In this document: piece by piece, positions 1 to 64,000 of the stretch | How positions within the stretch are numbered: the stretch's first letter is position 1 | Layout: every line of letters starts with the position of its first letter | Position numbers and translations under genes: made by a program | The notes under the pieces: generated by a model | What the model saw: the letters and a program-made list of their open reading frames with translations, nothing else | Database searches by the model: none | Told to the model about the DNA's origin: nothing | NCBI GenBank assembly: GCA_023251555.1 | Contig: JAHEYN010000005.1 | Coordinates: 56,828 to 120,827, forward strand | Source: Bacteroidota bacterium | GTDB lineage: Bacteria; Bacteroidota; Bacteroidia; AKYH767-A; JAHEYN01 | Direction: 5' to 3' | DNA length: 64,000 bases

Positions 1-27
1 AATGGCAATAAACTGGTATTACCCCTC

Positions 28-73
28 CGGGCAAGCCCCGGAGCCTCTTGTCCGCCGTAGCGGAACGCGAAGA
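28..73. other. two small hairpins upstream of the first gene
   Basis: The stretch holds a GC-rich inverted repeat (CTCCGGG, 5-nt loop, CCCGGAG) followed by TCCGC-CGTA-GCGGA. Neither is followed directly by a T tract on the plus strand; the nearest T-rich run lies about 50 nt further on. They could be the end of a transcript from outside the window or part of the leader of the beta-helix gene. No clear TAnnTTTG promoter is visible between here and the start codon. Confidence 0.35.
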
Positions 74-165
74 CGGATTAACACGCCTGTTGATAAAAAA
101 AAGAAACAAAGACTGTTTTTTTTCGTAGCATTATACATTGTATTGTGTACAAAAACCCATACTGC

Positions 166-3100
166 ATGAAAAAAATCATTGTATTTGTTGCTGCAGCGAA
201 CCTGGCTTGTGCCAGTGCATTCGGGCAACTTACAGGGCAAAAATACATCCCTGGCGACTATGCCACCATCGCGGCTGCAATTGCAGACCTTAATGCAAAT
301 AACGTTGGGGCTGGGGGGGTAACCTTCAATATTGCCGCCGGGTACACCGAAACGGCTGCTAACCTTACAATAACATTTAATGTAACAGGTTCGGCTGCCA
401 ATCCCATCATTTTCCAGAAAAACGGGGGAGGCGCAAATCCTCTTATTACCGCGGGTGTGGGAGTGGGCACTGCCGACGGAATCTTTGAGCTAACAGGTAC
501 TGATTATGTAACGATTGACGGGATAGATCTTGCAGAAAACCCTGCAAACACCACATCAACAACGAGAATGGAATACGGTTACGGAGTCCTGGTTTACAGT
601 ACTGCAAACGGCGCGCAATATGTAACCATAAAAAACTGCAACATCAGCCTGACTAATCTCCAGGCCACCTCAGCGGGAATCAAATGTGCAAACCACACGC
701 CCACCTCTTCCACCAGCCTTTCCATGACATCAGGTCACAGCTCTTTCAACCAGTTTTATTCAAATGTGATTTCAAATGTCAATTACGGTATATGGCTCCA
801 ATCCTATACAACTGCAGGAGTGTACGGACAAAGTAACGAAGTCGGTGTCGGAGGAGCCAATACAATCAGCACTTTCGGGGGCAACGGAACAGCATGTTAC
901 GGCATTTACGCCTATTACCAGACGGGATTAAAAATCGCAAACAACATCATCAGCAATGCCACCAACTCTTCCACCGGAACAACCTATGGAATTTATCTTA
1001 ATTCACCTCTCGCAACTACCACCTCTACCACCGAAATATACGGAAACAGCATTTCCAATTTCAGCACCATCGGCACAGGCATCACTTATGGGATGTATAT
1101 CAGGACACAAAACAACAAGTCTGTTTACCAGAATAGTGTTAAGAGTTTGTCTTCGGCCGGGGCCAATGTTCTCGGAATATCCTTTGAGACCACCTCAAGC
1201 ACTACTGTATATGCCTACCAGAACATTATCGGGGCGCTGTCCACAGCAGCAGCAGCAGGCGTTGTAACAGGTTTGTATGTGGATCTCGGAACGACCATCA
1301 ACCTGGTCAGCAATATTGTAGGGGATCTCACCGCAACAGCCTCCACAAACACAAATGCGGTTATCGGTATGAGCATACAGGGGGGGGCAACTGCAAACGG
1401 TTACTACAACACAGTTTACCTCACGGGTACCGGGGGAGCAGGCTTCGGCAGTACGGCGCTTTATGCCAGTTCAACGCCCACGCTTACACTTAATAACAAC
1501 ATCTTCGTCAACACCGGCACTCCTTCAGGGGCGGGACTCGTTGTCGCATACAGGAGAACCACTACCACCCTCAGCACCTATTCCACTGCATCTTCACACA
1601 ACCTCTTTTATGCAGGCGTCCCTTCGGCAAGCAAACTCTTGTTCAGCGACGGAAGCAATAACATGCAGACCCTCTCCGCCTATTATGACTTTGCAACCTA
1701 TGCCATGGAAAGCGGCACAGTAAGTGAAAACCCCACATTCCTCAGCACCTCAGGCACAAACGTAAACTTCCTTCACCTCGACCCGAACGCTGCGAACCTT
1801 GCAGAAAGCGGTGGTGTTGAGATAGCCGGTTACACTTATGATGCAGATGCTTCAGGCACCAGGCCTGCAGGATCCTATCCCCTTGGCGGGCAATCGAAAG
1901 GGGGGGGATTTAAACCGGACATGGGGGCAGACGAGGCGGATGTCACCCCCGGAGCGCTTGTGTACCTTGGGGGAACCACCAACCAGCTTTCCGGGATTGC
2001 AACGCAGGGAGGGACCAACCAGAGCATTCTCCGCATGGACCTTCGCATCGGGGGGCATACAGGAACCCTGAATATTACCCAGTTTACCGTTAATGCGAAC
2101 GGCACTACCGCCATAGGGAATATCAATGCAACACCTTCTAAAACATATTACACAGGCACCAGCACAACTTTCAGCACTTCAACCTTATTCGGATCCACAA
2201 CCCCTACAATTGCAAACTATAATGTAACCGGATCCCAGGCCGCCCAGAACGGAACAAATTATTTCTGGCTGGCTTACGATGTGGGCGCCTCTGCCACCTG
2301 TGGAAATTTTATTGACGGGCAGTTTATCAGCACAATAGCCGGGGGGTCTTCAAAAACCATTACCGCACAGAGTCCTGCCGGAAACAAAAAAATTATGGGA
2401 GGTTGTGCCATTCCTTATTATACTATTGATAACACCATAGCTGCAAGCTGCAGTAATTATACTTCTTTTACTGCTGCCATTGCAGACCTGAACGGGTCCG
2501 CCCCTTCATGCCCCGTGGTGTTCAATGTAAAAGCCGGAACCACTTACACGGAATCAAACCTGGTTATCACTACCAGCGGCACGGCCACCAACACAATCAT
2601 CTTCCAGAAAAGCGGGTCGGGCGCCAACCCTATCATCACCGCCTCTACGGGTACAGGTACCATGGATGGAATTATACTGCTGTCAGGAACGGACTATATC
2701 ACTTTTGACGGAATCAACCTGCAGGAGAATGCAGCGAATGTCACCACCACCACCCAGATGGAATGGGGCTATGCACTTCTTAAGCCCTCTGCAAACGACG
2801 GATGTCAGCGTGTAACAATAAGGAACTGCAGTATTACCCTGAATAATGCAAATCCTTCCACCGCAGCAATATACTCCGGAAATCACACTACGGTATCCAC
2901 GACCGCGCTCACAGTAACTTCAAGCTCCGGCACCAATTCATATAATAAGTTTTACCTGAATACCATCACAAACACTTTTAACGGAATTTCCCTCGGAGGA
3001 TATAACGATCCTGCATCACCATACAGTTACTTCGACCAAAGTAACGATGTGGGCTATGACGGCGGAAACAACATCTCCAACTTCGGTGGCGCTACTGCTG

Positions 3101-5496
3101 CCAACTGCAGCGGCGTATACGCCATTTATCAAAACAACCTCAGGGTATCCAACAACACCATCAGCAACGGAAACAACACAAGCGTTGCTGCGGTAACCGG
3201 CTACCTGTGCGCCGTTTATACTGATGTCGGGCTTAACGCAAACGTCGATATTGTCAATAACAACATCACCGGCATAAACTCTACCACCACTTATATCCAG
3301 ACGAGAGCGATATATAATAAGATGGGCGGTTCAGGCACAAACAATACGGTAAACATATACAACAACATTGTGCAGAACTCTACCTGCCCTTACTATCCTG
3401 CAGGGATAAACAACGGTGCAACAGCTTACACAATAAACCTGTATGGGAACGAGTTCAGCAATACCAGCCCGGCTGCCGGTATTATTATAACAGGGATTTC
3501 CTCATCAACCCCTAATGGGTCCGGGAATTTCTATAACAATACTGTTCATGATATAACAGGCCCCCTCGGGATCACCGCCATGTCTTTCAATACAGGTCCT
3601 AACGCCAATACGGTATACAGCAATACTGTTTACAACTGCTCCATTTCTACAGCAAGCGAGGGCTGGTTCGAGTTTCTGACCGTCAGTGGCTCCGGTTCGG
3701 TATCATGCCATGACAATTCCTTTCATGATTGCAGCACCAGTAGTTCGGGAGGAACCTACGGGCCCATGCTGAAAGGAATCCAGGTGGCCGGAAGTTCCTC
3801 CTCGGATATTTACAGCAATACCCTGTACAATCTCACCCTTACCAATACCGGCCCGAACAATACTTACCAGATGATTCTCATCCAGACAAGCGGCACTGCG
3901 ACGAACGTGCATAATAATACCATCTATAACTGCAGCAGCGACAACCACATATACTGCCTTTACCTGTTCTCCAACTCAACCACGGTACATGACAACCAGA
4001 TCCATGACCTGACCTGCAATAAATGGGCTGTTTACGGAATGTTCGTGCAGGGAAGCGTGCTGGAGGAGATTTACAGCAATACCCTGTATAACATCACCGG
4101 CACTTATAATGTAGCCTATCTTGGTGCCGAGGGGATTTACGCCGGAGGACTCACCAGCACAAGCAAAAAAATCTATGATAACACAGTGCATGATATATAC
4201 GGTAATGTTGCCGGAGGAATAGGAGGATCGTGCAGCGGAAGCGGAACCCGCGACATATACCGGAACAAAGTATACACCATTTCGGGCAATACGAACACAG
4301 GGGCTTATCCCACTTATATCGTAGCAACAGGTCTTGATTTCGCTTCCGGCACCGCAAGCATCTATAATAACTTCGTTGCCGACCTCAGAGCGCCCAACAG
4401 CCCGAATGTGAATGCCATCATGGGAATACGCGTACAAAGCATGACGGGGCTGCTTTATTATAATTCCATTGCCTTCAGCGCATCAAGCTCCTCTGCGACA
4501 ACGTTCGGCAGTCATGGAATTTACATCCAGACTCCTGTTTCAACAGAACTTATTAATAACCTCGTGGTGAACACCTCCACACCAGGACCCACGGGAGGCG
4601 TAACAACAGCCCTCGGAAGCAGCTCCAACAATCTCGCACTGCTTTCCAACAACAACAACTATAACTCCTATTACGTAGGAAGTCCCTCTTCCAGTGTATT
4701 AACCTATTACGACGGAACCAATTCCAGCCAGACGCTTGCGGATTTCCAGACGCTTGTCTCGCCGCGTGAAGCCAACTCCATTGCTGCAAACCCCGTATTC
4801 ACTTCCACCACGGATCTCCATATAACAGATAATTCCGTTGTAGACATGGGAATTGCAATAGCTTCGCCCACAAATGATATTGACCAGCAGCTGAGGCCGG
4901 GCGGGTCCGCTCCTGAAATAGGTGCCGACGAAGTAGCATCCGCTCTTCCCGTTGTGCTGATTGATTTCCACGGAGAGGCCGGGGAACACAGCAATTATTT
5001 ATTCTGGGCAACGGCAACCGAAACCAGCAGCGACTATTTTCTGCTTGAGAAAAGTAAGGATGGTATAAGTTATACTACTGTTGGGAAAGTGAAGGGTGCA
5101 GGGAATTCTGTCCGGAAAAATTCATACTCACTTGAAGACGTCTTCCCGTCCGAAGGCCTGAATTACTACAGACTCAGCCAGTTTGACTTCAACGGGAAGC
5201 CCGGCATTTCGGGTGTTATCACACTCAGAAATACCGGAAACACAGAATTCTTCTTATTCCCTAACCCGACAAAAAGCAACCTGATACAGGGCAGCTTCTC
5301 CGGAAGTTCCGATCAGAAAATACTAATGGTGCTTTATAATACGCTTGGAGAAGAAGTATACTCCAAAGCAGTTGTCATAGATAATGGAAACTTTTTATTC
5401 TCCCCGGAACATTCAGAAAGTATCCCCCCCGGACTGTATTATATTATGGCAAGCACTGAGAAGAAGACCTTTAAGCAGAAGCTGGTTATTTATTGA
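166..5496 (+). CDS. giant T9SS-secreted right-handed beta-helix protein with duplicated N-terminal module
   Basis: Predicted surface or secreted protein of about 1776 residues. The ATG at 166 is preferred over the in-frame GTG at 145 because it starts a clean signal peptide (MKKIIVFVAAANLACASAFG). A first module (about residues 20-620) of short Asn/Gly/Ser/Thr-rich coils with many 'YxNxI' steps is typical of parallel beta-helix repeats. Next comes a domain at about 640-780 resembling the N-terminal domain of BNR-repeat proteins, then a second, homologous beta-helix module (about 790-1620). The end is a T9SS type A sorting domain (about 1700-1776, with FPNPTKS and a final basic KQKLVIY). It is not obviously in an operon. 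Family knowledge suggests adhesion or polysaccharide interaction, but no catalytic residues could be assigned. Long low-complexity Ser/Thr/Asn runs suggest an extracellular location. Confidence 0.85.
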   Translation: MKKIIVFVAAANLACASAFGQLTGQKYIPGDYATIAAAIADLNANNVGAGGVTFNIAAGYTETAANLTITFNVTGSAANPIIFQKNGGGANPLITAGVGVGTADGIFELTGTDYVTIDGIDLAENPANTTSTTRMEYGYGVLVYSTANGAQYVTIKNCNISLTNLQATSAGIKCANHTPTSSTSLSMTSGHSSFNQFYSNVISNVNYGIWLQSYTTAGVYGQSNEVGVGGANTISTFGGNGTACYGIYAYYQTGLKIANNIISNATNSSTGTTYGIYLNSPLATTTSTTEIYGNSISNFSTIGTGITYGMYIRTQNNKSVYQNSVKSLSSAGANVLGISFETTSSTTVYAYQNIIGALSTAAAAGVVTGLYVDLGTTINLVSNIVGDLTATASTNTNAVIGMSIQGGATANGYYNTVYLTGTGGAGFGSTALYASSTPTLTLNNNIFVNTGTPSGAGLVVAYRRTTTTLSTYSTASSHNLFYAGVPSASKLLFSDGSNNMQTLSAYYDFATYAMESGTVSENPTFLSTSGTNVNFLHLDPNAANLAESGGVEIAGYTYDADASGTRPAGSYPLGGQSKGGGFKPDMGADEADVTPGALVYLGGTTNQLSGIATQGGTNQSILRMDLRIGGHTGTLNITQFTVNANGTTAIGNINATPSKTYYTGTSTTFSTSTLFGSTTPTIANYNVTGSQAAQNGTNYFWLAYDVGASATCGNFIDGQFISTIAGGSSKTITAQSPAGNKKIMGGCAIPYYTIDNTIAASCSNYTSFTAAIADLNGSAPSCPVVFNVKAGTTYTESNLVITTSGTATNTIIFQKSGSGANPIITASTGTGTMDGIILLSGTDYITFDGINLQENAANVTTTTQMEWGYALLKPSANDGCQRVTIRNCSITLNNANPSTAAIYSGNHTTVSTTALTVTSSSGTNSYNKFYLNTITNTFNGISLGGYNDPASPYSYFDQSNDVGYDGGNNISNFGGATAANCSGVYAIYQNNLRVSNNTISNGNNTSVAAVTGYLCAVYTDVGLNANVDIVNNNITGINSTTTYIQTRAIYNKMGGSGTNNTVNIYNNIVQNSTCPYYPAGINNGATAYTINLYGNEFSNTSPAAGIIITGISSSTPNGSGNFYNNTVHDITGPLGITAMSFNTGPNANTVYSNTVYNCSISTASEGWFEFLTVSGSGSVSCHDNSFHDCSTSSSGGTYGPMLKGIQVAGSSSSDIYSNTLYNLTLTNTGPNNTYQMILIQTSGTATNVHNNTIYNCSSDNHIYCLYLFSNSTTVHDNQIHDLTCNKWAVYGMFVQGSVLEEIYSNTLYNITGTYNVAYLGAEGIYAGGLTSTSKKIYDNTVHDIYGNVAGGIGGSCSGSGTRDIYRNKVYTISGNTNTGAYPTYIVATGLDFASGTASIYNNFVADLRAPNSPNVNAIMGIRVQSMTGLLYYNSIAFSASSSSATTFGSHGIYIQTPVSTELINNLVVNTSTPGPTGGVTTALGSSSNNLALLSNNNNYNSYYVGSPSSSVLTYYDGTNSSQTLADFQTLVSPREANSIAANPVFTSTTDLHITDNSVVDMGIAIASPTNDIDQQLRPGGSAPEIGADEVASALPVVLIDFHGEAGEHSNYLFWATATETSSDYFLLEKSKDGISYTTVGKVKGAGNSVRKNSYSLEDVFPSEGLNYYRLSQFDFNGKPGISGVITLRNTGNTEFFLFPNPTKSNLIQGSFSGSSDQKILMVLYNTLGEEVYSKAVVIDNGNFLFSPEHSESIPPGLYYIMASTEKKTFKQKLVIY

Positions 5497-5553
5497 GACT
5501 CTCTTCAAAAACAAGATTAAGATCAGGGCAAAAGTGTTATTCACTTTGTTTTG

Positions 5554-5626
5554 TCGGGGAAGGGGGACTCGAACCCCCGGCCTCCACGTCCCGAACGTGG
5601 CGCGCTACCACCTGCGCTATTCCCCG
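5554..5626 (-). tRNA. tRNA-Pro (anticodon CGG)
   Basis: Read on the minus strand, the 73 nt fold as a full cloverleaf: acceptor CGGGGAA/TTCCCCG, D-stem GCGC/GCGC, anticodon stem CCACG/CGTGG with loop TTCGGGA (anticodon CGG), T-stem GGGGG/CCCCC with loop TTCGAGT, discriminator A. CCA is not encoded. It reads the proline codon CCG. The gene lies in the convergent gap between the beta-helix gene and nth. Confidence 0.95.
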
Positions 5627-5632
5627 TGCTGA

Positions 5633-6298
5633 TTACTTTAATCCCCTGCTTTTAGGTGTCAGCGTATTTTTCCTGTAATATTCACATTTTTTTTTTATTC
5701 CACACACATCACATTTGGGATTCCTTGCTACACAAGTGTAACGCCCGTGAAGAATCAGCCAGTGATGCGCAATGGATAGCTGCTCCTCCGGAATATACCT
5801 GACAAGCTGTTTTTCCGCTTCCAGAGGAGTTTTGGCATTTCTTGTCATACCCAGACGGGCCGAAACCCTGAACACATGCGTATCAACAGCCATGGCAGGT
5901 TGATTGAATAACACTGAAGCAAGAACATTGGCAGTCTTTCTTCCCACACCCGGAAGTTTTTGAAGTTCTCCGACATCGGGCGGAAGTTCGCCTTTATATC
6001 TGGCTACAAGCATCTTTGCCATACCCACAAGGTTCCTGGCTTTATTGTTAGGATAACTTATGCTCCTGATATACTGAAAAACCTTTTCGGGAGAAGCTGC
6101 GCCAAGGGCCGCAGCATCAGGGTATTGCTTAAACAGTGCTGGCGTTACCATGTTAACTCTCTTATCAGTACACTGTGCGGAAAGAATCACGGCAACCGCC
6201 AGCTGGTAAGGATTGGCATAATGCAATTCCGTCCCCGCCTCAGGCATGTGGCTGCTGAAGTATTTGAGTATTTGAGCAGTACGCTCTTTCCGGTTCAT
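5633..6298 (-). CDS. nth: endonuclease III (DNA glycosylase/AP lyase)
   Basis: Base-excision repair enzyme removing oxidised pyrimidines and cutting abasic sites. The 221 residues carry the helix-hairpin-helix LPGVGRKTA around residue 115, the catalytic Lys121 in that hairpin, and the catalytic Asp139 in VDTHVFR. The C-terminal [4Fe-4S] loop has Cys189-x6-Cys196-x2-Cys199-x5-Cys205, the standard spacing. Length matches the family (about 210-220). The stop lies seven bases from the tRNA-Pro gene. Transcription probably starts upstream of the gene at about 6300, where no strong promoter is visible; read-through from the sigma-factor genes is possible. Confidence 0.95.
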   Translation of the reverse strand: MNRKERTAQILKYFSSHMPEAGTELHYANPYQLAVAVILSAQCTDKRVNMVTPALFKQYPDAAALGAASPEKVFQYIRSISYPNNKARNLVGMAKMLVARYKGELPPDVGELQKLPGVGRKTANVLASVLFNQPAMAVDTHVFRVSARLGMTRNAKTPLEAEKQLVRYIPEEQLSIAHHWLILHGRYTCVARNPKCDVCGIKKKCEYYRKNTLTPKSRGLK

Positions 6299-6468
6299 AA
6301 GCAGTTAAGTCCCCCACCTGCCACGTACAAATGGGATATCTTCTGCAAATATAACTGATACCCCTTCGCAACTATAATATTCCGGTAAAATTGAGGCAAA
6401 TTCGCTCTGACTCAAAAAGCTGTGCACGTTAATGCACTGCAGCAAAAATTTATCGTCTGCCAATGAGG

Positions 6469-6708
6469 CTATACCCCACCGACTAATCTTGAATAATTGA
6501 ACACTTTTGAAAGACACTCCTCTCCGGGAGCGTAAGAAATCTTACTAATCTCCCTTTCTGCAGCCTGTATATTAATAATAATATCCCTGAAGGTTTCCCT
6601 TAAAACAGGATCTGCACTCAGGGCAGTCTCAACCCTTACAGTATCAGAGAGAGAGGTTTCGTTACAGGCAAAAAGGAGAAGTTCATTAAAGGTAACTTGT
6701 TGTTTCAT
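6469..6708 (-). CDS. small protein downstream of ECF sigma factor, possible anti-sigma or accessory protein
   Basis: A 79-residue acidic protein, 69 nt downstream of the sigma-factor gene and in the same direction. It has no signal peptide and no membrane segment. The pattern NELLLFACNETSLSDTVRVE, then a helix rich in Asp/Arg/Glu and a C-terminal KVFNYSR, resembles short Bacteroidota proteins often found beside ECF sigma factors (recollection, not a search). It lacks the HxxxCxxC zinc-finger motif of ZAS anti-sigma factors, so any anti-sigma role is inference from position only. Start is the ATG at 6708. Confidence 0.65.
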   Translation of the reverse strand: MKQQVTFNELLLFACNETSLSDTVRVETALSADPVLRETFRDIIINIQAAEREISKISYAPGEECLSKVFNYSRLVGGV

Positions 6709-6777
6709 GGGCAGTATTTTTTAAACACTACACAAAAACGGGAAAAGTATCTCAATATTGCATGCTGCCGGAAAAAA

Positions 6778-7362
6778 TCACTGAACAACCATGTGCCTGC
6801 GCTCAATCAGTTTTCTCAGGTTGATCAGGGCATATCTCATTCTTCCAAGAGCCGTATTGATACTCACATTGGTTACCGAAGCTATTTCCTTAAAATCCAT
6901 TTCACCATAATGGCGCATAACAAGCACTTCCCTTTGTTCGCGGGGAAGCAGTTCAATAAGACTTCTCACCTGCTGATGGATCTGCCGGGTGATTGTTTTC
7001 TCTTCCGCATTTTCCTGCTTATCGGGAATTATATCAAAAATGCTGAACTCCTCTGTTTCGCGGAGCTTGGGCATACGGTTTTCTTTCCTGAAGTGGTCAA
7101 TAGCCAAATTATGAGCAATGCGTACCACCCAGGGAAGAAATTTGCCTTCCTCTTTATAACTCCCCGAACGCAGGGTGTTTATGATCTTAACAAAAGTGTC
7201 CTGAAATATATCCTCTGCAAGTTCGCGGTTTTTCACAATAAGATAAATATAGCCAAACACCCTGTGCCTGTGCCTTTTTATCAATACCTCTATGCTTTTT
7301 GCGGAACCACCCAGGTAACTGCTGATAAGTTCCTGGTCCGTGAGAGATTTTAATATACACAT
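6778..7362 (-). CDS. ECF-type RNA polymerase sigma factor (sigma-70 family)
   Basis: A 194-residue two-domain ECF sigma factor. Region 2 contains AEDIFQDTFVKII and FLPWVVRIAHNLAIDHFRKE, the -10 recognition helix region. After an acidic linker comes region 4 with LPREQREVLVMRHYGEM and the helix-turn-helix FKEIASVTNVSINTALGRMR. The upstream in-frame ATG at 7392 is rejected because a good Shine-Dalgarno (GGAGG at about 7371-7375, minus strand) sits correctly before the ATG at 7362. A Bacteroidota-type promoter lies about 160 nt upstream, leaving a long leader. The downstream 79-residue protein may be its partner. The target regulon is unknown. Confidence 0.92.
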   Translation of the reverse strand: MCILKSLTDQELISSYLGGSAKSIEVLIKRHRHRVFGYIYLIVKNRELAEDIFQDTFVKIINTLRSGSYKEEGKFLPWVVRIAHNLAIDHFRKENRMPKLRETEEFSIFDIIPDKQENAEEKTITRQIHQQVRSLIELLPREQREVLVMRHYGEMDFKEIASVTNVSINTALGRMRYALINLRKLIERRHMVVQ

Positions 7363-7521
7363 GGTTAATCCTCCATTAATTAAATAAAACAAGACTTTTA
7401 CTTAATGTAGAATTTTACCTATGTGCGTCCTCCCTAATTTTTAAAGTTTAAATAATCAGCGCCTTTTTTATAAAAAACGGGGCATATTATGATTTATTGT
7501 ATAACACACCTTATTTCTTTT

Positions 7522-7553
7522 CAAAGGTAAGAAACGATACATTCAAAAGCAAA
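7522..7553 (-). promoter_or_regulatory. Bacteroidota-type promoter for the ECF sigma factor
   Basis: On the minus strand the -33 element TTTG (7550-7553) is followed after 20 nt by TACCTTTG (7522-7529), an exact TAnnTTTG match. Predicted transcription start is near 7515, giving a leader of about 150 nt before the ATG at 7362, long enough for leader regulation, though no riboswitch fold was recognised. Confidence 0.65.
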
Positions 7554-7572
7554 TACCATGTTTCAAATTTAT

Positions 7573-7580
7573 TAGCTTTG
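7573..7580 (+). promoter_or_regulatory. candidate -7 element of uvrA
   Basis: TAGCTTTG matches TAnnTTTG and lies 30 nt before the uvrA start. No convincing -33 TTTG is seen at the right spacing, so the call is tentative. Confidence 0.4.
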
Positions 7581-7609
7581 CCCTCCCCTCTCCGGGCAAA
7601 ACAAACACC

Positions 7610-10456
7610 GTGCTTCCCGCCGATTCCGACCAAAAGAATTTTATCATCATCAAGAACGCCAGGGTTCACAACCTGAAGAACCTGAGTGTAGCGATTCCGC
7701 GTAACCGGCTTATTGTCATTACAGGATTGTCAGGGTCTGGGAAATCCTCTCTTGCCTTTGACACTTTATATGCCGAGGGACAGAGAAGATATGTTGAAAG
7801 CCTCTCTTCCTATGCGCGGCAATTCATAGGCAGGATGAACAAACCCGATGTTGACTACATCCACGGAATGGCTCCTGCCATTGCGATTGAGCAGAAAGTA
7901 AATACAAGGAATCCCAGGTCCACGGTGGGAACGTCAACCGAGATTTATGATTACCTGAAGCTGCTGTATGCCCGCGCAGGCAGAACTTTTTCTCCCGTGT
8001 CAGGGCTGCAGGTTAAAAGATCTTCAGTGAGCGATGTGGTGGATTATATCAGTCTGCTGAAAAAAGGCAGCAGTATAATTATTTCTGCTCCTGTAAGACA
8101 CAATCCCGGAAGAACGATGGAGGAAGAGCTAAAAGTTCTTCTGCAAAAGGGTTTTACCCGCATTTCTCTGGATAAAAATGTGCAAAACATTGAAGATGTG
8201 CTGGCCTCAGGAACATTCCGTGAAGGCAAAGGGAAAAAGAAAAGTTCCCGTTCCGGAAATCTGCATGTAATCATTGACCGGGTATTAACGGGGATTGCTG
8301 GTGAAGATGAACAGTCCCGTATTGCCGACTCCGTCCAAACCGCCTTCTCCGAAGGAAACGGAGAATGCTTCATTGAAACATCCTCTGCGGTAAAAACTTT
8401 TTCCACGCGCTTTGAAGCCGACGGACTAACCTTTGAAGAACCCTCCGTAAATCTTTTCAGTTTCAACAATCCCTACGGAGCCTGCCGCAAATGTGAGGGA
8501 TTCGGCCAGGTACTCGGCATTGATGAAGATCTTGTAATTCCGAACAAAAACCTTTCTGTTTACGAAAGTGCCATTGCATGCTGGAGAGGAGAAAGGATGA
8601 AAGAATGGAATGAAAAACTACTTTTGAATGCCTATCATTTTAATTTTCCTGTACACAAACCGTGGTACAGGCTGTCTGAAGAGCAAAAAAAGCTTCTCTG
8701 GAAAGGCAATAAATATTTCATGGGGCTGAATGCTTTTTTTCATCACCTTGAAGAGAAGAGCTATAAAATACAATACCGGGTTATGCTTTCAAGATACAAA
8801 GGAAGAACAACATGCCCGGAGTGTAAAGGAACCCGTCTCAGGAAAGAAGCCGCATTCGTGAAAATTAACGGACGATCAGTCTCCGACCTTGTACTTCTGC
8901 CGGTACGTGACCTGCTTTCTTTTTTTAAAGAGCTACGTATGGACAAGCATGAACAGCAGGTGGCAAAACGTATTCTTACGGAAATAAAGAGCCGTCTGGA
9001 ATTTCTTGAAAATGTGGGGCTGGGCTATCTCACGCTTAACAGGCTTTCAAACACGCTTTCAGGAGGGGAATCTCAGAGAATAAACCTTGCCACCTCCCTC
9101 GGCAGCAGCTTAGTCGGATCAATGTACATACTGGATGAACCGAGCATAGGGCTTCATCCCCGTGATACAGGAAGGCTTATCAGCGTTATAAAATCACTCC
9201 GGGAACTCGGCAATACGGTTATCGTCGTGGAGCACGATGAAGAAATCATCAGGTCGGCGGACCAACTCATAGACATAGGGCCGGGAGCGGGGTCCGGCGG
9301 AGGCAGACTTGTATTCCAGGGGAGTATCCGCGAGCTGGTAAAAGAAAGAGACAGCCTGACGGCGCAGTATCTCACAGGCGCTGAAAAAATCAACACTCCT
9401 CCCTTTCGCAGAAAACAAAACGGGTTTATAGAAATCCGCGGAGCACGGGAAAATAATCTTAAAAATATCAATGTAAAAATCCCCCTGGGAATCATGACCG
9501 TGGTAAGCGGAGTAAGCGGTTCAGGGAAAACATCTCTCATAAAAAGAATACTTTACCCCGCCCTGAAAAAAATATACGGAGGGTATAGTGAGCAAAGCGG
9601 CAGGTTCGACAGCCTTGAAGGAGATATTGACTCAATCAGCGCCGTTGAAATGGTTGACCAGAATCCGATCGGGAAATCATCCCGATCCAACCCGGTAACC
9701 TACATTAAAGCGTATGATGAGATACGGAACCTGTTCGCACAAAATCCTCTCGCAAAGACAAGGGGGTTCAAACCGTCTCATTTCTCATTCAACATAGAGG
9801 GAGGACGATGCGATGTATGCGAAGGAGAAGGAGAAGTAACCATAGAGATGCAGTTTATGGCAGACCTTCATCTTCTCTGTGAATCATGCAGCGGTAAACG
9901 GTTTAAACAGGAGGTGCTCGAGATAGAATATAAAGGCAGAAACATTGCAGACGTACTCGGGATGACCGTTGACGATGCTCTTTCTTTTTTCGCTGAAGAT
10001 GATAACCCGCAAAGTCATGAACAAAAAATCATCTCCCGGCTGAAACCCCTTTCCGATGTGGGGCTGGGGTATGTACAACTCGGGCAGTCATCCGGAACAT
10101 TAAGCGGCGGCGAGGCGCAGAGAGTCAAGCTGGCTTTCTTCCTCGGGAAAGCAAACGAACAAAAAAACGCTCTCTTTATTTTTGACGAGCCAACCACGGG
10201 GCTTCATTTCCACGACATCCGGAAACTCATTGAATCTTTCAATGCACTGATAGCACAGGGCCACACCCTGCTGATCGTTGAACACAACCCCCATATTATC
10301 AAATCCGCCGACTGGGTTATTGACATGGGGCCGGAAGGAGGAGAGGAAGGCGGGAATATTGTTTTTGAAGGAACACCGGAAGACCTTTCCAGGTGTAAAA
10401 AGTCGCACACAGGAAGTTTTTTGCGTTTTGAAAAACAAGGTACAACGGCATCCTGA
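7610..10456 (+). CDS. uvrA: excinuclease ABC subunit A
   Basis: Damage-recognition ATPase of nucleotide excision repair, acting with UvrB and UvrC. The 948 residues carry two ABC ATPase modules: Walker A GLSGSGKSS (about 39-47) and GVSGSGKTS (about 633-641), with signature motifs LSGGESQR (about 482) and LSGGEAQR (about 831). Zinc-binding cysteine pairs are CRKC and CPEC in the first half and CDVC and CESC in the second. The length is the normal bacterial UvrA size. The start is a GTG at 7610; no better ATG exists before the conserved N-terminus. It is transcribed away from the sigma-factor gene and is probably monocistronic. A second uvrA elsewhere in the genome cannot be excluded. Confidence 0.96.
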   Translation: MLPADSDQKNFIIIKNARVHNLKNLSVAIPRNRLIVITGLSGSGKSSLAFDTLYAEGQRRYVESLSSYARQFIGRMNKPDVDYIHGMAPAIAIEQKVNTRNPRSTVGTSTEIYDYLKLLYARAGRTFSPVSGLQVKRSSVSDVVDYISLLKKGSSIIISAPVRHNPGRTMEEELKVLLQKGFTRISLDKNVQNIEDVLASGTFREGKGKKKSSRSGNLHVIIDRVLTGIAGEDEQSRIADSVQTAFSEGNGECFIETSSAVKTFSTRFEADGLTFEEPSVNLFSFNNPYGACRKCEGFGQVLGIDEDLVIPNKNLSVYESAIACWRGERMKEWNEKLLLNAYHFNFPVHKPWYRLSEEQKKLLWKGNKYFMGLNAFFHHLEEKSYKIQYRVMLSRYKGRTTCPECKGTRLRKEAAFVKINGRSVSDLVLLPVRDLLSFFKELRMDKHEQQVAKRILTEIKSRLEFLENVGLGYLTLNRLSNTLSGGESQRINLATSLGSSLVGSMYILDEPSIGLHPRDTGRLISVIKSLRELGNTVIVVEHDEEIIRSADQLIDIGPGAGSGGGRLVFQGSIRELVKERDSLTAQYLTGAEKINTPPFRRKQNGFIEIRGARENNLKNINVKIPLGIMTVVSGVSGSGKTSLIKRILYPALKKIYGGYSEQSGRFDSLEGDIDSISAVEMVDQNPIGKSSRSNPVTYIKAYDEIRNLFAQNPLAKTRGFKPSHFSFNIEGGRCDVCEGEGEVTIEMQFMADLHLLCESCSGKRFKQEVLEIEYKGRNIADVLGMTVDDALSFFAEDDNPQSHEQKIISRLKPLSDVGLGYVQLGQSSGTLSGGEAQRVKLAFFLGKANEQKNALFIFDEPTTGLHFHDIRKLIESFNALIAQGHTLLIVEHNPHIIKSADWVIDMGPEGGEEGGNIVFEGTPEDLSRCKKSHTGSFLRFEKQGTTAS

Positions 10457-10474
10457 CGGCAGGAAAACCTGCCG
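10457..10474. terminator. hairpin after uvrA
   Basis: CGGCAGG-AAAA-CCTGCCG, a perfect 7-bp stem with a tetraloop, begins directly after the uvrA stop codon. No T tract follows, so intrinsic termination is uncertain; it may protect the 3' end or serve the convergent transcript. Confidence 0.45.
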
Positions 10475-10531
10475 GACTAATTGATAGTAAGAAGCCATCT
10501 CAAAAATATCTTTTGTCTGATTTTCGTGAAA

Positions 10532-11971
10532 TCACCTGGCGGCAAACTTCGTGGTGGAATTAAAATGTTCCCCTGAAACCTTAACAAAATAAATTCCGGG
10601 AGCCCATCCGGAAACGCCCAATGGAACGGAGGAGTCTCCCTGTGGAAGATTTTTTTCGCCTGTATATAAAAGCCGGCCGGCACAATCCTTTATCTCAATC
10701 CTGACTTTGCCCGGAGTCATTGACTGTAAAAACAGTTCGGGCAGTTGTTCATTGCCCTGACAAACGACATAAGCCCTGCTCTCAGCCGGTAACTTATCAA
10801 AGAGTGAAGAAAAAAGCGCGTTCCCGTCAATGACAAAAAGGCCGTTGGTAATATCCGAAACAATGATGTGATGCGAGGGAAGAAAAGGGTAGGTGCCCCA
10901 GCAGCCTGCATAAGCAAGCGTGGTATAATCGTTATTCTGAGGGTAGGTGTCGAAACAATACTCAGGGTAGCCGGACCCGTTATGAGGATTGAACATATCA
11001 AAAACCTCCAGCCCGTCGTGGTAATAGGCTGTAAATATTTTTGATCCCATGATAAACGGGTTATGAGGTATGCTTCCCGAAGCCGAGGCAGGATTGGGGA
11101 CATTCAGGAGATTAGACCTGAACACGGTAGCGCATGAAATATTCGAAAGATCGGAAACGTCAAAAAGTTTAATCCCGAGCCCGTGGTTCTCATCGGCTGC
11201 CGCCAGCCAATGGCCGTCAGGGGTAATCCACGAACTGTGAGCATAACCCTTGTCAGGATAGTAAGTAATGCTCTGGAGAAGAACAGGAGCACCCGGGGTC
11301 GTGTAGTCGTAAATAAAAATTCCGTTGTAGCCGCAGGAGCAGAAAGCCGTGTCATTCCTGACACACACATCATGCACATGCCAGAAAAAGGTGCTTGACA
11401 GCGTACTGATAAACGAAGGTTTTACCGGATCTGAAAGAGAAAGAACATCCATTGCATGAAAAGCCGAAGAAGTGGTATTGGAGGCCAGAAAAAGTTTCCC
11501 GCCTGAAATATGAATGTTGTGGCACTTCACAGAAAGCGAATCGTCGTCATAAACTTTTACAACAGAATCCGGCAAATACTGAAGGTCAAAAATCTGCAAT
11601 GATGACGAACCTTCATCACATACCGCATAAGCATAATGGCTGTATGTCTTGTAATCACGGTGAATGGCTACAGTATCCTTCCCTCTCTGGAAACATACAA
11701 GTTTCGGGAGATATGCATTGGTAACATCAAAAAAGAAAGTTCCTTTCAGCGAGCCCAGGATAGCATATTCCCTGCCGGCGGAATCAACATAGCCCCAGCA
11801 GTCATTATACAGGTATTCTGACCAGGAGGGGCTCACCATGGATGTATCATTCCAGCCGGACATGAGCGGAAGAGCAGCAGGTGTCTGACCGTAAACAGGA
11901 AAAAGAAAAAATGCACGCAGGATACAGATATGTAGAAACTTTCTCAATAAGGAATATCGGCTTGTGATCAT
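10532..11971 (-). CDS. T9SS-sorted choice-of-anchor-B-like protein (LVIVD-type propeller)
   Basis: Secreted protein of 479 residues. An N-terminal hydrophobic stretch ending FPVYGQ looks like a signal peptide. The body has repeated blades of the type 'LQIFDLQYLPDSVVKVY', 'GIFIYDYTTPGAPVLLQSI' and 'GIKLFDVSDLSN', typical of LVIVD/choice-of-anchor B proteins, with His-rich motifs (KCHNIHIS, HVHDVCV, YAHSSWI) at matching positions in the blades. The last ~75 residues form a T9SS sorting domain (VRIEIKDCAGRLLY ... APGIYFVKVSG). The 3' end of lpxK coding sequence overlaps its start by four bases, so it lies downstream of lpxK in the same transcription unit. The ligand is unknown. Confidence 0.8.
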   Translation of the reverse strand: MITSRYSLLRKFLHICILRAFFLFPVYGQTPAALPLMSGWNDTSMVSPSWSEYLYNDCWGYVDSAGREYAILGSLKGTFFFDVTNAYLPKLVCFQRGKDTVAIHRDYKTYSHYAYAVCDEGSSSLQIFDLQYLPDSVVKVYDDDSLSVKCHNIHISGGKLFLASNTTSSAFHAMDVLSLSDPVKPSFISTLSSTFFWHVHDVCVRNDTAFCSCGYNGIFIYDYTTPGAPVLLQSITYYPDKGYAHSSWITPDGHWLAAADENHGLGIKLFDVSDLSNISCATVFRSNLLNVPNPASASGSIPHNPFIMGSKIFTAYYHDGLEVFDMFNPHNGSGYPEYCFDTYPQNNDYTTLAYAGCWGTYPFLPSHHIIVSDITNGLFVIDGNALFSSLFDKLPAESRAYVVCQGNEQLPELFLQSMTPGKVRIEIKDCAGRLLYTGEKNLPQGDSSVPLGVSGWAPGIYFVKVSGEHFNSTTKFAAR

Positions 11972-13038
11972 GATGCCTTTGTTCCCTGTGCCTCTCCGGC
12001 ATACCCGAGAATATCCCGGTCAAAAGAATTTTTATCCGGTTCCGGGAAGCATATCCTTACAGGGAGCGTAAAACAGGGAAGAGCGTCCAGAACTTTATTT
12101 GTATCAGCAGGCAGCAGCCTCATTAAATCTTTTTCGGTGGTGATAAGGATTTTTTCCTGGGACTCCAATGCCAGGAAAGATTTTTCTATTTTCTCGACAT
12201 CCCTGGAAGTGTATGGGTGATGGTCTGAATACTTAATATGTGTCACATTCCTGTAACATGAACGGAGATGCGCTTCGGGAATCTCAGGACGTGCAATACC
12301 TGTAACGAGCAGAACGTGAAAGGATTTACGGGGCTGAACTGTTTTTGCCATCGCCGTAAAAGCGACAGGAGGCTCATAGCCGGGGAATGAAAAATAAATC
12401 CGCTGATGAGAACGAAGCCGCAGGGAATCAGTTATTTCTTTTCTCATACCGGGAGAAATGTTCTCGGGGCATTTTGTAACGACAATGATCCCGGCCCGGC
12501 CAATGCCGCTTTTCCATTCCCTCAGCGTACCGGAAGGAAAGAGAAAATCAAAAGCACTGAAGCGGGAATACTCAAGAAGCAGAATATTCAAACCTGCGCT
12601 GACAGCCCGATGCTGGAATGCATCATCAAGTAAAACAATCTCCGGAGGAAATGAGCAGCTCATGAGTTTCTCTATAGCGGGCACACGCTTTTCACAAACT
12701 GCCACCGTAAGGCCGGGAAATTTATACTTATACTGTGCCGGCTCGTCTCCAATCTCTTTATAGGAAGAATCTCGTCCGGCAAGCACAAAGCCTTTGGTTT
12801 TCCTGCCGTAGCCACGACTCAGGGTTGCAACCCTGAGCCTGTCCTGCAGGAGTCGTGTTAAGTATTCTACCATCGGGGTTTTCCCTGTTCCGCCCATGGA
12901 AATGTTCCCCACACATATCACAGGAATGGAAAAGGCCTTTGAGGGGAGAATATTCCAGTCATAGAATTTATTTCTGGCAAGTACGGCAAACCCGTAAAGA
13001 AGGGCAAGCGGGAGAAGAAGGATTCTCAATACGATCAT
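11968..13038 (-). CDS. lpxK: tetraacyldisaccharide 4'-kinase
   Basis: Lipid A kinase adding the 4'-phosphate to the tetraacyl disaccharide at the inner membrane. The N-terminus is a hydrophobic membrane anchor (MIVLRILLLPLALLYGFAVL), followed by the P-loop GNISMGGTGKTP and the second lpxK motif LSRGYGRKTKG; DDAFQH is the Walker-B-like site. The open frame extends upstream to 13101, but that would exactly overlap the divergent nif3-like start. The ATG at 13038, which begins the anchor helix, is preferred and gives 356 residues, normal for the phylum. It shows the cell makes lipid A. Confidence 0.93.
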   Translation of the reverse strand: MIVLRILLLPLALLYGFAVLARNKFYDWNILPSKAFSIPVICVGNISMGGTGKTPMVEYLTRLLQDRLRVATLSRGYGRKTKGFVLAGRDSSYKEIGDEPAQYKYKFPGLTVAVCEKRVPAIEKLMSCSFPPEIVLLDDAFQHRAVSAGLNILLLEYSRFSAFDFLFPSGTLREWKSGIGRAGIIVVTKCPENISPGMRKEITDSLRLRSHQRIYFSFPGYEPPVAFTAMAKTVQPRKSFHVLLVTGIARPEIPEAHLRSCYRNVTHIKYSDHHPYTSRDVEKIEKSFLALESQEKILITTEKDLMRLLPADTNKVLDALPCFTLPVRICFPEPDKNSFDRDILGYAGEAQGTKAS

Positions 13039-13100
13039 TGAAACAAAAATAAAGATAACATTCCTTTTTTTAGTATACTTGACCGATAAAACTTCCGTCA

Positions 13101-14195
13101 ATGAAAATCAAAGACATCATTTCCTGCATAGAAGAGTACGCCCCCCCGGCACTTCAGGAAAACTATGACAACAGCGGCCTAATTACAGGAAATAAAGAAG
13201 ATGAGGCAACCGGTGTCATTGTTTGCCTTGACAGCACCCCGGATGTCATAGATGAAGCCGCCGGGAAAAAATGCAATCTTGTAATTGCCCACCACCCTGT
13301 TATTTTCGGGGGGCTGAATAAAGTAACAGGGGATAATTATGTTGGACAAACCATCATTAAAGCCATCCGCAGCAATATTGCAATCTATGCGGCGCATACC
13401 AATCTTGATAACGTCATAAACGGGGTAAACAGCAGGATAGCAGAAAAATTAGGGCTGGTCAACTGCAGAACTTTGTCTCCCAGGAGTGGGCTGTTACGAA
13501 AACTTGTAACCTTTTGCCCTTCGGCGGAAGCAGAGAGCGTCAGGCAAGCACTCTTCAAAGCAGGAGCGGGAATTATCGGGAAATACGGGGAATGTAGTTT
13601 CAACTCGGAAGGTATGGGGACTTTCAAAGCTTCTGAAGGAACAAACCCCTATGTGGGAAAGGCCAACATCCGGCACCATGAGGCGGAAACAAAAATTGAA
13701 ACCATTTATCCCGCACACATTGAAAAGAAAGTTCTCCGTTCGCTGTTTGAAAGCCACCCGTACGAGGAAGTGGCTTATGACATCTACCGGATAGAAAATC
13801 CAACCCCATGGGCAGGTGCCGGTCTCGCAGGAGAACTAAGAAAAAGCACGGATGCCCGGACCTTTCTTGCCCACATAAAGAAAGTTATGCAGGCAAAATG
13901 CGTGCGCCACACAAAGCCTGCAGGTAAGAAAGTAAGAACTGTGGCTGTTTGCGGGGGCAGCGGAAGTTTTCTCCTTAAAGACGCAATTGCCGCGGGAGCA
14001 GATGTTTTCGTATCCTCGGATTTCAAATATCACCAGTTTTTTGATGCCAACGGGAAAATCATGATTGCGGACATCGGCCATTACGAAAGTGAGCAGTTCA
14101 CAAAAGAACTGCTGCATGAATTACTTAGCAAAAAATTTCCTACATTTGCAGTCCATTTGTCAAAAATTATCACCAATCCCATAAATTACCTGTAA
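13101..14195 (+). CDS. Nif3-like dinuclear metal-centre protein (YqfO/YbgI family)
   Basis: Conserved protein of 364 residues. Metal-ligand motifs are visible: HHPVIFGG (His64, His65), YAAHTNLD near residue 98, and GHYESEQF near 325. The ~120-residue insert in the middle (about 130-230, containing SHPYEEVAYDIY) is the YqfO/CutA-like insert of the longer subfamily. Proteins of this family form hexameric toroids; GTP cyclohydrolase-like activity is reported for some, but the role is unsettled. The next gene starts 3 bases after its stop, and this pairing with the zinc-ribbon gene occurs in many bacteria, so co-function is likely. Confidence 0.93.
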   Translation: MKIKDIISCIEEYAPPALQENYDNSGLITGNKEDEATGVIVCLDSTPDVIDEAAGKKCNLVIAHHPVIFGGLNKVTGDNYVGQTIIKAIRSNIAIYAAHTNLDNVINGVNSRIAEKLGLVNCRTLSPRSGLLRKLVTFCPSAEAESVRQALFKAGAGIIGKYGECSFNSEGMGTFKASEGTNPYVGKANIRHHEAETKIETIYPAHIEKKVLRSLFESHPYEEVAYDIYRIENPTPWAGAGLAGELRKSTDARTFLAHIKKVMQAKCVRHTKPAGKKVRTVAVCGGSGSFLLKDAIAAGADVFVSSDFKYHQFFDANGKIMIADIGHYESEQFTKELLHELLSKKFPTFAVHLSKIITNPINYL

Positions 14196-14197
14196 AG

Positions 14198-15115
14198 ATG
14201 GCGAAGAAACCTGCAAAAAAACCGGTTAAAAAAACAGCTTCCAAACCAAACAAGAAAGCGGTCAAGAAAGTCATAAAAAAGCCAGCTCCCGCCCCGAAGA
14301 AAAAAGAAAAGCCCATTGAAATGGCGCTGGAGGGAATTATTGACACCACTGTTCCGAAAATCACACCTCCTGCGAAAACCAAGGGGGACCCGTCGGCAGA
14401 AGCTAAGCTCAAAGCTTTATTTGACCTTCAGCAGATAGACTCAAAGATTGATAAAATCCGTATCGTAAGAGGGGAACTGCCCATGGAGGTTAGTGACCTT
14501 GAGGACGAAATCGTGGGGCTGGAAACAAGAATTGACAATTACTCTTCGGAGGTAAAACAGCTTGAAGAACAGATTTCCAAGAAGAAGCAGGGCATAAAAG
14601 ATGCCAAAGAAGCAAGCAAAAAATACGAAACACAGCAGAACAAAGTAAAGAACAACAGGGAATATGATTCATTAACAAAGGAGATTGAATACCAGAACCT
14701 TGAAATGCAGCTTTCAGATAAACGAATAAAAGAATTCAATGCCGAGATTGCTGCAAAGAACCAGATCATCGAAGCCTCGAAGCAGACCCTCAGCGAAAAG
14801 AAGAAAGATCTTAAAGTCAAAAAGGAGGAACTGGAGAGCATCGTAGCTGAAACAGAAAAAGAAGAAAGTTATCTCACGAAACACTCTAAACAGGCAGCCA
14901 ACATTGTTGACCAGCGCCTTTTCACAGCCTATAAGCGTATCAGGGAAAATGCCCTGAACGGGCTGGCCGTGGTCATGGTACAGCGTGATGCATGCGGGGG
15001 GTGTTTTAATAAAATCCCTCCTCAGAGACAGATCGAAATCCGCCAGAGAAAAAAAATTATCGTCTGCGAACACTGCGGGAGGATACTGGTTGACGGAGAG
15101 ATAGGGAAAAATTAA
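14198..15115 (+). CDS. CdsZ-type C4 zinc-ribbon coiled-coil protein with Lys/Pro/Ala-rich N-terminal tail
   Basis: 305 residues in three parts. The first ~45 are a strongly basic tail of KKPxKK-type repeats, like bacterial histone-H1-like tails. Residues about 75-240 form a long antiparallel coiled coil. The C-terminus is a zinc ribbon with CGGC and CEHC pairs (about 275-298). The last two parts match the zf-RING_7/CdsZ family, an RNA- or DNA-associated protein usually encoded next to nif3, as here. The basic tail is extra relative to the core family and suggests nucleic-acid binding (inference). Translational coupling with the Nif3-like gene is likely. Confidence 0.88.
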   Translation: MAKKPAKKPVKKTASKPNKKAVKKVIKKPAPAPKKKEKPIEMALEGIIDTTVPKITPPAKTKGDPSAEAKLKALFDLQQIDSKIDKIRIVRGELPMEVSDLEDEIVGLETRIDNYSSEVKQLEEQISKKKQGIKDAKEASKKYETQQNKVKNNREYDSLTKEIEYQNLEMQLSDKRIKEFNAEIAAKNQIIEASKQTLSEKKKDLKVKKEELESIVAETEKEESYLTKHSKQAANIVDQRLFTAYKRIRENALNGLAVVMVQRDACGGCFNKIPPQRQIEIRQRKKIIVCEHCGRILVDGEIGKN

Positions 15116-15162
15116 TATCCTTCTCTCCTCCCCTGCCCGTCTATACTGCAACAACATATACT

Positions 15163-16659
15163 GTGAAGAAAGGAACACTTGCCGCCGGATTCTTTCTCCT
15201 GTTTTTTTTCTCATTTTATTCCTCCCGGGTGTATGCCGTTTTTGCATTCAACAACAACTGTACAGAAGCCTACAAAAGCATCATCAGTCTTCGTTTTGAC
15301 GAGGGGAAAAAACTTCTTGAAGCAGAGAAAAAAGAAAATCCCGGAAACTGTACTCCCTATTACCTGGAAAACTATATAGACTTTCTCACTTTATTCATCG
15401 GGGAAAATGAGAAAGATTTTGAGAAGCTGGAATCCAATATGGATGAACGCCTCGGGAGGATAGAGAAAGAGGATCCCGGATCCCCTTTCTTTCTTTTCAC
15501 CCAGGCCGAAATATACCTGCAGTGGGCCTTTGCAAGGATAAAGTTCAAAGAATATATCACGGCAGCGTATGAAATAAATAAGGCATACAGGCTCCTTGAA
15601 GAAAACACCAGGCGCTTTCCTGCATTCAGAGCCAACCTCAAAAGCCTCGGATTGCTGCACGCTGCCATAGGTGCAGTTCCCGATGAATACAAATGGATTG
15701 CATCCATCACCGGGATGCAGGGAACCATCGGACAGGGAACAAAAGAGCTTTACAGCCTTATTCAAAGCTGCGGGAACAGTGAGTATTCCTATCTCCGTGA
15801 CGAAACAATTTTTATTCTTGTCTTCATACAGTTCAACCTCCAGAAAAATGAAGAGGAAGCCATGAAACTCCTCTCCTATCTTACCCCCGGCGATCAGAAC
15901 CTCCTGATGAGTTTTATCCGGGCTGACATAGCAATTCACGCAGGAAAAAATGACGAAGCCATTGCAATTCTGGATTCAAGACCGGAAGGCGCCGCATACT
16001 TCCCGTTTCCTTACCTGGATTTTATCAGAGGTACTGCAAAACTCAACAGAATGGATAAGGATGCAAACGTCCCGATAGAAAGATTCCTGGCAGGGTTCAA
16101 AGGGAAAAACTATATCAAATCCGCATGGCAGAAGCTGGCCTGGTTTCAGCTTGTGAATGGGAATGAACACGGGTATGCGGACTGCATAGGCAGGTGCAAA
16201 ACTGAAGGAAATAATTTTGTTGATGAGGACAGGCAGGCGCAGGCCGAGGCCGAATCAGGGATTAAGCCCAATATCATCCTGCTCAGGTCAAGATTATTAA
16301 CCGACGGAGGTTATTATAACAAAGCCATCTCACAGTTTGCGGGCTCCTCCATGAAGGATTTTCCGAGCCTGAGGGACAAGCTTGAGCTCCCTTACAGGCT
16401 GGCCCGGATTTATCACAAGAAAAAAGATTTTGAAAAGGCCATACACTACTATGAGCAGACCTTAAAAAACGGGGCATCCCAGTCATACTATTTTGCAGCA
16501 AGTTCGGCTCTCCAGCTCGGCATTATTTATGAAAACAAAAAGGATTTTCCCAAAGCAAGAGAGTACTACATGAAATGCCTTACACTCAAAAACCATGAGT
16601 ACAAAAACAGCCTTGACCAGAAGGCCAAGGCCGGGGTGATGCGTACAGAAGGAAATTGA
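15163..16659 (+). CDS. exported tetratricopeptide-repeat protein
   Basis: 498 residues with a GTG start followed by a clear signal peptide (MKKGTLAAGFFLLFFFSFYSS). The remainder is helical with TPR-like pairs, best seen near the C-terminus (ARIYHKKKDFEKAIHYYEQ, GIIYENKKDFPKAREYYMKC). The middle part (LGLLHAAIGAVPDEYKWIAS, MQGTIGQGTKEL) recalls the TTC39/Iml2-like TPR family; this is an impression only. No lipobox, so a soluble periplasmic location is likely. It follows the zinc-ribbon gene by 47 nt and may be in the same operon. It converges on the porin gene with six bases between stops. Confidence 0.8.
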   Translation: MKKGTLAAGFFLLFFFSFYSSRVYAVFAFNNNCTEAYKSIISLRFDEGKKLLEAEKKENPGNCTPYYLENYIDFLTLFIGENEKDFEKLESNMDERLGRIEKEDPGSPFFLFTQAEIYLQWAFARIKFKEYITAAYEINKAYRLLEENTRRFPAFRANLKSLGLLHAAIGAVPDEYKWIASITGMQGTIGQGTKELYSLIQSCGNSEYSYLRDETIFILVFIQFNLQKNEEEAMKLLSYLTPGDQNLLMSFIRADIAIHAGKNDEAIAILDSRPEGAAYFPFPYLDFIRGTAKLNRMDKDANVPIERFLAGFKGKNYIKSAWQKLAWFQLVNGNEHGYADCIGRCKTEGNNFVDEDRQAQAEAESGIKPNIILLRSRLLTDGGYYNKAISQFAGSSMKDFPSLRDKLELPYRLARIYHKKKDFEKAIHYYEQTLKNGASQSYYFAASSALQLGIIYENKKDFPKAREYYMKCLTLKNHEYKNSLDQKAKAGVMRTEGN

Positions 16660-16665
16660 TCCGGA

Positions 16666-18150
16666 TCAGAATTTAGAGCCAAGGGTCATAAGCAGCTGGT
16701 GGCCTTCGCTTTTGTTTACCGCGCCCAAAGCCGACTCAGCGTATGGCCTGTAAAAGCCTGTAGACAGGGAATATACATAAGCCAGGTCAATATAATACCC
16801 CTCATCACGTATTCCAAACCCAAGGGTATAGTTGGTTTTACTGTTATCTGCCCCCGGATAATTCATACCTGCCTTAAAAGGCGTTCCATAGTGTGCATAA
16901 CCGCCCCTGACACAGTATTCGTCAAACCTCCATTCTGTGCCCACCCTGATATTATTTGCCACTCCGTATTTGCCCTGTATGGCAGCATTGGCATCAAAAT
17001 AATTCACACCGGCGGCGCTTAGGGAAGCTTCGGAATAATCAACTATTTCATAATCCGCGCTTACGAAGCCCATCTCCCGGACAAGCACTGCAGCACTGCC
17101 TGATGCACGGAAAGGCGTTTCAACAGAATAACTGAACCTTCCCGGCTGGGAGGAAGCGGTAACTGAAGAAGCGCTGTCAAAGTCTGAAACTATCCCGCCG
17201 GAATATTCATCCGTGAGGCTGAGCAGCACAGGAGTATGAACAGAGGCACCCAGCCGGAGCCAGTCGGAAGCCCTCAGGATCATCCCGAAGTTAAAGTTAA
17301 CTCCGCTGCCTGTAGTCTTCAGGCTCTGGTTCATTGTGTAGGATTTGAAATAGGGTATGGTGTCAGACTTATCCGTTTCCGCATACTCCGACTTTTCCTC
17401 GTACCTCAATGTTGTCAGCCCCATAGAGGCACCGAAGTACAGGCGGTTATTGTAGTTTGCTCCAAAAGTAAACAGGTATTCTCCCATTCCGCCTTTGGTT
17501 ACGGAATTCCGGCGCTGGAGGGCGCCTCCAAAAGGAACCACACTGTTATAGTGCGCGGTATCTTTAATCGTATCGAGGGGATTGATAAGATATGCCTGGT
17601 AAGCAAGATAAGCTCCTGGCGAGACCGATGCGAGATCTGAAGGGAAGGTGCCACTCCCGGCGTTTACCTTATTCAGGTAATGATCAAGCATTGAGCTGCC
17701 ACTGTTAATACCTTCAAACCCGGATCTTGACTGAAAATTATTCAGCCTGTTGTATCCTATTCCCCAGTTCCAGTTAATCCATTTACCTGTAGACATGCTG
17801 TTATTTGCAGGCACATAAGAAAAAACTCCTCCTGCATTGCTGAAATTAAACCCGTACTTATCGTCTGACATTGTATTGCCCGAATAAGCAGAAGTGACCT
17901 TACTTTTAAACATGAGGGGGGTGATCATCAGTTCGGATTTTTTGTAAATGGCAATACCGGCGGGATTGATGGAAAGAGAAGAAAAGTCTCCTCCCAGTGC
18001 CCCGAATGCCCCGCCTGCAGCCATAGACCGCGCCGTGCCGCCGAAAGTGGTTTGCGAGTATCTGAGCGCATCAAGCTCATTCTGGGAGATTGCGTCAAGC
18101 CAGCATATACAAGCCGGGAGAAGCATGATTACAATTTTTTTCAGGTTCAT
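16666..18150 (-). CDS. OmpP1/FadL-type outer membrane transport protein
   Basis: Outer-membrane beta-barrel of about 494 residues. The ATG at 18150 starts a signal peptide (MNLKKIVIMLLPACICWLDA) and is preferred over the in-frame ATG at 18195. Next comes the FadL-family opening ALRYSQTTFGGTARSMAAGG, then FGALGGDFSSLSINPAGIA with the conserved NPAG. Alternating amphipathic strands run to a C-terminal Phe (TLGSKF), the usual barrel end. FadL homologues take up hydrophobic compounds; the substrate here is not predictable. It may be co-transcribed with the upstream Tyr/Gly-rich lipoprotein gene. Confidence 0.88.
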   Translation of the reverse strand: MNLKKIVIMLLPACICWLDAISQNELDALRYSQTTFGGTARSMAAGGAFGALGGDFSSLSINPAGIAIYKKSELMITPLMFKSKVTSAYSGNTMSDDKYGFNFSNAGGVFSYVPANNSMSTGKWINWNWGIGYNRLNNFQSRSGFEGINSGSSMLDHYLNKVNAGSGTFPSDLASVSPGAYLAYQAYLINPLDTIKDTAHYNSVVPFGGALQRRNSVTKGGMGEYLFTFGANYNNRLYFGASMGLTTLRYEEKSEYAETDKSDTIPYFKSYTMNQSLKTTGSGVNFNFGMILRASDWLRLGASVHTPVLLSLTDEYSGGIVSDFDSASSVTASSQPGRFSYSVETPFRASGSAAVLVREMGFVSADYEIVDYSEASLSAAGVNYFDANAAIQGKYGVANNIRVGTEWRFDEYCVRGGYAHYGTPFKAGMNYPGADNSKTNYTLGFGIRDEGYYIDLAYVYSLSTGFYRPYAESALGAVNKSEGHQLLMTLGSKF

Positions 18151-18197
18151 GATTTTGTTTTTAATCTGTATGTTTTCCGGAATATCGTTTGTCACGC

Positions 18198-19616
18198 TTA
18201 CCTTCTGCGCCCACCGCCTGCAGATCCGCCCCTTCCGCCGCCCATGTTCATATTGCCGCCTCCCCCGTTATTTGATCTTCCTCCCATCGCTCCACCGCCT
18301 CCGTTAAATGACCTGCTTTCCCTCGAAGGCTGGCGGGGCTGTGAATATTCCGACCTTGAATACTCTCTTTGGGGGCGGCTGTTATTGTATGAATCGTTTC
18401 TCGGTCTTTCTCTTTCCGCAGGGCGGGACTCCTGTTTGCGTTCATTGCGCTGGTAATTATTGCCAGGCTGGCGGTTCGGCTGCTCCTTTATCATCTCTTT
18501 ATGGTTTTCTTCCCTCGCAGGAGCGGCCTGACGATCGCCTGACCGCTGGTAAAAATGGGGAGTATTGTCCTCTGCAGGAGTTTCCCTCCCGGGCTCAGCC
18601 TTTCTTATTTCCTTCTCAGGAACATTTCTCTTCTCATACTGAGGAGCATCATTATTATCTTTCCGGATCACGGGATCAGGAGTGTTTGAAGGGAGTGTGG
18701 CCTTCCTGTCAAGAATACTTTTTCCGCGGTTCTGCCCGCCTTCCGCTGAGAAGTTGAGCTCAGGGGTAATACGCTCCGGCAATACTGCACGGGTGTATTT
18801 ATCGGCAAGTGTATTTGGCCGGGATTCCCTGTTATCCGAACCTGTTGATTCCCTTGGACCGTAATGGTAATAGCTGTTGTAGTCACGGCTGTTGTAGTAG
18901 TAAGGATTATAACCGTATGCATGGGAGGCATCCTGGTAGCCATGCCAGTAGCCGTCATAGTAACCATTGTTATACCCGTTCCAGTATGACCACCCGTGAT
19001 GGTGGTGATAGGGGTCGCCCCCGTACCATGAATAATAAGGGTTGTAGTAACTGTAGGTATAATACCCGTAGTAGCCATTGTAAAAAGGCGAACACATATA
19101 AAAGTGAGAGGGTGCCCACCACGGATAACCTGTATAAATACTTATTCCCCATGAGTAAGGATTGTAGTCATACCAGTAACTGTTTGTATAATAATCATCG
19201 TAATAGCTCCAGCCCCACACACCGGAGTGAAACCGCCGCATACGGGAGGCATAAGCATAGTCATAATAATCATCGCTGCTGTAATAATTATTGGTGACGT
19301 ATGTGTTTCCTCCTGAAGCCGTTGTATCGGAAGAATGATTATCGCCTTGCCTGCGGGCAGAAGCATCCTCCCGGGAATCCGCAGGGGCAGCATTATCTGT
19401 CCCCCGGTAATAATCCGCTGAAGAATAATTGTTCCCGGGGGAAGACGGTGAAGGAGACACATTTGAAGACGAGGGGGATGCAGCTGTACTTATTTCCGGT
19501 GTTTTTGCAGAAGAATAAACATCGTCATAATAAGCCGAAGAGGTGCTGTGCCGGGAGGAGGAGCAGGCAGCGCTGATCAGCACTGCAACTGCCATTGGAA
19601 TCTGTATTGTCTTCAT
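18198..19616 (-). CDS. Tyr/Ser/Gly-rich low-complexity lipoprotein
   Basis: About 472 residues from the ATG at 19616, which begins a lipoprotein signal peptide (MKTIQIPMAVAVLISAAC, lipobox Cys18). The body is low complexity: a Ser/Pro linker, then about 170 residues dominated by Tyr with Asp/Ser/Asn/Gly (motifs such as WGWSYYDDYY and NGYYDGYWHGYQD), then a charged Arg/Pro/Glu/Asn stretch. It ends in a Gly-rich tail with RGG-like repeats (GGGRGGSAGGGRRR). No enzymatic domain is seen. Similar proteins in Bacteroidota are sometimes annotated as vitellogenin-like, which has no functional meaning. A structural or adhesive envelope role is inferred. It is divergent from proS. Confidence 0.7.
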   Translation of the reverse strand: MKTIQIPMAVAVLISAACSSSRHSTSSAYYDDVYSSAKTPEISTAASPSSSNVSPSPSSPGNNYSSADYYRGTDNAAPADSREDASARRQGDNHSSDTTASGGNTYVTNNYYSSDDYYDYAYASRMRRFHSGVWGWSYYDDYYTNSYWYDYNPYSWGISIYTGYPWWAPSHFYMCSPFYNGYYGYYTYSYYNPYYSWYGGDPYHHHHGWSYWNGYNNGYYDGYWHGYQDASHAYGYNPYYYNSRDYNSYYHYGPRESTGSDNRESRPNTLADKYTRAVLPERITPELNFSAEGGQNRGKSILDRKATLPSNTPDPVIRKDNNDAPQYEKRNVPEKEIRKAEPGRETPAEDNTPHFYQRSGDRQAAPAREENHKEMIKEQPNRQPGNNYQRNERKQESRPAERERPRNDSYNNSRPQREYSRSEYSQPRQPSRESRSFNGGGGAMGGRSNNGGGGNMNMGGGRGGSAGGGRRR

Positions 19617-19623
19617 GTGCTTT

Positions 19624-19654
19624 ATTGTTAAATGGTTATATATTTTTAATTTTG
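19624..19654 (+). promoter_or_regulatory. promoter of proS
   Basis: TTG at 19625-19627, 19 nt spacer, TAATTTTG at 19647-19654 (exact TAnnTTTG). The predicted start at about 19661 leaves a ~45-nt leader before the proS ATG. Confidence 0.65.
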
Positions 19655-19693
19655 CCGGAGCCGTGTTCCTGCGGTTTATTTCAAACATCATAC

Positions 19694-19701
19694 CAAATAT
19701 A
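19694..19701 (-). promoter_or_regulatory. candidate -7 element for the Tyr/Gly-rich lipoprotein gene
   Basis: CAAATATA on the plus strand is TATATTTG on the minus strand, matching TAnnTTTG. The best upstream TTG is 23 nt away, slightly too far, so the call is weak. Confidence 0.4.
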
Positions 19702-19705
19702 AAAA

Positions 19706-21178
19706 ATGGGGAAAAACCTTACATCAAGGGCCGAAAATTACTCCAAATGGTACAATGACCTTATAGTTAAGGCTGATCTGGCAGAACATTCTGCCGTTAA
19801 GGGCTGTATGGTGATAAAGCCTTACGGTTATGCCATCTGGGAAAAAATGCAGGCAACGCTTGACAAGATGTTCAAGGACTCAGGGCATGTCAATGCCTAT
19901 TTCCCGCTTTTTATTCCCAAATCATTTTTCAGCAAAGAAGCGTCACATGTAAAAGGTTTTGCGAAAGAGTGCGCCGTTGTTACGCATTACCGCCTGAAAA
20001 ATTCTGATGACGGGAAAGAGATTGTGGTAGACGAGAGTGCAAGGCTGGAAGAAGAGCTTATTGTCCGCCCGACATCTGAAACAATCATCTGGAATACATA
20101 CAGGAACTGGATACAGTCATACCGGGATCTGCCCATCCTTGTAAACCAGTGGGCTAATGTAGTAAGATGGGAAATGAGGACCCGCCTTTTTCTGCGCACC
20201 GCAGAATTTCTCTGGCAGGAAGGACACACGGCACATGCAGGACGGGAAGAAGCTGTTTCAGAAACATTAAAGATGCTGAACATCTATGCAGAATTTGCGG
20301 AAAAACACATGGCCATGCCTGTAATCAAGGGCGTGAAAACGGAGAGCGAACGTTTTGCCGGGGCGCTTGAAACATATTGCATAGAGGCATTAATGCAGGA
20401 CGGTAAAGCCTTACAGGCGGGTACATCTCATTTTCTCGGCCAGAATTTCGCAAAGGCCTTCGATGTAAAATTTACCAACAAGGAAGGAGTTCAGGATTAT
20501 GTATGGGCAACATCATGGGGTGTTTCCACCCGGCTGATGGGAGCGCTGGTCATGTCACATTCGGATGATGAGGGGCTGGTGCTGCCCCCGAAGCTGGCCC
20601 CCATACAGGTTGTCATTGTGCCTATATATAAAACCCCGGAAGAACGCCAGGCCACACTTGAAGCTGCCTCAAAAATAAAGCAGGAGTTGCAAAGCAGGAG
20701 CATCTCCGTAAAAACAGATGAGCGAGACACCCACACCCCGGGATGGAAATTTGCAGAGTATGAACTGAAGGGGGTTCCTGTGCGCATCGGCATAGGTCCG
20801 AGGGATATACAAAACCAGACCATAGAAGTGGCGCGCAGGGATACAAAAGAAAAAAGCACATACCAGGTTGTGGATGCGGCTCTTAAAATTGAGCATCTCC
20901 TTGAGCAGATACAGGACAATATTTACAAAAAGGCGCTGTCTTTCAGGGAAACGAAAACATTCTCTGCCGACACTTACGAAGAATTCAAAGAGATGCTGAA
21001 GCATGGAGGCTTTGTACTTGCACACTGGGATGGGGACCCGGGGACGGAAGGAAAAATAAAAGAAGAAACCAGTGCCACCATACGGTGTATTCCTTATGAA
21101 AACCGGAAGGAAGAAGGGAAATGCATATACACGGGGAAACCTTCTGCACAACGCGTATTATTTGCAATTGCCTACTGA
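19706..21178 (+). CDS. proS: prolyl-tRNA synthetase, archaeal/eukaryote-type (type 3)
   Basis: Charges tRNA-Pro. The 490-residue size, the N-terminal [20 protein letters not shown] and the lack of an editing insert mark the short ProS type also found in archaea and eukaryotes. Class II motifs are visible: [10 protein letters not shown] (motif 1 region), [20 protein letters not shown] (motif 2) and the [11 protein letters not shown] loop. The C-terminal zinc-binding-like domain ends IAY, as in the family. A good promoter lies just upstream. The next gene starts one base after the stop, so the two are translationally linked. A tRNA-Pro gene lies 14 kb away in the same window. Confidence 0.96.
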
Positions 21179-21179
21179 A

Positions 21180-21872
21180 ATGAAACCCAAGCCGGCACAA
21201 CAGCTTATCCTTAAATCAATAAAGGAAAAGGTCATTGTTAAGAAGGAGGTTCAGAACAAAACCTTCACCGTTTTTAACGAACTGAAATCTATTCTGAAGG
21301 AAATCCAGGCGGAACTGCACGAGAAAGTCCAGAAGGTGGATCCTGATACAATAGTTGAATATAAAGAAAAAGGAAAGTTCGAGGCGGAATTTAAAATTGC
21401 AGATGACACGCTGATCTTTTGGATGCACACGGACATTTTCAATTTCGACCACGACCACGGGATATGGAAATCGTCATATATTGAAGAAGATCATTCCCGC
21501 ACATTCTGCGGAATGATCTGCATTTATAATTTTCTGTCCGACTCCTTCAAATATAACAGGGTAACTGATCTCGGATACCTCATAGCAAGACTTTTTCTCA
21601 ACAAAGACCTTCATTATTTCGTCGAGGGGAAACGCCAGCTTGGATTTCTGTACAACGACTTTGACCATGCTGTACTGGACAGGGAAGCCTTGAAATCCGT
21701 GCTTGAATCTGCTATTCTCTACAGCCTGGATTTCGATCTCTTCTCCCCTCCTTATGATGAAATGAAAGAGGTGTCAGTATCAGGTATCATGGAAGCTGCT
21801 GCGAATGTTCGGATCACCACCGGGAAGAGGCTTGGTTTCCGCTTCCAGGCTGATGATGACAAAAGCGAATAA
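21180..21872 (+). CDS. conserved hypothetical protein coupled to proS
   Basis: 230 residues. The ATG at 21180 lies one base after the proS stop and is preferred over an upstream in-frame start inside proS. It begins with a Lys-rich helix (KPKPAQQLILKSIKEKVIVK) and a predicted coiled-coil segment, followed by a mixed alpha/beta region with several aromatic clusters (FNFDHDHGIW, RTFCGMICIYNFLSDSFKYN). No signal peptide or membrane segment. I do not recognise a characterised family; I believe similar proteins are conserved in Bacteroidota next to proS, but this needs a search. No function is proposed. Confidence 0.8.
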   Translation: MKPKPAQQLILKSIKEKVIVKKEVQNKTFTVFNELKSILKEIQAELHEKVQKVDPDTIVEYKEKGKFEAEFKIADDTLIFWMHTDIFNFDHDHGIWKSSYIEEDHSRTFCGMICIYNFLSDSFKYNRVTDLGYLIARLFLNKDLHYFVEGKRQLGFLYNDFDHAVLDREALKSVLESAILYSLDFDLFSPPYDEMKEVSVSGIMEAAANVRITTGKRLGFRFQADDDKSE

Positions 21873-21878
21873 GGTTTT

Positions 21879-21908
21879 TTTGCTGAAAAAATAAATACTG
21901 TATCTTTG
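21879..21908 (+). promoter_or_regulatory. promoter of tRNA-Glu
   Basis: TTTG at 21879-21882, 18 nt, TATCTTTG at 21901-21908; exact -7 consensus. It lies 44 nt before the mature tRNA 5' end. Confidence 0.7.
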
Positions 21909-21952
21909 CACACCTTTTTAAATCATCTGTCAATACGTTCTTAAAAAATGCC

Positions 21953-22024
21953 GGCCCGTTCGTCTAGGGGTTAGGACATCAGGTTTTCATCCTGGAAACA
22001 GGGGTTCGATTCCCCTACGGGCTA
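21953..22024 (+). tRNA. tRNA-Glu (anticodon TTC)
   Basis: Cloverleaf with acceptor GGCCCGT/ACGGGCT (G-U at the first pair), D-arm GTCTAGGGGTTAGGAC, anticodon loop TTTTCAT (anticodon TTC), T-arm AGGGGTTCGATTCCCCT and discriminator A. CCA is not encoded. It marks the left edge of the AT-rich accessory region; no repeated copy of its 3' end was found further right. Confidence 0.95.
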
Positions 22025-22025
22025 C

Positions 22026-22095
22026 AAAAATTCAGTAACAGAAAGAGACCGGGAAAGAGTAAAAGGTCTTCTTTCTGAATTTTTTACTCTTTCTC
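22026..22095 (+). repeat. nested inverted repeats after tRNA-Glu
   Basis: AAAAATTCAG (22026-22035) with AGAAAGAGACC (22040-22050) pairs imperfectly with GGTCTTCTTTCT and CTGAATTTTT (22065-22084). A second element, GGGAAAGAGTAAAA (22051-22064), pairs with TTTTACTCTTTCTC (22082-22095). The two hairpins are mutually exclusive. The first, with its T run, could end the tRNA transcript. Confidence 0.55.
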
Positions 22096-22144
22096 TTTCA
22101 GTTACTCTTTCTCCATCTTTTGTATGCTTTAAAACAGAAATACA

Positions 22145-22492
22145 ATGTTTCCATACGAAAATCTAGAAGTTTATAAAAAGGCCTTTGAGCTCAATCGAAG
22201 GATTTACCGCATCATTAAAGAGAAAAATAACCTTCCTTCTTACCTTAAATCACAATTAGGCCGGGCTTGTTTAAGTGTAGTTTTGAACATCGCCAAAGGA
22301 AGTGGAAAATATACAGACCGTGACCGGAAAAATTTCCTGGCCATAGCAAGAGGTTCAACCTTTGAGTCTGCATCTATTCTCCAATTTCTTATTGCTGAAA
22401 AGGAGCTAAGCGAAAATGAACAAATGGGTCTTATTTCGGGATTTGATGAAGTTTCCAGAATGCTTTTTAAAATGATCAAAAACCTTCAGTAA
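22145..22492 (+). CDS. four-helix bundle protein (23S rRNA intervening-sequence protein family)
   Basis: 115 residues beginning FPYENLEVYKKAFELNRRIY, the standard opening of the TIGR02436-type four-helix bundle proteins, with conserved LPSYLKSQLGRA and SVVLNIAKGSG. These were first seen inside 23S rRNA insertions but are often free-standing and common in Bacteroidota; function unknown. It stands alone downstream of tRNA-Glu with no coupled neighbour. Its upstream region holds the nested inverted repeats. The gene is compositionally similar to the AT-rich region to its right. Confidence 0.9.
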   Translation: MFPYENLEVYKKAFELNRRIYRIIKEKNNLPSYLKSQLGRACLSVVLNIAKGSGKYTDRDRKNFLAIARGSTFESASILQFLIAEKELSENEQMGLISGFDEVSRMLFKMIKNLQ

Positions 22493-22671
22493 GTCTTTGG
22501 GGAGCGAGCACACAAACGATGAATTTTACTTCACTCCCGCTATGACACTTGTACTGTTGTAGTTTAACAACCTGTCTCTGGGACTTTGGGCAGAAAAACC
22601 AAATCCAAAACAATGAAAAAATATTGTTATTTTTTTGATTCTATCAACAACCATTTGCGCAGTGGACTAAA
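22493..22671. other. intergenic region, convergent
   Basis: Gap between the four-helix-bundle gene and the minus-strand ATPase gene. No gene, RNA or clear terminator seen. Confidence 0.4.
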
Positions 22672-23859
22672 TCAGAATAAATCATTCGGATTAATTTGAA
22701 GAAATTCCTGCCAAGACAGTCCTGAATTTCCTATCAGCAATACTTTATCCGGGTTAAATTCCTTTTTGAACGCATCCATACCTCCGGCTTTTTGGATAGT
22801 TCCGCTTTTAACTTCAAGTCCAATAACTTTCCCACGCTTTTCGATTACAAAATCGATTTCACGGTTGTTGTGCCTCCAATAATATAAATGGAAATTTTCC
22901 GTGAGCGAGTAATTTAATAAGTGGGCGCCAATAGCTGATTCGACCATACGCCCCCATTGGTCTCCCTGTTTTAAAATTTTACGGAATGTTTCATTACGTT
23001 GGGCACTTATTAATGCAGTATTATGGACCTGGAATTTGGGACTTGAACCACGTTGCCGGATTTTATCAGCAGAAAATTTTTCAACCCCGGCCAACAAACC
23101 TGCCGTATCTAAAAGATTAAGATAGTGGGAGAGAGTCGTAGTGTTTCCGGCATCTAATAATTGCCCCAGTATTTTATTATAGGATAAAATCTGTCCTGAA
23201 TAAAGGCATCCTAACTCAAACAGTCTACGCATTAAAGCAGGTTTATCTACCCTTGTAAGCATTAGAATATCTTTTGAAATACTTGTTTCTATAAGAGAAT
23301 CATATACATATTTTTTCCAACGTTCTTCATCCGATATAAGTTCTGCAGAACCGGGATAGCCTCCATACCATACGAATTGATTTATGTCCCAGGCAAACGC
23401 CTTTTGCATTTCTTTAAATGACCAATGTCCCAAATAGGTTGTTTCAAAACGACCCGCCAGTGATTCTGTGAGGCCTTCCTGTAACAATAGGCGGGATGAA
23501 CCCATCAAAATTATTTTGATGGGATGTTTCTTCCTGCTGTCTTCATCCCAAAGCAATTTTATGGTTTCGCTCCAATTATTTATTTTTTGGATTTCATCAA
23601 TTACAAAGAGGTATTCTTTTGCTCCGCTTTGCTTCCATTTCAAGCGAGCTGTTTCCCATTGTTGTTGAATCCAAACCGTATCTGAATTAGCAACTGTATC
23701 TGCTGAAACAAAGTAATGAGGAATCTTTGCTTTTTTTAGCAATTGTGTAACAAGGGTTGTTTTTCCCACTTGACGAGGCCCCATTACCACCTGAATAAAC
23801 TTTCTCGGCTCGTTTATCCTTTCTTCAAGCAGTTGAATTTTAGGTCTTTGATATGCCAT
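22672..23859 (-). CDS. AAA ATPase with DUF4143 domain
   Basis: 395 residues. The N-terminal P-loop ATPase has Walker A GPRQVGKTT near residue 30 and Walker B VIDEIQKI near 95; sensor-like MGSSRLLLQEGL follows. The C-terminal DUF4143 region contains LSHYLNLLDTAGLL and a nuclease-fold-like REIDFVIEKRGKVIGLEVK with the D-ExK arrangement. The family is widespread, often mobile or variably present, and functionally unclear; links to toxin-antitoxin or defence functions are suggested from context in some genomes. It stands alone here, between the four-helix-bundle gene and relic fragments, which fits an accessory locus. Confidence 0.9.
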   Translation of the reverse strand: MAYQRPKIQLLEERINEPRKFIQVVMGPRQVGKTTLVTQLLKKAKIPHYFVSADTVANSDTVWIQQQWETARLKWKQSGAKEYLFVIDEIQKINNWSETIKLLWDEDSRKKHPIKIILMGSSRLLLQEGLTESLAGRFETTYLGHWSFKEMQKAFAWDINQFVWYGGYPGSAELISDEERWKKYVYDSLIETSISKDILMLTRVDKPALMRRLFELGCLYSGQILSYNKILGQLLDAGNTTTLSHYLNLLDTAGLLAGVEKFSADKIRQRGSSPKFQVHNTALISAQRNETFRKILKQGDQWGRMVESAIGAHLLNYSLTENFHLYYWRHNNREIDFVIEKRGKVIGLEVKSGTIQKAGGMDAFKKEFNPDKVLLIGNSGLSWQEFLQINPNDLF

Positions 23860-23928
23860 TTATTTTAATTTACTCAATGCGATGAGTAAAATTACTCAAA
23901 GTTTTGAATTAAAACAATCTTGATGTTA

Positions 23929-23976
23929 AAAGAGACTTTTGCAGAAATTGTAAGAGAGCAATCTCTGCATAGTTAA
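23929..23976 (+). pseudogene. relic 3' end of a ~515-residue helical-repeat family gene
   Basis: The frame reads KETFAEIVREQSLHS and stop, closely matching the C-termini RPFAEIVREKAALKD (27272 gene) and RPFTEIVREKVRLKK (30980 gene). Upstream the frame has no recognisable family sequence. It is a detached tail, probably the leftover of a deleted or replaced copy. Confidence 0.65.
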
Positions 23977-24147
23977 CCCTAAAATATACTCTCTGGAGCT
24001 GGACATTCGGTCAGTACGGGCTCTACGAAATAAGTGATACAATGAGATGTAAACCAAGTGTTTACGGCTCATTGTCTTTTTAAGAATAACATTAAAGTAA
24101 CAACGAGTGTAAAAAAGTATATATTGGCATCGAAAAAGAATGAATAA

Positions 24148-24282
24148 TATCACATAAAAACTGAGAAAAAAGCACTTGACTACTTTGATTTTATTTCATG
24201 GTTAGAAAGTAAGATTGAGAAAAGACCTTTTGCAGAAATTGTAAGGGAGAAAGCCGCTCTGAAAGACAAAGCCGGACAGTAG
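24148..24282 (+). pseudogene. second relic 3' end of the helical-repeat family
   Basis: An open stretch of 44 codons. The first 12 (ending KTEKKALDY) are a diverged version of DPYEKKSLEY. From 24184 the DNA is identical to the end of the 27272 gene, up to and including the stop codon. No start codon or upstream part remains. The stop directly abuts the stop of the convergent propeller gene, exactly as at 28828/28829. It looks like the remnant of a full gene lost by recombination. Confidence 0.8.
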
Positions 24283-24782
24283 TTATTCTTTCACAAACTT
24301 AATTTGCGCTTGCTCCCCATCGTTTGCTATTTTGAGGAAATACATTCCTTTTGAAAGAGCATTGACATCAAGATTGAGTAATGATTTAGGATCAAGAAAT
24401 TGGTAATTGTAAACTTCACGACCTAAAACATCGTATATCCTAACATTTATTTCAGTTTTGAAGTTCAGGAAACCGCTTATTGTTATTTGCAAACTCTCCT
24501 TGGCAGGATTAGGAGAAATTGTTACGCTGTTAAATTGTTTCATTGTTATATGGACAACATTTGAATAAGTAAACTTCCCGTCATAGTCAGTTTGTTTTAA
24601 ACGATAGTAATTAATTCCTGCAGATGGTTCACGATCAAGGAAGCTATAGTTTCGCGTAGCTGACGCATTGCCCGCTCCTTTCGCTTTTCCTATTTCTTCC
24701 CATTCTCCGGTCCCCTGCCCCTTGTCTCTCTCTATAATAAAGTAATCACTATTCATTTCGCTTGCTGTTGTCCATTCTAAAA
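24184..24782. repeat. 599-bp direct repeat, copy 1
   Basis: Nearly identical to 28730-29328 (constant offset 4546). By eye only three differences occur, at 24683, 24725 and 24765. It covers the last 33 codons of the helical-repeat family and the C-terminal ~165 codons (T9SS sorting domain and preceding domain) of the convergent propeller gene. Similarity falls sharply at both borders. Confidence 0.92.
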
Positions 24783-27096
24783 GATTTTTATCTCCCTCAT
24801 TTCTACCTGTAAAAGAAATTAATTCTATTGGAAGAGGTGTTGAAGAAGCAAACTTCATTATGAAGGAGTCATCAGCTCCATTGTATCCTCCATCATAATA
24901 AGTGCCTGCATCCAATAGTCCATTGCTTCCGGCTCCCCACCATTCACCAATCAAATAAACTTCATTAGAAGCATTGACTGCAGCACATTCACCAAAATCA
25001 TCCTGCGAAGTACCACTGTATGTACTCCATTGCATTATTCCTGAGCTATTAAATTGAGTAATGAACACATCGCCCAACCCGGCATTAGCGGATTGGAAAT
25101 ATGATCCCGTTAAAGACTGTGTGGGAAAATTTGTGGAGGTAGTTGCGCCTGTCACATAAATATCCTTTGTGATGGGATCGGTCATTACAAAAGGAATCTT
25201 TGCTGATCCCGATGCGGCATTGGTTTCAATTCCGCTTCCGCCCAGATATGTTGCCCACTTGAGCGTTGATGTATTGTCAAATTGCAGTATAAATGCATCT
25301 CCGGATCCTCCAAGAGTCGCATCATTATAAGCGCCGGGCCAGGTTAATAGTGAAAAACTGGCTGCAGATGAACTAGTATATCCTGCCGCCCAAACCGTTC
25401 CGGCTGCATCTGTTGAAACAGACGCCAAAGAATCTGTACTGCTTCCTCCATAATAAGTTGACCATTGTTGCACGCCTGCACCGGTAAAACCGGCAATAAA
25501 GGCATCAATGGTCCCTCCAAGGGTTCCATCATAATAGGAAGCTCCTCCGATACTTTTTTTAGGGAAGTCGCTGGATGCAGTAGATCCTGCCATATAAATA
25601 TTTCCCGAGAAGGTATCAAAAGCAATTGAATAGGGAATATCTATACCTACGCCTCCGTAATATGTCGACCAGAGAAGAGATCCTCCGGTATTAAATTCTA
25701 AAATAAAAGCATCTGTCCCACCGCCAATGGCAGATTGATTATAGGCACCTGCCAATGACTGTAAAGGAAAATCTGTCGAGGTGGTAGCTCCTGTTACAAA
25801 AACATTACCGGCAATATCAACAGCTATATCTTTTCCCATATCATAACCACTTGCGCCAAAAAAAGTAGTCCATAATTGCCCTCCAGAATTATCAAATTTA
25901 GCAATGAATGCATCAGAAAAAGCCCCTTTGGCAGCTTGATAATAAGCTCCGCTCAGCGATAATTTGGGAAAAGATGTTGTAGAACTGGTCCAGCCCGTTA
26001 TATACATATTGCTGGAAGCATCAAGAGCCAGTGCGGTAGCTTTTTCATCAATATTTCCTCCGAAAAGAGTTGACCACAAAAGAGTACCATCGCTGCGGAA
26101 CCTCAACAATAATGCATCTCCGTATGGCGTATTACCACCGGCTGTTCCATCATAATATGCAGATCCCCATGTTTGCAAAGTGGGGTAAGACATAAAAGAA
26201 TCATGAACACTATACCCTACAATAATAACATCACCGGTAACAGGGTCAATTTTTATATCCTGAAAACCATCTACATCACCTCCTCCAAAATAAGTACCCC
26301 ATAATAGCTGAAGCGGGGGATCTATAATGAGGGTAGATTTAGTATCGTAATCAGCAACTTCAAAATGAACTTCATTTTTTGCTACTGCATAATGGGTGCT
26401 TACAGGATTTTGGCCTGAATAGCTTATGACTTTCCCTTCTGTCAGATCACCATTATGAGAATGTATCCGTAACTGCTCATTCCCGTTTTGAGTTGTGATA
26501 TCCGCCCATTTGTATGCCATTACAATTGACCTGGGATTTGCTCCGGGATGTACTACAAAATCATATTTCAAACCTTTGCCGGCAGCATTGTACCACACCC
26601 AGTCTATGAGAGGGTATACATTTTTAACTGTAATTTTTTTAAAGGAACGAACATTTAGTATTCCTTTCGGGGAAGAAGTAAGGTTGTAATTTTTGAGAAA
26701 CGTTTCCGGTTCTTCTGTTATTATATTTTCTTTTTTTATTGAGGCTCCTTTGAGTAACATATCAACGCGGCTGAATTGTATTTTCATGTTTTCTTCTCCA
26801 TCTTTAGTTTGCGCACGCTCTCTCTTTTCTTTTTTTATAAACTTGTAGGAAACCCCTTGTTCGGTAAGATATATATTGACACCGGGAGCGGAAGCCTGAA
26901 ATAATACAAATGGAACCGGATTGCCATTCTGATCAGCAATCTGTCCTTTATTTTCAGTAAAGGAAATGCTTCCTTTCTTTCTCAGAAATTCATTTCCTTT
27001 TTTTCGGAGAAACGATTTTTCGGAAGGTTTGGCAGGTGCAGCCAGGATGGTAATAGCCACAATTTCAAAACACAGTAGGAGAAGCAGCTTTTTCAT
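24283..27096 (-). CDS. T9SS-sorted SBBP-repeat beta-propeller surface protein
   Basis: 937 residues. Signal peptide MKKLLLLLCFEIVAITILAA. An N-terminal domain (about 45-260) starts SISFTENKGQIADQNGNPVP, as in the DUF7948-type proteins that precede SBBP repeats. Repeats of the form 'GNVYVTGxTxSTDFP ... DAFIxxFNxxGxLLWSTYYGG' (about 270-760) match SBBP beta-propellers. A T9SS sorting domain closes it (TISPNPAKESLQI ... GMYFLKIANDG ... IKFVKE). Its last ~165 codons are nearly identical to those of the 28829 gene. It is divergent from the helical-repeat gene at 27272. Exposure on the cell surface is expected; the ligand is unknown. Confidence 0.88.
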   Translation of the reverse strand: MKKLLLLLCFEIVAITILAAPAKPSEKSFLRKKGNEFLRKKGSISFTENKGQIADQNGNPVPFVLFQASAPGVNIYLTEQGVSYKFIKKEKRERAQTKDGEENMKIQFSRVDMLLKGASIKKENIITEEPETFLKNYNLTSSPKGILNVRSFKKITVKNVYPLIDWVWYNAAGKGLKYDFVVHPGANPRSIVMAYKWADITTQNGNEQLRIHSHNGDLTEGKVISYSGQNPVSTHYAVAKNEVHFEVADYDTKSTLIIDPPLQLLWGTYFGGGDVDGFQDIKIDPVTGDVIIVGYSVHDSFMSYPTLQTWGSAYYDGTAGGNTPYGDALLLRFRSDGTLLWSTLFGGNIDEKATALALDASSNMYITGWTSSTTSFPKLSLSGAYYQAAKGAFSDAFIAKFDNSGGQLWTTFFGASGYDMGKDIAVDIAGNVFVTGATTSTDFPLQSLAGAYNQSAIGGGTDAFILEFNTGGSLLWSTYYGGVGIDIPYSIAFDTFSGNIYMAGSTASSDFPKKSIGGASYYDGTLGGTIDAFIAGFTGAGVQQWSTYYGGSSTDSLASVSTDAAGTVWAAGYTSSSAASFSLLTWPGAYNDATLGGSGDAFILQFDNTSTLKWATYLGGSGIETNAASGSAKIPFVMTDPITKDIYVTGATTSTNFPTQSLTGSYFQSANAGLGDVFITQFNSSGIMQWSTYSGTSQDDFGECAAVNASNEVYLIGEWWGAGSNGLLDAGTYYDGGYNGADDSFIMKFASSTPLPIELISFTGRNEGDKNLLEWTTASEMNSDYFIIERDKGQGTGEWEEIGKAKGAGNASATRNYSFLDREPSAGINYYRLKQTDYDGKFTYSNVVHITMKQFNSVTISPNPAKESLQITISGFLNFKTEINVRIYDVLGREVYNYQFLDPKSLLNLDVNALSKGMYFLKIANDGEQAQIKFVKE

Positions 27097-27271
27097 GATT
27101 AATTCAATTAAATTTTGTTCAGCACAAACATAATCCTACTGTAAGGTAAATTAAAATCAAAAAAGTTATATTATTAGAAATATATTATTGTTGTTAATAA
27201 CAAATAAATCTTATTTATATCTATATTTTGCTATTTTTACAATACATTTTAATTTTAATTATTAGAAATGT
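27097..27271. promoter_or_regulatory. divergent intergenic region with 15-nt direct repeat
   Basis: Very AT-rich. TTATTAGAAATATAT (27171-27185) recurs as TTATTAGAAATGTAT (27259-27273), the latter touching the start codon of the 27272 gene; the repeat distance is 88 nt. A short palindrome TTGTTAATAACAA lies between. It could be a binding site controlling both divergent genes. Confidence 0.4.
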
Positions 27272-28828
27272 ATGAATAAGCCATCAGATGATTTATTTGC
27301 ATTAATACAATCACTAACACAATCGGAAAAGAAACATTTTAAGCATTTTACTTCCAAGAAGGGGGGTAATAAAAAATACCTAAAGCTCTTCACTGCAATT
27401 GAAAATCAAAAAGTGTATGATGAGGTCGCCATTAAGAAATTATTCCGTGGGGAAAAATTCATTTCTCAACTTGGCTCAATCAAAAATTATTTACATTATC
27501 TGATTTCTAAAAGTCTGGAATCCTGTCACGCAGAGTCTACGATAGATTCAGAGCTGAGAAGTTATATTCATCGCATAGAAATTTTTTTCAATAAAGGTTT
27601 GTATAAACAATGTGAAAAAATAATAGGCAGAGCCCGGCATTTAGCTGAAAAACATGAAAAGCATCTATCTCTTCTTGAGTTATCAAACTGGGAAGTTACA
27701 ATCTTCCGTTCTCAATCCTATAAAGGAAAAACACAGGATGACATTGAGAAGCTTTATAGTGAAATATTTAATATTCAAAGCAAATACAGTCACGAAAAAG
27801 AACTGGAATTACTGTCGACAAAAATGTTCATTGAAGTATTTAAGGGATTTACAAGAAGCAATGCTGATTTAATAATTTACCAGGAAATTATGAATCATCC
27901 CCTGCTGCTCAGCAGCCCCGATCATCATGAAGCGACAAGTCAAACCTGGCCTTACCGTTCACTTTACCATTATTATAATATTCACGCTGCGTATTTTTTT
28001 ATAAAACATGATTTATCCAAAGCATACTTTTATTATAAACAATTATTAAAATTCATGGATGATAATCCCGACAAAACAAAAGAAGAATTGCATATGTACA
28101 TAGGTGTTTTGCTTAATCTTATCACTTGTCAGCTTTATCTGAAAAAATATGATGGCATGAGCCTGAGTTTAAAAAAACTTAAGAGTATAAACACCTCATC
28201 TCAGTATTTAAAAAATAAAATTTTCTTCATTACGCATGATATGGAACTGGCCATGTATATTAAAAGCGGTGAATTTGATAAGGGCGTAAAACTGATTGCA
28301 ACTATTCATGAAGGTGTTAATAAGTTTGCATTATCAAATATTGACAAACTGGTTTTGTATTATGGCATTTTTTATATCTATTTTGGTGTCAGTGAGTATC
28401 ATAATGCACGCAACTATTTAAACAAAATAATAAATGATTCTGCTGTTGCTTTAAGAAGTGATCTTTATTGCATGGCAAGAATCGTGCTATTGCTCGTTCA
28501 CTATGAATTAGGCAATGAAGAATTGCTGGGGTACCTGGAAAAATCTGCTCACCGCTATCTTGATAAAAAGGAGCGATTGTATAAGGTGGAAACTTCTATC
28601 CTTGATTTTATGCGAAAAGAAATTCTTAAAGTTATTAACCCGAAAGGTAAAATTCAGGTATTTAAAGAATTAAAAACTGAGATGGAAGAAATCATGAAAG
28701 ATCCCTATGAAAAGAAATCTCTTGAATATTTTGATTTTATTTCATGGTTAGAAAGTAAGATTGAGAAAAGACCTTTTGCAGAAATTGTAAGGGAGAAAGC
28801 CGCTCTGAAAGACAAAGCCGGACAGTAG
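27272..28828 (+). CDS. ~515-residue cytoplasmic helical-repeat protein, family A (unknown)
   Basis: 518 residues, no signal peptide and no membrane segment. The N-terminus MNKPSDDLFALIQSLTQSEK, with a Lys-rich stretch and a compact helical domain, is shared with the 30980 paralogue. The remainder is a long series of helices with TPR-like spacing (ALSNIDKLVLYYGIFYIYFG, EYHNARNYLNKIINDS). The C-terminus is EYFDFISWLESKIEKRPFAE. I do not recognise a characterised family. It sits divergent from one T9SS propeller gene and stop-to-stop with another. Cytoplasmic location and constant pairing suggest a regulator or handling factor for the partner (inference). Its last ~100 bp also occur at 24184-24282. 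Confidence 0.85.
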   Translation: MNKPSDDLFALIQSLTQSEKKHFKHFTSKKGGNKKYLKLFTAIENQKVYDEVAIKKLFRGEKFISQLGSIKNYLHYLISKSLESCHAESTIDSELRSYIHRIEIFFNKGLYKQCEKIIGRARHLAEKHEKHLSLLELSNWEVTIFRSQSYKGKTQDDIEKLYSEIFNIQSKYSHEKELELLSTKMFIEVFKGFTRSNADLIIYQEIMNHPLLLSSPDHHEATSQTWPYRSLYHYYNIHAAYFFIKHDLSKAYFYYKQLLKFMDDNPDKTKEELHMYIGVLLNLITCQLYLKKYDGMSLSLKKLKSINTSSQYLKNKIFFITHDMELAMYIKSGEFDKGVKLIATIHEGVNKFALSNIDKLVLYYGIFYIYFGVSEYHNARNYLNKIINDSAVALRSDLYCMARIVLLLVHYELGNEELLGYLEKSAHRYLDKKERLYKVETSILDFMRKEILKVINPKGKIQVFKELKTEMEEIMKDPYEKKSLEYFDFISWLESKIEKRPFAEIVREKAALKDKAGQ

Positions 28829-29328
28829 TTATTCTTTCACAAACTTAATTTGCGCTTGCTCCCCATCGTTTGCTATTTTGAGGAAATACATTCCTTTTGA
28901 AAGAGCATTGACATCAAGATTGAGTAATGATTTAGGATCAAGAAATTGGTAATTGTAAACTTCACGACCTAAAACATCGTATATCCTAACATTTATTTCA
29001 GTTTTGAAGTTCAGGAAACCGCTTATTGTTATTTGCAAACTCTCCTTGGCAGGATTAGGAGAAATTGTTACGCTGTTAAATTGTTTCATTGTTATATGGA
29101 CAACATTTGAATAAGTAAACTTCCCGTCATAGTCAGTTTGTTTTAAACGATAGTAATTAATTCCTGCAGATGGTTCACGATCAAGGAAGCTATAGTTTCG
29201 CGTAGCTGACGCATTGCCCGCTCCTTTCACTTTTCCTATTTCTTCCCATTCTCCGGTCCCCTGCCCCTTGCCTCTCTCTATAATAAAGTAATCACTATTC
29301 ATTTCGCTTGTTGTTGTCCATTCTAAAA
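28730..29328. repeat. 599-bp direct repeat, copy 2
   Basis: Partner of 24184-24782 in the same orientation. It spans the 3' end of the helical-repeat gene (to 28828) and the 3' third of the convergent propeller gene (from 28829). Recombination between the copies would remove 4546 bp, including most of the SBBP-propeller gene and the 27272 gene. Confidence 0.92.
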
Positions 29329-30805
29329 CATTATTATCCCTTTCGTTATATCCTGTAAATCTCAGCAATGAGACGGGAAGAGGGCAGGTACCTCCCAACA
29401 CTCCGCCAGCGTCTATCTGCTGAGCATAAATATCATAATCAGCGCCATTTCGAAAATCATACCATGTAATAACAGATCCGCAACCGGATGATATTATCTG
29501 AGGATAAAATTTATCATTGGTGGCAGAAGAAACGGTTATCCCGTTTGCTGCCCATTGAATGGCTCCTGCAGCATTAATCCGCTGAGCAAAAATGTAATAA
29601 TTAGTACTGTTTCTGAAATCCTGCCAGGCGATAACTGCTCCTCCGCTACCATCAGAAACAATTACAGGATACATTTGATTATCAGCTGCGGAACAAATTG
29701 CAATCCCATTGGCTGTCCATTGTGCTGTTCCGGCAGCATCTATCCGCTGTGTATAAATATCATAATTTGCCGCATTACGTAAATCCATCCAGGTAATAAT
29801 GGCTCCCCCGCTTCCATCGGTCGTTATTGTTGGCTGGGTTTGTTCATCTGCTGCGATACAAGCTGCTACGCCATTGGCTGTCCATTGTACAGTCCCGCCG
29901 GAATTAATTTTCTGTGTATAAATATCAATATTAAAATTTCTGTTGTCGTACCAGGTAACAAGAGCACCTCCGCTGCCATCAGAAGCAATCATCGGATAAT
30001 CCTGATTATTTGCAGCTAAACATACAGCTACTCCGTTAGCTGTCCATTGTACCGTACCTGCAGCATTAATTCTTTGGGAATAGATATCATGGTTTGTTAC
30101 ACCATTCCTTAAATCCATCCAGGTAATAATAGCACCGCCACTGCCATCAGCCGCAATCACCGGATCATTCTGATCATTTGCAGCTGAAGAAATAACTACT
30201 CCGTTGGCTGTCCATTGGACTGTACCTGCGCTATTAATTCTCTGGGCATAAACATCATCAAATGTCCCGCTTCGTAAATCATACCATGTAACAATAGCGC
30301 CACTGCCTCCATCACCCGTAATTTTTGGCGCTAATTGATTATTCGTTGCGGTGCAAACAGCTACTCCGTTGGCTGTCCATTGCACTGCTCCCGAAGCATC
30401 AATGCGCTGAGCATAAATATCCCAGGTAAGAATACCTCCTCTTGAATCGGGCCACGTAATAACTGCTCCCCCGCTTCCGTCCGAGGTAATTGCCGGATTC
30501 CCCTGATCATTGGCTGCAGAACAAATTAATACTCCATTGGCAGTCCATTGTATATTTCCTGCAACACTGATTCGCTGTGCATAAATATTATAATCGGTAC
30601 CATTTCTCAAATCTGTCCAGGTAACAATAGCCCCACCGCTCCCGTCGGAAGTAATTGCGGGGTTGCTTTGTCCGTCAGTTGCCGTGCAGATAGCATTATT
30701 GACGGCTGAATTAGCTGACCACTGGGCTTTTAAAACGGATGGCAGCAGACAAGTGGCAGAAAGCATTGACGCCAGGAGGATTAATCTAGTTTTCTTTTTC
30801 ATATT
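28829..30805 (-). CDS. T9SS-sorted eight-repeat beta-propeller surface protein
   Basis: About 658 residues from the ATG at 30805 (MKKKTRLILLASMLSATCLL, a clear signal peptide); the frame stays open up to 30886. The body has eight copies of a ~55-residue unit of the form 'GVAVCTATNNQ...P.I..DGSGGAIVTWxDLRNG...DIYAQRINAAGTVQWTAN', consistent with a closed propeller. It ends in a domain plus T9SS sorting domain almost identical to that of the 24283 gene. Its stop codon directly abuts the stop of the convergent helical-repeat gene. Surface exposure is expected; no enzyme motif is seen. Confidence 0.87.
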   Translation of the reverse strand, partial: NMKKKTRLILLASMLSATCLLPSVLKAQWSANSAVNNAICTATDGQSNPAITSDGSGGAIVTWTDLRNGTDYNIYAQRISVAGNIQWTANGVLICSAANDQGNPAITSDGSGGAVITWPDSRGGILTWDIYAQRIDASGAVQWTANGVAVCTATNNQLAPKITGDGGSGAIVTWYDLRSGTFDDVYAQRINSAGTVQWTANGVVISSAANDQNDPVIAADGSGGAIITWMDLRNGVTNHDIYSQRINAAGTVQWTANGVAVCLAANNQDYPMIASDGSGGALVTWYDNRNFNIDIYTQKINSGGTVQWTANGVAACIAADEQTQPTITTDGSGGAIITWMDLRNAANYDIYTQRIDAAGTAQWTANGIAICSAADNQMYPVIVSDGSGGAVIAWQDFRNSTNYYIFAQRINAAGAIQWAANGITVSSATNDKFYPQIISSGCGSVITWYDFRNGADYDIYAQQIDAGGVLGGTCPLPVSLLRFTGYNERDNNVLEWTTTSEMNSDYFIIERGKGQGTGEWEEIGKVKGAGNASATRNYSFLDREPSAGINYYRLKQTDYDGKFTYSNVVHITMKQFNSVTISPNPAKESLQITISGFLNFKTEINVRIYDVLGREVYNYQFLDPKSLLNLDVNALSKGMYFLKIANDGEQAQIKFVKE

Positions 30806-30931
30806 TTTATTGGTGCCTGTTATATTGTTGGACAATAGTTCATTAATTGTCAAAACAAAAATAAATTTAACAAGGTGGCAGGTCAAATCAAAAGTCTTTA
30901 AAATGCAATATTCATATTTTTACTTTTTTGT

Positions 30932-30972
30932 TAATTTTGCGTAATTTTATTATTATTTTAATATAATTACGC
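30932..30972 (+). promoter_or_regulatory. -7 element and leader inverted repeat of the 30980 gene
   Basis: TAATTTTG at 30932-30939 matches TAnnTTTG. Immediately after, GCGTAATT (30939-30946) and AATTACGC (30965-30972) form a perfect 8-bp inverted repeat ending seven bases before the ATG. It may be an operator near the start point or a hairpin that masks the start codon region. Confidence 0.5.
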
Positions 30973-30979
30973 AGGATTC

Positions 30980-32521
30980 ATGTATAAGAAATCGGATGAT
31001 TTATTCGAATTGATAAAGTCATTACTACAAACAGAGAAAAGATATTTTAAACTATCAGCCTCCAAGCATAAAGGGGAAAAAAATTATATGAAATTATTTA
31101 ATGTAATTGACAAACAGAAAGAATATGACGAAGAAGCCATTAAGAAATTATTTGCAGGGCAAAAATTTATAAGACGGCTTGATGTAACAAAAAGTTATTT
31201 GTATAATTTGATTTTACAGAGTTCTGAAACTTATCATTCCAATATTGATATGGAGTTACGAAGCAAGTTAAACCATATTCAATTCCTGTTGGGAAAAGAG
31301 TTATATGCACAGTGTGAAAAGATAATATCCAGAACAAGACAATTGGCCGAGGCACATGAAAAACATCTCATCATTCTTGAATTATCAGAATTAGAGATGG
31401 AATTCATAAGATCCCAATCATACAGAGGCAGAACAGAGCAGGAAACAGAAAAATCCTTTGCCGAAATGATCGGTGTGAATAATAAATTCATCTATGCTAA
31501 AGAATATGAACAGCTTGCAACAAAATATTTTATAAGAAATTATCAAAGAAGATCTGTAAATCCTCAGGTTGATTCAACCGGATACAGTGACATCATGAAC
31601 CATCCTTTTCTTTGTATTAATCCTGAAGATAACCCGAAAAGAAAAAGAGAGTTCTCTTATGAAGCACTTTCTTATTACTACAATATACACAGCGCATATT
31701 CTTTTATGCGAAATGAATATTCAGACGCCTATTCACATGCTTTAAAATCAGTACAGTTAATGGAGGATAATCCTCTTCAGATAAAGGATAAACCACATAT
31801 ATACATAGCGAGATTAAGCAATCTCGTGCTCTGCCAGGAGAATCTGAAAAAATACGATGAGGTAGTTCTGACTTTAAAGAAACTTAAAGGGCTGCGTAGT
31901 TACTCTGTAAAAATAAAAAGCCAGCTGTTTTATGTGATAAACAGCACGGAGTTAATAATGTACATTGATACCGGTCAGTTCGAAAAAGGAGAAAAGTTAA
32001 TTACATCCATTCAAAATGAATTTAACAGAGTAAGATTATCCAAACACAGAGAAATGATATTGTATTATAATATCTCTTATATTTATTTTGGAAGCCAAAA
32101 CTATCGGCAAGCGCTTAACTATTTAAACAAAATAATAAATGATTCAGTCACTGATGTGAGAAGTGATATTCATTGTTTTGCAAGAATACTTAACCTGCTT
32201 GTTCATTTTGAATTGGATAACAAAAATTTACTGGAATATATTGTAAAATCAACGCATCGCTTTCTGTATAAAAGAAACCGTTTATATAAAGTTGAAAATT
32301 CCATTCTTAATTTTATCAAGAATAAATTACCCAAAGCAATAACACAAAATAAACTGATTCAGGCATTTAAAGAATTAAAAACCGAGATGGAAGAAATTAT
32401 GAAAGACCCCTTTGAAAGGAAAACTCTTGAATATTTTGATTTTATTTCCTGGTTAGAAAGCAAGATTGAAAGCAGACCTTTTACAGAGATTGTAAGGGAG
32501 AAAGTCCGTCTGAAAAAATAA
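30980..32521 (+). CDS. ~515-residue cytoplasmic helical-repeat protein, family A paralogue
   Basis: 513 residues, clearly paralogous to the 27272 product across the whole length: SDDLFELIKSLLQTEKRYFK at the start, EEAIKKLFAGQKFIRRLDVT, YYNISYIYFGSQNYRQALNY in the TPR-like part, and EYFDFISWLESKIESRPFTE at the end. At DNA level the copies have diverged, unlike the 599-bp repeat. No signal peptide. It is followed by the NHL-propeller gene after 27 nt in the same direction, so the pair is probably one transcript. It lies divergent from the 28829 gene. Function is unknown; see the cassette finding. Confidence 0.87.
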   Translation: MYKKSDDLFELIKSLLQTEKRYFKLSASKHKGEKNYMKLFNVIDKQKEYDEEAIKKLFAGQKFIRRLDVTKSYLYNLILQSSETYHSNIDMELRSKLNHIQFLLGKELYAQCEKIISRTRQLAEAHEKHLIILELSELEMEFIRSQSYRGRTEQETEKSFAEMIGVNNKFIYAKEYEQLATKYFIRNYQRRSVNPQVDSTGYSDIMNHPFLCINPEDNPKRKREFSYEALSYYYNIHSAYSFMRNEYSDAYSHALKSVQLMEDNPLQIKDKPHIYIARLSNLVLCQENLKKYDEVVLTLKKLKGLRSYSVKIKSQLFYVINSTELIMYIDTGQFEKGEKLITSIQNEFNRVRLSKHREMILYYNISYIYFGSQNYRQALNYLNKIINDSVTDVRSDIHCFARILNLLVHFELDNKNLLEYIVKSTHRFLYKRNRLYKVENSILNFIKNKLPKAITQNKLIQAFKELKTEMEEIMKDPFERKTLEYFDFISWLESKIESRPFTEIVREKVRLKK

Positions 32522-32548
32522 ATACAAAAAATTTAATTTAACTTTGAT

Positions 32549-34312
32549 TTGATGCTGAAAAAAAATTACTTCTTACCGGCAATACTGCTAATGGCATGCT
32601 GCTGCTTCCTCTCTACTTTATTGTCCGCCCAAACCATTAACACCATAGCAGGTTCAGGACCAACAGGTAATGCTAATGGAAGTTATACCGGTGATGGGGG
32701 ACCTGCTACTGCTGCAACATTGAATCATCCGGAAGGGGTGGCAATTGATGCCAGTGGAAATGTGTATATAATAGATTTTAAAAATCATTGCATACGTAAA
32801 ATAACTGCCGGCACAGGCATTATCAGTACAATAACAGGAACGGGAGTGGGAGGGTATTCAGGTGACGGAGGCCTTGCTTCTGCTGCACAACTGAATTTTC
32901 CTAACGGGATAACCCTGGATGCGGCAGGAAATATATATATATCAGACTCCGGCAATCACCGCGTCCGCAAAATAGAAGCAAATACCGGTATTATACACAC
33001 TATAGCTGGAACAGGGCTACAAGGATATAATGGCGATGGAATTCCTGCAATAGCCGCTCAGGTTTGGTATCCTGTCGGACTGGCTGTTGATTCAATCGGA
33101 GATGTGTATGTAGCTGATCAGAACAATCACCGTATCCGGAAAATAGACACCAGCACAGGCGTTATCAGCACTGTAGCGGGAACCGGAACCGCCGGTTATA
33201 ATGGCGATGGAATTGCTGCCACAACTGCACAATTGAACTATCCCAATGGAGTGGCGCTTGATGTGGCAGGAAATATTTATCTGACAGACGGACTTAATCA
33301 GCGTATCCGGGAAATAACTGTAAGCACGGGCCTCATCAATACCGTAGCAGGAACAGGGACAGCCGGTTACAATGGAGATGGGATTGCTGCTGCAACTGCA
33401 CAATTGAATTTTCCTGATGGAGTAACTGTTGACGCAGCAGGGAATATATATACAGGGGAGGAATTCAGTTATCGCGTTCGCAAAATAGATGTAAACACTG
33501 CCATTATCAATACTATAGCTGGAACAGGAGTATGGGGATTTTCGGGTGACGGGGGTGCTGCCACTGCTGCAACGCTTTATTATCCAGGGGCAATAGCTAT
33601 CGACACATTATCCTGCAATTTGTACATAGCAGATGAAAACAATAACCGCATCCGATTAATTACAGGGCTCTGGGGCTGTACAGTGCAGCCGATAGAATGG
33701 GGTTCTTTTACAGGACGTCTCATCCAGTCCGAAAAACCCAGTGCCTCTCCAAACGGAGAGGTAAATGTTGTGTTGCTCAACTGGAGTACTGCGACAGAAA
33801 TAAACAACGATTATTTTACAATAGAAAGATCAGCACATCCCAACCTCCTGAACTGGGAGGCGATAAGTCAGGTTAAGGGTGCCGGCAACAGTAACAAGAC
33901 AAATGATTATCAATTCACCGATAATTCCCTGCCCACTGGGGAAGCTCAGCGTGAAGCGACCGGGTTTCTTTACTATCGCCTCAAGCAGGTTGACTACAAC
34001 GGAAGCTTCACTTACTCCAAAGTGATTTCAGTAAAAATTGAAAAATCAAACAGCTTAAAAATCGGGATCTGTCCCAATCCTGCTGCTGATATTATTACGC
34101 TTGAAGTCGGCCAGAACAAAAGAAATATGAAAATAGAAATTGAAATATATGATGTTCCTGGAAGAAAAATTATTCAATCCGAAATTACAAATCCAAAATC
34201 TGTCCCTTCCGGAAAATTCCAAATCAGTATTAGCTCTCTTTCAAAAGGAATATACTTCCTGAAAGCAACCAACGGAGTGGGGCAAACTCAAATTAAGTTT
34301 GTGAAAGAATAA
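32549..34312 (+). CDS. T9SS-sorted NHL-repeat beta-propeller surface protein
   Basis: 587 residues. Signal peptide (MMLKKNYFLPAILLMACCCF). Six NHL-type repeats of about 56 residues follow (about 30-375), each 'TIAGTGxxGYxGDGxxATAAQLxxPxGVAxDxxGNIYxxDxxNHRIRKI', fitting a six-bladed propeller. A linker domain (LLNWSTATEINNDYFTIERS ... GFLYYRLKQVDYNGSFTYSK) and a T9SS sorting domain end with GQTQIKFVKE. The last motifs are the same type as in the two preceding propeller genes but diverged. Likely co-transcribed with the helical-repeat gene before it. No catalytic motif is visible. Confidence 0.88.
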   Translation: MMLKKNYFLPAILLMACCCFLSTLLSAQTINTIAGSGPTGNANGSYTGDGGPATAATLNHPEGVAIDASGNVYIIDFKNHCIRKITAGTGIISTITGTGVGGYSGDGGLASAAQLNFPNGITLDAAGNIYISDSGNHRVRKIEANTGIIHTIAGTGLQGYNGDGIPAIAAQVWYPVGLAVDSIGDVYVADQNNHRIRKIDTSTGVISTVAGTGTAGYNGDGIAATTAQLNYPNGVALDVAGNIYLTDGLNQRIREITVSTGLINTVAGTGTAGYNGDGIAAATAQLNFPDGVTVDAAGNIYTGEEFSYRVRKIDVNTAIINTIAGTGVWGFSGDGGAATAATLYYPGAIAIDTLSCNLYIADENNNRIRLITGLWGCTVQPIEWGSFTGRLIQSEKPSASPNGEVNVVLLNWSTATEINNDYFTIERSAHPNLLNWEAISQVKGAGNSNKTNDYQFTDNSLPTGEAQREATGFLYYRLKQVDYNGSFTYSKVISVKIEKSNSLKIGICPNPAADIITLEVGQNKRNMKIEIEIYDVPGRKIIQSEITNPKSVPSGKFQISISSLSKGIYFLKATNGVGQTQIKFVKE

Positions 34313-34414
34313 GTTTTTAACTTTTTTGATGATTCTTGTTTTTATAAAGTTCTCTCCACAAAACTGATAAAAGTCATGCAGGAGACTGAGCGGGAACAGC
34401 GATCCGGTATTTGA

Positions 34415-34436
34415 ATATGCAGATATTTGCATATCT
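34415..34436. promoter_or_regulatory. candidate ArsR-family operator
   Basis: ATATGCA (34415-34421), 6 nt, TGCATAT (34428-34434) is a perfect inverted repeat; AGATAT/ATATCT (34421-34426/34431-34436) overlaps it. It ends 12 bases before the ATG of the ArsR-type regulator, the usual place for autoregulation. ArsR-family operators are typically AT-rich imperfect palindromes of this size. Confidence 0.6.
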
Positions 34437-34448
34437 GAATATCCGGTC

Positions 34449-34754
34449 ATGAAACCAACAGACAATTCCATTAAAGAAATTACTGAGGTTGTGAAGGCTT
34501 TGGGGCATCCGGCCCGTTTGGAAATCCTTCTTCTTCTCAATCATAAAAAAGGAAACTTATCTGTAACAGGTATTCAGGAAAAGCTTGACCTGACTCAACC
34601 TGAAACCTCCAGGCATTTAACAGTGATGAAAAATGCTGCAGTTCTGAGTTGTAAAAAAGTTGGTTCCAGTGCTTTCTATTCGGTCAATGACAGTTTCCCG
34701 TTTATCCGTTGTATAGCATTATGTATCAGGAGGCACAGCGTAAAAGACAAATGA
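34449..34754 (+). CDS. ArsR-family winged-helix transcription regulator
   Basis: 101 residues with the ArsR pattern: VVKALGHPARLEILLLLNHK, helix-turn-helix VTGIQEKLDLTQPETSRHLT, then a beta-wing (AVLSCKKVGSSAFYSV). No metal-binding CVC motif is present, so a metal sensor of the classic ArsR/SmtB alpha3 type is unlikely; several Cys occur near the C-terminus (FIRCIALCIRR). First gene of the six-gene operon; its stop overlaps the next ATG by four bases (ATGA). A palindrome just upstream is its probable autoregulatory site. The signal sensed is unknown. Confidence 0.9.
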   Translation: MKPTDNSIKEITEVVKALGHPARLEILLLLNHKKGNLSVTGIQEKLDLTQPETSRHLTVMKNAAVLSCKKVGSSAFYSVNDSFPFIRCIALCIRRHSVKDK

Positions 34755-35719
34755 AAAAGAAAAGTGAAATATTGATAACCAAAGCATCAGGGGAAGCTAT
34801 CCCCTTTTCAGCAGACAAGCTAAAACACTCATTGGAAAGAGCCGGAGCGGATGATATGCAGGTGGAAAGAATTGTGGAAGAAATAAGCAGCAGGCTGTAT
34901 GAAGGAATTTCGACAAAGAAAATATACCGTATTGCTTTTAACCTGCTTAAAGAAAACTCACGGCATCTCGCTGCAAAATATAATCTGAAGCGGGCTATTA
35001 TGGAATTGGGGCCTTCAGGATATCCATTTGAAAAATACATAGGGGAAATTTTACGCTGTCAGGGATATCAGATTACAGTGGGGGAAGTTGTTCAGGGGCA
35101 ATGCGTAAACCATGAGATTGATGTGATAGCACAGATAGACCACCAGCATTTTATGATAGAATGTAAATATCATAACCAGCCCGGAACATTCTGTGATGTC
35201 AAGATCCCTCTGTATATACAGGCAAGATTCAAGGATGTGGAGTCTCAATGGGTAAAATTACCGGGGCACGGAACTAAATTTCACCAGGGATGGGTGGTTA
35301 CCAATACACGATTCTCATCTGACGCCCTGCAATACGGAAATTGTGCGGGACTTAAACTTCTGGGATGGGACTATCCCGTAAAAGGCGGGCTGAAAGACCT
35401 TATTGACACTCTCGGGCTTTACCCTGTCACCTGTCTTACCACACTTGGCAAAACAGAAAAGCAGCACTTGCTGGATAAGAAAATTGTGCTTTGCAAGGAA
35501 ATATGTGATAACGAACAATATCTGGTTCAGGCAGGCGTAACCCCGGCAGGAATTAAAAATGTTCAGGAAGAATGCCGGCAGCTCTGTCAGCATTTAATTG
35601 AAAACACAAAACAACAGGAAACGAATAAGCTATCACGCTCTCCCGAAGGACAAAACTGCAAATCTGTTGAAAAGCAGATGCAGCCTCAGACACCACGCCT
35701 GCCAAACGAAACAGCATGA
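34751..35719 (+). CDS. ATP-cone domain fused to PD-(D/E)XK (Mrr-like) nuclease
   Basis: 322 residues from the ATG at 34751, which overlaps the ArsR stop. Residues about 1-85 (ILITKASGEAIPFSADKLKH ... ISTKKIYRIAFNLLKE) form an ATP-cone, the nucleotide-sensing domain of ribonucleotide reductases and NrdR. Then FEKYIGEILRCQGY, HEIDVIAQI and HFMIECKYH give the E, D and E-x-K of a restriction-endonuclease-like fold. The C-terminal part (about 240-290) is helical and HhH-like. A nuclease gated by ATP/dATP levels is a reasonable inference. The stop overlaps the next ATG (ATGA), so translation is coupled with the beta-CASP gene. No activity is known to me for this architecture. Confidence 0.85.
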   Translation: MKKKSEILITKASGEAIPFSADKLKHSLERAGADDMQVERIVEEISSRLYEGISTKKIYRIAFNLLKENSRHLAAKYNLKRAIMELGPSGYPFEKYIGEILRCQGYQITVGEVVQGQCVNHEIDVIAQIDHQHFMIECKYHNQPGTFCDVKIPLYIQARFKDVESQWVKLPGHGTKFHQGWVVTNTRFSSDALQYGNCAGLKLLGWDYPVKGGLKDLIDTLGLYPVTCLTTLGKTEKQHLLDKKIVLCKEICDNEQYLVQAGVTPAGIKNVQEECRQLCQHLIENTKQQETNKLSRSPEGQNCKSVEKQMQPQTPRLPNETA

Positions 35720-37095
35720 TGACAATAAACAGCAACATTAAAATTCATTTTTTAGGGGCTGCCGGAACTGTTACCGGTTCTAAATACCTTATTCAGGCAC
35801 CCGGAAAAAATATCCTTGTGGATTGCGGTTTGTTCCAGGGATTAAAACAGCTTCGTTTGCTGAACTGGAACCACCTTCCTGTGAATGCAGCTAAAATAGA
35901 CCACGTATTACTTACACACGGACATCTCGACCATACCGGTTACCTTCCGCGTTTGGTTAAATCAGGATTTAGCGGTCCTGTATGGGGAACCGAACCAACA
36001 CTTGAAATCGCAAAGATAATCCTTGAGGACAGTGCAAAAATTCAGGAAGAAGATGCAGAAAGAGCTAATGCCACCGGTTTCTCCAAACATAAGCCCGCCC
36101 TGCCCTTATACAACTTAAAAGACGTAGAAAAAACCCTGCCGTATTTCTTTCCCCAACCCCTTGATAAGTGGCTGGAAATCGGAGAGGAGATTTATTGCCG
36201 TTACCGCTACAATAGCCATATCATAGGGGCAACATTCATTGAGTTAAAAATAAATGATAAAGTAATTGTTTTTTCAGGAGACATTGGAAGGGAGAATGAT
36301 TTACTCATGTATCCGCCTCAAAAGCCTGAAGCTGCAGATATTCTTTTTATTGAATCTACTTACGGAGATCGCCTGCACCCCGATCATCCGGAGGAACAGT
36401 TATCCCAAATAATAAATAATGCAGCCGGAAGGAATGGCACTACTATCATTCCCAGCTTTGCTGTTGAACGAACCCAACTGCTCATGTACATGCTGTATCA
36501 GCTGAGAAGGGAAGGCAGGATACCGGGTATTCCTGTCTATATGGACAGCCCGATGGGAAAAAATGTACTGGATATATTTCATCACAATACAGAATGGCAC
36601 AAACTGTCTTCCGGGCAGTGTGCCGAAATGTGCAAGGACATAAAACGCATTGAAACAATTCAGGAATCATTAAAACTGACTGCCGACAAGAGTTCAAAAA
36701 TAGTTATTGCCGGAAGCGGCATGGCTTCCGGGGGACCTGTACTTACGTGGTTCCGGCAATATATCGGTAATCCAACAGCGACCATATTGCTGGCCGGCTA
36801 TCAGGCTGAAGGAACAAGGGGAAGGCAATTACTGGAGGGTGCGAATGAAGTTAAATTATACGGACAATATTATAAGGTAAGAGCAAAGATCGAAAATGTG
36901 CAGGGGTTGTCTGCTCATGCCGACCAGAAAGGACTGCTTGACTGGATGAGCCGGATAAAAAATAAGCCGGATAAAATTTTTATTGTGCATGGGGAGCCTC
37001 ATTCAGCTGATGCGCTCAGGGTAAAAATAAAAGATGTGTATGGCTGGGATTGCGAAATCCCCGTATTAAATGAATGCATTGCACTGAATCTTTGA
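35716..37095 (+). CDS. metallo-beta-lactamase/beta-CASP RNA-processing nuclease-like protein
   Basis: 459 residues. MBL motifs: LLTHGHLDHTGYLP (HxHxDH), YNSHIIGAT and SGDIGREND. The beta-CASP and RMMBL parts show ESTYGDRLHP, AGSGMASGGPVLTWF, GLSAHADQ and FIVHGEPHSADAL. The overall type is that of CPSF73-like/YsH1 bacterial homologues, which are endo/exo-ribonucleases. Translationally coupled to the ATP-cone nuclease upstream (4-nt overlap); the AMP phosphorylase gene starts 3 bases after its stop. Expected role: RNA cleavage releasing nucleotides or oligonucleotides. All metal ligands appear intact. Confidence 0.92.
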   Translation: MMTINSNIKIHFLGAAGTVTGSKYLIQAPGKNILVDCGLFQGLKQLRLLNWNHLPVNAAKIDHVLLTHGHLDHTGYLPRLVKSGFSGPVWGTEPTLEIAKIILEDSAKIQEEDAERANATGFSKHKPALPLYNLKDVEKTLPYFFPQPLDKWLEIGEEIYCRYRYNSHIIGATFIELKINDKVIVFSGDIGRENDLLMYPPQKPEAADILFIESTYGDRLHPDHPEEQLSQIINNAAGRNGTTIIPSFAVERTQLLMYMLYQLRREGRIPGIPVYMDSPMGKNVLDIFHHNTEWHKLSSGQCAEMCKDIKRIETIQESLKLTADKSSKIVIAGSGMASGGPVLTWFRQYIGNPTATILLAGYQAEGTRGRQLLEGANEVKLYGQYYKVRAKIENVQGLSAHADQKGLLDWMSRIKNKPDKIFIVHGEPHSADALRVKIKDVYGWDCEIPVLNECIALNL

Positions 37096-37098
37096 AAA

Positions 37099-38616
37099 AT
37101 GCAAATGGAGCACGAACACACCAATAATACGCTGAAAGTAAAAAATCTCGGTATTGATACCTACCGTGAAAATATTGTTTTCATGCGGGCCGATTGCCAT
37201 ATATGTCAGTCTGAAGGATTTACGGCCTTAACACGAATAATTGTCCACCATAATGACAAAAGCATAATAGCCACGCTCAATGTGGTTCATTCCGAACTGC
37301 TTCGTCACGATGAAACTGCATTGTCAACTGAAGCCATGAAAAGATTATCCGTCAAAGACGGTGACTGTCTGACGTTTTCTCACCTGGAGCATATTGATTC
37401 TTTAAGTTATGTACGGGCAAAAATGTATCACAATGAATTAAGTGAACAACATTTTAAGGAAATAATAACCGATATAGCGGCAGGCAGGTATTCCAACATT
37501 GAACTTGCCGCTTTTATTTCTGTTTGCTCTGACGACAATCTTTCCATGAATGAGATCACCGGCCTGACAAAGGCCATGATTTCTGCAGGACAAAGAATAC
37601 AGTGGAATGATGCTGTTGTTCTCGATAAACATTCTGTTGGCGGTCTGCCTGGTAATCGCACCACTCCTGTTGTGGTGAGTATTGTTTCGGCAGCCGGCTT
37701 AACAATTCCGAAAACATCTTCAAGAGCTATTACTTCGCCCGCCGGAACAGCCGATACAATGGAGACAATAGCTCCTGTAAACCTTGGACTGGATGAAATC
37801 AGGCAGGTAGTGGAAAAGGAAAACGGTTGTATTGTCTGGGGTGGCGCTGTAAAGTTAAGTCCGGCAGATGATATTATCATCTCGGTGGAAAAATCACTGG
37901 ATGTAGACAGCGAGGGACAAATGATAGCTTCAGTATTATCAAAGAAGGCTGCGGCAGGAGCTACTCATGTACTTATTGATATTCCCGTAGGAGAAACCGC
38001 CAAAGTACGTTCTTCTGAAAATGCAGAACTGCTACGGGAACACTTCGAGGTGGTTGGAACGGCAATAGGCCTGAAGGTAAAAGTGATATTAACAGATGGC
38101 TCACAGCCGGTAGGCAGAGGTATTGGTCCGGCACTGGAGGCAATGGATGTTTTATCTGTTTTAAGAAACGAACAAACCGCCCCGGAGGATTTGAAAGAAA
38201 AATCCATCATGCTGGCCGGTATATTGCTTGAACTGACCGGCAAGTATCCCGGGGGAACAGGGGAGCAAACTGCCAAAGAAATCCTTGAAAGCGGGACTGC
38301 GTGGAAAAAATTCAAATCTATCTGTAAAGCACAGGGAGGCTTTAAAGAACCCGGCTATGCAAAATACAAACACGATGTTTTAGCCGAAAAAGAAGGAACC
38401 GTAAAAACGATTGATAACCGGAGGCTGGCACGGGTGGCAAAGCTGGCCGGCGCACCCAAATCACCATCCGCAGGTATTTTGTTTTTATCTCCCGTTGGTA
38501 AAAAAGTGAAGCGGGGAGAAACATTATTTACAATCTATTCAGAAGCCCAAGGGGAGCTGGATTATGCTATCAGGTACATGAAAAGCAATAATGACATTGT
38601 AAAAATACAGGCATGA
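37099..38616 (+). CDS. AMP phosphorylase / archaeal-type thymidine phosphorylase
   Basis: 505 residues. The N-terminal ~85-residue barrel-like domain is the extension that separates AMP phosphorylases from ordinary DeoA. The core carries LDKHSVGGLPGNRTTPVVVS (phosphate-binding; NRTT is characteristic of the archaeal type), SSRAITSPAGTADTME and GGAVKLSPADDIII. The archaeal enzymes convert AMP and phosphate to adenine and ribose 1,5-bisphosphate; bacterial homologues are usually annotated as thymidine phosphorylase. The next gene, a PRPP synthetase, overlaps by four bases. No RuBisCO or ribose-bisphosphate isomerase is seen in the window, so the fate of the product is open. Confidence 0.92.
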   Translation: MQMEHEHTNNTLKVKNLGIDTYRENIVFMRADCHICQSEGFTALTRIIVHHNDKSIIATLNVVHSELLRHDETALSTEAMKRLSVKDGDCLTFSHLEHIDSLSYVRAKMYHNELSEQHFKEIITDIAAGRYSNIELAAFISVCSDDNLSMNEITGLTKAMISAGQRIQWNDAVVLDKHSVGGLPGNRTTPVVVSIVSAAGLTIPKTSSRAITSPAGTADTMETIAPVNLGLDEIRQVVEKENGCIVWGGAVKLSPADDIIISVEKSLDVDSEGQMIASVLSKKAAAGATHVLIDIPVGETAKVRSSENAELLREHFEVVGTAIGLKVKVILTDGSQPVGRGIGPALEAMDVLSVLRNEQTAPEDLKEKSIMLAGILLELTGKYPGGTGEQTAKEILESGTAWKKFKSICKAQGGFKEPGYAKYKHDVLAEKEGTVKTIDNRRLARVAKLAGAPKSPSAGILFLSPVGKKVKRGETLFTIYSEAQGELDYAIRYMKSNNDIVKIQA

Positions 38617-39491
38617 AACCCATTGTATTTTCACTGCCCGGAAACGAAGATTTAGCCCATCGCATAGCTAAATCAATACAGGCTGAATTAGGAGAAACCA
38701 TTATCCGGCGTTTCCCTGACGGAGAATCTTATGTGCGTGTGATAAGCAAAGTAAAAAACCGAAAGGTGATTATAGTATGCGCCCTGAATAACCCCGATGA
38801 AAAATTACTGCCTTTATATTTTCTCTCAAAAACATTGAAATCATCAGGTGCTGAATGCATATGCCTTGTTGCACCCTATTTAGCTTATATGCGGCAGGAT
38901 AAGGTCTTTAACGAGGGGGAAGGAGTTACTTCCGGATACTTCGCTTCACTTCTTTCAGGTTTTGTTGATTCTCTTATTACGATTGATCCCCACCTGCATC
39001 GCAGGCATTCCATGTCAGAAATTTATTCAATTCCCTGTCAGGTGATCCATGCATCTCCGGTTATCTCAGCATATATAAGTGAACATGTAATCAATCCGCT
39101 GCTGATTGGCCCTGACTCAGAGAGTGAACAGTGGGTTTCAGAAGTAGCCCGGAATGCCAGTGCTCCCTTTATCGTACTTGAAAAAACAAGGCTGGGTGAC
39201 AAAGATGTTAATGTTACGGTTCCCAACCTTGAAAAATTCAGGGATCATACGCCTGTATTGGTGGATGATATTATCTCAACAGCACAGACTATGATTGAAA
39301 CAGTGAAGCATTTGAAAAACGCAGGAATGAAAGCGCCTGTTTGTGTTGGAGTTCATGCAGTATTTGCTGGAAATGCTTACGAAGAATTAAAGAAATCAGG
39401 AATAAACAAAATCGTTACCTGCAATACCATTCCTCATTTGACCAATGGAATTGATGTTACAGAACTCATTTCAAAGAACAGCAAAATATAA
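38613..39491 (+). CDS. ribose-phosphate pyrophosphokinase (PRPP synthetase), archaeal-like
   Basis: 292 residues. Family motifs are present: RFPDGESYVRV (ATP site), YLAYMRQDKVFNEGE (conserved RQDK), TIDPHLHRRHSM (catalytic His) and the PRPP-binding loop LVDDIISTAQTMIE. The loop has Ala-Gln where most enzymes have Gly-Gly, and Ser in place of the usual Asp, the latter as in archaeal enzymes. Short size and lack of the long bacterial regulatory loop also point to the archaeal class. The ATG overlaps the AMP phosphorylase stop. The enzyme makes PRPP and AMP from ribose 5-phosphate and ATP; the AMP is a substrate of the neighbour. Confidence 0.9.
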   Translation: MKPIVFSLPGNEDLAHRIAKSIQAELGETIIRRFPDGESYVRVISKVKNRKVIIVCALNNPDEKLLPLYFLSKTLKSSGAECICLVAPYLAYMRQDKVFNEGEGVTSGYFASLLSGFVDSLITIDPHLHRRHSMSEIYSIPCQVIHASPVISAYISEHVINPLLIGPDSESEQWVSEVARNASAPFIVLEKTRLGDKDVNVTVPNLEKFRDHTPVLVDDIISTAQTMIETVKHLKNAGMKAPVCVGVHAVFAGNAYEELKKSGINKIVTCNTIPHLTNGIDVTELISKNSKI

Positions 39492-39502
39492 AAACCTCTA
39501 AA

Positions 39503-40498
39503 ATGAACAGAAAAAAGAAATCTAAAATAAAAAAGATTGCAGTAATGACTTCAGGAGGAGATGTTCCCGGACTGAATGCGTGTATAAGATCTGTAGTAAG
39601 AACTGCGATATTCAACCAACTGGAAATCGTTGGCATACAGCACGGGTTTGAAGGTTTGATTTCGGGAGATTTTATTCCTATGAATGCAGGCACGGTCAGC
39701 AACATTATTCAGCTCGGAGGTACAATACTGAAATCTTCCCGGAGCGCGCGATTTAAAACCAGAGAAGGACGACTGGCAGCATATAAGCAAATTAAAAAAG
39801 AAAATATAGAAGCCATTGTTTTAATTGGCGGAGACGGTTCATTTGAGGGAGCAAACGCATTTACCAGAGAACACGATATTCCATTCATAGGCATTCCCAA
39901 AACCATTGATAATGATATTTCGGGTACGGAGATATGCATTGGTTACGACACAGCACTTAATACCGCTACTCAGGCATTAGATAAAATAAGAGACACGGCA
40001 CAGTCGCATGAACGAATTTTTGTCGTGGAGGTAATGGGCAGGGATTCGGGATACATAGCTTACGGGGCAGGACTTGCCGGTGGAGCTGAAGCCATCATGG
40101 TTCCTGAAACAAGGGCAGATGAGAAAAATCTTCAGCAGGTTCTTAAGCAAGGCTGGAACAGGAGCAAGTCTTCATTGATAATAGTAGTGGCTGAAGGCAA
40201 TGAAAGCGGAGGAGCGTTGAAAATAGCGGAAAGGGTTAAGAAATACATGCCCTCAAATTATGTTGGCGTTTGCATATTGGGACATATACAGCGGGGAGGA
40301 AGTCCATCTGCGGCCGATAGAATTTTAGCCTCTAAATTCGGATTTCATGCGATCGAAGGACTCCTCATGGGTAGAAGAAATGTGATGGTAGGCTTTAAAA
40401 AAAATGAAATCTGTTTTACTTCCCTGCACCGGATTAAGCGGCACCACCTCGACATTAATAAACATCTGCTGAAAATGATAACAACCTTAACAAGCTGA
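39503..40498 (+). CDS. pfkA: 6-phosphofructokinase (PfkA family)
   Basis: 331 residues. TSGGDVPGLNACIRSVVR (start of the phosphate-binding region), IGGDGSFEGA with Gly112 (E. coli Gly104, linked with ATP use), and PKTIDND with catalytic Asp136 and Lys133 (E. coli Gly124; Lys is typical of PPi-dependent enzymes). The donor is therefore probably ATP, as in other mixed-type enzymes, but this must be tested. Substrate motifs VMGRDSGYIA and GHIQRGGSPSA are intact. It starts 11 bases after the PRPP synthetase gene and closes the operon. It could be a second, stress-linked phosphofructokinase or act on another sugar phosphate. Confidence 0.92.
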   Translation: MNRKKKSKIKKIAVMTSGGDVPGLNACIRSVVRTAIFNQLEIVGIQHGFEGLISGDFIPMNAGTVSNIIQLGGTILKSSRSARFKTREGRLAAYKQIKKENIEAIVLIGGDGSFEGANAFTREHDIPFIGIPKTIDNDISGTEICIGYDTALNTATQALDKIRDTAQSHERIFVVEVMGRDSGYIAYGAGLAGGAEAIMVPETRADEKNLQQVLKQGWNRSKSSLIIVVAEGNESGGALKIAERVKKYMPSNYVGVCILGHIQRGGSPSAADRILASKFGFHAIEGLLMGRRNVMVGFKKNEICFTSLHRIKRHHLDINKHLLKMITTLTS

Positions 40499-40536
40499 AA
40501 CAAAATTCATAACCAAAGGGAAAACCGGGTGTCTGC

Positions 40537-40544
40537 TATTTTTG
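40537..40544 (+). promoter_or_regulatory. candidate -7 element of ispH
   Basis: TATTTTTG matches TAnnTTTG and lies 51 nt before the ispH start. A matching -33 element is not clear. Confidence 0.45.
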
Positions 40545-40595
40545 CCGCATTCTCCCCATGGCAGCAAATCTTTTTTTATTTTAGAGCCTGCTTTC

Positions 40596-41837
40596 ATGAA
40601 AACATTTAACATACCCGCATTTTACAGGAGTTCCATCATCTCCTTCATCAAGGAGGTTCGTAAAAACCAGGATCCGAGAAAAAAGGATTATTCCCCCACC
40701 CTGCTCGACTTCGGTCCGGTGTGCTTCTATATTGCAAGGCATTTCGGATTCTGCTACGGTGTAGAGAATGCAATTGAGATTTGCTACAAGGCTCTTGCGG
40801 ACAATCCGGGGAAAAGAATCTTTCTCCTGAGCCAGATTATCCATAATCCCGAAGTGAATAATGACCTGCTGAGCCGGGGGCTGCGCTTCCTGATGGACAC
40901 ATCCGGCCAGCAGATCACACCATGGGAAATGCTGAACCCTGATGACATCGTAATTATTCCCGCATTCGGCACAACACTCTCCATAGAAGAGAAGCTCAGA
41001 AAACTCGGAATAAAAATTCACCTTTATAATACCACCTGCCCGTTCGTGGAACGTGTATGGACAAAGGCGGAGAAGCTGGGTAAAGAAAATTATACCATCG
41101 TAGTCCATGGAAAATACAACCACGAGGAGACACGCGCAACATTTTCACGCAGTGAGCAGAATGCCCCTTCCATCATTATAAAGGACATTCACCAGGCAAG
41201 GAGGCTTGCGTCAATCATTCTCGGGGAGATTCCGCCGGATGAATTTTATTCCCTGTTTAAAGAAATGTACTCCCCTGGCTTTGATCATGTGACAGACCTT
41301 GAAAGGATTGGCGTCATCAACCAGACTACCATGCTTGCCACAGAGACGCAGGAAATAGCTGATTTCTTAAAAGGTGTGATGCAAAAAAAATACGGGGAAG
41401 AAAATATAGCCGATCATTATGCCGATACCAGAGATACGCTTTGCTACGCCACCAATGAAAATCAGGAGGCGACATACGGGCTGCTGAAACAAAAGGCGGA
41501 TCTCGCTATTGTTGTAGGCGGCTATAACAGTTCCAACACCTCACACATTGTTGAGCTCTGCGAGCAAAAACTTCCGACTTACTTCATTTCATCCGAAAAA
41601 GAAATTCTTTCCGGGAATCAGATCAGGCATTTTAATTTTCACAGCCAGGAACTGATGACCTCCGGAAATTACCTCCCGGGCACTGTACCGGTACGTATCA
41701 TCCTCACCAGCGGAGCCTCATGCCCCGACACCATCGTTGAAAATGTACTGAAGAAGATTCTGGGATTTTTCGAAAACAGTAAAAGCGTGGAAGATGTCCT
41801 GGATGAGCTTGAATGCCGCTACCTGTCAGGATCCTGA
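40596..41837 (+). CDS. ispH: 4-hydroxy-3-methylbut-2-enyl diphosphate reductase
   Basis: Last step of the MEP isoprenoid pathway, an iron-sulfur enzyme. From the ATG at 40596 the protein has 413 residues, the longer form found in Bacteroidota and plastids, with an N-terminal extension of ~45 residues and an insert. The three cluster cysteines are visible in HFGFCYGVENA, NTTCPFVERVW and SGASCPDTIVEN; the substrate His/Glu occur in VVHGKYNHEETRAT, with NQTTML and SNTSHIVELC also conserved. It converges on cmk with a 19-bp overlap of coding ends. A TAnnTTTG element lies 51 nt upstream. Confidence 0.94.
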   Translation: MKTFNIPAFYRSSIISFIKEVRKNQDPRKKDYSPTLLDFGPVCFYIARHFGFCYGVENAIEICYKALADNPGKRIFLLSQIIHNPEVNNDLLSRGLRFLMDTSGQQITPWEMLNPDDIVIIPAFGTTLSIEEKLRKLGIKIHLYNTTCPFVERVWTKAEKLGKENYTIVVHGKYNHEETRATFSRSEQNAPSIIIKDIHQARRLASIILGEIPPDEFYSLFKEMYSPGFDHVTDLERIGVINQTTMLATETQEIADFLKGVMQKKYGEENIADHYADTRDTLCYATNENQEATYGLLKQKADLAIVVGGYNSSNTSHIVELCEQKLPTYFISSEKEILSGNQIRHFNFHSQELMTSGNYLPGTVPVRIILTSGASCPDTIVENVLKKILGFFENSKSVEDVLDELECRYLSGS

Positions 41838-42529
41838 TTTTCAAGAAGACGAACGGCAAACTCCAGCTGCTGTTCCTCGCTGAGAAATGAATTGTCAAGC
41901 ACGACGGCATCCGGAGCCTTTAGGAGAGGGCTTTCCTCCCGGTGAGTATCTTCATAGTCGCGGGCAGATACATTTGTCCTTACCTCATCCACCGTTATAT
42001 TTATTCCTTTGGCCTTCAATTCATTAAACCTGCGGCGTACGCGGATTTCGGGGTCGGCAGTCATAAACAGCTTCAGTTCCGCATCCGGGAAAACAACCGT
42101 TCCTATATCACGGCCGTCAAGAATCACGCCTTTCCCCTTACCCATTTCTTTCTGGAGTTCCACCATTCGCTTCCTCACCTCCTTCACAGCACTCACCCTG
42201 CTGACCAGTGCGGCAACGGGCATACTTCTTATTTCCTTTTCAACATTTTCACCGTTCAGGTGTATCTCCGAAGTTTCTTTCCCGGGAGTCATCCGGAAGG
42301 AGAGGTCAATATCCCTGAGTGTGCTAGCGATAAGGGATGCAGAAGCAAGTATTTTCTCCGCTCCCAGGCGGAGGAGATAAAGTGTAACTGCGCGGTACAT
42401 GGCGCCTGTATCAATGTATTTATATCCCAGTTTTTTCGCGAGGGCTTTGGCAAGAGTGCTTTTCCCGCAGGAAGAGTAGCCGTCAACTGCTATGGTAATT
42501 TTTTTCACTTGCTTGTTTTCCGTATGCAA
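41819..42529 (-). CDS. cmk: cytidylate kinase
   Basis: 236 residues; phosphorylates CMP and dCMP. P-loop GYSSCGKST (17-25), IDTGAMYRAVTLYLL, LDGRDIGTVVFPDAELKLF and the lid/NMP region NVSARDYEDTHREESPL are all typical. Length is normal. Its start overlaps the end of porQ by 25 bases, so it is downstream in a porQ-cmk transcript. The 3' end overlaps the ispH end. Confidence 0.95.
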   Translation of the reverse strand: MHTENKQVKKITIAVDGYSSCGKSTLAKALAKKLGYKYIDTGAMYRAVTLYLLRLGAEKILASASLIASTLRDIDLSFRMTPGKETSEIHLNGENVEKEIRSMPVAALVSRVSAVKEVRKRMVELQKEMGKGKGVILDGRDIGTVVFPDAELKLFMTADPEIRVRRRFNELKAKGINITVDEVRTNVSARDYEDTHREESPLLKAPDAVVLDNSFLSEEQQLEFAVRLLENQDPDR

Positions 42530-43593
42530 AAATCCGAAACGTTGGCTGAAAGCGAAAACTGACTGGCAGTTCCGGCTGCATTATAGATGCCCATGGCATA
42601 GCTCAGCTGGAACCTGAATACCTTCAGCCCTATACCCCATGAGAGACCCGCCATTCCCATCTTTGACCGGTAGCCCATTTCTTTTCTGCGCTGGTAATTG
42701 TATCCCGCCCTGAGTGAGAGATTTGGAGAAGGCATGAGTTCCATTCCGGCCACCAGATGCCGCATGGTCTTCTCCATAAAGCCATATGTTTTTATTGACG
42801 ACTCTCCGGTAAGGGGGTCAACGTTAACATTGCCCGGGTCGGAATAGGTCAGGTCGAACTTTTCAAGATGGCGGGCCGTGAGGTATAACGCAATGGGTGC
42901 CCTTTTCAGGCGCTGGGAAACACCTGCCTGGATTTCAAAAGGCAATGGCTCCCTGTCTCCGCTGCGGTACGGACGCAATTCCTTTCCCATATTCCTCATC
43001 AGCATGGAAGCCCTGAATCCGGAAGGGTTTTGATAGGTGGCCGCGATATCCCCCGCCAGGCCCACAGAGTAATATTCAGCCATGGATGAATAAATGGTTT
43101 TCAGGCTGACTCCTACGGAAATGCTGGTATCAATCCTGTCATTAATCCGCAGCCAGGGGATATTCGCAAGAGTGTTGGCCCAGCCAAGATAAAGCGCGTA
43201 ATCCCCTGCCGAAAAAGTGTTGCCGCTGAGTTCCCCGTTTTCAGAAGCCTCCGGGAAATTCCCGTAATACGCAAACTGCATCCCTGCAGCATAAGTGCCG
43301 GCATTCCCGCAATGCCGCACATAGGCAGCATGTCCGTACTTCACAGATGCCAGGTAACGCACCATGCTGAGGGCAGCCTGGTTATCCATGCTGCTGTCGG
43401 GAACAGAGGGGTTCTGAAAAAAGAGATTGGCATCATTGCCCCTTGCTGCCGCCTGTACTCCGCCCATAGCACCCGTGGATGCGGAGGGAATAAGGTTTAA
43501 AAAGTCATAAGTGCTGCTGCCTCCGGGCTGGGCATAAGCTGTGCAGCAAAGCAACATTATGAACACCGGGATTGGATATCGTTTCTGATTCAT
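42505..43593 (-). CDS. porQ: type IX secretion system protein PorQ
   Basis: About 362 residues from the ATG at 43593, which starts the signal peptide MNQKRYPIPVFIMLLCCTAY; the frame is open upstream to 43692. Characteristic features: TYDFLNLIPSASTGAMGGVQ, LFFQNPS (the 'N-P' of the PorQ/PorV-like barrels) and alternating strands to the end. PorQ is an outer-membrane protein of the attachment complex that, with PorU, PorV and PorZ, removes the sorting domain of T9SS cargo. This ties directly to the five T9SS cargo genes of the window. The neighbour cmk is a frequent porQ companion in the phylum. Confidence 0.9.
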   Translation of the reverse strand: MNQKRYPIPVFIMLLCCTAYAQPGGSSTYDFLNLIPSASTGAMGGVQAAARGNDANLFFQNPSVPDSSMDNQAALSMVRYLASVKYGHAAYVRHCGNAGTYAAGMQFAYYGNFPEASENGELSGNTFSAGDYALYLGWANTLANIPWLRINDRIDTSISVGVSLKTIYSSMAEYYSVGLAGDIAATYQNPSGFRASMLMRNMGKELRPYRSGDREPLPFEIQAGVSQRLKRAPIALYLTARHLEKFDLTYSDPGNVNVDPLTGESSIKTYGFMEKTMRHLVAGMELMPSPNLSLRAGYNYQRRKEMGYRSKMGMAGLSWGIGLKVFRFQLSYAMGIYNAAGTASQFSLSANVSDFCIRKTSK

Positions 43594-43699
43594 TATCTGC
43601 AACACAAAATAAATAAACTTTGACACATGAGAACGCTGTTGTCCCTGATTTATTTCCCGCATAATCCTGAGGCACCAGCTATCCATTTTCACAGCGTAT

Positions 43700-43734
43700 C
43701 AAAAAAAATCCCCGCCGGTATAAGCCGGCAGGGA
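43700..43734 (-). terminator. intrinsic terminator of rnpB
   Basis: Read on the minus strand: CCCTGCCGGC, loop TTATA, CCGGCGGGG, then A and eight T. A strong hairpin with a T tract just after the RNase P RNA. Confidence 0.9.
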
Positions 43735-43741
43735 TTAATGT

Positions 43742-44098
43742 TGCAAACCTGTAAGCCGGGTTCTGTCGGGTTCTATCATTTATCTGGGGCAGCACTCACA
43801 TGCTGCCTCTTTCAGCCTACCCTCCGGAATCGGGCGAGCAGCCCTTATTCTCCGGTATATTTGGCCTTTCAACCCATAAGGTTTACCCCTGCCGCATGTT
43901 GCCACGCGGCACTGTGAGCTCTTACCTCACATTTTCACCCTTATCCCGGCAAAACCGGGACGGTAATTTTCTGTGGCACTGTCTGTTTCCCCCCATTTTC
44001 ACGCGGAGAACCTTCCCGTTAGGAAGTATGGTGCTCTCTGTTGCCCGGACTTTCCTCTTCTCCTGGGTTACCCCCGGAAAAGCGATAGAACAGTTTGC
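43742..44098 (-). ncRNA. rnpB: RNase P RNA
   Basis: Catalytic RNA maturing tRNA 5' ends. The minus strand contains the conserved 5' block GAGGAAAGTCCGGGC, the central helices with GAAAGGGTGAAA-like segments, and the 3' block GACAGAACCCGGCTTA, together diagnostic of bacterial type A RNase P RNA. The ends GCAAAC and GTTTGC pair as helix P1. Size about 357 nt. A TATCTTTG promoter element lies directly upstream and an intrinsic terminator directly downstream, so the gene has its own transcript. Confidence 0.95.
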
Positions 44099-44102
44099 GG
44101 CA

Positions 44103-44110
44103 CAAAGATA
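44103..44110 (-). promoter_or_regulatory. -7 element of rnpB
   Basis: Minus-strand TATCTTTG, an exact TAnnTTTG match, about 5 nt from the predicted rnpB 5' end. It lies just beyond the stop codon of the Smr gene. Confidence 0.6.
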
Positions 44111-44116
44111 TGAAAG

Positions 44117-44683
44117 TCAGAGGTTGTTACCCAGAAGCACTTCTGTTGCGCCCGATCCAAATCTGGCAGGATTGGCATCCCTGAATAAAATCCCGGGATA
44201 GTCTTTCAGCCTTTTGCGTATCTCGCTTTTCAGCCTGCCATTTCCAACTCCATGAATGAAAACAACACTGCCGAATCTTTCCAAAAAAGCCCTGTTCATC
44301 ATTTTCTCAAAATGAGAAAGCTGGATATCAATTATCACGGCATTGGAAAGACCTGAAAAATCATCAAGAAGTTCTTCAATATGCAGGTCCACTTCCATTG
44401 AGGCAGCAGAAACCCGGGGAGCATTATGAACAGTTTTTCCGCGGGACGCAGTCTTAAAGTTTTCCCGGCGCAGCTTTTCTGCCTGCACAGACACATCTTC
44501 TTCAGCGGAGACTGATGTAACTGCCCGGTTTCCCGGAACAAGGATAATATCTCCGGCAGATACCATTACTTCTACGCCTTCATCAAGACGGATGAGAATA
44601 CTCTCTCTCCCCTGAACAGACACCACAATTCCTCCGCCTTTTTCATCCAGAAAAGCCACCCTGTCTCCTTTCCTGAAACTCAT
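44117..44683 (-). CDS. short Smr-domain protein (DUF2027-like N-terminus)
   Basis: 188 residues. An N-terminal beta-rich domain (FRKGDRVAFLDEKGGGIVVS) resembles the Bacteroidota DUF2027 region. A central segment (VDLHIEELL) and a C-terminal Smr domain with VFIHGVGNGRLKSEIRKRL follow, containing the HGxGxG catalytic loop of Smr endonucleases. It has no MutS ATPase. The stop-to-start spacing from the DUF2279 gene is 3 bases. Smr domains act on RNA or DNA; the target here is unknown. Confidence 0.88.
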   Translation of the reverse strand: MSFRKGDRVAFLDEKGGGIVVSVQGRESILIRLDEGVEVMVSAGDIILVPGNRAVTSVSAEEDVSVQAEKLRRENFKTASRGKTVHNAPRVSAASMEVDLHIEELLDDFSGLSNAVIIDIQLSHFEKMMNRAFLERFGSVVFIHGVGNGRLKSEIRKRLKDYPGILFRDANPARFGSGATEVLLGNNL

Positions 44684-44686
44684 GGC

Positions 44687-45733
44687 TTAAAAATACAGTG
44701 GGTGAAAAATGAGATTTCCTTTGCGGCCTATCTCGAGGGCAGGAGCGGGAATTTTTATAAATCCTACAGACCTTAGCACTGTGTTCAGGAAGTAGCTTTT
44801 ACTTTTGATCCGGCTCAGGTCTATATCAAGAGAAATATAATACTGGCGGTAACGGGGGACGGAAGAGTAGTCGAGCGTGACTTTTCCGTTTTCTCTTATT
44901 AAATTATCTCTTCCCCCGATCAGCCCTTCTGCTCCGTACCCTACGGCAATATTCAGCCACTTTGGAAAGCGGGAAGTGCTTCCCGTAAATGAGGCTATGT
45001 TTGCGGATAACCAGTACGTCTGCCCGTTATAATCTTTCAGTAATTTTTCCCAGAGGGAACTTCCAAGCATGGAGGGGCGATAGGAAGCGTAAGGAGAGTT
45101 GTGGTATGAGAATTTCAGCCTGACTTTCTGTTGTTCCCAGCAAAGCTCCTGGGCAATGAGCATGGCAGATCCGGTGGTATTGGCAATAACATCCCCGGAA
45201 GAGAAGCCCCATCCCGGGGAAAAGCCGTCGAGTATCTCTATGCTGAGGGGATATGCAAAACCAATCAGTCCTCCGTACCAAACAGCTTTCCGGTGCTCCA
45301 TCCCTGTCCACTTAAAAACATACAGCATCCATTCACTTCCCTGGAAAGTGTTGATGGCATGCCCGACCTTGTCCATCTGGAACCATTCAGGGTTATCATT
45401 GAAAAAATGAAATTCGTGAAGAGGGTAATCACTGTACCAAAGTTCATAAAGCCCTGACATAAGACCAACGTAGGAAACCGCGGTAGTACCCAAAACTATA
45501 TTTTTTCTTTTACTGATGTATGTTTTTGACGGGACAAGAAAAGCAAGGCTGGTATCATGCGGGCCGGATTTATGCTGAAGCATATCCCGGGTGATGGCGG
45601 ATGGAATGGGTAAAGGCACAAAGTGCTTCACATCACTTGTATCAGCTTCCCGGGCAGATGCTGCAAAACAAAAGATGACCGGAAAAAGCAAGAAAAGAAA
45701 GCGGGGCACCGGCAACGGGATTCCTCCTGGCAT
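44687..45733 (-). CDS. DUF2279 exported protein
   Basis: 348 residues. Signal peptide-like start (RFLFLLFPVIFCFAASA). The core contains MDKVGHAINTFQG (the 'DK-GH' motif of DUF2279/YfiM-type proteins), WYGGLIGFAYPLSIEILDGF and SSGDVIANTTGSA, a conserved 'D-GD--AN--G' pattern. The C-terminal half looks like beta strands ending in aromatic residues (LIFHPLYF), so an outer-membrane location is possible. It starts four bases after the phosphohexomutase stop in a minus-strand operon. Function unknown. Confidence 0.85.
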   Translation of the reverse strand: MPGGIPLPVPRFLFLLFPVIFCFAASAREADTSDVKHFVPLPIPSAITRDMLQHKSGPHDTSLAFLVPSKTYISKRKNIVLGTTAVSYVGLMSGLYELWYSDYPLHEFHFFNDNPEWFQMDKVGHAINTFQGSEWMLYVFKWTGMEHRKAVWYGGLIGFAYPLSIEILDGFSPGWGFSSGDVIANTTGSAMLIAQELCWEQQKVRLKFSYHNSPYASYRPSMLGSSLWEKLLKDYNGQTYWLSANIASFTGSTSRFPKWLNIAVGYGAEGLIGGRDNLIRENGKVTLDYSSVPRYRQYYISLDIDLSRIKSKSYFLNTVLRSVGFIKIPAPALEIGRKGNLIFHPLYF

Positions 45734-45736
45734 AAC

Positions 45737-47143
45737 CTACCCGAGCAATGTTTTTTTCCCCTCGCTGAGGATATCAAATGCAGCACGGCTGGAAGATGAC
45801 TCAGCATAGGTACGCAGGACCGGCTCTGTTCCGGAAGCCCGAATCATCATCCAGTCGCCGTTTTCAAAAAAGTACTTGTAGCCATCGAGGTTTTCCGTTT
45901 TTGTCACCCTGTATTTCCCGAATGTCTTGTATTTCTGTTCCATGCATGCTTTAAGAATTTTTTCCTTAAGATCCGGAGAGAGATGAAGGTCGGAGCGCTC
46001 GTAAGCAAAAGTTCCGACTATTTTATATACCTCAGCGATCAAATCCTCAAGGGTTTTGCCGGACTTCGCCATAAACTCAATGAGAGTAAGGCCTATCCAT
46101 ATTCCGTCGCGTTCAGGGATGTGGCCTTTAATGGCAATTCCACCCGACTCCTCTCCCCCGAGAAGCACGTCTTCGTTCAGCATAATTTCACATATATACT
46201 TAAACCCGATCTTCACAACCTCTACCGGAAGCTTATAATGCATGCAGAGCTTTTCTACCCTGGGGCTTACGGAGAATGCCACACAGACTTTCCCTTTTTG
46301 TTTTTTATACAGGCAGAGGTAATGAATGAGGAGAAGTATGATATGATGGGAGTCCACAAAATTCCCTTTGCCGTCATATAAGCCGATCCTGTCTGCATCA
46401 CCGTCGGTAGCAAAGCCGCAGGCAACAGATCCGGACTTTTTAATAAGTTCCGAAAACTCAAGCAGGTTTTTATGAATCGGCTCCGGAGCCTGCCCCATAA
46501 ATGAGGGATTGAATTCAGCGTGAAGAAAAGTTATTGACGGGAACAGCTTCCGCATCACATTCTGCCCTGCCCCGAACATAGCGTCATAGGCCAGCCTGAT
46601 GCCGGATTTGTTTATTGCGTCAAGGTCAAAGCTGGATTTTATATGGTCACAGTAAACTGTTTCGAGGTCAACCACTTCAAGAAGCCCCTTCTTTGTCATT
46701 TCTTCGAGGTTAACGGTTTCGTTTTCAACACCGGAAACAGGGGGAATCAGCGCCTCGATCTCCGCCACCATATCAGGGAGAAGGGGGCCCCCATAGCCAC
46801 CCTTCAGTTTGAAACCGTTATATGACGGAGGGTTATGGCTGGCAGTAATCACGATTCCGGCAGTTGCCTTAAGCCGCATTACGCCAAGCGATACCATAGG
46901 GGTGGAAACAAAAGAAGGCGCAATGTATGTTTTGACACCGTGTCGGCACAGCACTTTTGCAGCAGCTTCGGAAAAAAGCTGTCCGCCAAAACGACAGTCG
47001 TATCCAACAACCACAGATGGCTTTGCATCTATTTCCGACAACCATTTTGCAGTAGCCTCAGCGACTCTTTCAACATTGGCAACAGTAAAGTCCTGTGCGA
47101 TGATAGCGCGCCAGCCGTCGGTTCCAAACTTTATATCAGACAT
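45737..47143 (-). CDS. phosphoglucomutase/phosphomannomutase family protein
   Basis: 468-residue alpha-D-phosphohexomutase with all four domains. The active-site phosphoserine loop is TASHNPPSYNG (Ser102), the metal-binding loop ATDGDADRIG, the sugar-binding loop GGEESGG and the C-terminal phosphate-binding RASGTEPVLRTYAES. It interconverts 1- and 6-phosphates of glucose, mannose or glucosamine; the exact substrate cannot be told from sequence. It sits between an unknown exported protein and DUF2279 in an envelope-themed operon. Confidence 0.93.
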   Translation of the reverse strand: MSDIKFGTDGWRAIIAQDFTVANVERVAEATAKWLSEIDAKPSVVVGYDCRFGGQLFSEAAAKVLCRHGVKTYIAPSFVSTPMVSLGVMRLKATAGIVITASHNPPSYNGFKLKGGYGGPLLPDMVAEIEALIPPVSGVENETVNLEEMTKKGLLEVVDLETVYCDHIKSSFDLDAINKSGIRLAYDAMFGAGQNVMRKLFPSITFLHAEFNPSFMGQAPEPIHKNLLEFSELIKKSGSVACGFATDGDADRIGLYDGKGNFVDSHHIILLLIHYLCLYKKQKGKVCVAFSVSPRVEKLCMHYKLPVEVVKIGFKYICEIMLNEDVLLGGEESGGIAIKGHIPERDGIWIGLTLIEFMAKSGKTLEDLIAEVYKIVGTFAYERSDLHLSPDLKEKILKACMEQKYKTFGKYRVTKTENLDGYKYFFENGDWMMIRASGTEPVLRTYAESSSSRAAFDILSEGKKTLLG

Positions 47144-47163
47144 ATCAGAGGATTGATGAGGTT

Positions 47164-48273
47164 TCAGTTTTCTTTTACTCCAAGGTATGGCCAGGAAGAT
47201 GTTTCGAGCAGGGCTTTGCGATAAGACTCGGAATACCTGGGTTCGATTTCAGTATTATTAATCCTGCTGATGACGTAAAACGTACTATTCTCCTTCAGAA
47301 AATCTTCAAGGCTCTTAAAGCCAACAAATACATCCCATTTTCTCATGTCCTCCATAGATAACGGATTAAGCGGGACACCCGAAACAAAGATTGTTACTGA
47401 CAATGGCGTTACAATGATCCTGCCATTCAGCTTTACCCACAGCGAAGAAACCTGCACCCGCGTGACAGGGGGGGCATCCCTCCTGAAATGACTGACAAAA
47501 CGGTCGCCGCCGGCGTTTAACAACTCTTCCATATTGGCAGAAAAAAAAGAAGTCAGAGATTCAAACAGACCCCTGCTGTTCTCTACGGACTGGCCTGTAA
47601 ACGAAGTAGTGTTTTCGATGGTATAGATAATGTATTTGTCGGGCGTAACAGGAGGCACCCCGGTAATAAACTGCCGCCCTGAAAAGGTTTCGTCCTTCAG
47701 CATCATGGATTTTTTAGCATCCCTGATCCGTTCATTTCCGAACTGTATCAGGTCATAATAAAACTTCCTGTATCCAAGGCGCTGTGAAAAAGTTGTGCTG
47801 TAGCTTCCGTCGGCACCGGCAGGAATCATTGAAGTTCTGAACATTTCTTCCACATCGGCATAGTCAATATAGCCGTATGAAACAGGTTCGTGCTTTTCGC
47901 TTTCGTTGACAAAGGAGAATCCGACTGTCTTTGTGCGGAGTTCTTTCTTTGAGATCATCCAGATCTCATAAATGAAAAACCTGAACGTTTCACCGAATTT
48001 AGTATTTGACGATTTCTCAATGTTGGAAAGTGTTTCCGGAGTAATTTCAATTTCTTTTTTGGGAGAATCCCATAGTTTCAGATTAGAGCCCATAACCTGC
48101 CGGTAAACAAAGGCGGGCAGGCAGTCGGCTATATTAGTGCCAAAAGAATCCGGCTGCAGCGCTTTATCCACCTGCATTATCACCTTTGTTTCTTCTGCAT
48201 AGGATCCGGCGGCAAGTGCCAGGAAAACAGCCGGGCTGATAAATCTTCTTATTATTACCTGCAGGATTTTCAT
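47164..48273 (-). CDS. exported protein of unknown function in the mltG operon
   Basis: 369 residues with an N-terminal signal peptide (VIIRRFISPAVFLALAAGSYA). No transmembrane helix otherwise. Features: YGYIDYADVEEMFRTS, YYDLIQFGNERIRDAKKS and FVGFKSLEDFL near the end. I could not place it in a family; the WDS-R/Y...-type pattern and repeated aromatic motifs vaguely recall T9SS periplasmic proteins of the GldN/PorN type, but the match is weak. Its ATG overlaps the mltG stop by one base (TAATG), so it is translated with mltG and may act at the cell wall (inference). Confidence 0.75.
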   Translation of the reverse strand: MKILQVIIRRFISPAVFLALAAGSYAEETKVIMQVDKALQPDSFGTNIADCLPAFVYRQVMGSNLKLWDSPKKEIEITPETLSNIEKSSNTKFGETFRFFIYEIWMISKKELRTKTVGFSFVNESEKHEPVSYGYIDYADVEEMFRTSMIPAGADGSYSTTFSQRLGYRKFYYDLIQFGNERIRDAKKSMMLKDETFSGRQFITGVPPVTPDKYIIYTIENTTSFTGQSVENSRGLFESLTSFFSANMEELLNAGGDRFVSHFRRDAPPVTRVQVSSLWVKLNGRIIVTPLSVTIFVSGVPLNPLSMEDMRKWDVFVGFKSLEDFLKENSTFYVISRINNTEIEPRYSESYRKALLETSSWPYLGVKEN

Positions 48274-49328
48274 TAGTGAATGTTGCGTTTATTCAGTTCA
48301 CGCTGGAACTTCCTTGCGTTTGTCATGTGCTGCCCGTAAGTTTCAGAGAAGCAATGATAACCGGAGAAATCCTCTTTCGCACAAAAATACATATAATTAT
48401 GCCTGGTGTAATCAAGCACGGCATTTACGCTTGAAAGCGAGGGATTGCAAATAGGCCCCGGAGGCAGCCCGTAATATTTGTATGTGTTATAAGGAGACTC
48501 TTTTTCCTTGTGAACATCAAGCACCCTGTGAACAGAAAAATCTCCTAAAGCATAAATAAGGGTAGGGTCAGCCTGAAGTTTCCAGTTTTTCCGGAGCCTG
48601 TTGATATACACTCCGGCTATCATGCTTTTTTCACTATCCTTTGACGTTTCCATTTCAACAATGGAAGCAAGCGTAATAACTTCGGAAGGAGCCAGGCCTG
48701 TTTTCTTTGCTTTGAGCAGGCGTTCTTCTGTCCAGAAGCGGGCATATTCCGCAGCCAGTCTCTTCAAAAACATTTCTGCAGAAGTGTTCCAGTTAAACTC
48801 ATAAGTGTTGGGAATAAAAAGAGCCAGTGCATTTTCCCTGTTTACCCCGAACTTTTTCAGAAGTGTATTACTCCCGAGAGCATCAACAAGCGAGGCTGAA
48901 TCGGCTTCAAGCTGTGAAGCAATCTTTGATACCAGCTGGTCTTTTGTCCTCAGTATGCCGATCACGATCTTCACCGGTACCTGCTTTCCCGAGCGCAGGA
49001 GGGTGAGCAGCTGCTTATTGTTCATCTTTGCGAGGATGCGGTATTTTCCGGGGTGGATATTCTGCCGGTAGTTCATTCTTTCGGCAACCCAGTAAAAAGA
49101 GGCGCGATCGAGCAGCAGGTGTTCTTTCTCAAGGATAGAGACAACATCTTCGAAAGTTGATCCGGTGGGAATATAAATGAAAACTTCCTTTTTTTTCTCG
49201 AGGAAAATATTGGGTTCATACACCATTTTGTAGAAAGAATAAATGGTTATGGCTGCCCCGGCCAGCAGGAGAAAAGAGAACACAATGAGTATCTTCTTCA
49301 AACGGGACGGTCCCCTGTGTTTAGCCAT
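48273..49328 (-). CDS. mltG: endolytic transglycosylase MltG (YceG-like)
   Basis: About 351 residues from the ATG at 49328. A single N-terminal membrane helix (KKILIVFSFLLLAGAAITIY) anchors the enzyme. A LysM-like region precedes the YceG domain, where ITLASIVEMETSK holds the catalytic Glu and NAYINRLRKN-type motifs (AGVYINRLRKNWKLQADPTL) and YNTYKYYGLPPGPICNPS follow. The enzyme cuts nascent glycan strands and sets their length. An upstream in-frame start at 49493 would lack a reason for the long N-terminal extension and is rejected. First gene of a five-gene minus-strand operon. Confidence 0.93.
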   Translation of the reverse strand: MAKHRGPSRLKKILIVFSFLLLAGAAITIYSFYKMVYEPNIFLEKKKEVFIYIPTGSTFEDVVSILEKEHLLLDRASFYWVAERMNYRQNIHPGKYRILAKMNNKQLLTLLRSGKQVPVKIVIGILRTKDQLVSKIASQLEADSASLVDALGSNTLLKKFGVNRENALALFIPNTYEFNWNTSAEMFLKRLAAEYARFWTEERLLKAKKTGLAPSEVITLASIVEMETSKDSEKSMIAGVYINRLRKNWKLQADPTLIYALGDFSVHRVLDVHKEKESPYNTYKYYGLPPGPICNPSLSSVNAVLDYTRHNYMYFCAKEDFSGYHCFSETYGQHMTNARKFQRELNKRNIH

Positions 49329-49493
49329 TCGATATTGTTTCTTTTTGCGAAAATACAATTTCTCCACATAGACAGGAAACCCCGGTGCCGGGCAAATTTG
49401 CAGGGGCGGCACTATGTAAGAATTGAAAACATTTTTGTCCGGCAAAAAAAGTAAACGAATTTTGCACCTTTGTATACAAATCAATAATAACAC

Positions 49494-50066
49494 ATGATGA
49501 CTAAGGAAAATAAAAAAGCGTTGTCAGCAAAACGACGTGAAGAAATCACCGGGGTATTAAAAACCCGTTTTGAGAAAAACATGAACCGTCATAAAGGACT
49601 TGAATGGGCTAAAGTTCAGGCCAGGCTTACGGCCAATCCGGGAAAATTATGGTCGCTCAGTGAGATGGAAATAACGGGAGGCGAGCCGGATGTTGCCGGC
49701 CATGATAAAAAAACCGGTGAATATTTTTTTTATGATTGTTCGGAAGAAAGCCCCAAAGGCCGCAGGAGCCTTTGTTACGACCGTGTAGGGCTGGAGTCAA
49801 GAAAAGAATTTAAACCGGAAAACAATGCCGTTGATATGGCCGCTGCCATGGGCATTGAACTTTTAACGGAAGAACAATACCGGGATTTGCAGAAACTCGG
49901 AACGTTCGACCAGAAAACATCAAGCTGGATTAACACACCTTCCGGGATCAGGAAACTGGGCGGTGCAATCTTTGCCGATTTCCGTTACGGAAATGTTTTT
50001 GTTTATCATAACGGTGCACAGTCCTACTATGGCAGCAGGGGATTCCGCGGATCGCTGAGGGTCTGA
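49494..50066 (+). CDS. DUF4256 protein
   Basis: 190 residues matching the DUF4256 pattern: LKTRFEKNMNRHKGLEWAKV, LWSLSEMEITGGEPDVAG, EYFFYDCSEESPKGRRSLCY, MAAAMGIELLTEEQYRDLQ and IRKLGGAIFADFRYGNVFVY. The gene is soluble, with no signal peptide. The family is widespread and uncharacterised. It is divergent from mltG and ends exactly where the convergent PorE-like gene ends. Start ATG at 49494. Confidence 0.92.
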   Translation: MMTKENKKALSAKRREEITGVLKTRFEKNMNRHKGLEWAKVQARLTANPGKLWSLSEMEITGGEPDVAGHDKKTGEYFFYDCSEESPKGRRSLCYDRVGLESRKEFKPENNAVDMAAAMGIELLTEEQYRDLQKLGTFDQKTSSWINTPSGIRKLGGAIFADFRYGNVFVYHNGAQSYYGSRGFRGSLRV

Positions 50067-53000
50067 TTACTCTCCTCCTGACAAAGATTTTGCCTCTTCG
50101 AGGGAGATTTGTTTCCCGTCTTTAAAAGCCACGATAAAAGCGTCAGCAATGCCCGCTTCCACAGCCTGATTCTTTAAAGCGTCGGCAACGGAAAAATCTT
50201 TCAGCACCCCCGCATAGAATACATTCAGGCCTTCCGCATTGGGATGATTCACGATAGCGCCGCTCCTGCGGATGGCAAGAAATTTCTGAACGATGTCATG
50301 GGGCACCTTTTCCCGGAAAGCACCTATCTGTACACGGAAAACCAAACCTCCTATGTCAAGGGGATTATGAGAGGCGGCAGGAGGGGCTACTCTGCGGGCA
50401 ACCGGCTGCTCTTCCGAAGCGGGGGTTTCAGGTACGGGAGATGGAGAAGGTTCAGCCTGAACACGGGTGCGTTCTCCGGCGGACTCAGCGTTGCTCGCCA
50501 CAACCGGCAGAGGCGGAATATTTTGCGGGGCAGGTGCAGGCTGGCCCGGAGCATTGCGGGCAAACTGCTTTGCCTCGGCAATAGAAATTCTCTTCCCATT
50601 ATAATAAGCCACAACAAAAGCGTCTTTATAACCGATCTGCCTAACCTCGTTCTTTGCCCAGTCTGCCGGATCAAAGGCATGGAAAATTCCGGCGGTATAG
50701 CGGATCAGGCCGTTGGGAGATGTTTCCCCGGCGAGAGGCTGCATACCCTTAAACAAATCCTGAGGGATAGGATTCCTGAAAGCGCCGATCTGAATTTTAA
50801 AGATCAGGCCGGGCGGCAGCGGGGGATTAAGCGGTATAGGACTGACAGCACTGTATACAGAGACAGTACTGTTCGGGACTATCTTTATAACATCTCCTTC
50901 TGCCAGAGGTGTTTTCCTCCCCCCAGCGGGAGCAGCAAGAGCGATGACAGGTTCCGCATTTATCCCTGCAGCGGAAGGCTGCTGATCCCCGGGTGATAGC
51001 CCGGAAGCAGGAACTGCACCGGAAACACTGGCATCTGCAGCTGATGCATTTTCAGCCTTCACATCTTCACGGGATGCAATTGCACCGGCAGAAGGAGCCG
51101 GCTGCTTTTCTCTATCCTGTTCCCGCGCAGGAGCCTCCGCAGCAGGAGTAATATTTTCCTTCACCCTTTCATCCTTCACAGCTACGGCAGGGGGTTCGAC
51201 CGCAGGGCTGGACTTAAGAAGACTGTTATACTGTTCTGAAAGGTCTTTCCGTTTGGCTTCCAATTCCTTTTCGGACTGTTCTGCTTGCGCGGCAAGCTGG
51301 TCGCTCCCGGCCTGCTTCACGGCAGCCTGTGATTCAAGCATTTTCACATTATCAAGCGCTTGTGTTTTTTCCTGTTTAGACTTTGCAGTCTGAGCTGTAG
51401 CGTTATAACTTTCCACCTGTGCCCTGTAACTCTTCGCTTCTTTATCGAGCGCATCAGCAGCGGCCCGTGTGCTGTCAAGGCTCTCCTGCTCATTCATTAT
51501 CTCAGTCTTAAGCTCTACATACTGAGCATATTCCGGGGTGGTAACGTCTATTTTCAGCGGATCTATTATGACTTCTTCAGGCTGGGGCTTTTTCCTTACT
51601 GTCTTCCTGACAGGGGCAGAGGGTTGGCTTGCAACAGGCTGAGAAGAAACCGTTTTCACGGGAACCGCCTCATCCGTCCGGGGAGCTTCAGCACCAGCCG
51701 CGGAAGCAGAAACAGCGGGAGCAGTTGCAGCAGTACCTTCCTTAATCTGTTGGGCGTAGGTAATTTTTTCGACAGACTGCTGCTGGGCGGCTATGGATTT
51801 ACTGTTCAGTTCTGAAGCTTTTTTCATTGCCCTGTCTTTCTCGGCAGGATTGGACATCCGCCTTGCACCTTTAAACATTTCCTGCGACTGCCGGGCAAGA
51901 CTCTCGGATTCCTGTTCCAGGCGTTTTCCTTCGGCCATGATGCTGTCGGCCTGCATGGCAGCCTCCGGCGAAACTGATACAGAAGCAGAGGCGGTTTGCC
52001 CGCCCGGTTCGCCCTGCTGTGGATTACCGCCGGCAAAGGCAAGCTTTGCATCAGCCTCCTGCTGCATCATGACTGAAAGAGCAGAGAGGCTGTCAGCCTC
52101 GGTATTTTTTCTTGCTGCCTCACGTTTATTTTTTGCAGACGAAGCCTCCTTCCTCAAATCAGAGGCTTTTGCTTCGAGAACTTTCGCTTCACCTGACAAG
52201 TGTGCAGCCTCTTCCGAAAGCTGAGGGCTGCCGGAAGAAGAAGCAGATGAAGAACTGACTGTAGCAGGAGAGGGAGAGGGCGAAGGCTCAGCGGAAGAAA
52301 CAGTTTGCCCTGCTGTACCACTCCCCGACTGGTTCTCCCCTGCAAGGGCAAGCTTTGCTTCAGCCTCCTGCTGCATCATGACTGAAAGAGCAGAGAGGCT
52401 GTCAGCCTCGGTATTTTTTCTTGCTGCCTCACGTTTATTTTTTGCAGACGAAGCTTCCTTCCTCAAATCAGAGGCTTTTGCTTCGAGAACTTTCGCTTCA
52501 CCAGACAGGTGTGCAGCCTCTTCCGAAAGCGGAGAGCTGCCGGCAGAAGAAGCAGATGAAGGACTGACTGTAACAGGAGCGGGCGAAGACTCAGCGGAAG
52601 AAACAGTTTGCCCTGCTGTACCGCTGCCGGACTGGTTCTCCCCGGCAATGGCCAGCTTTACATCAGCAGCTTCGTGCTCACTTTCTGAAGCTGTGGATTT
52701 TGCTTTCCCGGACGGCCGCGCGGCAGCCGCCTGCTGTTGTCCGCCGCCGGAATGATCTCCTGCACCGGGTTCCTGTGCGGCACTTGTTGTACCTGCAGGT
52801 GTGCCGGAGGATTCTGCTGCGGAGGCTTTCAGTTCATCTTCAAGTCTTTTGGATACTGACAAAGCAGAGAGGCTGTCGGCTTCTTGCATTTTTCTTGCAG
52901 CCTGTTTTTTATTTTTTAGGGAAGAGGCTTCTTTCCTCAACTCTTCAGCGCGGGATTCCAGGTTGTCGGCTTCACGACGCAGCACCACAGCATCAACAGG

Positions 53001-56000
53001 CTGTTGCTGTGCGGGAGCAGCGGGCTGAGGAGCTTCGCTCTCCTCAGGCGGGGGAGTCCTGTATACCGTCCCGGAGGATTGTCCCGGTTTTGCAGTTGCA
53101 GGCACCTCTGCCTGTGCAGGGGCAGGCTGTTCCTGCAGGGCGGAGGAATATTCCCGGGCCTGTGCCTCTTTCTTGTCTGCTGCATCCTGTTTTTCGGAAG
53201 ACAAAGCAAGGAGGAGTCCGGCTTCCTCCTTTTTCTTTGCTGCGGCATCAGAATTCTTCTCGTAAGGAACAGCTGCAAAAAGCTGCTGGGCTTTTTGCTC
53301 AAGGGAGTCAGCCTGGTGTTGCAGCACCTGAGCCTCTTCCTTTGCCGATGCCGCCTGCTGCTGCCGGGAATACACCTTCTGATTTTCCTGCGGCGGAGCC
53401 ACCTGTACCGAAATGCTTTCCTTCTTCTCCAGCAGTTTTACATATTCCTGTTTCTCACCTGCCTCTTTTCTTTTTTCAGCAGCCTGGTTCTTAAGATTCA
53501 GCGCCGTGGCTGCAACTGCTTTTTTTTCTTCAGCATACACCACCTGGCTGGCTGATCCTGCTGCTTTTACCGCTTCTTCTTCGAGGTGTTCAGCTTCGCT
53601 CTCAAGACGTGCGGCATCTGCAAGGAGAACTGACGTATCCTTCGCGGTATATGTTACAGTCTGTGCGGCTGGAAGGGCTGAAGCCGGAACACTGCCGGTA
53701 ATATTTTCCTGCTCAGCAGCGGGAGTTTGGGTAGTTCTACCCGGGTTTACGGCAACGGATTTTGACTCTGCTCCCGAAGCAAGGCCGGACGAAGACACCA
53801 TGCGGACGGAGTCTTCAAGCTGGCGGGCGTGATTATATGCCATATCGGCCTCTTCTATGCGTTTCCTGGCAAGGGCTTCAAGGTTATATGCCCTGAGAAG
53901 AATATTTTCCTTCTCGGACGGGCTTGCGGCAGCTTTGGCCTCTTCCTTTACAGCAGCCGCCTGACGTGCGAGCTCTACAGACTCGGCTCTTAAGTTTTCT
54001 GAAACTTCCTTCGCCTTACGGGATTCCTCGGCATAGAGGGCTGCTGTCTTCAAAGGCTGCGTGGGCGGTTCTTCTGCGGCAAGAGCAGATGCAGGAGCCA
54101 TCCCGGAAGATTTTTCAAGATCCCCCGCATTGGCCATGGCAAAGTCAGCCTCTTTCTGTTTGATGGCTGCCTCCTGCCCTATCTCCTTGGCTTTCATATA
54201 ACCAAGTTCAGCCTCTTTCACCGCCACCTCCGCCTCTGCTTTAAGCTTATTCGCAACCTCAAGCTGATCCTGGCGTTCCTTCTCATTTTTAATTCCGGGA
54301 AGAGAGGCGAGTATCTCCTGCGCCTGCTGCTCTTTTGCTTTTGACAAACTCTCGATCCGCACGGCAGCCTCGTACGCCGCCTTTGTCTCACCCGATAATT
54401 TTTTTGCTTCTTCCCTGAGAAGAACCGCCTCATCAAATGCAGACTGCACAATATCTTTGTTGGAAATGTCGGAGGATACTTTTTCACGGGACTTAAGAGG
54501 CTGTTCGGCAACAGCCTGAGGCTGCACAGAAGCAGCTTCTTCTGCGGCAGTGCCCTGTGCAGCGGGAGCCGGCGGGGTTACAGCACCGGCAGCCTGCGCT
54601 ATCATGTCTCCTTTCACAAGGTTTACGGCAGGAGTCACATACACTGTGCGGCCGTCCACATTTAGTGCAACCAGCTTGTCCTTGTATCCTCCCTCATATT
54701 TAAAAGTACTCCTCACTTCCTGCACCTGCTCGCCACCTCCTGCAGCAGTAACAGCAGAATCAGACACGGACTGGTTAAAATAATTTTTTACGATCATGTC
54801 TTCCCCGTCAGCGCTCTTACTAAGCAGAATTTCCTGGCGCATAGCCGTAATCTTATACTGGGGAGGAATGGTGATATTTTCAGAGTGAGGCAGGTACCCA
54901 TCACTTTCAACCACAAACTTATATGTGCTGCTGGGCGGAAGTGTGAGCACATAGTTACCCGACTGGGGATCAGTCTTAAACAGTCCGACAAGCTTATTGT
55001 TGTCCATGGCAAAAACAGAAATCCTGGATTCCGTATTCACGGGAGTATCCCCGGAAAACAACTTGCCTTTGACAAGACTGTACTCCATAGGACGCTCAAG
55101 CAGCCTTATCTTAAACACCTGGACTTTACCGTATGCGCTTTCCCTGCCGGATGTGAAATAAGCTTCTCCGTCGTCCGAACCCGCCACAAGAAAGTAATCA
55201 TCAAAAGGAGAGTTGATTGGAACACCCATATTCTCAGGCTCAGACCACTTCATGGCCGCTGCGTCCCATACAGATTTGAAAATATCATATCCTCCCATGC
55301 TGTTATGTCCTTTGGAGCTGAAATAAAGCGTGGTACCATCAGGAGTAACGGAAGGGTACTCTTCGTCAGAAGCAGTATTCACAGGGGGACCGAGGTTCTG
55401 GGGTTTTACCCATTTATCCTGTGAGAACTTCAGCACGCGGTATATGTCTCTCATACTCTTGCCGTCGTCCCCGAGGCTGGAATAGTACACTACTCCGCCC
55501 GAGAGATAGAGGGTTTTATTTGCGTCTCTTTTTTTATCCTGGGAAGTACGGTATATATCGGGCGTGGCAAGGACTTTACCGTTGTATTTATACAAATCAT
55601 AAGCAGTATGGTAGGCATCCGACGGGACTTCCTGTTTCTCCGTAATTTCGACAAATTGCTTCGCTCCCATGAATTGCTTTGCATTGTTACACATTTCGAT
55701 CTGCCTGTCAGCCTGCAGCCTGTCGGCTTCATCCTTTTTCACCGATTTCTGAAATTCCCGGAAAGAAGCGATTGCTTCATCAAACTGGTAGTTCTGGTGG
55801 TATGCTTTTCCAAGATAAAAATATACATCAGCGGGACGCCCGGTCATGGAGGCAGCCTTGCTCAGATAAGAAACCGCCTTGTTTTTATCCGGGTCAACAT
55901 AAAGCAGGCATATTCCGCAGCGGTAGTTATATAAGGGGTCTTTGGGATAGAGGCTCAGGAGCTGGGTAAAAAGAGGGGCGGCGGCAACATAATCCTCTTT

Positions 56001-56129
56001 CTCAAAGAAACGGGATGCTTCCTTCTTAAGCTCTGCTTCGGAACCGTATGTTGTCTGGGCTTTTGCCGGCAAGATGAGAATGGCTGATAAAATGGCAGAA
56101 AAGGCAAGACCGTGTATGCTGTGTTTCAT
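50067..56129 (-). CDS. ~2020-residue PorE-like envelope protein: TPR, PD40, CRD, helical repeats, two SPOR-like domains
   Basis: Start at 56129 begins the signal peptide (MKHSIHGLAFSAILSAILIL). Order: TPR region (about 30-160); PD40 beta-propeller (about 180-340, SVTPDGTTLYFSSKGHNSMG); carboxypeptidase-regulatory-like domain (about 350-430); then ~1080 residues of coiled-coil hairpins rich in Ala/Glu/Ser/Lys with linkers (about 555-1640). Two SPOR-like domains (about 1773-1852 and 1923-2017) contain FKIQIGAFRNP and FRVQIGAFREK. The TPR-PD40-CRD part is the layout of the T9SS periplasmic protein PorE, whose usual C-terminal OmpA domain binds peptidoglycan; here SPOR-like domains, also glycan binding, take its place. 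A promoter is visible at 56176-56206. It is not in an operon. Role: anchoring an envelope complex to the wall (inference). Confidence 0.82.
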   Translation of the reverse strand: MKHSIHGLAFSAILSAILILPAKAQTTYGSEAELKKEASRFFEKEDYVAAAPLFTQLLSLYPKDPLYNYRCGICLLYVDPDKNKAVSYLSKAASMTGRPADVYFYLGKAYHQNYQFDEAIASFREFQKSVKKDEADRLQADRQIEMCNNAKQFMGAKQFVEITEKQEVPSDAYHTAYDLYKYNGKVLATPDIYRTSQDKKRDANKTLYLSGGVVYYSSLGDDGKSMRDIYRVLKFSQDKWVKPQNLGPPVNTASDEEYPSVTPDGTTLYFSSKGHNSMGGYDIFKSVWDAAAMKWSEPENMGVPINSPFDDYFLVAGSDDGEAYFTSGRESAYGKVQVFKIRLLERPMEYSLVKGKLFSGDTPVNTESRISVFAMDNNKLVGLFKTDPQSGNYVLTLPPSSTYKFVVESDGYLPHSENITIPPQYKITAMRQEILLSKSADGEDMIVKNYFNQSVSDSAVTAAGGGEQVQEVRSTFKYEGGYKDKLVALNVDGRTVYVTPAVNLVKGDMIAQAAGAVTPPAPAAQGTAAEEAASVQPQAVAEQPLKSREKVSSDISNKDIVQSAFDEAVLLREEAKKLSGETKAAYEAAVRIESLSKAKEQQAQEILASLPGIKNEKERQDQLEVANKLKAEAEVAVKEAELGYMKAKEIGQEAAIKQKEADFAMANAGDLEKSSGMAPASALAAEEPPTQPLKTAALYAEESRKAKEVSENLRAESVELARQAAAVKEEAKAAASPSEKENILLRAYNLEALARKRIEEADMAYNHARQLEDSVRMVSSSGLASGAESKSVAVNPGRTTQTPAAEQENITGSVPASALPAAQTVTYTAKDTSVLLADAARLESEAEHLEEEAVKAAGSASQVVYAEEKKAVAATALNLKNQAAEKRKEAGEKQEYVKLLEKKESISVQVAPPQENQKVYSRQQQAASAKEEAQVLQHQADSLEQKAQQLFAAVPYEKNSDAAAKKKEEAGLLLALSSEKQDAADKKEAQAREYSSALQEQPAPAQAEVPATAKPGQSSGTVYRTPPPEESEAPQPAAPAQQQPVDAVVLRREADNLESRAEELRKEASSLKNKKQAARKMQEADSLSALSVSKRLEDELKASAAESSGTPAGTTSAAQEPGAGDHSGGGQQQAAAARPSGKAKSTASESEHEAADVKLAIAGENQSGSGTAGQTVSSAESSPAPVTVSPSSASSAGSSPLSEEAAHLSGEAKVLEAKASDLRKEASSAKNKREAARKNTEADSLSALSVMMQQEAEAKLALAGENQSGSGTAGQTVSSAEPSPSPSPATVSSSSASSSGSPQLSEEAAHLSGEAKVLEAKASDLRKEASSAKNKREAARKNTEADSLSALSVMMQQEADAKLAFAGGNPQQGEPGGQTASASVSVSPEAAMQADSIMAEGKRLEQESESLARQSQEMFKGARRMSNPAEKDRAMKKASELNSKSIAAQQQSVEKITYAQQIKEGTAATAPAVSASAAGAEAPRTDEAVPVKTVSSQPVASQPSAPVRKTVRKKPQPEEVIIDPLKIDVTTPEYAQYVELKTEIMNEQESLDSTRAAADALDKEAKSYRAQVESYNATAQTAKSKQEKTQALDNVKMLESQAAVKQAGSDQLAAQAEQSEKELEAKRKDLSEQYNSLLKSSPAVEPPAVAVKDERVKENITPAAEAPAREQDREKQPAPSAGAIASREDVKAENASAADASVSGAVPASGLSPGDQQPSAAGINAEPVIALAAPAGGRKTPLAEGDVIKIVPNSTVSVYSAVSPIPLNPPLPPGLIFKIQIGAFRNPIPQDLFKGMQPLAGETSPNGLIRYTAGIFHAFDPADWAKNEVRQIGYKDAFVVAYYNGKRISIAEAKQFARNAPGQPAPAPQNIPPLPVVASNAESAGERTRVQAEPSPSPVPETPASEEQPVARRVAPPAASHNPLDIGGLVFRVQIGAFREKVPHDIVQKFLAIRRSGAIVNHPNAEGLNVFYAGVLKDFSVADALKNQAVEAGIADAFIVAFKDGKQISLEEAKSLSGGE
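52039..52656. repeat. two tandem 309-bp in-frame repeats in the PorE-like gene
   Basis: Period 309 bp (103 codons): the unit starting near 52039 repeats near 52348 with few changes, and a third degraded part follows. Each unit encodes one coiled-coil hairpin (SGEAKVLEAKASDLRKEASS ... ADSLSALSVMMQQEA) and a Ser/Pro/Gly linker. Being a multiple of three, copy-number change keeps the frame. Confidence 0.9.
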
Positions 56130-56175
56130 ACTTTTATGATGCAGTATCCTGCGTGATTCCATAATAATCATTCCA

Positions 56176-56206
56176 CAAAATTAATCTTTTCCTGACCGGG
56201 ATTCAA
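56176..56206 (-). promoter_or_regulatory. promoter of the PorE-like gene
   Basis: Minus strand: TTG (56204-56206), 20-nt spacer, TAATTTTG (56176-56183). The start codon lies ~47 nt further, giving a short leader. Confidence 0.6.
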
Positions 56207-56315
56207 CACCATATTAATTACAAATTAAATTTTAAAATGAATATTACTGCCTTCTTTCAAAAAAAACTTTTCAACAAGATTACCAACCGGGAAAAAGAAA
56301 AGGGAGCGTATTGGT

Positions 56316-56801
56316 TTACATAGGAAACTTCCCGGTGAAGGTTTGTCCGCCTGAAATTCTTTCCCGGATCAGGGAAGCAACCATTTTATCAATGGGGAAG
56401 GTAAATTCCGCGGGGGCAATTTTTCCGGGCATAATCCAGCGAAAGGATTGAGCGCCTTCCTTCATCTCAGGAAAGTCAAACTTCTGCATGGATATTTTTT
56501 TAATGACAGGCTCTTCGGGTTCAGCCAGATAATAAACACTTAACACCTGTTGATTTTCATCAAACGCAGACACCTGGAAAAAGTCTGTAGTATAAAAATG
56601 TTCTTTCACTGATACCGCCTGCCCCAGTTCTTCCATACATTCACGCTGCAGGCATTCAATAAGTCCCTCCCCGAATTCCAGCCCGCCGCCGGGGAACTTG
56701 GTAATCAGGTGCCCGTAACGGAATTCATCACTGGCAAGAATGGCTCCTTCCCTGCTGAAAACCAGAGCATAAACCCGGACATTGAATACTTTATTTTTCA
56801 T
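56316..56801 (-). CDS. Nudix hydrolase
   Basis: 161 residues with an intact Nudix box: GGLEFGEGLIECLQRECMEE followed by LG (Gly-x5-Glu-x7-Arg-Glu-x2-Glu-Glu-x-Gly). Flanking strands VRVYALVFSREGAILAS and VLSVYYLAEPEEP are typical. The family cleaves nucleoside diphosphate derivatives; the substrate cannot be inferred. It stands alone, divergent from ilvE. Confidence 0.92.
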   Translation of the reverse strand: MKNKVFNVRVYALVFSREGAILASDEFRYGHLITKFPGGGLEFGEGLIECLQRECMEELGQAVSVKEHFYTTDFFQVSAFDENQQVLSVYYLAEPEEPVIKKISMQKFDFPEMKEGAQSFRWIMPGKIAPAEFTFPIDKMVASLIRERISGGQTFTGKFPM

Positions 56802-56997
56802 AAGACACTAAGAACCGCACTGACGCATACCATTGAGGTGCTGATCCGCAGGCTCACAGCTGTGGTTTCCCGCAAGGCTGGCAAAGATAGGGGTAAGAGC
56901 CGTACAGGTATAAAAATTTATGCCGAAATATTTTTTGCATAAGTGAAATAGGAATAGGATTTTTCCTACTTTAGCAAAAGGCAGTAATATAATTTAT

Positions 56998-58065
56998 ATG
57001 ACAGATACATTAAACATTGAAGTAACGGAGACTAAACATTCCCGCATCGGGGAAGTGAATCCTGAGAATATGCCTTTTGGAAAATATTTTTCAGATCACA
57101 TGTTTATTGCAGATTACAGGGACGGGGAGTGGACTGACCTTAGGATTGTTCCTTACGGGTCACTTTCCATGAGCCCTGCCATCTCTGCCCTGCATTACGG
57201 GCAATCCATCTTTGAAGGAATGAAGGCGCATAAAAGCGGACGGGGAGAAGTGCTTCTTTTCCGCCCGCTGGAAAACTTCAGGCGTTTCAATTCCTCTGCC
57301 GAAAGGATGTGCATGCCTGCCGTTCCCGAGAAAATATTTATGGATGCCCTCATCCAGCTTGTCCGCCTCGACAGCAAATGGGTATTCCCCAACGACGGAT
57401 GCTCCCTGTACATCAGGCCTGTGATGTTTGCCACCGATGAGTTTATCGGGGTCAGGGAGTCCAGCACCTATCGCCTCATTATCTTTACATGCCCGGTTGG
57501 ATTTTACTATAAGGAACCTGTCAAGGTACTTATAGAAACAAAGTATGCCAGGGCTTTCGAAGGCGGTATCGGCTTCACGAAGGCTGCAGCCAACTATGGC
57601 ATATCCCTCTACCCTACCCGCCTGGCAAGGGAGAAGGGCTATCACCAGATTATATGGACTGACGCCAAAGAACATAAATACATTGAAGAGTCGGGTGTCA
57701 TGAATGTAATGTTCGTTATCAATAATACGCTGATTACTCCAAGCCTTGCCGGGAAAACCATCTTACCGGGAAAAACAAGGGACACCATTATTGCCATTGC
57801 GAAAGACTGGAACATGAAGGTAGAAGAGCGGAAAATAAGCGTAAGCGAGATTATGGAAGCTCTGCAGCAACAGAAGCTGCAGGAGGCCTTCGGGGCAGGA
57901 ACAGCAGCAACAGTGGCTCCCATCGCAGTGATCGGGTACAATGGAAAAGATTATATCCTTCCTCCCGCTACCGAAAACTCCTTTTCACAGCGGGTTGCAA
58001 AGCATCTTACACGTGTCCGCAAGGGGGAAGAAGCTGACATACATAATTGGGTTTTCAAGGTATAA
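56998..58065 (+). CDS. ilvE: branched-chain amino acid aminotransferase
   Basis: 355 residues, PLP fold type IV, the longer (type II) branched-chain aminotransferase. The PLP lysine is Lys195 in GIGFTKAAANYG; SALHYGQSIFEGMKAHKSG, LYIRPVMFATDEFIGV and EAFGAGTAATVAPI are the expected motifs. It interconverts Leu/Ile/Val and their 2-oxo acids. No clear operon partner; it converges on a lipoprotein gene. Confidence 0.95.
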   Translation: MTDTLNIEVTETKHSRIGEVNPENMPFGKYFSDHMFIADYRDGEWTDLRIVPYGSLSMSPAISALHYGQSIFEGMKAHKSGRGEVLLFRPLENFRRFNSSAERMCMPAVPEKIFMDALIQLVRLDSKWVFPNDGCSLYIRPVMFATDEFIGVRESSTYRLIIFTCPVGFYYKEPVKVLIETKYARAFEGGIGFTKAAANYGISLYPTRLAREKGYHQIIWTDAKEHKYIEESGVMNVMFVINNTLITPSLAGKTILPGKTRDTIIAIAKDWNMKVEERKISVSEIMEALQQQKLQEAFGAGTAATVAPIAVIGYNGKDYILPPATENSFSQRVAKHLTRVRKGEEADIHNWVFKV

Positions 58066-58139
58066 ACCCGGACAGATTAATATGCAGAGAGCAGTGCGGT
58101 AATACGCACACTTTCCCCCACCGGGATCAGAAAGAATTT

Positions 58140-58994
58140 TTATTCCACCACCACCACGAGGTATTTTGAGATACTCCAGAAATCTTCAGGATTGGTGATA
58201 TTAAGTTCCTCCACCTTATTCTCTCCTTTAAAACTGTACGTTCCGGAAGGATGAGTTGTAATAAACTTTGCTTTCCTGCAGGCAAGGGGAATGGATGTGG
58301 TAGCAGTAATATCTATTCTGGTAAAGTACTCCTTGTTAAAATCATCTTTCAGCTTTTCCGCACGGCCCATACCGATAAAGCCTCCCTCCCTCGTGAGGAC
58401 GCCATGGGCTTTTAACTCTTTTACCGTTCCGAAAACATAATAAGCCGTATTGAGCTTTTCGGACTTCTCTCCGGACTCGGCCACACGCTCGTTATATGCC
58501 GTGAAGAGCTCTTTCAGTGCGCTGTTCAGGTTTGTGACCTCTTCTTTTAACGATGCTATTTCAGCATCTTTTTCCTCTACCTGCCTGGTAAGATGGCCTA
58601 CCATTTTCTCCAGTTCATCAATACGGACATGAGCCTTTTTCAGCCGGCCGCTCAGTGCGTTTATTTTCTTTCTGTTGAATTCCATAAGGTCATACATGGC
58701 CTTAATATCATCAAGGATCTGGTCCTTCTGATTTTTCTGAAACTCAGGGTCTTTGGAGCTTACCGTGAGAATCTTCTCTTTCTCTTTAACCATATCAAGG
58801 TTGTCCTGTATCTCATTGAATGCCTTCACAAACTCAGTAAGCGTAGAATCTTTTGTTCTTACTTTTCCTTTCAGTTCGGTGTTCACGCCGCTGAGGCTGT
58901 CAGCAAGAGGATTAGGCTCTTCTTTACCGCCCATATTGCAGGCAGCAAAAGACAAGAGGGAAGAGACAAGGATTAATTTAAAACCGGTTTTCAT
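58140..58994 (-). CDS. coiled-coil lipoprotein
   Basis: 284 residues. Lipoprotein signal peptide with lipobox Cys (MKTGFKLILVSSLLSFAAC). A long coiled coil (about 80-175, RKKINALSGRLKKAHVRIDE ... EEVTNLNSALKELF) is followed by a small beta-rich C-terminal domain (YVFGTVKELKAHGVLTREGG ... WSISKYLVVVVE). Similar proteins in Bacteroidota carry the name Cbp1-type collagen-binding adhesin in some annotations; I only suggest this as a possible relative. Monocistronic, 42 bases from the DUF885 gene end. Confidence 0.8.
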   Translation of the reverse strand: MKTGFKLILVSSLLSFAACNMGGKEEPNPLADSLSGVNTELKGKVRTKDSTLTEFVKAFNEIQDNLDMVKEKEKILTVSSKDPEFQKNQKDQILDDIKAMYDLMEFNRKKINALSGRLKKAHVRIDELEKMVGHLTRQVEEKDAEIASLKEEVTNLNSALKELFTAYNERVAESGEKSEKLNTAYYVFGTVKELKAHGVLTREGGFIGMGRAEKLKDDFNKEYFTRIDITATTSIPLACRKAKFITTHPSGTYSFKGENKVEELNITNPEDFWSISKYLVVVVE

Positions 58995-59035
58995 AATAAT
59001 TGTATTTATCGGGTTATCTGTAAATAGTTTTTGAT

Positions 59036-60787
59036 TCAGGGGTTCAGCATCATCTCACGGATATATTTTACCGGGGCGCTTCCGTAACTGAGAAATTGTT
59101 CATGGAATTTCTTAAGACTGAAGTTATTTCCTTCACGGCGCTTCAGTTCATTTCTCAGTTCATATATCTCTGTAAATCCTGTGAAGTAACAGCACAGCTG
59201 CACCTGGGTAAGAGTAACCCTTTTCCATTTCCCTGCAGCCTCCGCCCTTTGCTGGAACGCCTCCCTGGTAAGGAGTTCTATCGCATCTTCCCTGCTCATT
59301 CCCAGCACATGCACGCTGTAATCAAGAATGGTATTGCAAACCGAGCGAAGATGCCACTTGTAATACATCAGCCACATTTCCGGGGAATTATCTCCAAAAC
59401 CATTCTCCAGCATCATGCGTTCCCCGTACACTGCCCATCCTTCTATCATCGCACTGTTTCCGAGTATGGCTTTGATAATATCAGGGGACTGGTTCGCATA
59501 AACAAGCTGTGTATAATGCCCGGGGACGGCCTCATGGGTATTAAGGATGCGCAGGATGTAACGGTTATATTCCCGGAGATAACTCTCGGCCCTTTCCTTG
59601 TCCCATGCGGCCATAGAACCCACGTTGTAATATGTTTTACCGTTTTTCTCATAGGGGCCCGGGGATGAGACGGATGCTCCCGCCACGCCCTGCATATAAG
59701 CAGGCTCTTTCCTTACCACGAGCGGCTTTGAAGGATCGATTGCTAGCAGGTCATTTTCCCTGATAAACTTCTCAAGCAAAGGTATCTGCGCCTCAATGGC
59801 AAGCTGGAAAGAATCCCTGCTGACATGGTCCAGTGAAATGCGGTCAATCACCGTCCTTATCAGTTCAAGCTCATCCACGGGGGCTTTTTTATCGCCCCGG
59901 GAATATTTCGGCCAAAGCTGCTTTGCCAGCTTTGCCATCTCTGCATGAAGCTCTTCTTTTCGCTTCAGTGCACGCTGGTATATCTCTTCGGCCGTGAAGG
60001 AGGAAACCATTTCATATTCAAACTTCTTGAGGTACAGCTTTTTCCCCAGCCTGAAATCGCGGGGGTGGCTGTTGTCTGTTTTCTTCAGCCAGGCAATGTA
60101 ACTTCTTACAGCCTTCGCACACTGCACTGCCCTTTCTGAGAAATCTTTCTTTTCGACGGGAGTAAGCGAGGATGACCGGAGCGAATCAAGCATATCTTTC
60201 TCAAACATGGAAATATTTCCCTCGTTCTGCTCTATGGCAAGGGCAGTATGCTCAAGTGAAGGATTTTTAATATTATGCACCGCAGCATCATAATACTGCG
60301 GAACTTTTTCCATGCGCCCGTACAACGCCCTCAGCCGGCCGGAAAGGGAGTCGTGAGTCCCTCCAAGTATCAGCGCAAAACCTTCTCCCACGTTATATGA
60401 TGCAGGATTCCATTCATAAGCCTTCAATTCGATGATCCCCCAGAGCGTGGCGGCAAGATGGTTTTCGATCAGGTAATAATCAGTACAGTTTTTCGGGGAG
60501 AGTTTTTTAGGATCAAAAGTATACAGGGAGTCCATCCATGCTTTGCAGAAATTCACCTTCTTTGTCCTTGCTTCGGGATAGGACACCTCAAGGATGTCGT
60601 CATACTCATGGCGGCCGAGCGAAGATGCCCACTCCGGGCTGTGCCTCCAGAGGTCTTCAACAAAATTCCCGCACATTTTCTCAAAAGCAGTATCCCGGGA
60701 AACAACGGAAGCGGGATCGGTGGCCGAAGGAGTGCGCCCGCAGGAAAGCATAACTAATAAAGAAAGTACTGCCGGAATTTTTTTCAT
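59036..60787 (-). CDS. DUF885 family lipoprotein, probable metallopeptidase
   Basis: About 583 residues from the ATG at 60787; the lipobox MKKIPAVLSLLVMLSC gives a lipoprotein. DUF885 features: FEKMCGNFVEDLWRHSPEWA, YNVGEGFALILGGTHDSLSG, LNTHEAVPGHYTQL (the HExxPGHxxQ-type zinc site), IEGWAVYGERMMLENGFGDN and AEAAGKWKRVTLTQVQLCCY. The family is similar to carboxypeptidase-like zinc peptidases. It is divergent from the S9 peptidase with an 80-bp spacer, suggesting joint regulation of two peptide-degrading lipoproteins. Confidence 0.9.
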   Translation of the reverse strand: MKKIPAVLSLLVMLSCGRTPSATDPASVVSRDTAFEKMCGNFVEDLWRHSPEWASSLGRHEYDDILEVSYPEARTKKVNFCKAWMDSLYTFDPKKLSPKNCTDYYLIENHLAATLWGIIELKAYEWNPASYNVGEGFALILGGTHDSLSGRLRALYGRMEKVPQYYDAAVHNIKNPSLEHTALAIEQNEGNISMFEKDMLDSLRSSSLTPVEKKDFSERAVQCAKAVRSYIAWLKKTDNSHPRDFRLGKKLYLKKFEYEMVSSFTAEEIYQRALKRKEELHAEMAKLAKQLWPKYSRGDKKAPVDELELIRTVIDRISLDHVSRDSFQLAIEAQIPLLEKFIRENDLLAIDPSKPLVVRKEPAYMQGVAGASVSSPGPYEKNGKTYYNVGSMAAWDKERAESYLREYNRYILRILNTHEAVPGHYTQLVYANQSPDIIKAILGNSAMIEGWAVYGERMMLENGFGDNSPEMWLMYYKWHLRSVCNTILDYSVHVLGMSREDAIELLTREAFQQRAEAAGKWKRVTLTQVQLCCYFTGFTEIYELRNELKRREGNNFSLKKFHEQFLSYGSAPVKYIREMMLNP

Positions 60788-60867
60788 AAATAATATATTT
60801 TGCTGCAAGGTACATTTTTTCGAAAAATTGTTGTTATGTTTAACCTGTATTTGAAACTCCACAGCCC

Positions 60868-62979
60868 GTGAAAAAATCAATCCTTATTCCCATCCTGCTT
60901 GCCGCCTTATCCTGCGGGCAGGTCAGCAAAAAAATCTCTTACCCTGCCACTCCCAGGGTACAGCAATCCGACGATTATTTCGGGAAAAAAGTATCTGACC
61001 CCTACCGCTGGCTCGAAGACGACAGGTCGTCAGAAACAGCACAGTGGGTAAGCGAAGAAAACAAGATCACTTTCGCCTATCTTGACAAAATCCCGTTCCG
61101 GAAAAAGATCAGGGAAAGGATCAGCACGCTCTGGAACTTCCCGAGATTTTCACCCCCTTCAAAAGAAGGTAAATATTATTCCTTCTATAAAAATGACGGC
61201 ATGCAGAATCAGAGTATTCTTTATTTCCAGGAAGGGCTTGGCGGAAATCCGAAAATACTTATTGATCCTAACAAGCTCTCTGCCGACGGCACCGTAGCAC
61301 TGACCCATGCAGGATTTTCGAAAGACCAGCGGTACCTGGCTTTCGGCACCTCCCGCGCAGGTTCCGACTGGCAGCAGTTTCAGATCATGGAAACGCAGAC
61401 CGGAAAGGTGCTGGATGATCTTGTAAAATGGAACAAATTTTCAGGGGCGGCGTGGAGAGGAAACGGATTCTTCTACACCCGCTTTGAAGAGCCCGGAAAA
61501 GGGTCTGAGCTCTCGGGTAAAAACGAAAACTGCAGGGTTTACTATCACACCCTGGGTACGGATCAAAACAAAGATTCCCTCGTTTATGAAGATCGGGAGC
61601 ACCCTGCCCGTGCGTTCTCACCGGGGGTTACGGACGACGGCCGTTTTCTCATTATCTCCGCATGGGAAACCACCACAGGGGTTAATCTCTATATAAAAGA
61701 CCTGGAGAAAAAAGAGAAAAATTTCACATCCCTTGCAGATAACTTTGAAGATGACTACAGTGTGATTGATAATATTGGCGGAAAACTTCTTATGATGACC
61801 GGCAGGAATGCCCCCCGGAAAAAAGTGGTGCTTATTGATCCGGCGCACCCGGAAGAAAAAAACTGGAAAGAAGTGATACCCCAGTCGGGTGATGTGCTCG
61901 AGTCAGTTGCAAGGGCAAAAGACAAGCTCATCTGCAAATACCTCAGGGATGCGTGCAGCAGGCTGCAGGTCTTCAGCCTGGAAGGAAAATCTGAAAATGA
62001 GATTACCCTTCCCACCCTTGGCACAGTGAGCGCCATCAATGCTCATGCTGAAGACAGTCTTGTATTTTACTCCTTCACATCCTTCACCTTCCCGACAACC
62101 ATATACTCATACAATATTGTGACCAAAACATCTTCGGTGTTCAGGAAGGCTGCCATTGACTTTGATCCCGAAGCTTACGAAACAAAGCAGGTATTTTTTA
62201 ACAGCAAAGACGGAACGAAAGTTCCCATGTTCATTGTCCACAGGAAAGGCATGGAGATGAACGGGAAAAACCCTGCTTTCCTGTACAGCTATGGAGGATT
62301 TAACATCAGCCTCACCCCTGATTTCAGGGTTGAGCGCCTTGCCCTGCTTGAAAACGGTGGCATCTTCGCTGAGCCTAACATACGCGGGGGCGGAGAGTAC
62401 GGAGAAGAATGGCACAAGGCCGGAACCCTCTGCAGAAAACAGAACGTGTTTGACGATTTCATCGCGGCTGCGGAATACCTTATAAAAGAAAAATACACCT
62501 CGCATGACATGCTGGCCATCCATGGACGTTCCAACGGCGGGCTCCTCGTGGGAGCCGTTATGACCCAGCGGCCCGACCTGGCAAAAGTGGCAATCCCAAC
62601 AGTGGGCGTTCTCGACATGCTCCGCTACCACCTCTTCACCATCGGTGCTGCGTGGGCATCGGACTACGGAAGGAGCGACAACAAAGAACAGTTTGAATGC
62701 CTGTACAGGTATTCCCCCCTTCAAAATGTAAAAGAAACCGGATACCCTGCCACCCTTGTAACCACCGGGGATCACGACGACCGGGTAGTTCCTGCCCACT
62801 CGTTCAAGTTTGCCGCCACCCTGCAGGAGAAACAGCAGGGCGATAACCCCGTCCTTATAAGAATAGATGTAAACGCAGGCCATGGTGCAGGAAAACCCAC
62901 TTCAAAAGTGATTGAAGAATGGGCCGATATATGGAGTTTCATGTTTTATAACATGGGAATGAAGGTGAAATATCTTTAA
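60868..62979 (+). CDS. prolyl oligopeptidase family serine peptidase (S9A), lipoprotein
   Basis: 703 residues with a GTG start and a lipobox (MKKSILIPILLAALSC). N-terminal seven-bladed propeller typical of POP (SDPYRWLEDDRSSETAQWVS at the start), then the alpha/beta hydrolase domain with catalytic Ser555 in HGRSNGGLLVG, the Asp in TGDHDDRVVP (about 637) and His672 in NAGHGAGKP. It cleaves short peptides after proline. Lipid anchoring places it in the envelope, facing the periplasm or outside. The bshA gene starts 20 bases downstream. Confidence 0.94.
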   Translation: MKKSILIPILLAALSCGQVSKKISYPATPRVQQSDDYFGKKVSDPYRWLEDDRSSETAQWVSEENKITFAYLDKIPFRKKIRERISTLWNFPRFSPPSKEGKYYSFYKNDGMQNQSILYFQEGLGGNPKILIDPNKLSADGTVALTHAGFSKDQRYLAFGTSRAGSDWQQFQIMETQTGKVLDDLVKWNKFSGAAWRGNGFFYTRFEEPGKGSELSGKNENCRVYYHTLGTDQNKDSLVYEDREHPARAFSPGVTDDGRFLIISAWETTTGVNLYIKDLEKKEKNFTSLADNFEDDYSVIDNIGGKLLMMTGRNAPRKKVVLIDPAHPEEKNWKEVIPQSGDVLESVARAKDKLICKYLRDACSRLQVFSLEGKSENEITLPTLGTVSAINAHAEDSLVFYSFTSFTFPTTIYSYNIVTKTSSVFRKAAIDFDPEAYETKQVFFNSKDGTKVPMFIVHRKGMEMNGKNPAFLYSYGGFNISLTPDFRVERLALLENGGIFAEPNIRGGGEYGEEWHKAGTLCRKQNVFDDFIAAAEYLIKEKYTSHDMLAIHGRSNGGLLVGAVMTQRPDLAKVAIPTVGVLDMLRYHLFTIGAAWASDYGRSDNKEQFECLYRYSPLQNVKETGYPATLVTTGDHDDRVVPAHSFKFAATLQEKQQGDNPVLIRIDVNAGHGAGKPTSKVIEEWADIWSFMFYNMGMKVKYL

Positions 62980-62999
62980 CAGCCAGATCTTTTTTCTTC

Positions 63000-64000
63000 A
63001 TGAACATAGGCATTGTATGTTATCCCACCTTCGGGGGGAGCGGGGTTGTTGCCACCGAGCTCGGAAAAGCCCTTGCAGGAAAAGGGCACAAGGTTCATTT
63101 CATCACCTACCGCCAGCCTGTCCGCCTGGACTCATTCTCTGAAAATATTTCTTACCACGAGGTCAAGGTCCCGGAGTATGATCTCTTTGAATATCCTCCT
63201 TACGAAACAGCGCTCACCAGCACCCTTGTTGATGCAGCCCGTTTCCACCGGCTGGATATTCTTCATGTTCACTACGCCATTCCGCATGCCTCTGCCGCTT
63301 ATCTCGCCCGGCAAATCCTTTCCCAGGACGGCATAAAGCTGCCCGTTGTTACCACTCTTCACGGAACCGACATTACCCTCGTCGGAAAAGATCCCGGTTA
63401 TGAACCCGTGGTTTCCTTCGCGATAAACGAGTCGGACGGAATTACCGCTGTCTCAAAAAGCCTGAAAGATGACACCATGCAGAATTTCCGTATCAGAAAA
63501 GAGATTGAGGTGATACCTAACTTTATTGACCTCTCAAGATTTTCCCGCCAGCCGAGGGATCATTTTAAAAAATTCATTGCCCCCGGAGGAGAAAAAATTC
63601 TCGTACACACATCCAATTTCAGGAAAGTAAAAAGAGTGGATGATGTTATCCGGGTATTCGAGCTCGTGCAGAAAAAAATACCGTCGAAACTCCTGCTCAT
63701 CGGCGACGGACCTGAGCGCAGCAGCATAGAGCGCCTGTGCAGGGAGCTCAGCGTGTGCGACCATATCAGCTTTCTCGGGAAACAGGAATCGGTGGAAGAA
63801 ATTTTATCCCTCTGCGACCTCTTCATCATGCCTTCGGAAACCGAGAGTTTCGGGCTCGCTGCTCTCGAAGCCATGGCATGCCAGGTACCCGTAATCTCTT
63901 CCGACTCGGGCGGGATACCCGAAGTGAATATCAACGGGGTAACCGGCTTCCTGAGCAAAGTGGGGGATGTGAAAAGTATGGCGGAAAATGCACTGTACAT
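63000..64000 (+). CDS. bshA: N-acetyl-alpha-D-glucosaminyl L-malate synthase, 3'-truncated by window end
   Basis: First enzyme of bacillithiol biosynthesis, a GT4 glycosyltransferase joining UDP-GlcNAc and L-malate. The 333 visible codons start MNIGIVCYPTFGGSGVVATE, the standard BshA opening, with VHYAIPHASAAYLARQI, TTLHGTDITLVG, VSKSLKDDTMQNF, HTSNFRKVKRVDDV and MPSETESFGLAALEAMAC. About 45 residues are missing at the C-terminus. It follows the S9 peptidase gene by 20 bases. Bacillithiol occurs in many Bacteroidota; bshB and bshC are not in this window. Confidence 0.94.
   Translation, partial: MNIGIVCYPTFGGSGVVATELGKALAGKGHKVHFITYRQPVRLDSFSENISYHEVKVPEYDLFEYPPYETALTSTLVDAARFHRLDILHVHYAIPHASAAYLARQILSQDGIKLPVVTTLHGTDITLVGKDPGYEPVVSFAINESDGITAVSKSLKDDTMQNFRIRKEIEVIPNFIDLSRFSRQPRDHFKKFIAPGGEKILVHTSNFRKVKRVDDVIRVFELVQKKIPSKLLLIGDGPERSSIERLCRELSVCDHISFLGKQESVEEILSLCDLFIMPSETESFGLAALEAMACQVPVISSDSGGIPEVNINGVTGFLSKVGDVKSMAENALY

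Follow-up and report, generated by a model that had tools for sequence, protein, structure and literature searches.

Six intact open reading frames, all on the plus strand, occupy positions 34449-40498 of the window (the whole 64,000-nucleotide stretch of DNA analysed here), and they encode, in order, an ArsR regulator, an ATP-cone nuclease, a beta-CASP protein, a phosphorylase, a PRPP-synthetase-like (PRS-like) protein and PfkA (Table 1). The junctions measure -4, -4, +3, -4 and +11 nt in gene order, and all the frames, 4-nt overlaps and 3-11-base gaps given in a preliminary description of this DNA were recovered. Separate promoters between the genes, which that description had named as evidence against a single unit, were not indicated; promoter-like and terminator-like sites within the unit were not above shuffled expectation. 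The next gene, ispH, has its ATG at 40596, about 97 nt downstream of the operon.

Table 1. Genes of the operon and its candidate operator, in window coordinates
Feature	Position	Strand	Length and basis
Operator-like inverted repeat, candidate ArsR site	34415..34434	.	ATATGCA-N6-TGCATAT just upstream of arsR
ArsR/SmtB-family repressor	34449..34754	+	101 aa; HTH_5/ArsR profile match
ATP-cone + Mrr/PD-(D/E)XK nuclease	34751..35719	+	322 aa; profile matches, relative of AF1548 (PDB 1y88)
MBL beta-CASP nuclease	35716..37095	+	459 aa; profile matches, best solved relative RNase TTHA0252
NMP (AMP) phosphorylase-type protein, "thymidine phosphorylase family"	37099..38616	+	505 aa; profiles, motifs, tree
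PRPP-synthetase-like protein, NF005537 subfamily	38613..39491	+	292 aa; profile, motifs
ATP-type 6-phosphofructokinase PfkA	39503..40498	+	331 aa; profile, residue comparison

The operon was compared with 90 related loci from Bacteroidota, Verrucomicrobia, Proteobacteria and CPR, the 80 named loci being the best relatives and not a random sample. A PRS-like gene was found near the phosphorylase gene in 79 of the 90 loci (all on the same strand, 68 within 30 nt) and a beta-CASP gene in 59 (54 on the same strand, 37 within 30 nt), so the co-occurrence across phyla that had been proposed as a check was indeed observed. The PRS-like gene was not near the phosphorylase in the other 11 loci, and a PRS-like protein elsewhere was above the cut-off in only three of 13 genomes or records checked. 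Since this synteny holds across phyla, a chance grouping is untenable, and the operon is confirmed as a genuine unit, part of which is common to many unrelated bacteria. In two points the grouping described earlier is not supported: ArsR lies outside the conserved part, and the loci with the ATP-cone nuclease are mainly of the Bacteroidota type.

The ArsR protein matched the HTH_5/ArsR profile at 35.7 bits (cut-off 22) and carries a C88-x3-C92 pair that is also present in the orthologue of the nearest relative, L043. The inverted repeat upstream of arsR, a candidate ArsR site, overlaps a second one (CAGATAT-N4-ATATCTG), and an A+T-rich inverted repeat with ATATTTGCATA lies at the arsR start of L043; an arm of at least 7 arose in 133 of 1000 mononucleotide shuffles of the candidate operator, which makes the repeat weak when taken alone. 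The nuclease matched both ATP-cone (31.4 bits, cut-off 25.8) and Mrr_cat (30.7, cut-off 21), and its EID and ECK motifs were conserved in 23 of 23 cluster members. That it may be "ATP-sensing" is suggested by the ATP-cone domain alone.

Both Beta-Casp (109 bits, cut-off 27.7) and RMMBL (77.8, cut-off 21.6) profiles matched the third protein, and the metal-ligand motifs HGHLDH, H, SGD, SAHAD and VHGE are recognisable in its sequence. Its MBL, beta-CASP and RMMBL architecture is that of RNase TTHA0252 (E = 1e-67) and also that of archaeal aCPSF1/FttA, although the archaeal N-terminal extension is absent, and it scored under the cut-offs of the aCPSF1 and Cas14 models. The pairing of a nuclease with a beta-CASP protein, as in type VII, could suggest an anti-phage or CRISPR-related module, and Cas14 of type VII (NF045584) was in fact the nearest NCBIfam equivalog model. 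However, the score of 373 bits is far under the cut-off of 800, no repeat array was found in 33000-42000 around the operon, and the PADLOC matches had weak, generic-domain scores; on these grounds a CRISPR/defence identity was rejected, and we find such a module scarcely conceivable.

The phosphorylase passed the archaeal-type models NF003338 (687.8, cut-off 434) and TIGR02645 (617.9, cut-off 434.6) and narrowly missed the AMP phosphorylase equivalog TIGR03327 (509.8 against 535), for which reason we call it NMP-phosphorylase type. The loop GG-x-PGN-(K/R)-T was found in 90 of 91 phosphorylase members and PKTSSRAITS-x-x-GTAD in 85, whereas none of the 91 had the pyrimidine-phosphorylase motifs GG-x-GD and GTxDK. 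The motifs of the window protein are also present in the solved structure 4ga5, and the tree placed the phosphorylases apart from the PyNPs with a support of 100/100. A thymidine phosphorylase identity was rejected by these motifs and the tree, and the earlier assignment to the archaeal AMP phosphorylase type rather than the thymidine/pyrimidine type is borne out as a prediction from profiles, motifs and tree. NMP phosphorylases of the archaeal type have been described in archaea and in Rubisco-bearing bacteria, and the family argues strongly that the window protein would convert NMP and phosphate to base and ribose 1,5-bisphosphate (R15P), as does the relative from T. kodakarensis (PMC9700705, PMC8376864). 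No assay of a bacterial member of these operons was found in the literature.

The archaeal NMP shunt, or pentose bisphosphate pathway, consists of NMP phosphorylase (TK0352 in T. kodakarensis), R15P isomerase and type III Rubisco. The operon has the phosphorylase family and presumably the NMP-to-R15P step in common with it, but adds the PRS-like, beta-CASP, nuclease and PfkA genes, and its genome, which is 97% complete, contains no Rubisco and no IF-2B family protein or R15P isomerase (TIGR00511 was likewise without match). With both enzymes absent, the archaeal route was rejected for this genome, and the recycling scheme put forward earlier loses that outlet for R15P. No R15P isomerase exceeded the cut-off in any of 42 phosphorylase-bearing genomes or records. 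Another known route is that of PhnN, which converts R15P and ATP to PRPP, and in Variovorax the phosphorylase is fused with PhnN; the operon's genome, in contrast, has no PhnN. PhnN was above the cut-off in five of 49 genomes and was rejected as a general R15P sink for the other 44.

The PRS-like protein matched NF005537 at 404 bits (cut-off 322); N- and C-terminal phosphoribosyltransferase-type domains and the adenine-nucleotide site (FPDGE, RQD) are present, and it also retains the two positions at which PRPP synthetases have their metal ligands. Its pyrophosphate loop reads PDSESEQW and its R5P loop DDIISTAQTM. PDxESxQW was found in 77 of 78 cluster members, where the canonical pyrophosphate loop is PDxG(G/A); the PRS of B. 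septentrionale, a relative of the B. diazoefficiens one, is without it. Because the loop is replaced in this way and a separate canonical PRS is encoded elsewhere in the same genome, the protein is unlikely to be the plain PRPP synthetase of the preliminary description, and the feeding of the phosphorylase with AMP from this enzyme becomes doubtful in turn. It could still be a genuine PRPP synthetase whose product serves to re-use the freed bases in ordinary salvage, the loop altering regulation only, as the intact active-site motifs FPDGES, RQDK, DPH and K-x-R and the best solved relative, M. jannaschii PRPP synthetase (E = 2.6e-46), would suggest; but the loop replacement, the canonical PRS already present and the lack of any recognised base phosphoribosyltransferase among the recurrent neighbours make such salvage unlikely, if not far-fetched. 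A bolder idea, which we consider quite improbable, is that the protein is a new enzyme using R15P as a truncated PRPP and passing the C1 phosphate to AMP (R15P + AMP -> R5P + ADP, with adenylate kinase leading to ATP), in which case the Glu-Ser pair found instead of the loop glycines would occupy the space left by the absent distal phosphate.

PfkA matched PFK at 351 bits (cut-off 30.9) and PFKA_ATP at 391.5 (371.35), and it keeps GGDG (Gly104) and the catalytic Asp127. Position 243 (E. coli numbering), whose arginine contacts the phosphate of fructose 6-phosphate, is Gly in the window PfkA and its one orthologue and Arg or Lys in 30 other PfkAs compared; by this residue comparison the window PfkA is one that has lost a substrate-phosphate arginine (R243G). 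It is the sole PF00365 protein of its genome. PfkA is present in nine related loci, to which it was probably recruited twice, and in seven of the nine PfkA-bearing genomes it is a paralogue apart from the housekeeping copy. The association with PfkA, proposed to link the product to glycolysis, thus recurs, but PfkA alone cannot connect R15P to it, and R15P isomerase, Rubisco and PhnN are absent from this genome. R15P has been described as activating phosphofructokinase in hypoxic mammalian cells, and a possibility is that it acts also on the dedicated PfkA.

The neighbours of the related loci include recurrent genes for D-lactate dehydrogenase, universal stress proteins (USPs), phosphoketolase, acetate kinase and metal-pump ATPases. 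Flavobacteria combine PfkA, D-lactate dehydrogenase, SDR, USP, ATP-cone, beta-CASP, phosphorylase and PRS-like genes, Kangiella-type gammaproteobacteria combine phosphorylase, PRS-like, beta-CASP, acetate kinase and phosphoketolase genes, and phosphoketolase or type II GAPDH lies nearby in Rhizobiales and Acidovorax loci. Terms for the operon's genes were absent from the Myxococcus NmpRSTU regulon paper, and a search for the PFL family gave no match. In Bradyrhizobium diazoefficiens, phosphorylase, PRS and MBL also form one unit (bll3117-bll3116-bll3115), which is raised in microoxia in a FixK2-dependent manner and has a FixK2 box at -74 (PMC6515984, PMC9104804); the available parts of these papers name only the three genes and describe no function for them. 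As fermentation and stress neighbours recur and this core is a microoxia-induced FixK2 target, a module for nucleotide catabolism at low energy or low oxygen is supported, a reading that we hold at even confidence. R15P formation by the T. kodakarensis relative, the Variovorax fusion with PhnN and a haloarchaeal AMP phosphorylase gene flanked by USP genes count in its favour, and the narrow miss of TIGR03327 and the 11 loci with no PRS-like gene close by count against it. The nucleotide-to-sugar-phosphate recycling proposed earlier fits these neighbours and the microoxia data in its low-energy role, but its PRPP synthetase and PfkA steps are not supported in the form proposed.

In such a module, the ArsR repressor would release the operon on a thiol-, metal- or redox-type signal, the beta-CASP enzyme would degrade nucleic acid, mainly RNA, to 5′-NMPs as its family suggests, and the ATP-cone nuclease would perhaps join the degradation when the ATP/dATP balance shifts. 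The phosphorylase would split the NMPs with phosphate to base and R15P, and the PRS-like protein would handle R15P or PRPP with an adenine nucleotide, giving ribose 5-phosphate, PRPP or both. For the pentose phosphate, the way into fermentation would be the dedicated PfkA in this operon and, in relatives, D-lactate dehydrogenase, phosphoketolase and acetate kinase; on balance, surplus NMPs would yield phosphate and carbon when adenylates accumulate as AMP.

AMP itself might be the point of the operon, which would then serve mainly to safeguard the adenylate energy charge by draining off AMP, a task that falls elsewhere to AMP nucleosidase or AMP deaminase, and would store PRPP for adenine salvage at a later time, with nucleic-acid degradation secondary. 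The phosphorylase and PRS-like pair is tighter than the nuclease link (79 against 59 of 90), and genes for USPs, which bind adenylates, recur beside the phosphorylase, including in an archaeon, where two of them flank a haloarchaeal AMP phosphorylase gene. Against this, a beta-CASP gene so close to the phosphorylase in 37 loci is too regular for a bystander, and the T. kodakarensis enzyme takes any natural NMP, and one report found that it prefers CMP (PMC8376864); we give this alternative a minor chance. The inducing cue may be metal stress, because many loci lie among copper or heavy-metal efflux genes: 705-aa-class P-type ATPases were found in 36 of 89 loci, RND pumps in 17 and MerR in 12, and several plasmid copies of the cluster adjoin copper oxidases or copper pumps. 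The C-x3-C pair of ArsR would also suit an accessory of metal (copper) resistance islands, in which ArsR senses metal and the enzymes repair or recycle nucleotides freed by metal stress. Yet no metal gene lies inside or adjoining the window operon, and the sole relative with expression data is driven by oxygen through FixK2, so that an accessory of this kind seems very unlikely.

The NMP-phosphorylase step is widespread, also on plasmids, in bacteria without its known partners, and the PRS-like active site is rebuilt alike in nearly every copy, which together with the absence of those partners points to an undescribed use of R15P. If the transfer from R15P to AMP were true, it would form with the phosphorylase a new substrate-level phosphorylation, drawing ATP from the NMP glycosidic bond, and starved or oxygen-deprived cells would burn RNA for energy. 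Under the low-energy nucleotide-catabolism reading, a list of microoxia-induced genes of unknown purpose would fall into place as a pathway that leads from RNA to fermentation and can be put to the test.

The six-gene unit picked out in the preliminary description was confirmed as real and is spread more widely than the sequence alone could tell. All six genes are intact and closely packed in a host genome of 2.84 Mb (97% complete), ispH starts about 97 nt beyond the operon end, and the operon's G+C content of 42.8%, against 45.1% for the window, indicated that the composition is not strongly foreign. Type IX secretion tails were found on proteins neighbouring the operon and, together with the relationships of its phosphorylase, assign the genome to Bacteroidota. 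The first gene encodes an ArsR regulator with a C-x3-C pair that its nearest relative also has; near the arsR start, both carry an inverted repeat rich in A+T. In Bradyrhizobium, the three-gene core of phosphorylase, PRPP-synthetase-like (PRS-like) and MBL-type genes (bll3117-bll3116-bll3115) is tied to low oxygen and FixK2 in two reports (PMC6515984, PMC9104804).

Profile scores and solved relatives identified the operon phosphorylase as the archaeal type, in which the loops PGN(K/R)T and TSSRAITS replace the pyrimidine-phosphorylase motifs. It was split with full support from the pyrimidine-nucleoside phosphorylases of the same phylum, and its own kin are Bacteroidota, where the family is rare and scattered (three of 297 sampled genomes above the TIGR02645 cut-off, the window genome counted). 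On plasmids, 158 records carried a relative at E <= 1e-5, the weaker matches including ordinary thymidine phosphorylases, and 108 did so at a coverage of at least 80%. One relative lies in a record, MT836048.1, that may be a mislabelled bacterial contig rather than a bacteriophage. No Rubisco gene was annotated within 8 kb of the Natrialba magadii plasmid AMP phosphorylase.

The neighbourhoods were compared in 90 loci, comprising plasmid records, anonymous relatives and 80 named loci from one public-genome scan that represent the best relatives and not a random sample. The PRS-like gene was present in 79, always on the same strand and in 68 at 30 nt or less, and the beta-CASP gene in 59. The ATP-cone nuclease was found in 22, nearly all of Bacteroidota; the phosphorylases of the one verrucomicrobial and one gammaproteobacterial locus that also carry it cluster with flavobacterial ones, which favours transfer between phyla. 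The flavobacterial order is PfkA, D-2-hydroxyacid dehydrogenase, SDR, universal stress protein (USP), ATP-cone nuclease, small protein, beta-CASP, phosphorylase, PRS-like, unknown protein, heavy-metal-type P-type ATPase and MFS; the Kangiella-type order is phosphorylase, PRS-like, beta-CASP, small protein, acetate kinase and phosphoketolase. These neighbours are fermentation and stress genes. Two families without a Pfam match recurred, one of 84 aa in 9 loci and one of 214 aa in 14, for the most part in loci of the Bacteroidota type.

The operon nuclease combines an ATP-cone and an AF1548-like Mrr domain, and the EID and ECK motifs are intact in all 23 members. The operon's beta-CASP protein, which is closest to TTHA0252, is a complete MBL protein of the RNase type; its motifs are readable by eye, and the lower motif counts across the set reflect narrow search patterns. 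The type VII effector Cas14 may have arisen from near this bacterial family.

Coordinates of the features discussed (window or compared locus)
Feature	Location	Remark
NHL-repeat protein	window 32549-34312	171-nt tandem repeat, type IX secretion tail
Beta-CASP protein	window 35716-37095	closest NCBIfam equivalog model is type VII CRISPR Cas14, score well under cut-off
PfkA	window 39503-40498	sole PF00365 protein of the genome
84-aa family	L050:8330-8581	within core
214-aa family	L056:12392-13033	directly after core
Phosphorylase relative H41	MT836048.1:5348-6844	full-length, 49.7% identity, 99% coverage; labelled bacteriophage, human faeces
Natrialba magadii AMP phosphorylase	L162:7062-9715	plasmid; flanked by two USP genes
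Variovorax protein annotated PhnN	L035:11242-13395	plasmid; fusion with NMP-phosphorylase-type protein

The solved T. kodakarensis relative converts nucleoside monophosphates (NMPs) to ribose 1,5-bisphosphate (R15P) (PMC9700705, PMC8376864), and the Variovorax fusion supports R15P as the phosphorylase product. No PRS-like gene was found on that plasmid, a hint that PhnN and the PRS-like protein may stand in for each other. Neither an IF-2B protein nor Rubisco was found in the 97% complete window genome, no R15P isomerase scored above cut-off in 42 genomes or records, and PhnN occurred in only 5 of 49 genomes; the PRS-like protein would thus be the best candidate for the missing R15P-using step. 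It retains FPDGES, RQDK, DPH, K-x-R and the DD of the R5P loop, with PDxESxQW as the pyrophosphate loop in 77 of 78 sequences and mostly STA(R/Q/H)T in the R5P loop; the second PRS of the window genome has the canonical APDMGG and DTAGT. Loop roles are presumed by reference to B. subtilis PRS. Because Arg or Lys occurs at this position of the R5P loop in other phosphoribosyltransferases too, the pyrophosphate loop was given more weight. The R5P-loop assignment is backed by an E. coli PRS structure (PMC6332680).

PfkA lies in or directly beside the cluster in nine genomes, and in seven of these it is distinct from the housekeeping copy. The nine form two groups, the window with the L043 relative and flavobacteria with Verrucomicrobia, requiring a minimum of two gains or losses; a single origin appeared in only 6% of bootstrap trees, with no supported branch contradicting it. 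With residue roles assigned by reference to E. coli PFK-1, the flavobacterial cluster copies have the effector site rewritten at the R21, K211, K213 and H215 positions. R243 (E. coli numbering) is Gly in the window PfkA and its closest orthologue (L144), a replacement that may have changed the substrate preference of the window enzyme.

The earlier proposal that PRS-made AMP feeds the phosphorylase while PfkA connects its product to glycolysis is doubtful. No description of the whole module was found in the literature searched, most subscription journals lying outside its scope. Low-energy nucleotide catabolism is the best reading of the operon's role, with about an even chance of being right, and the novelty sits in the chemistry of the PRPP-synthetase-like protein and PfkA.
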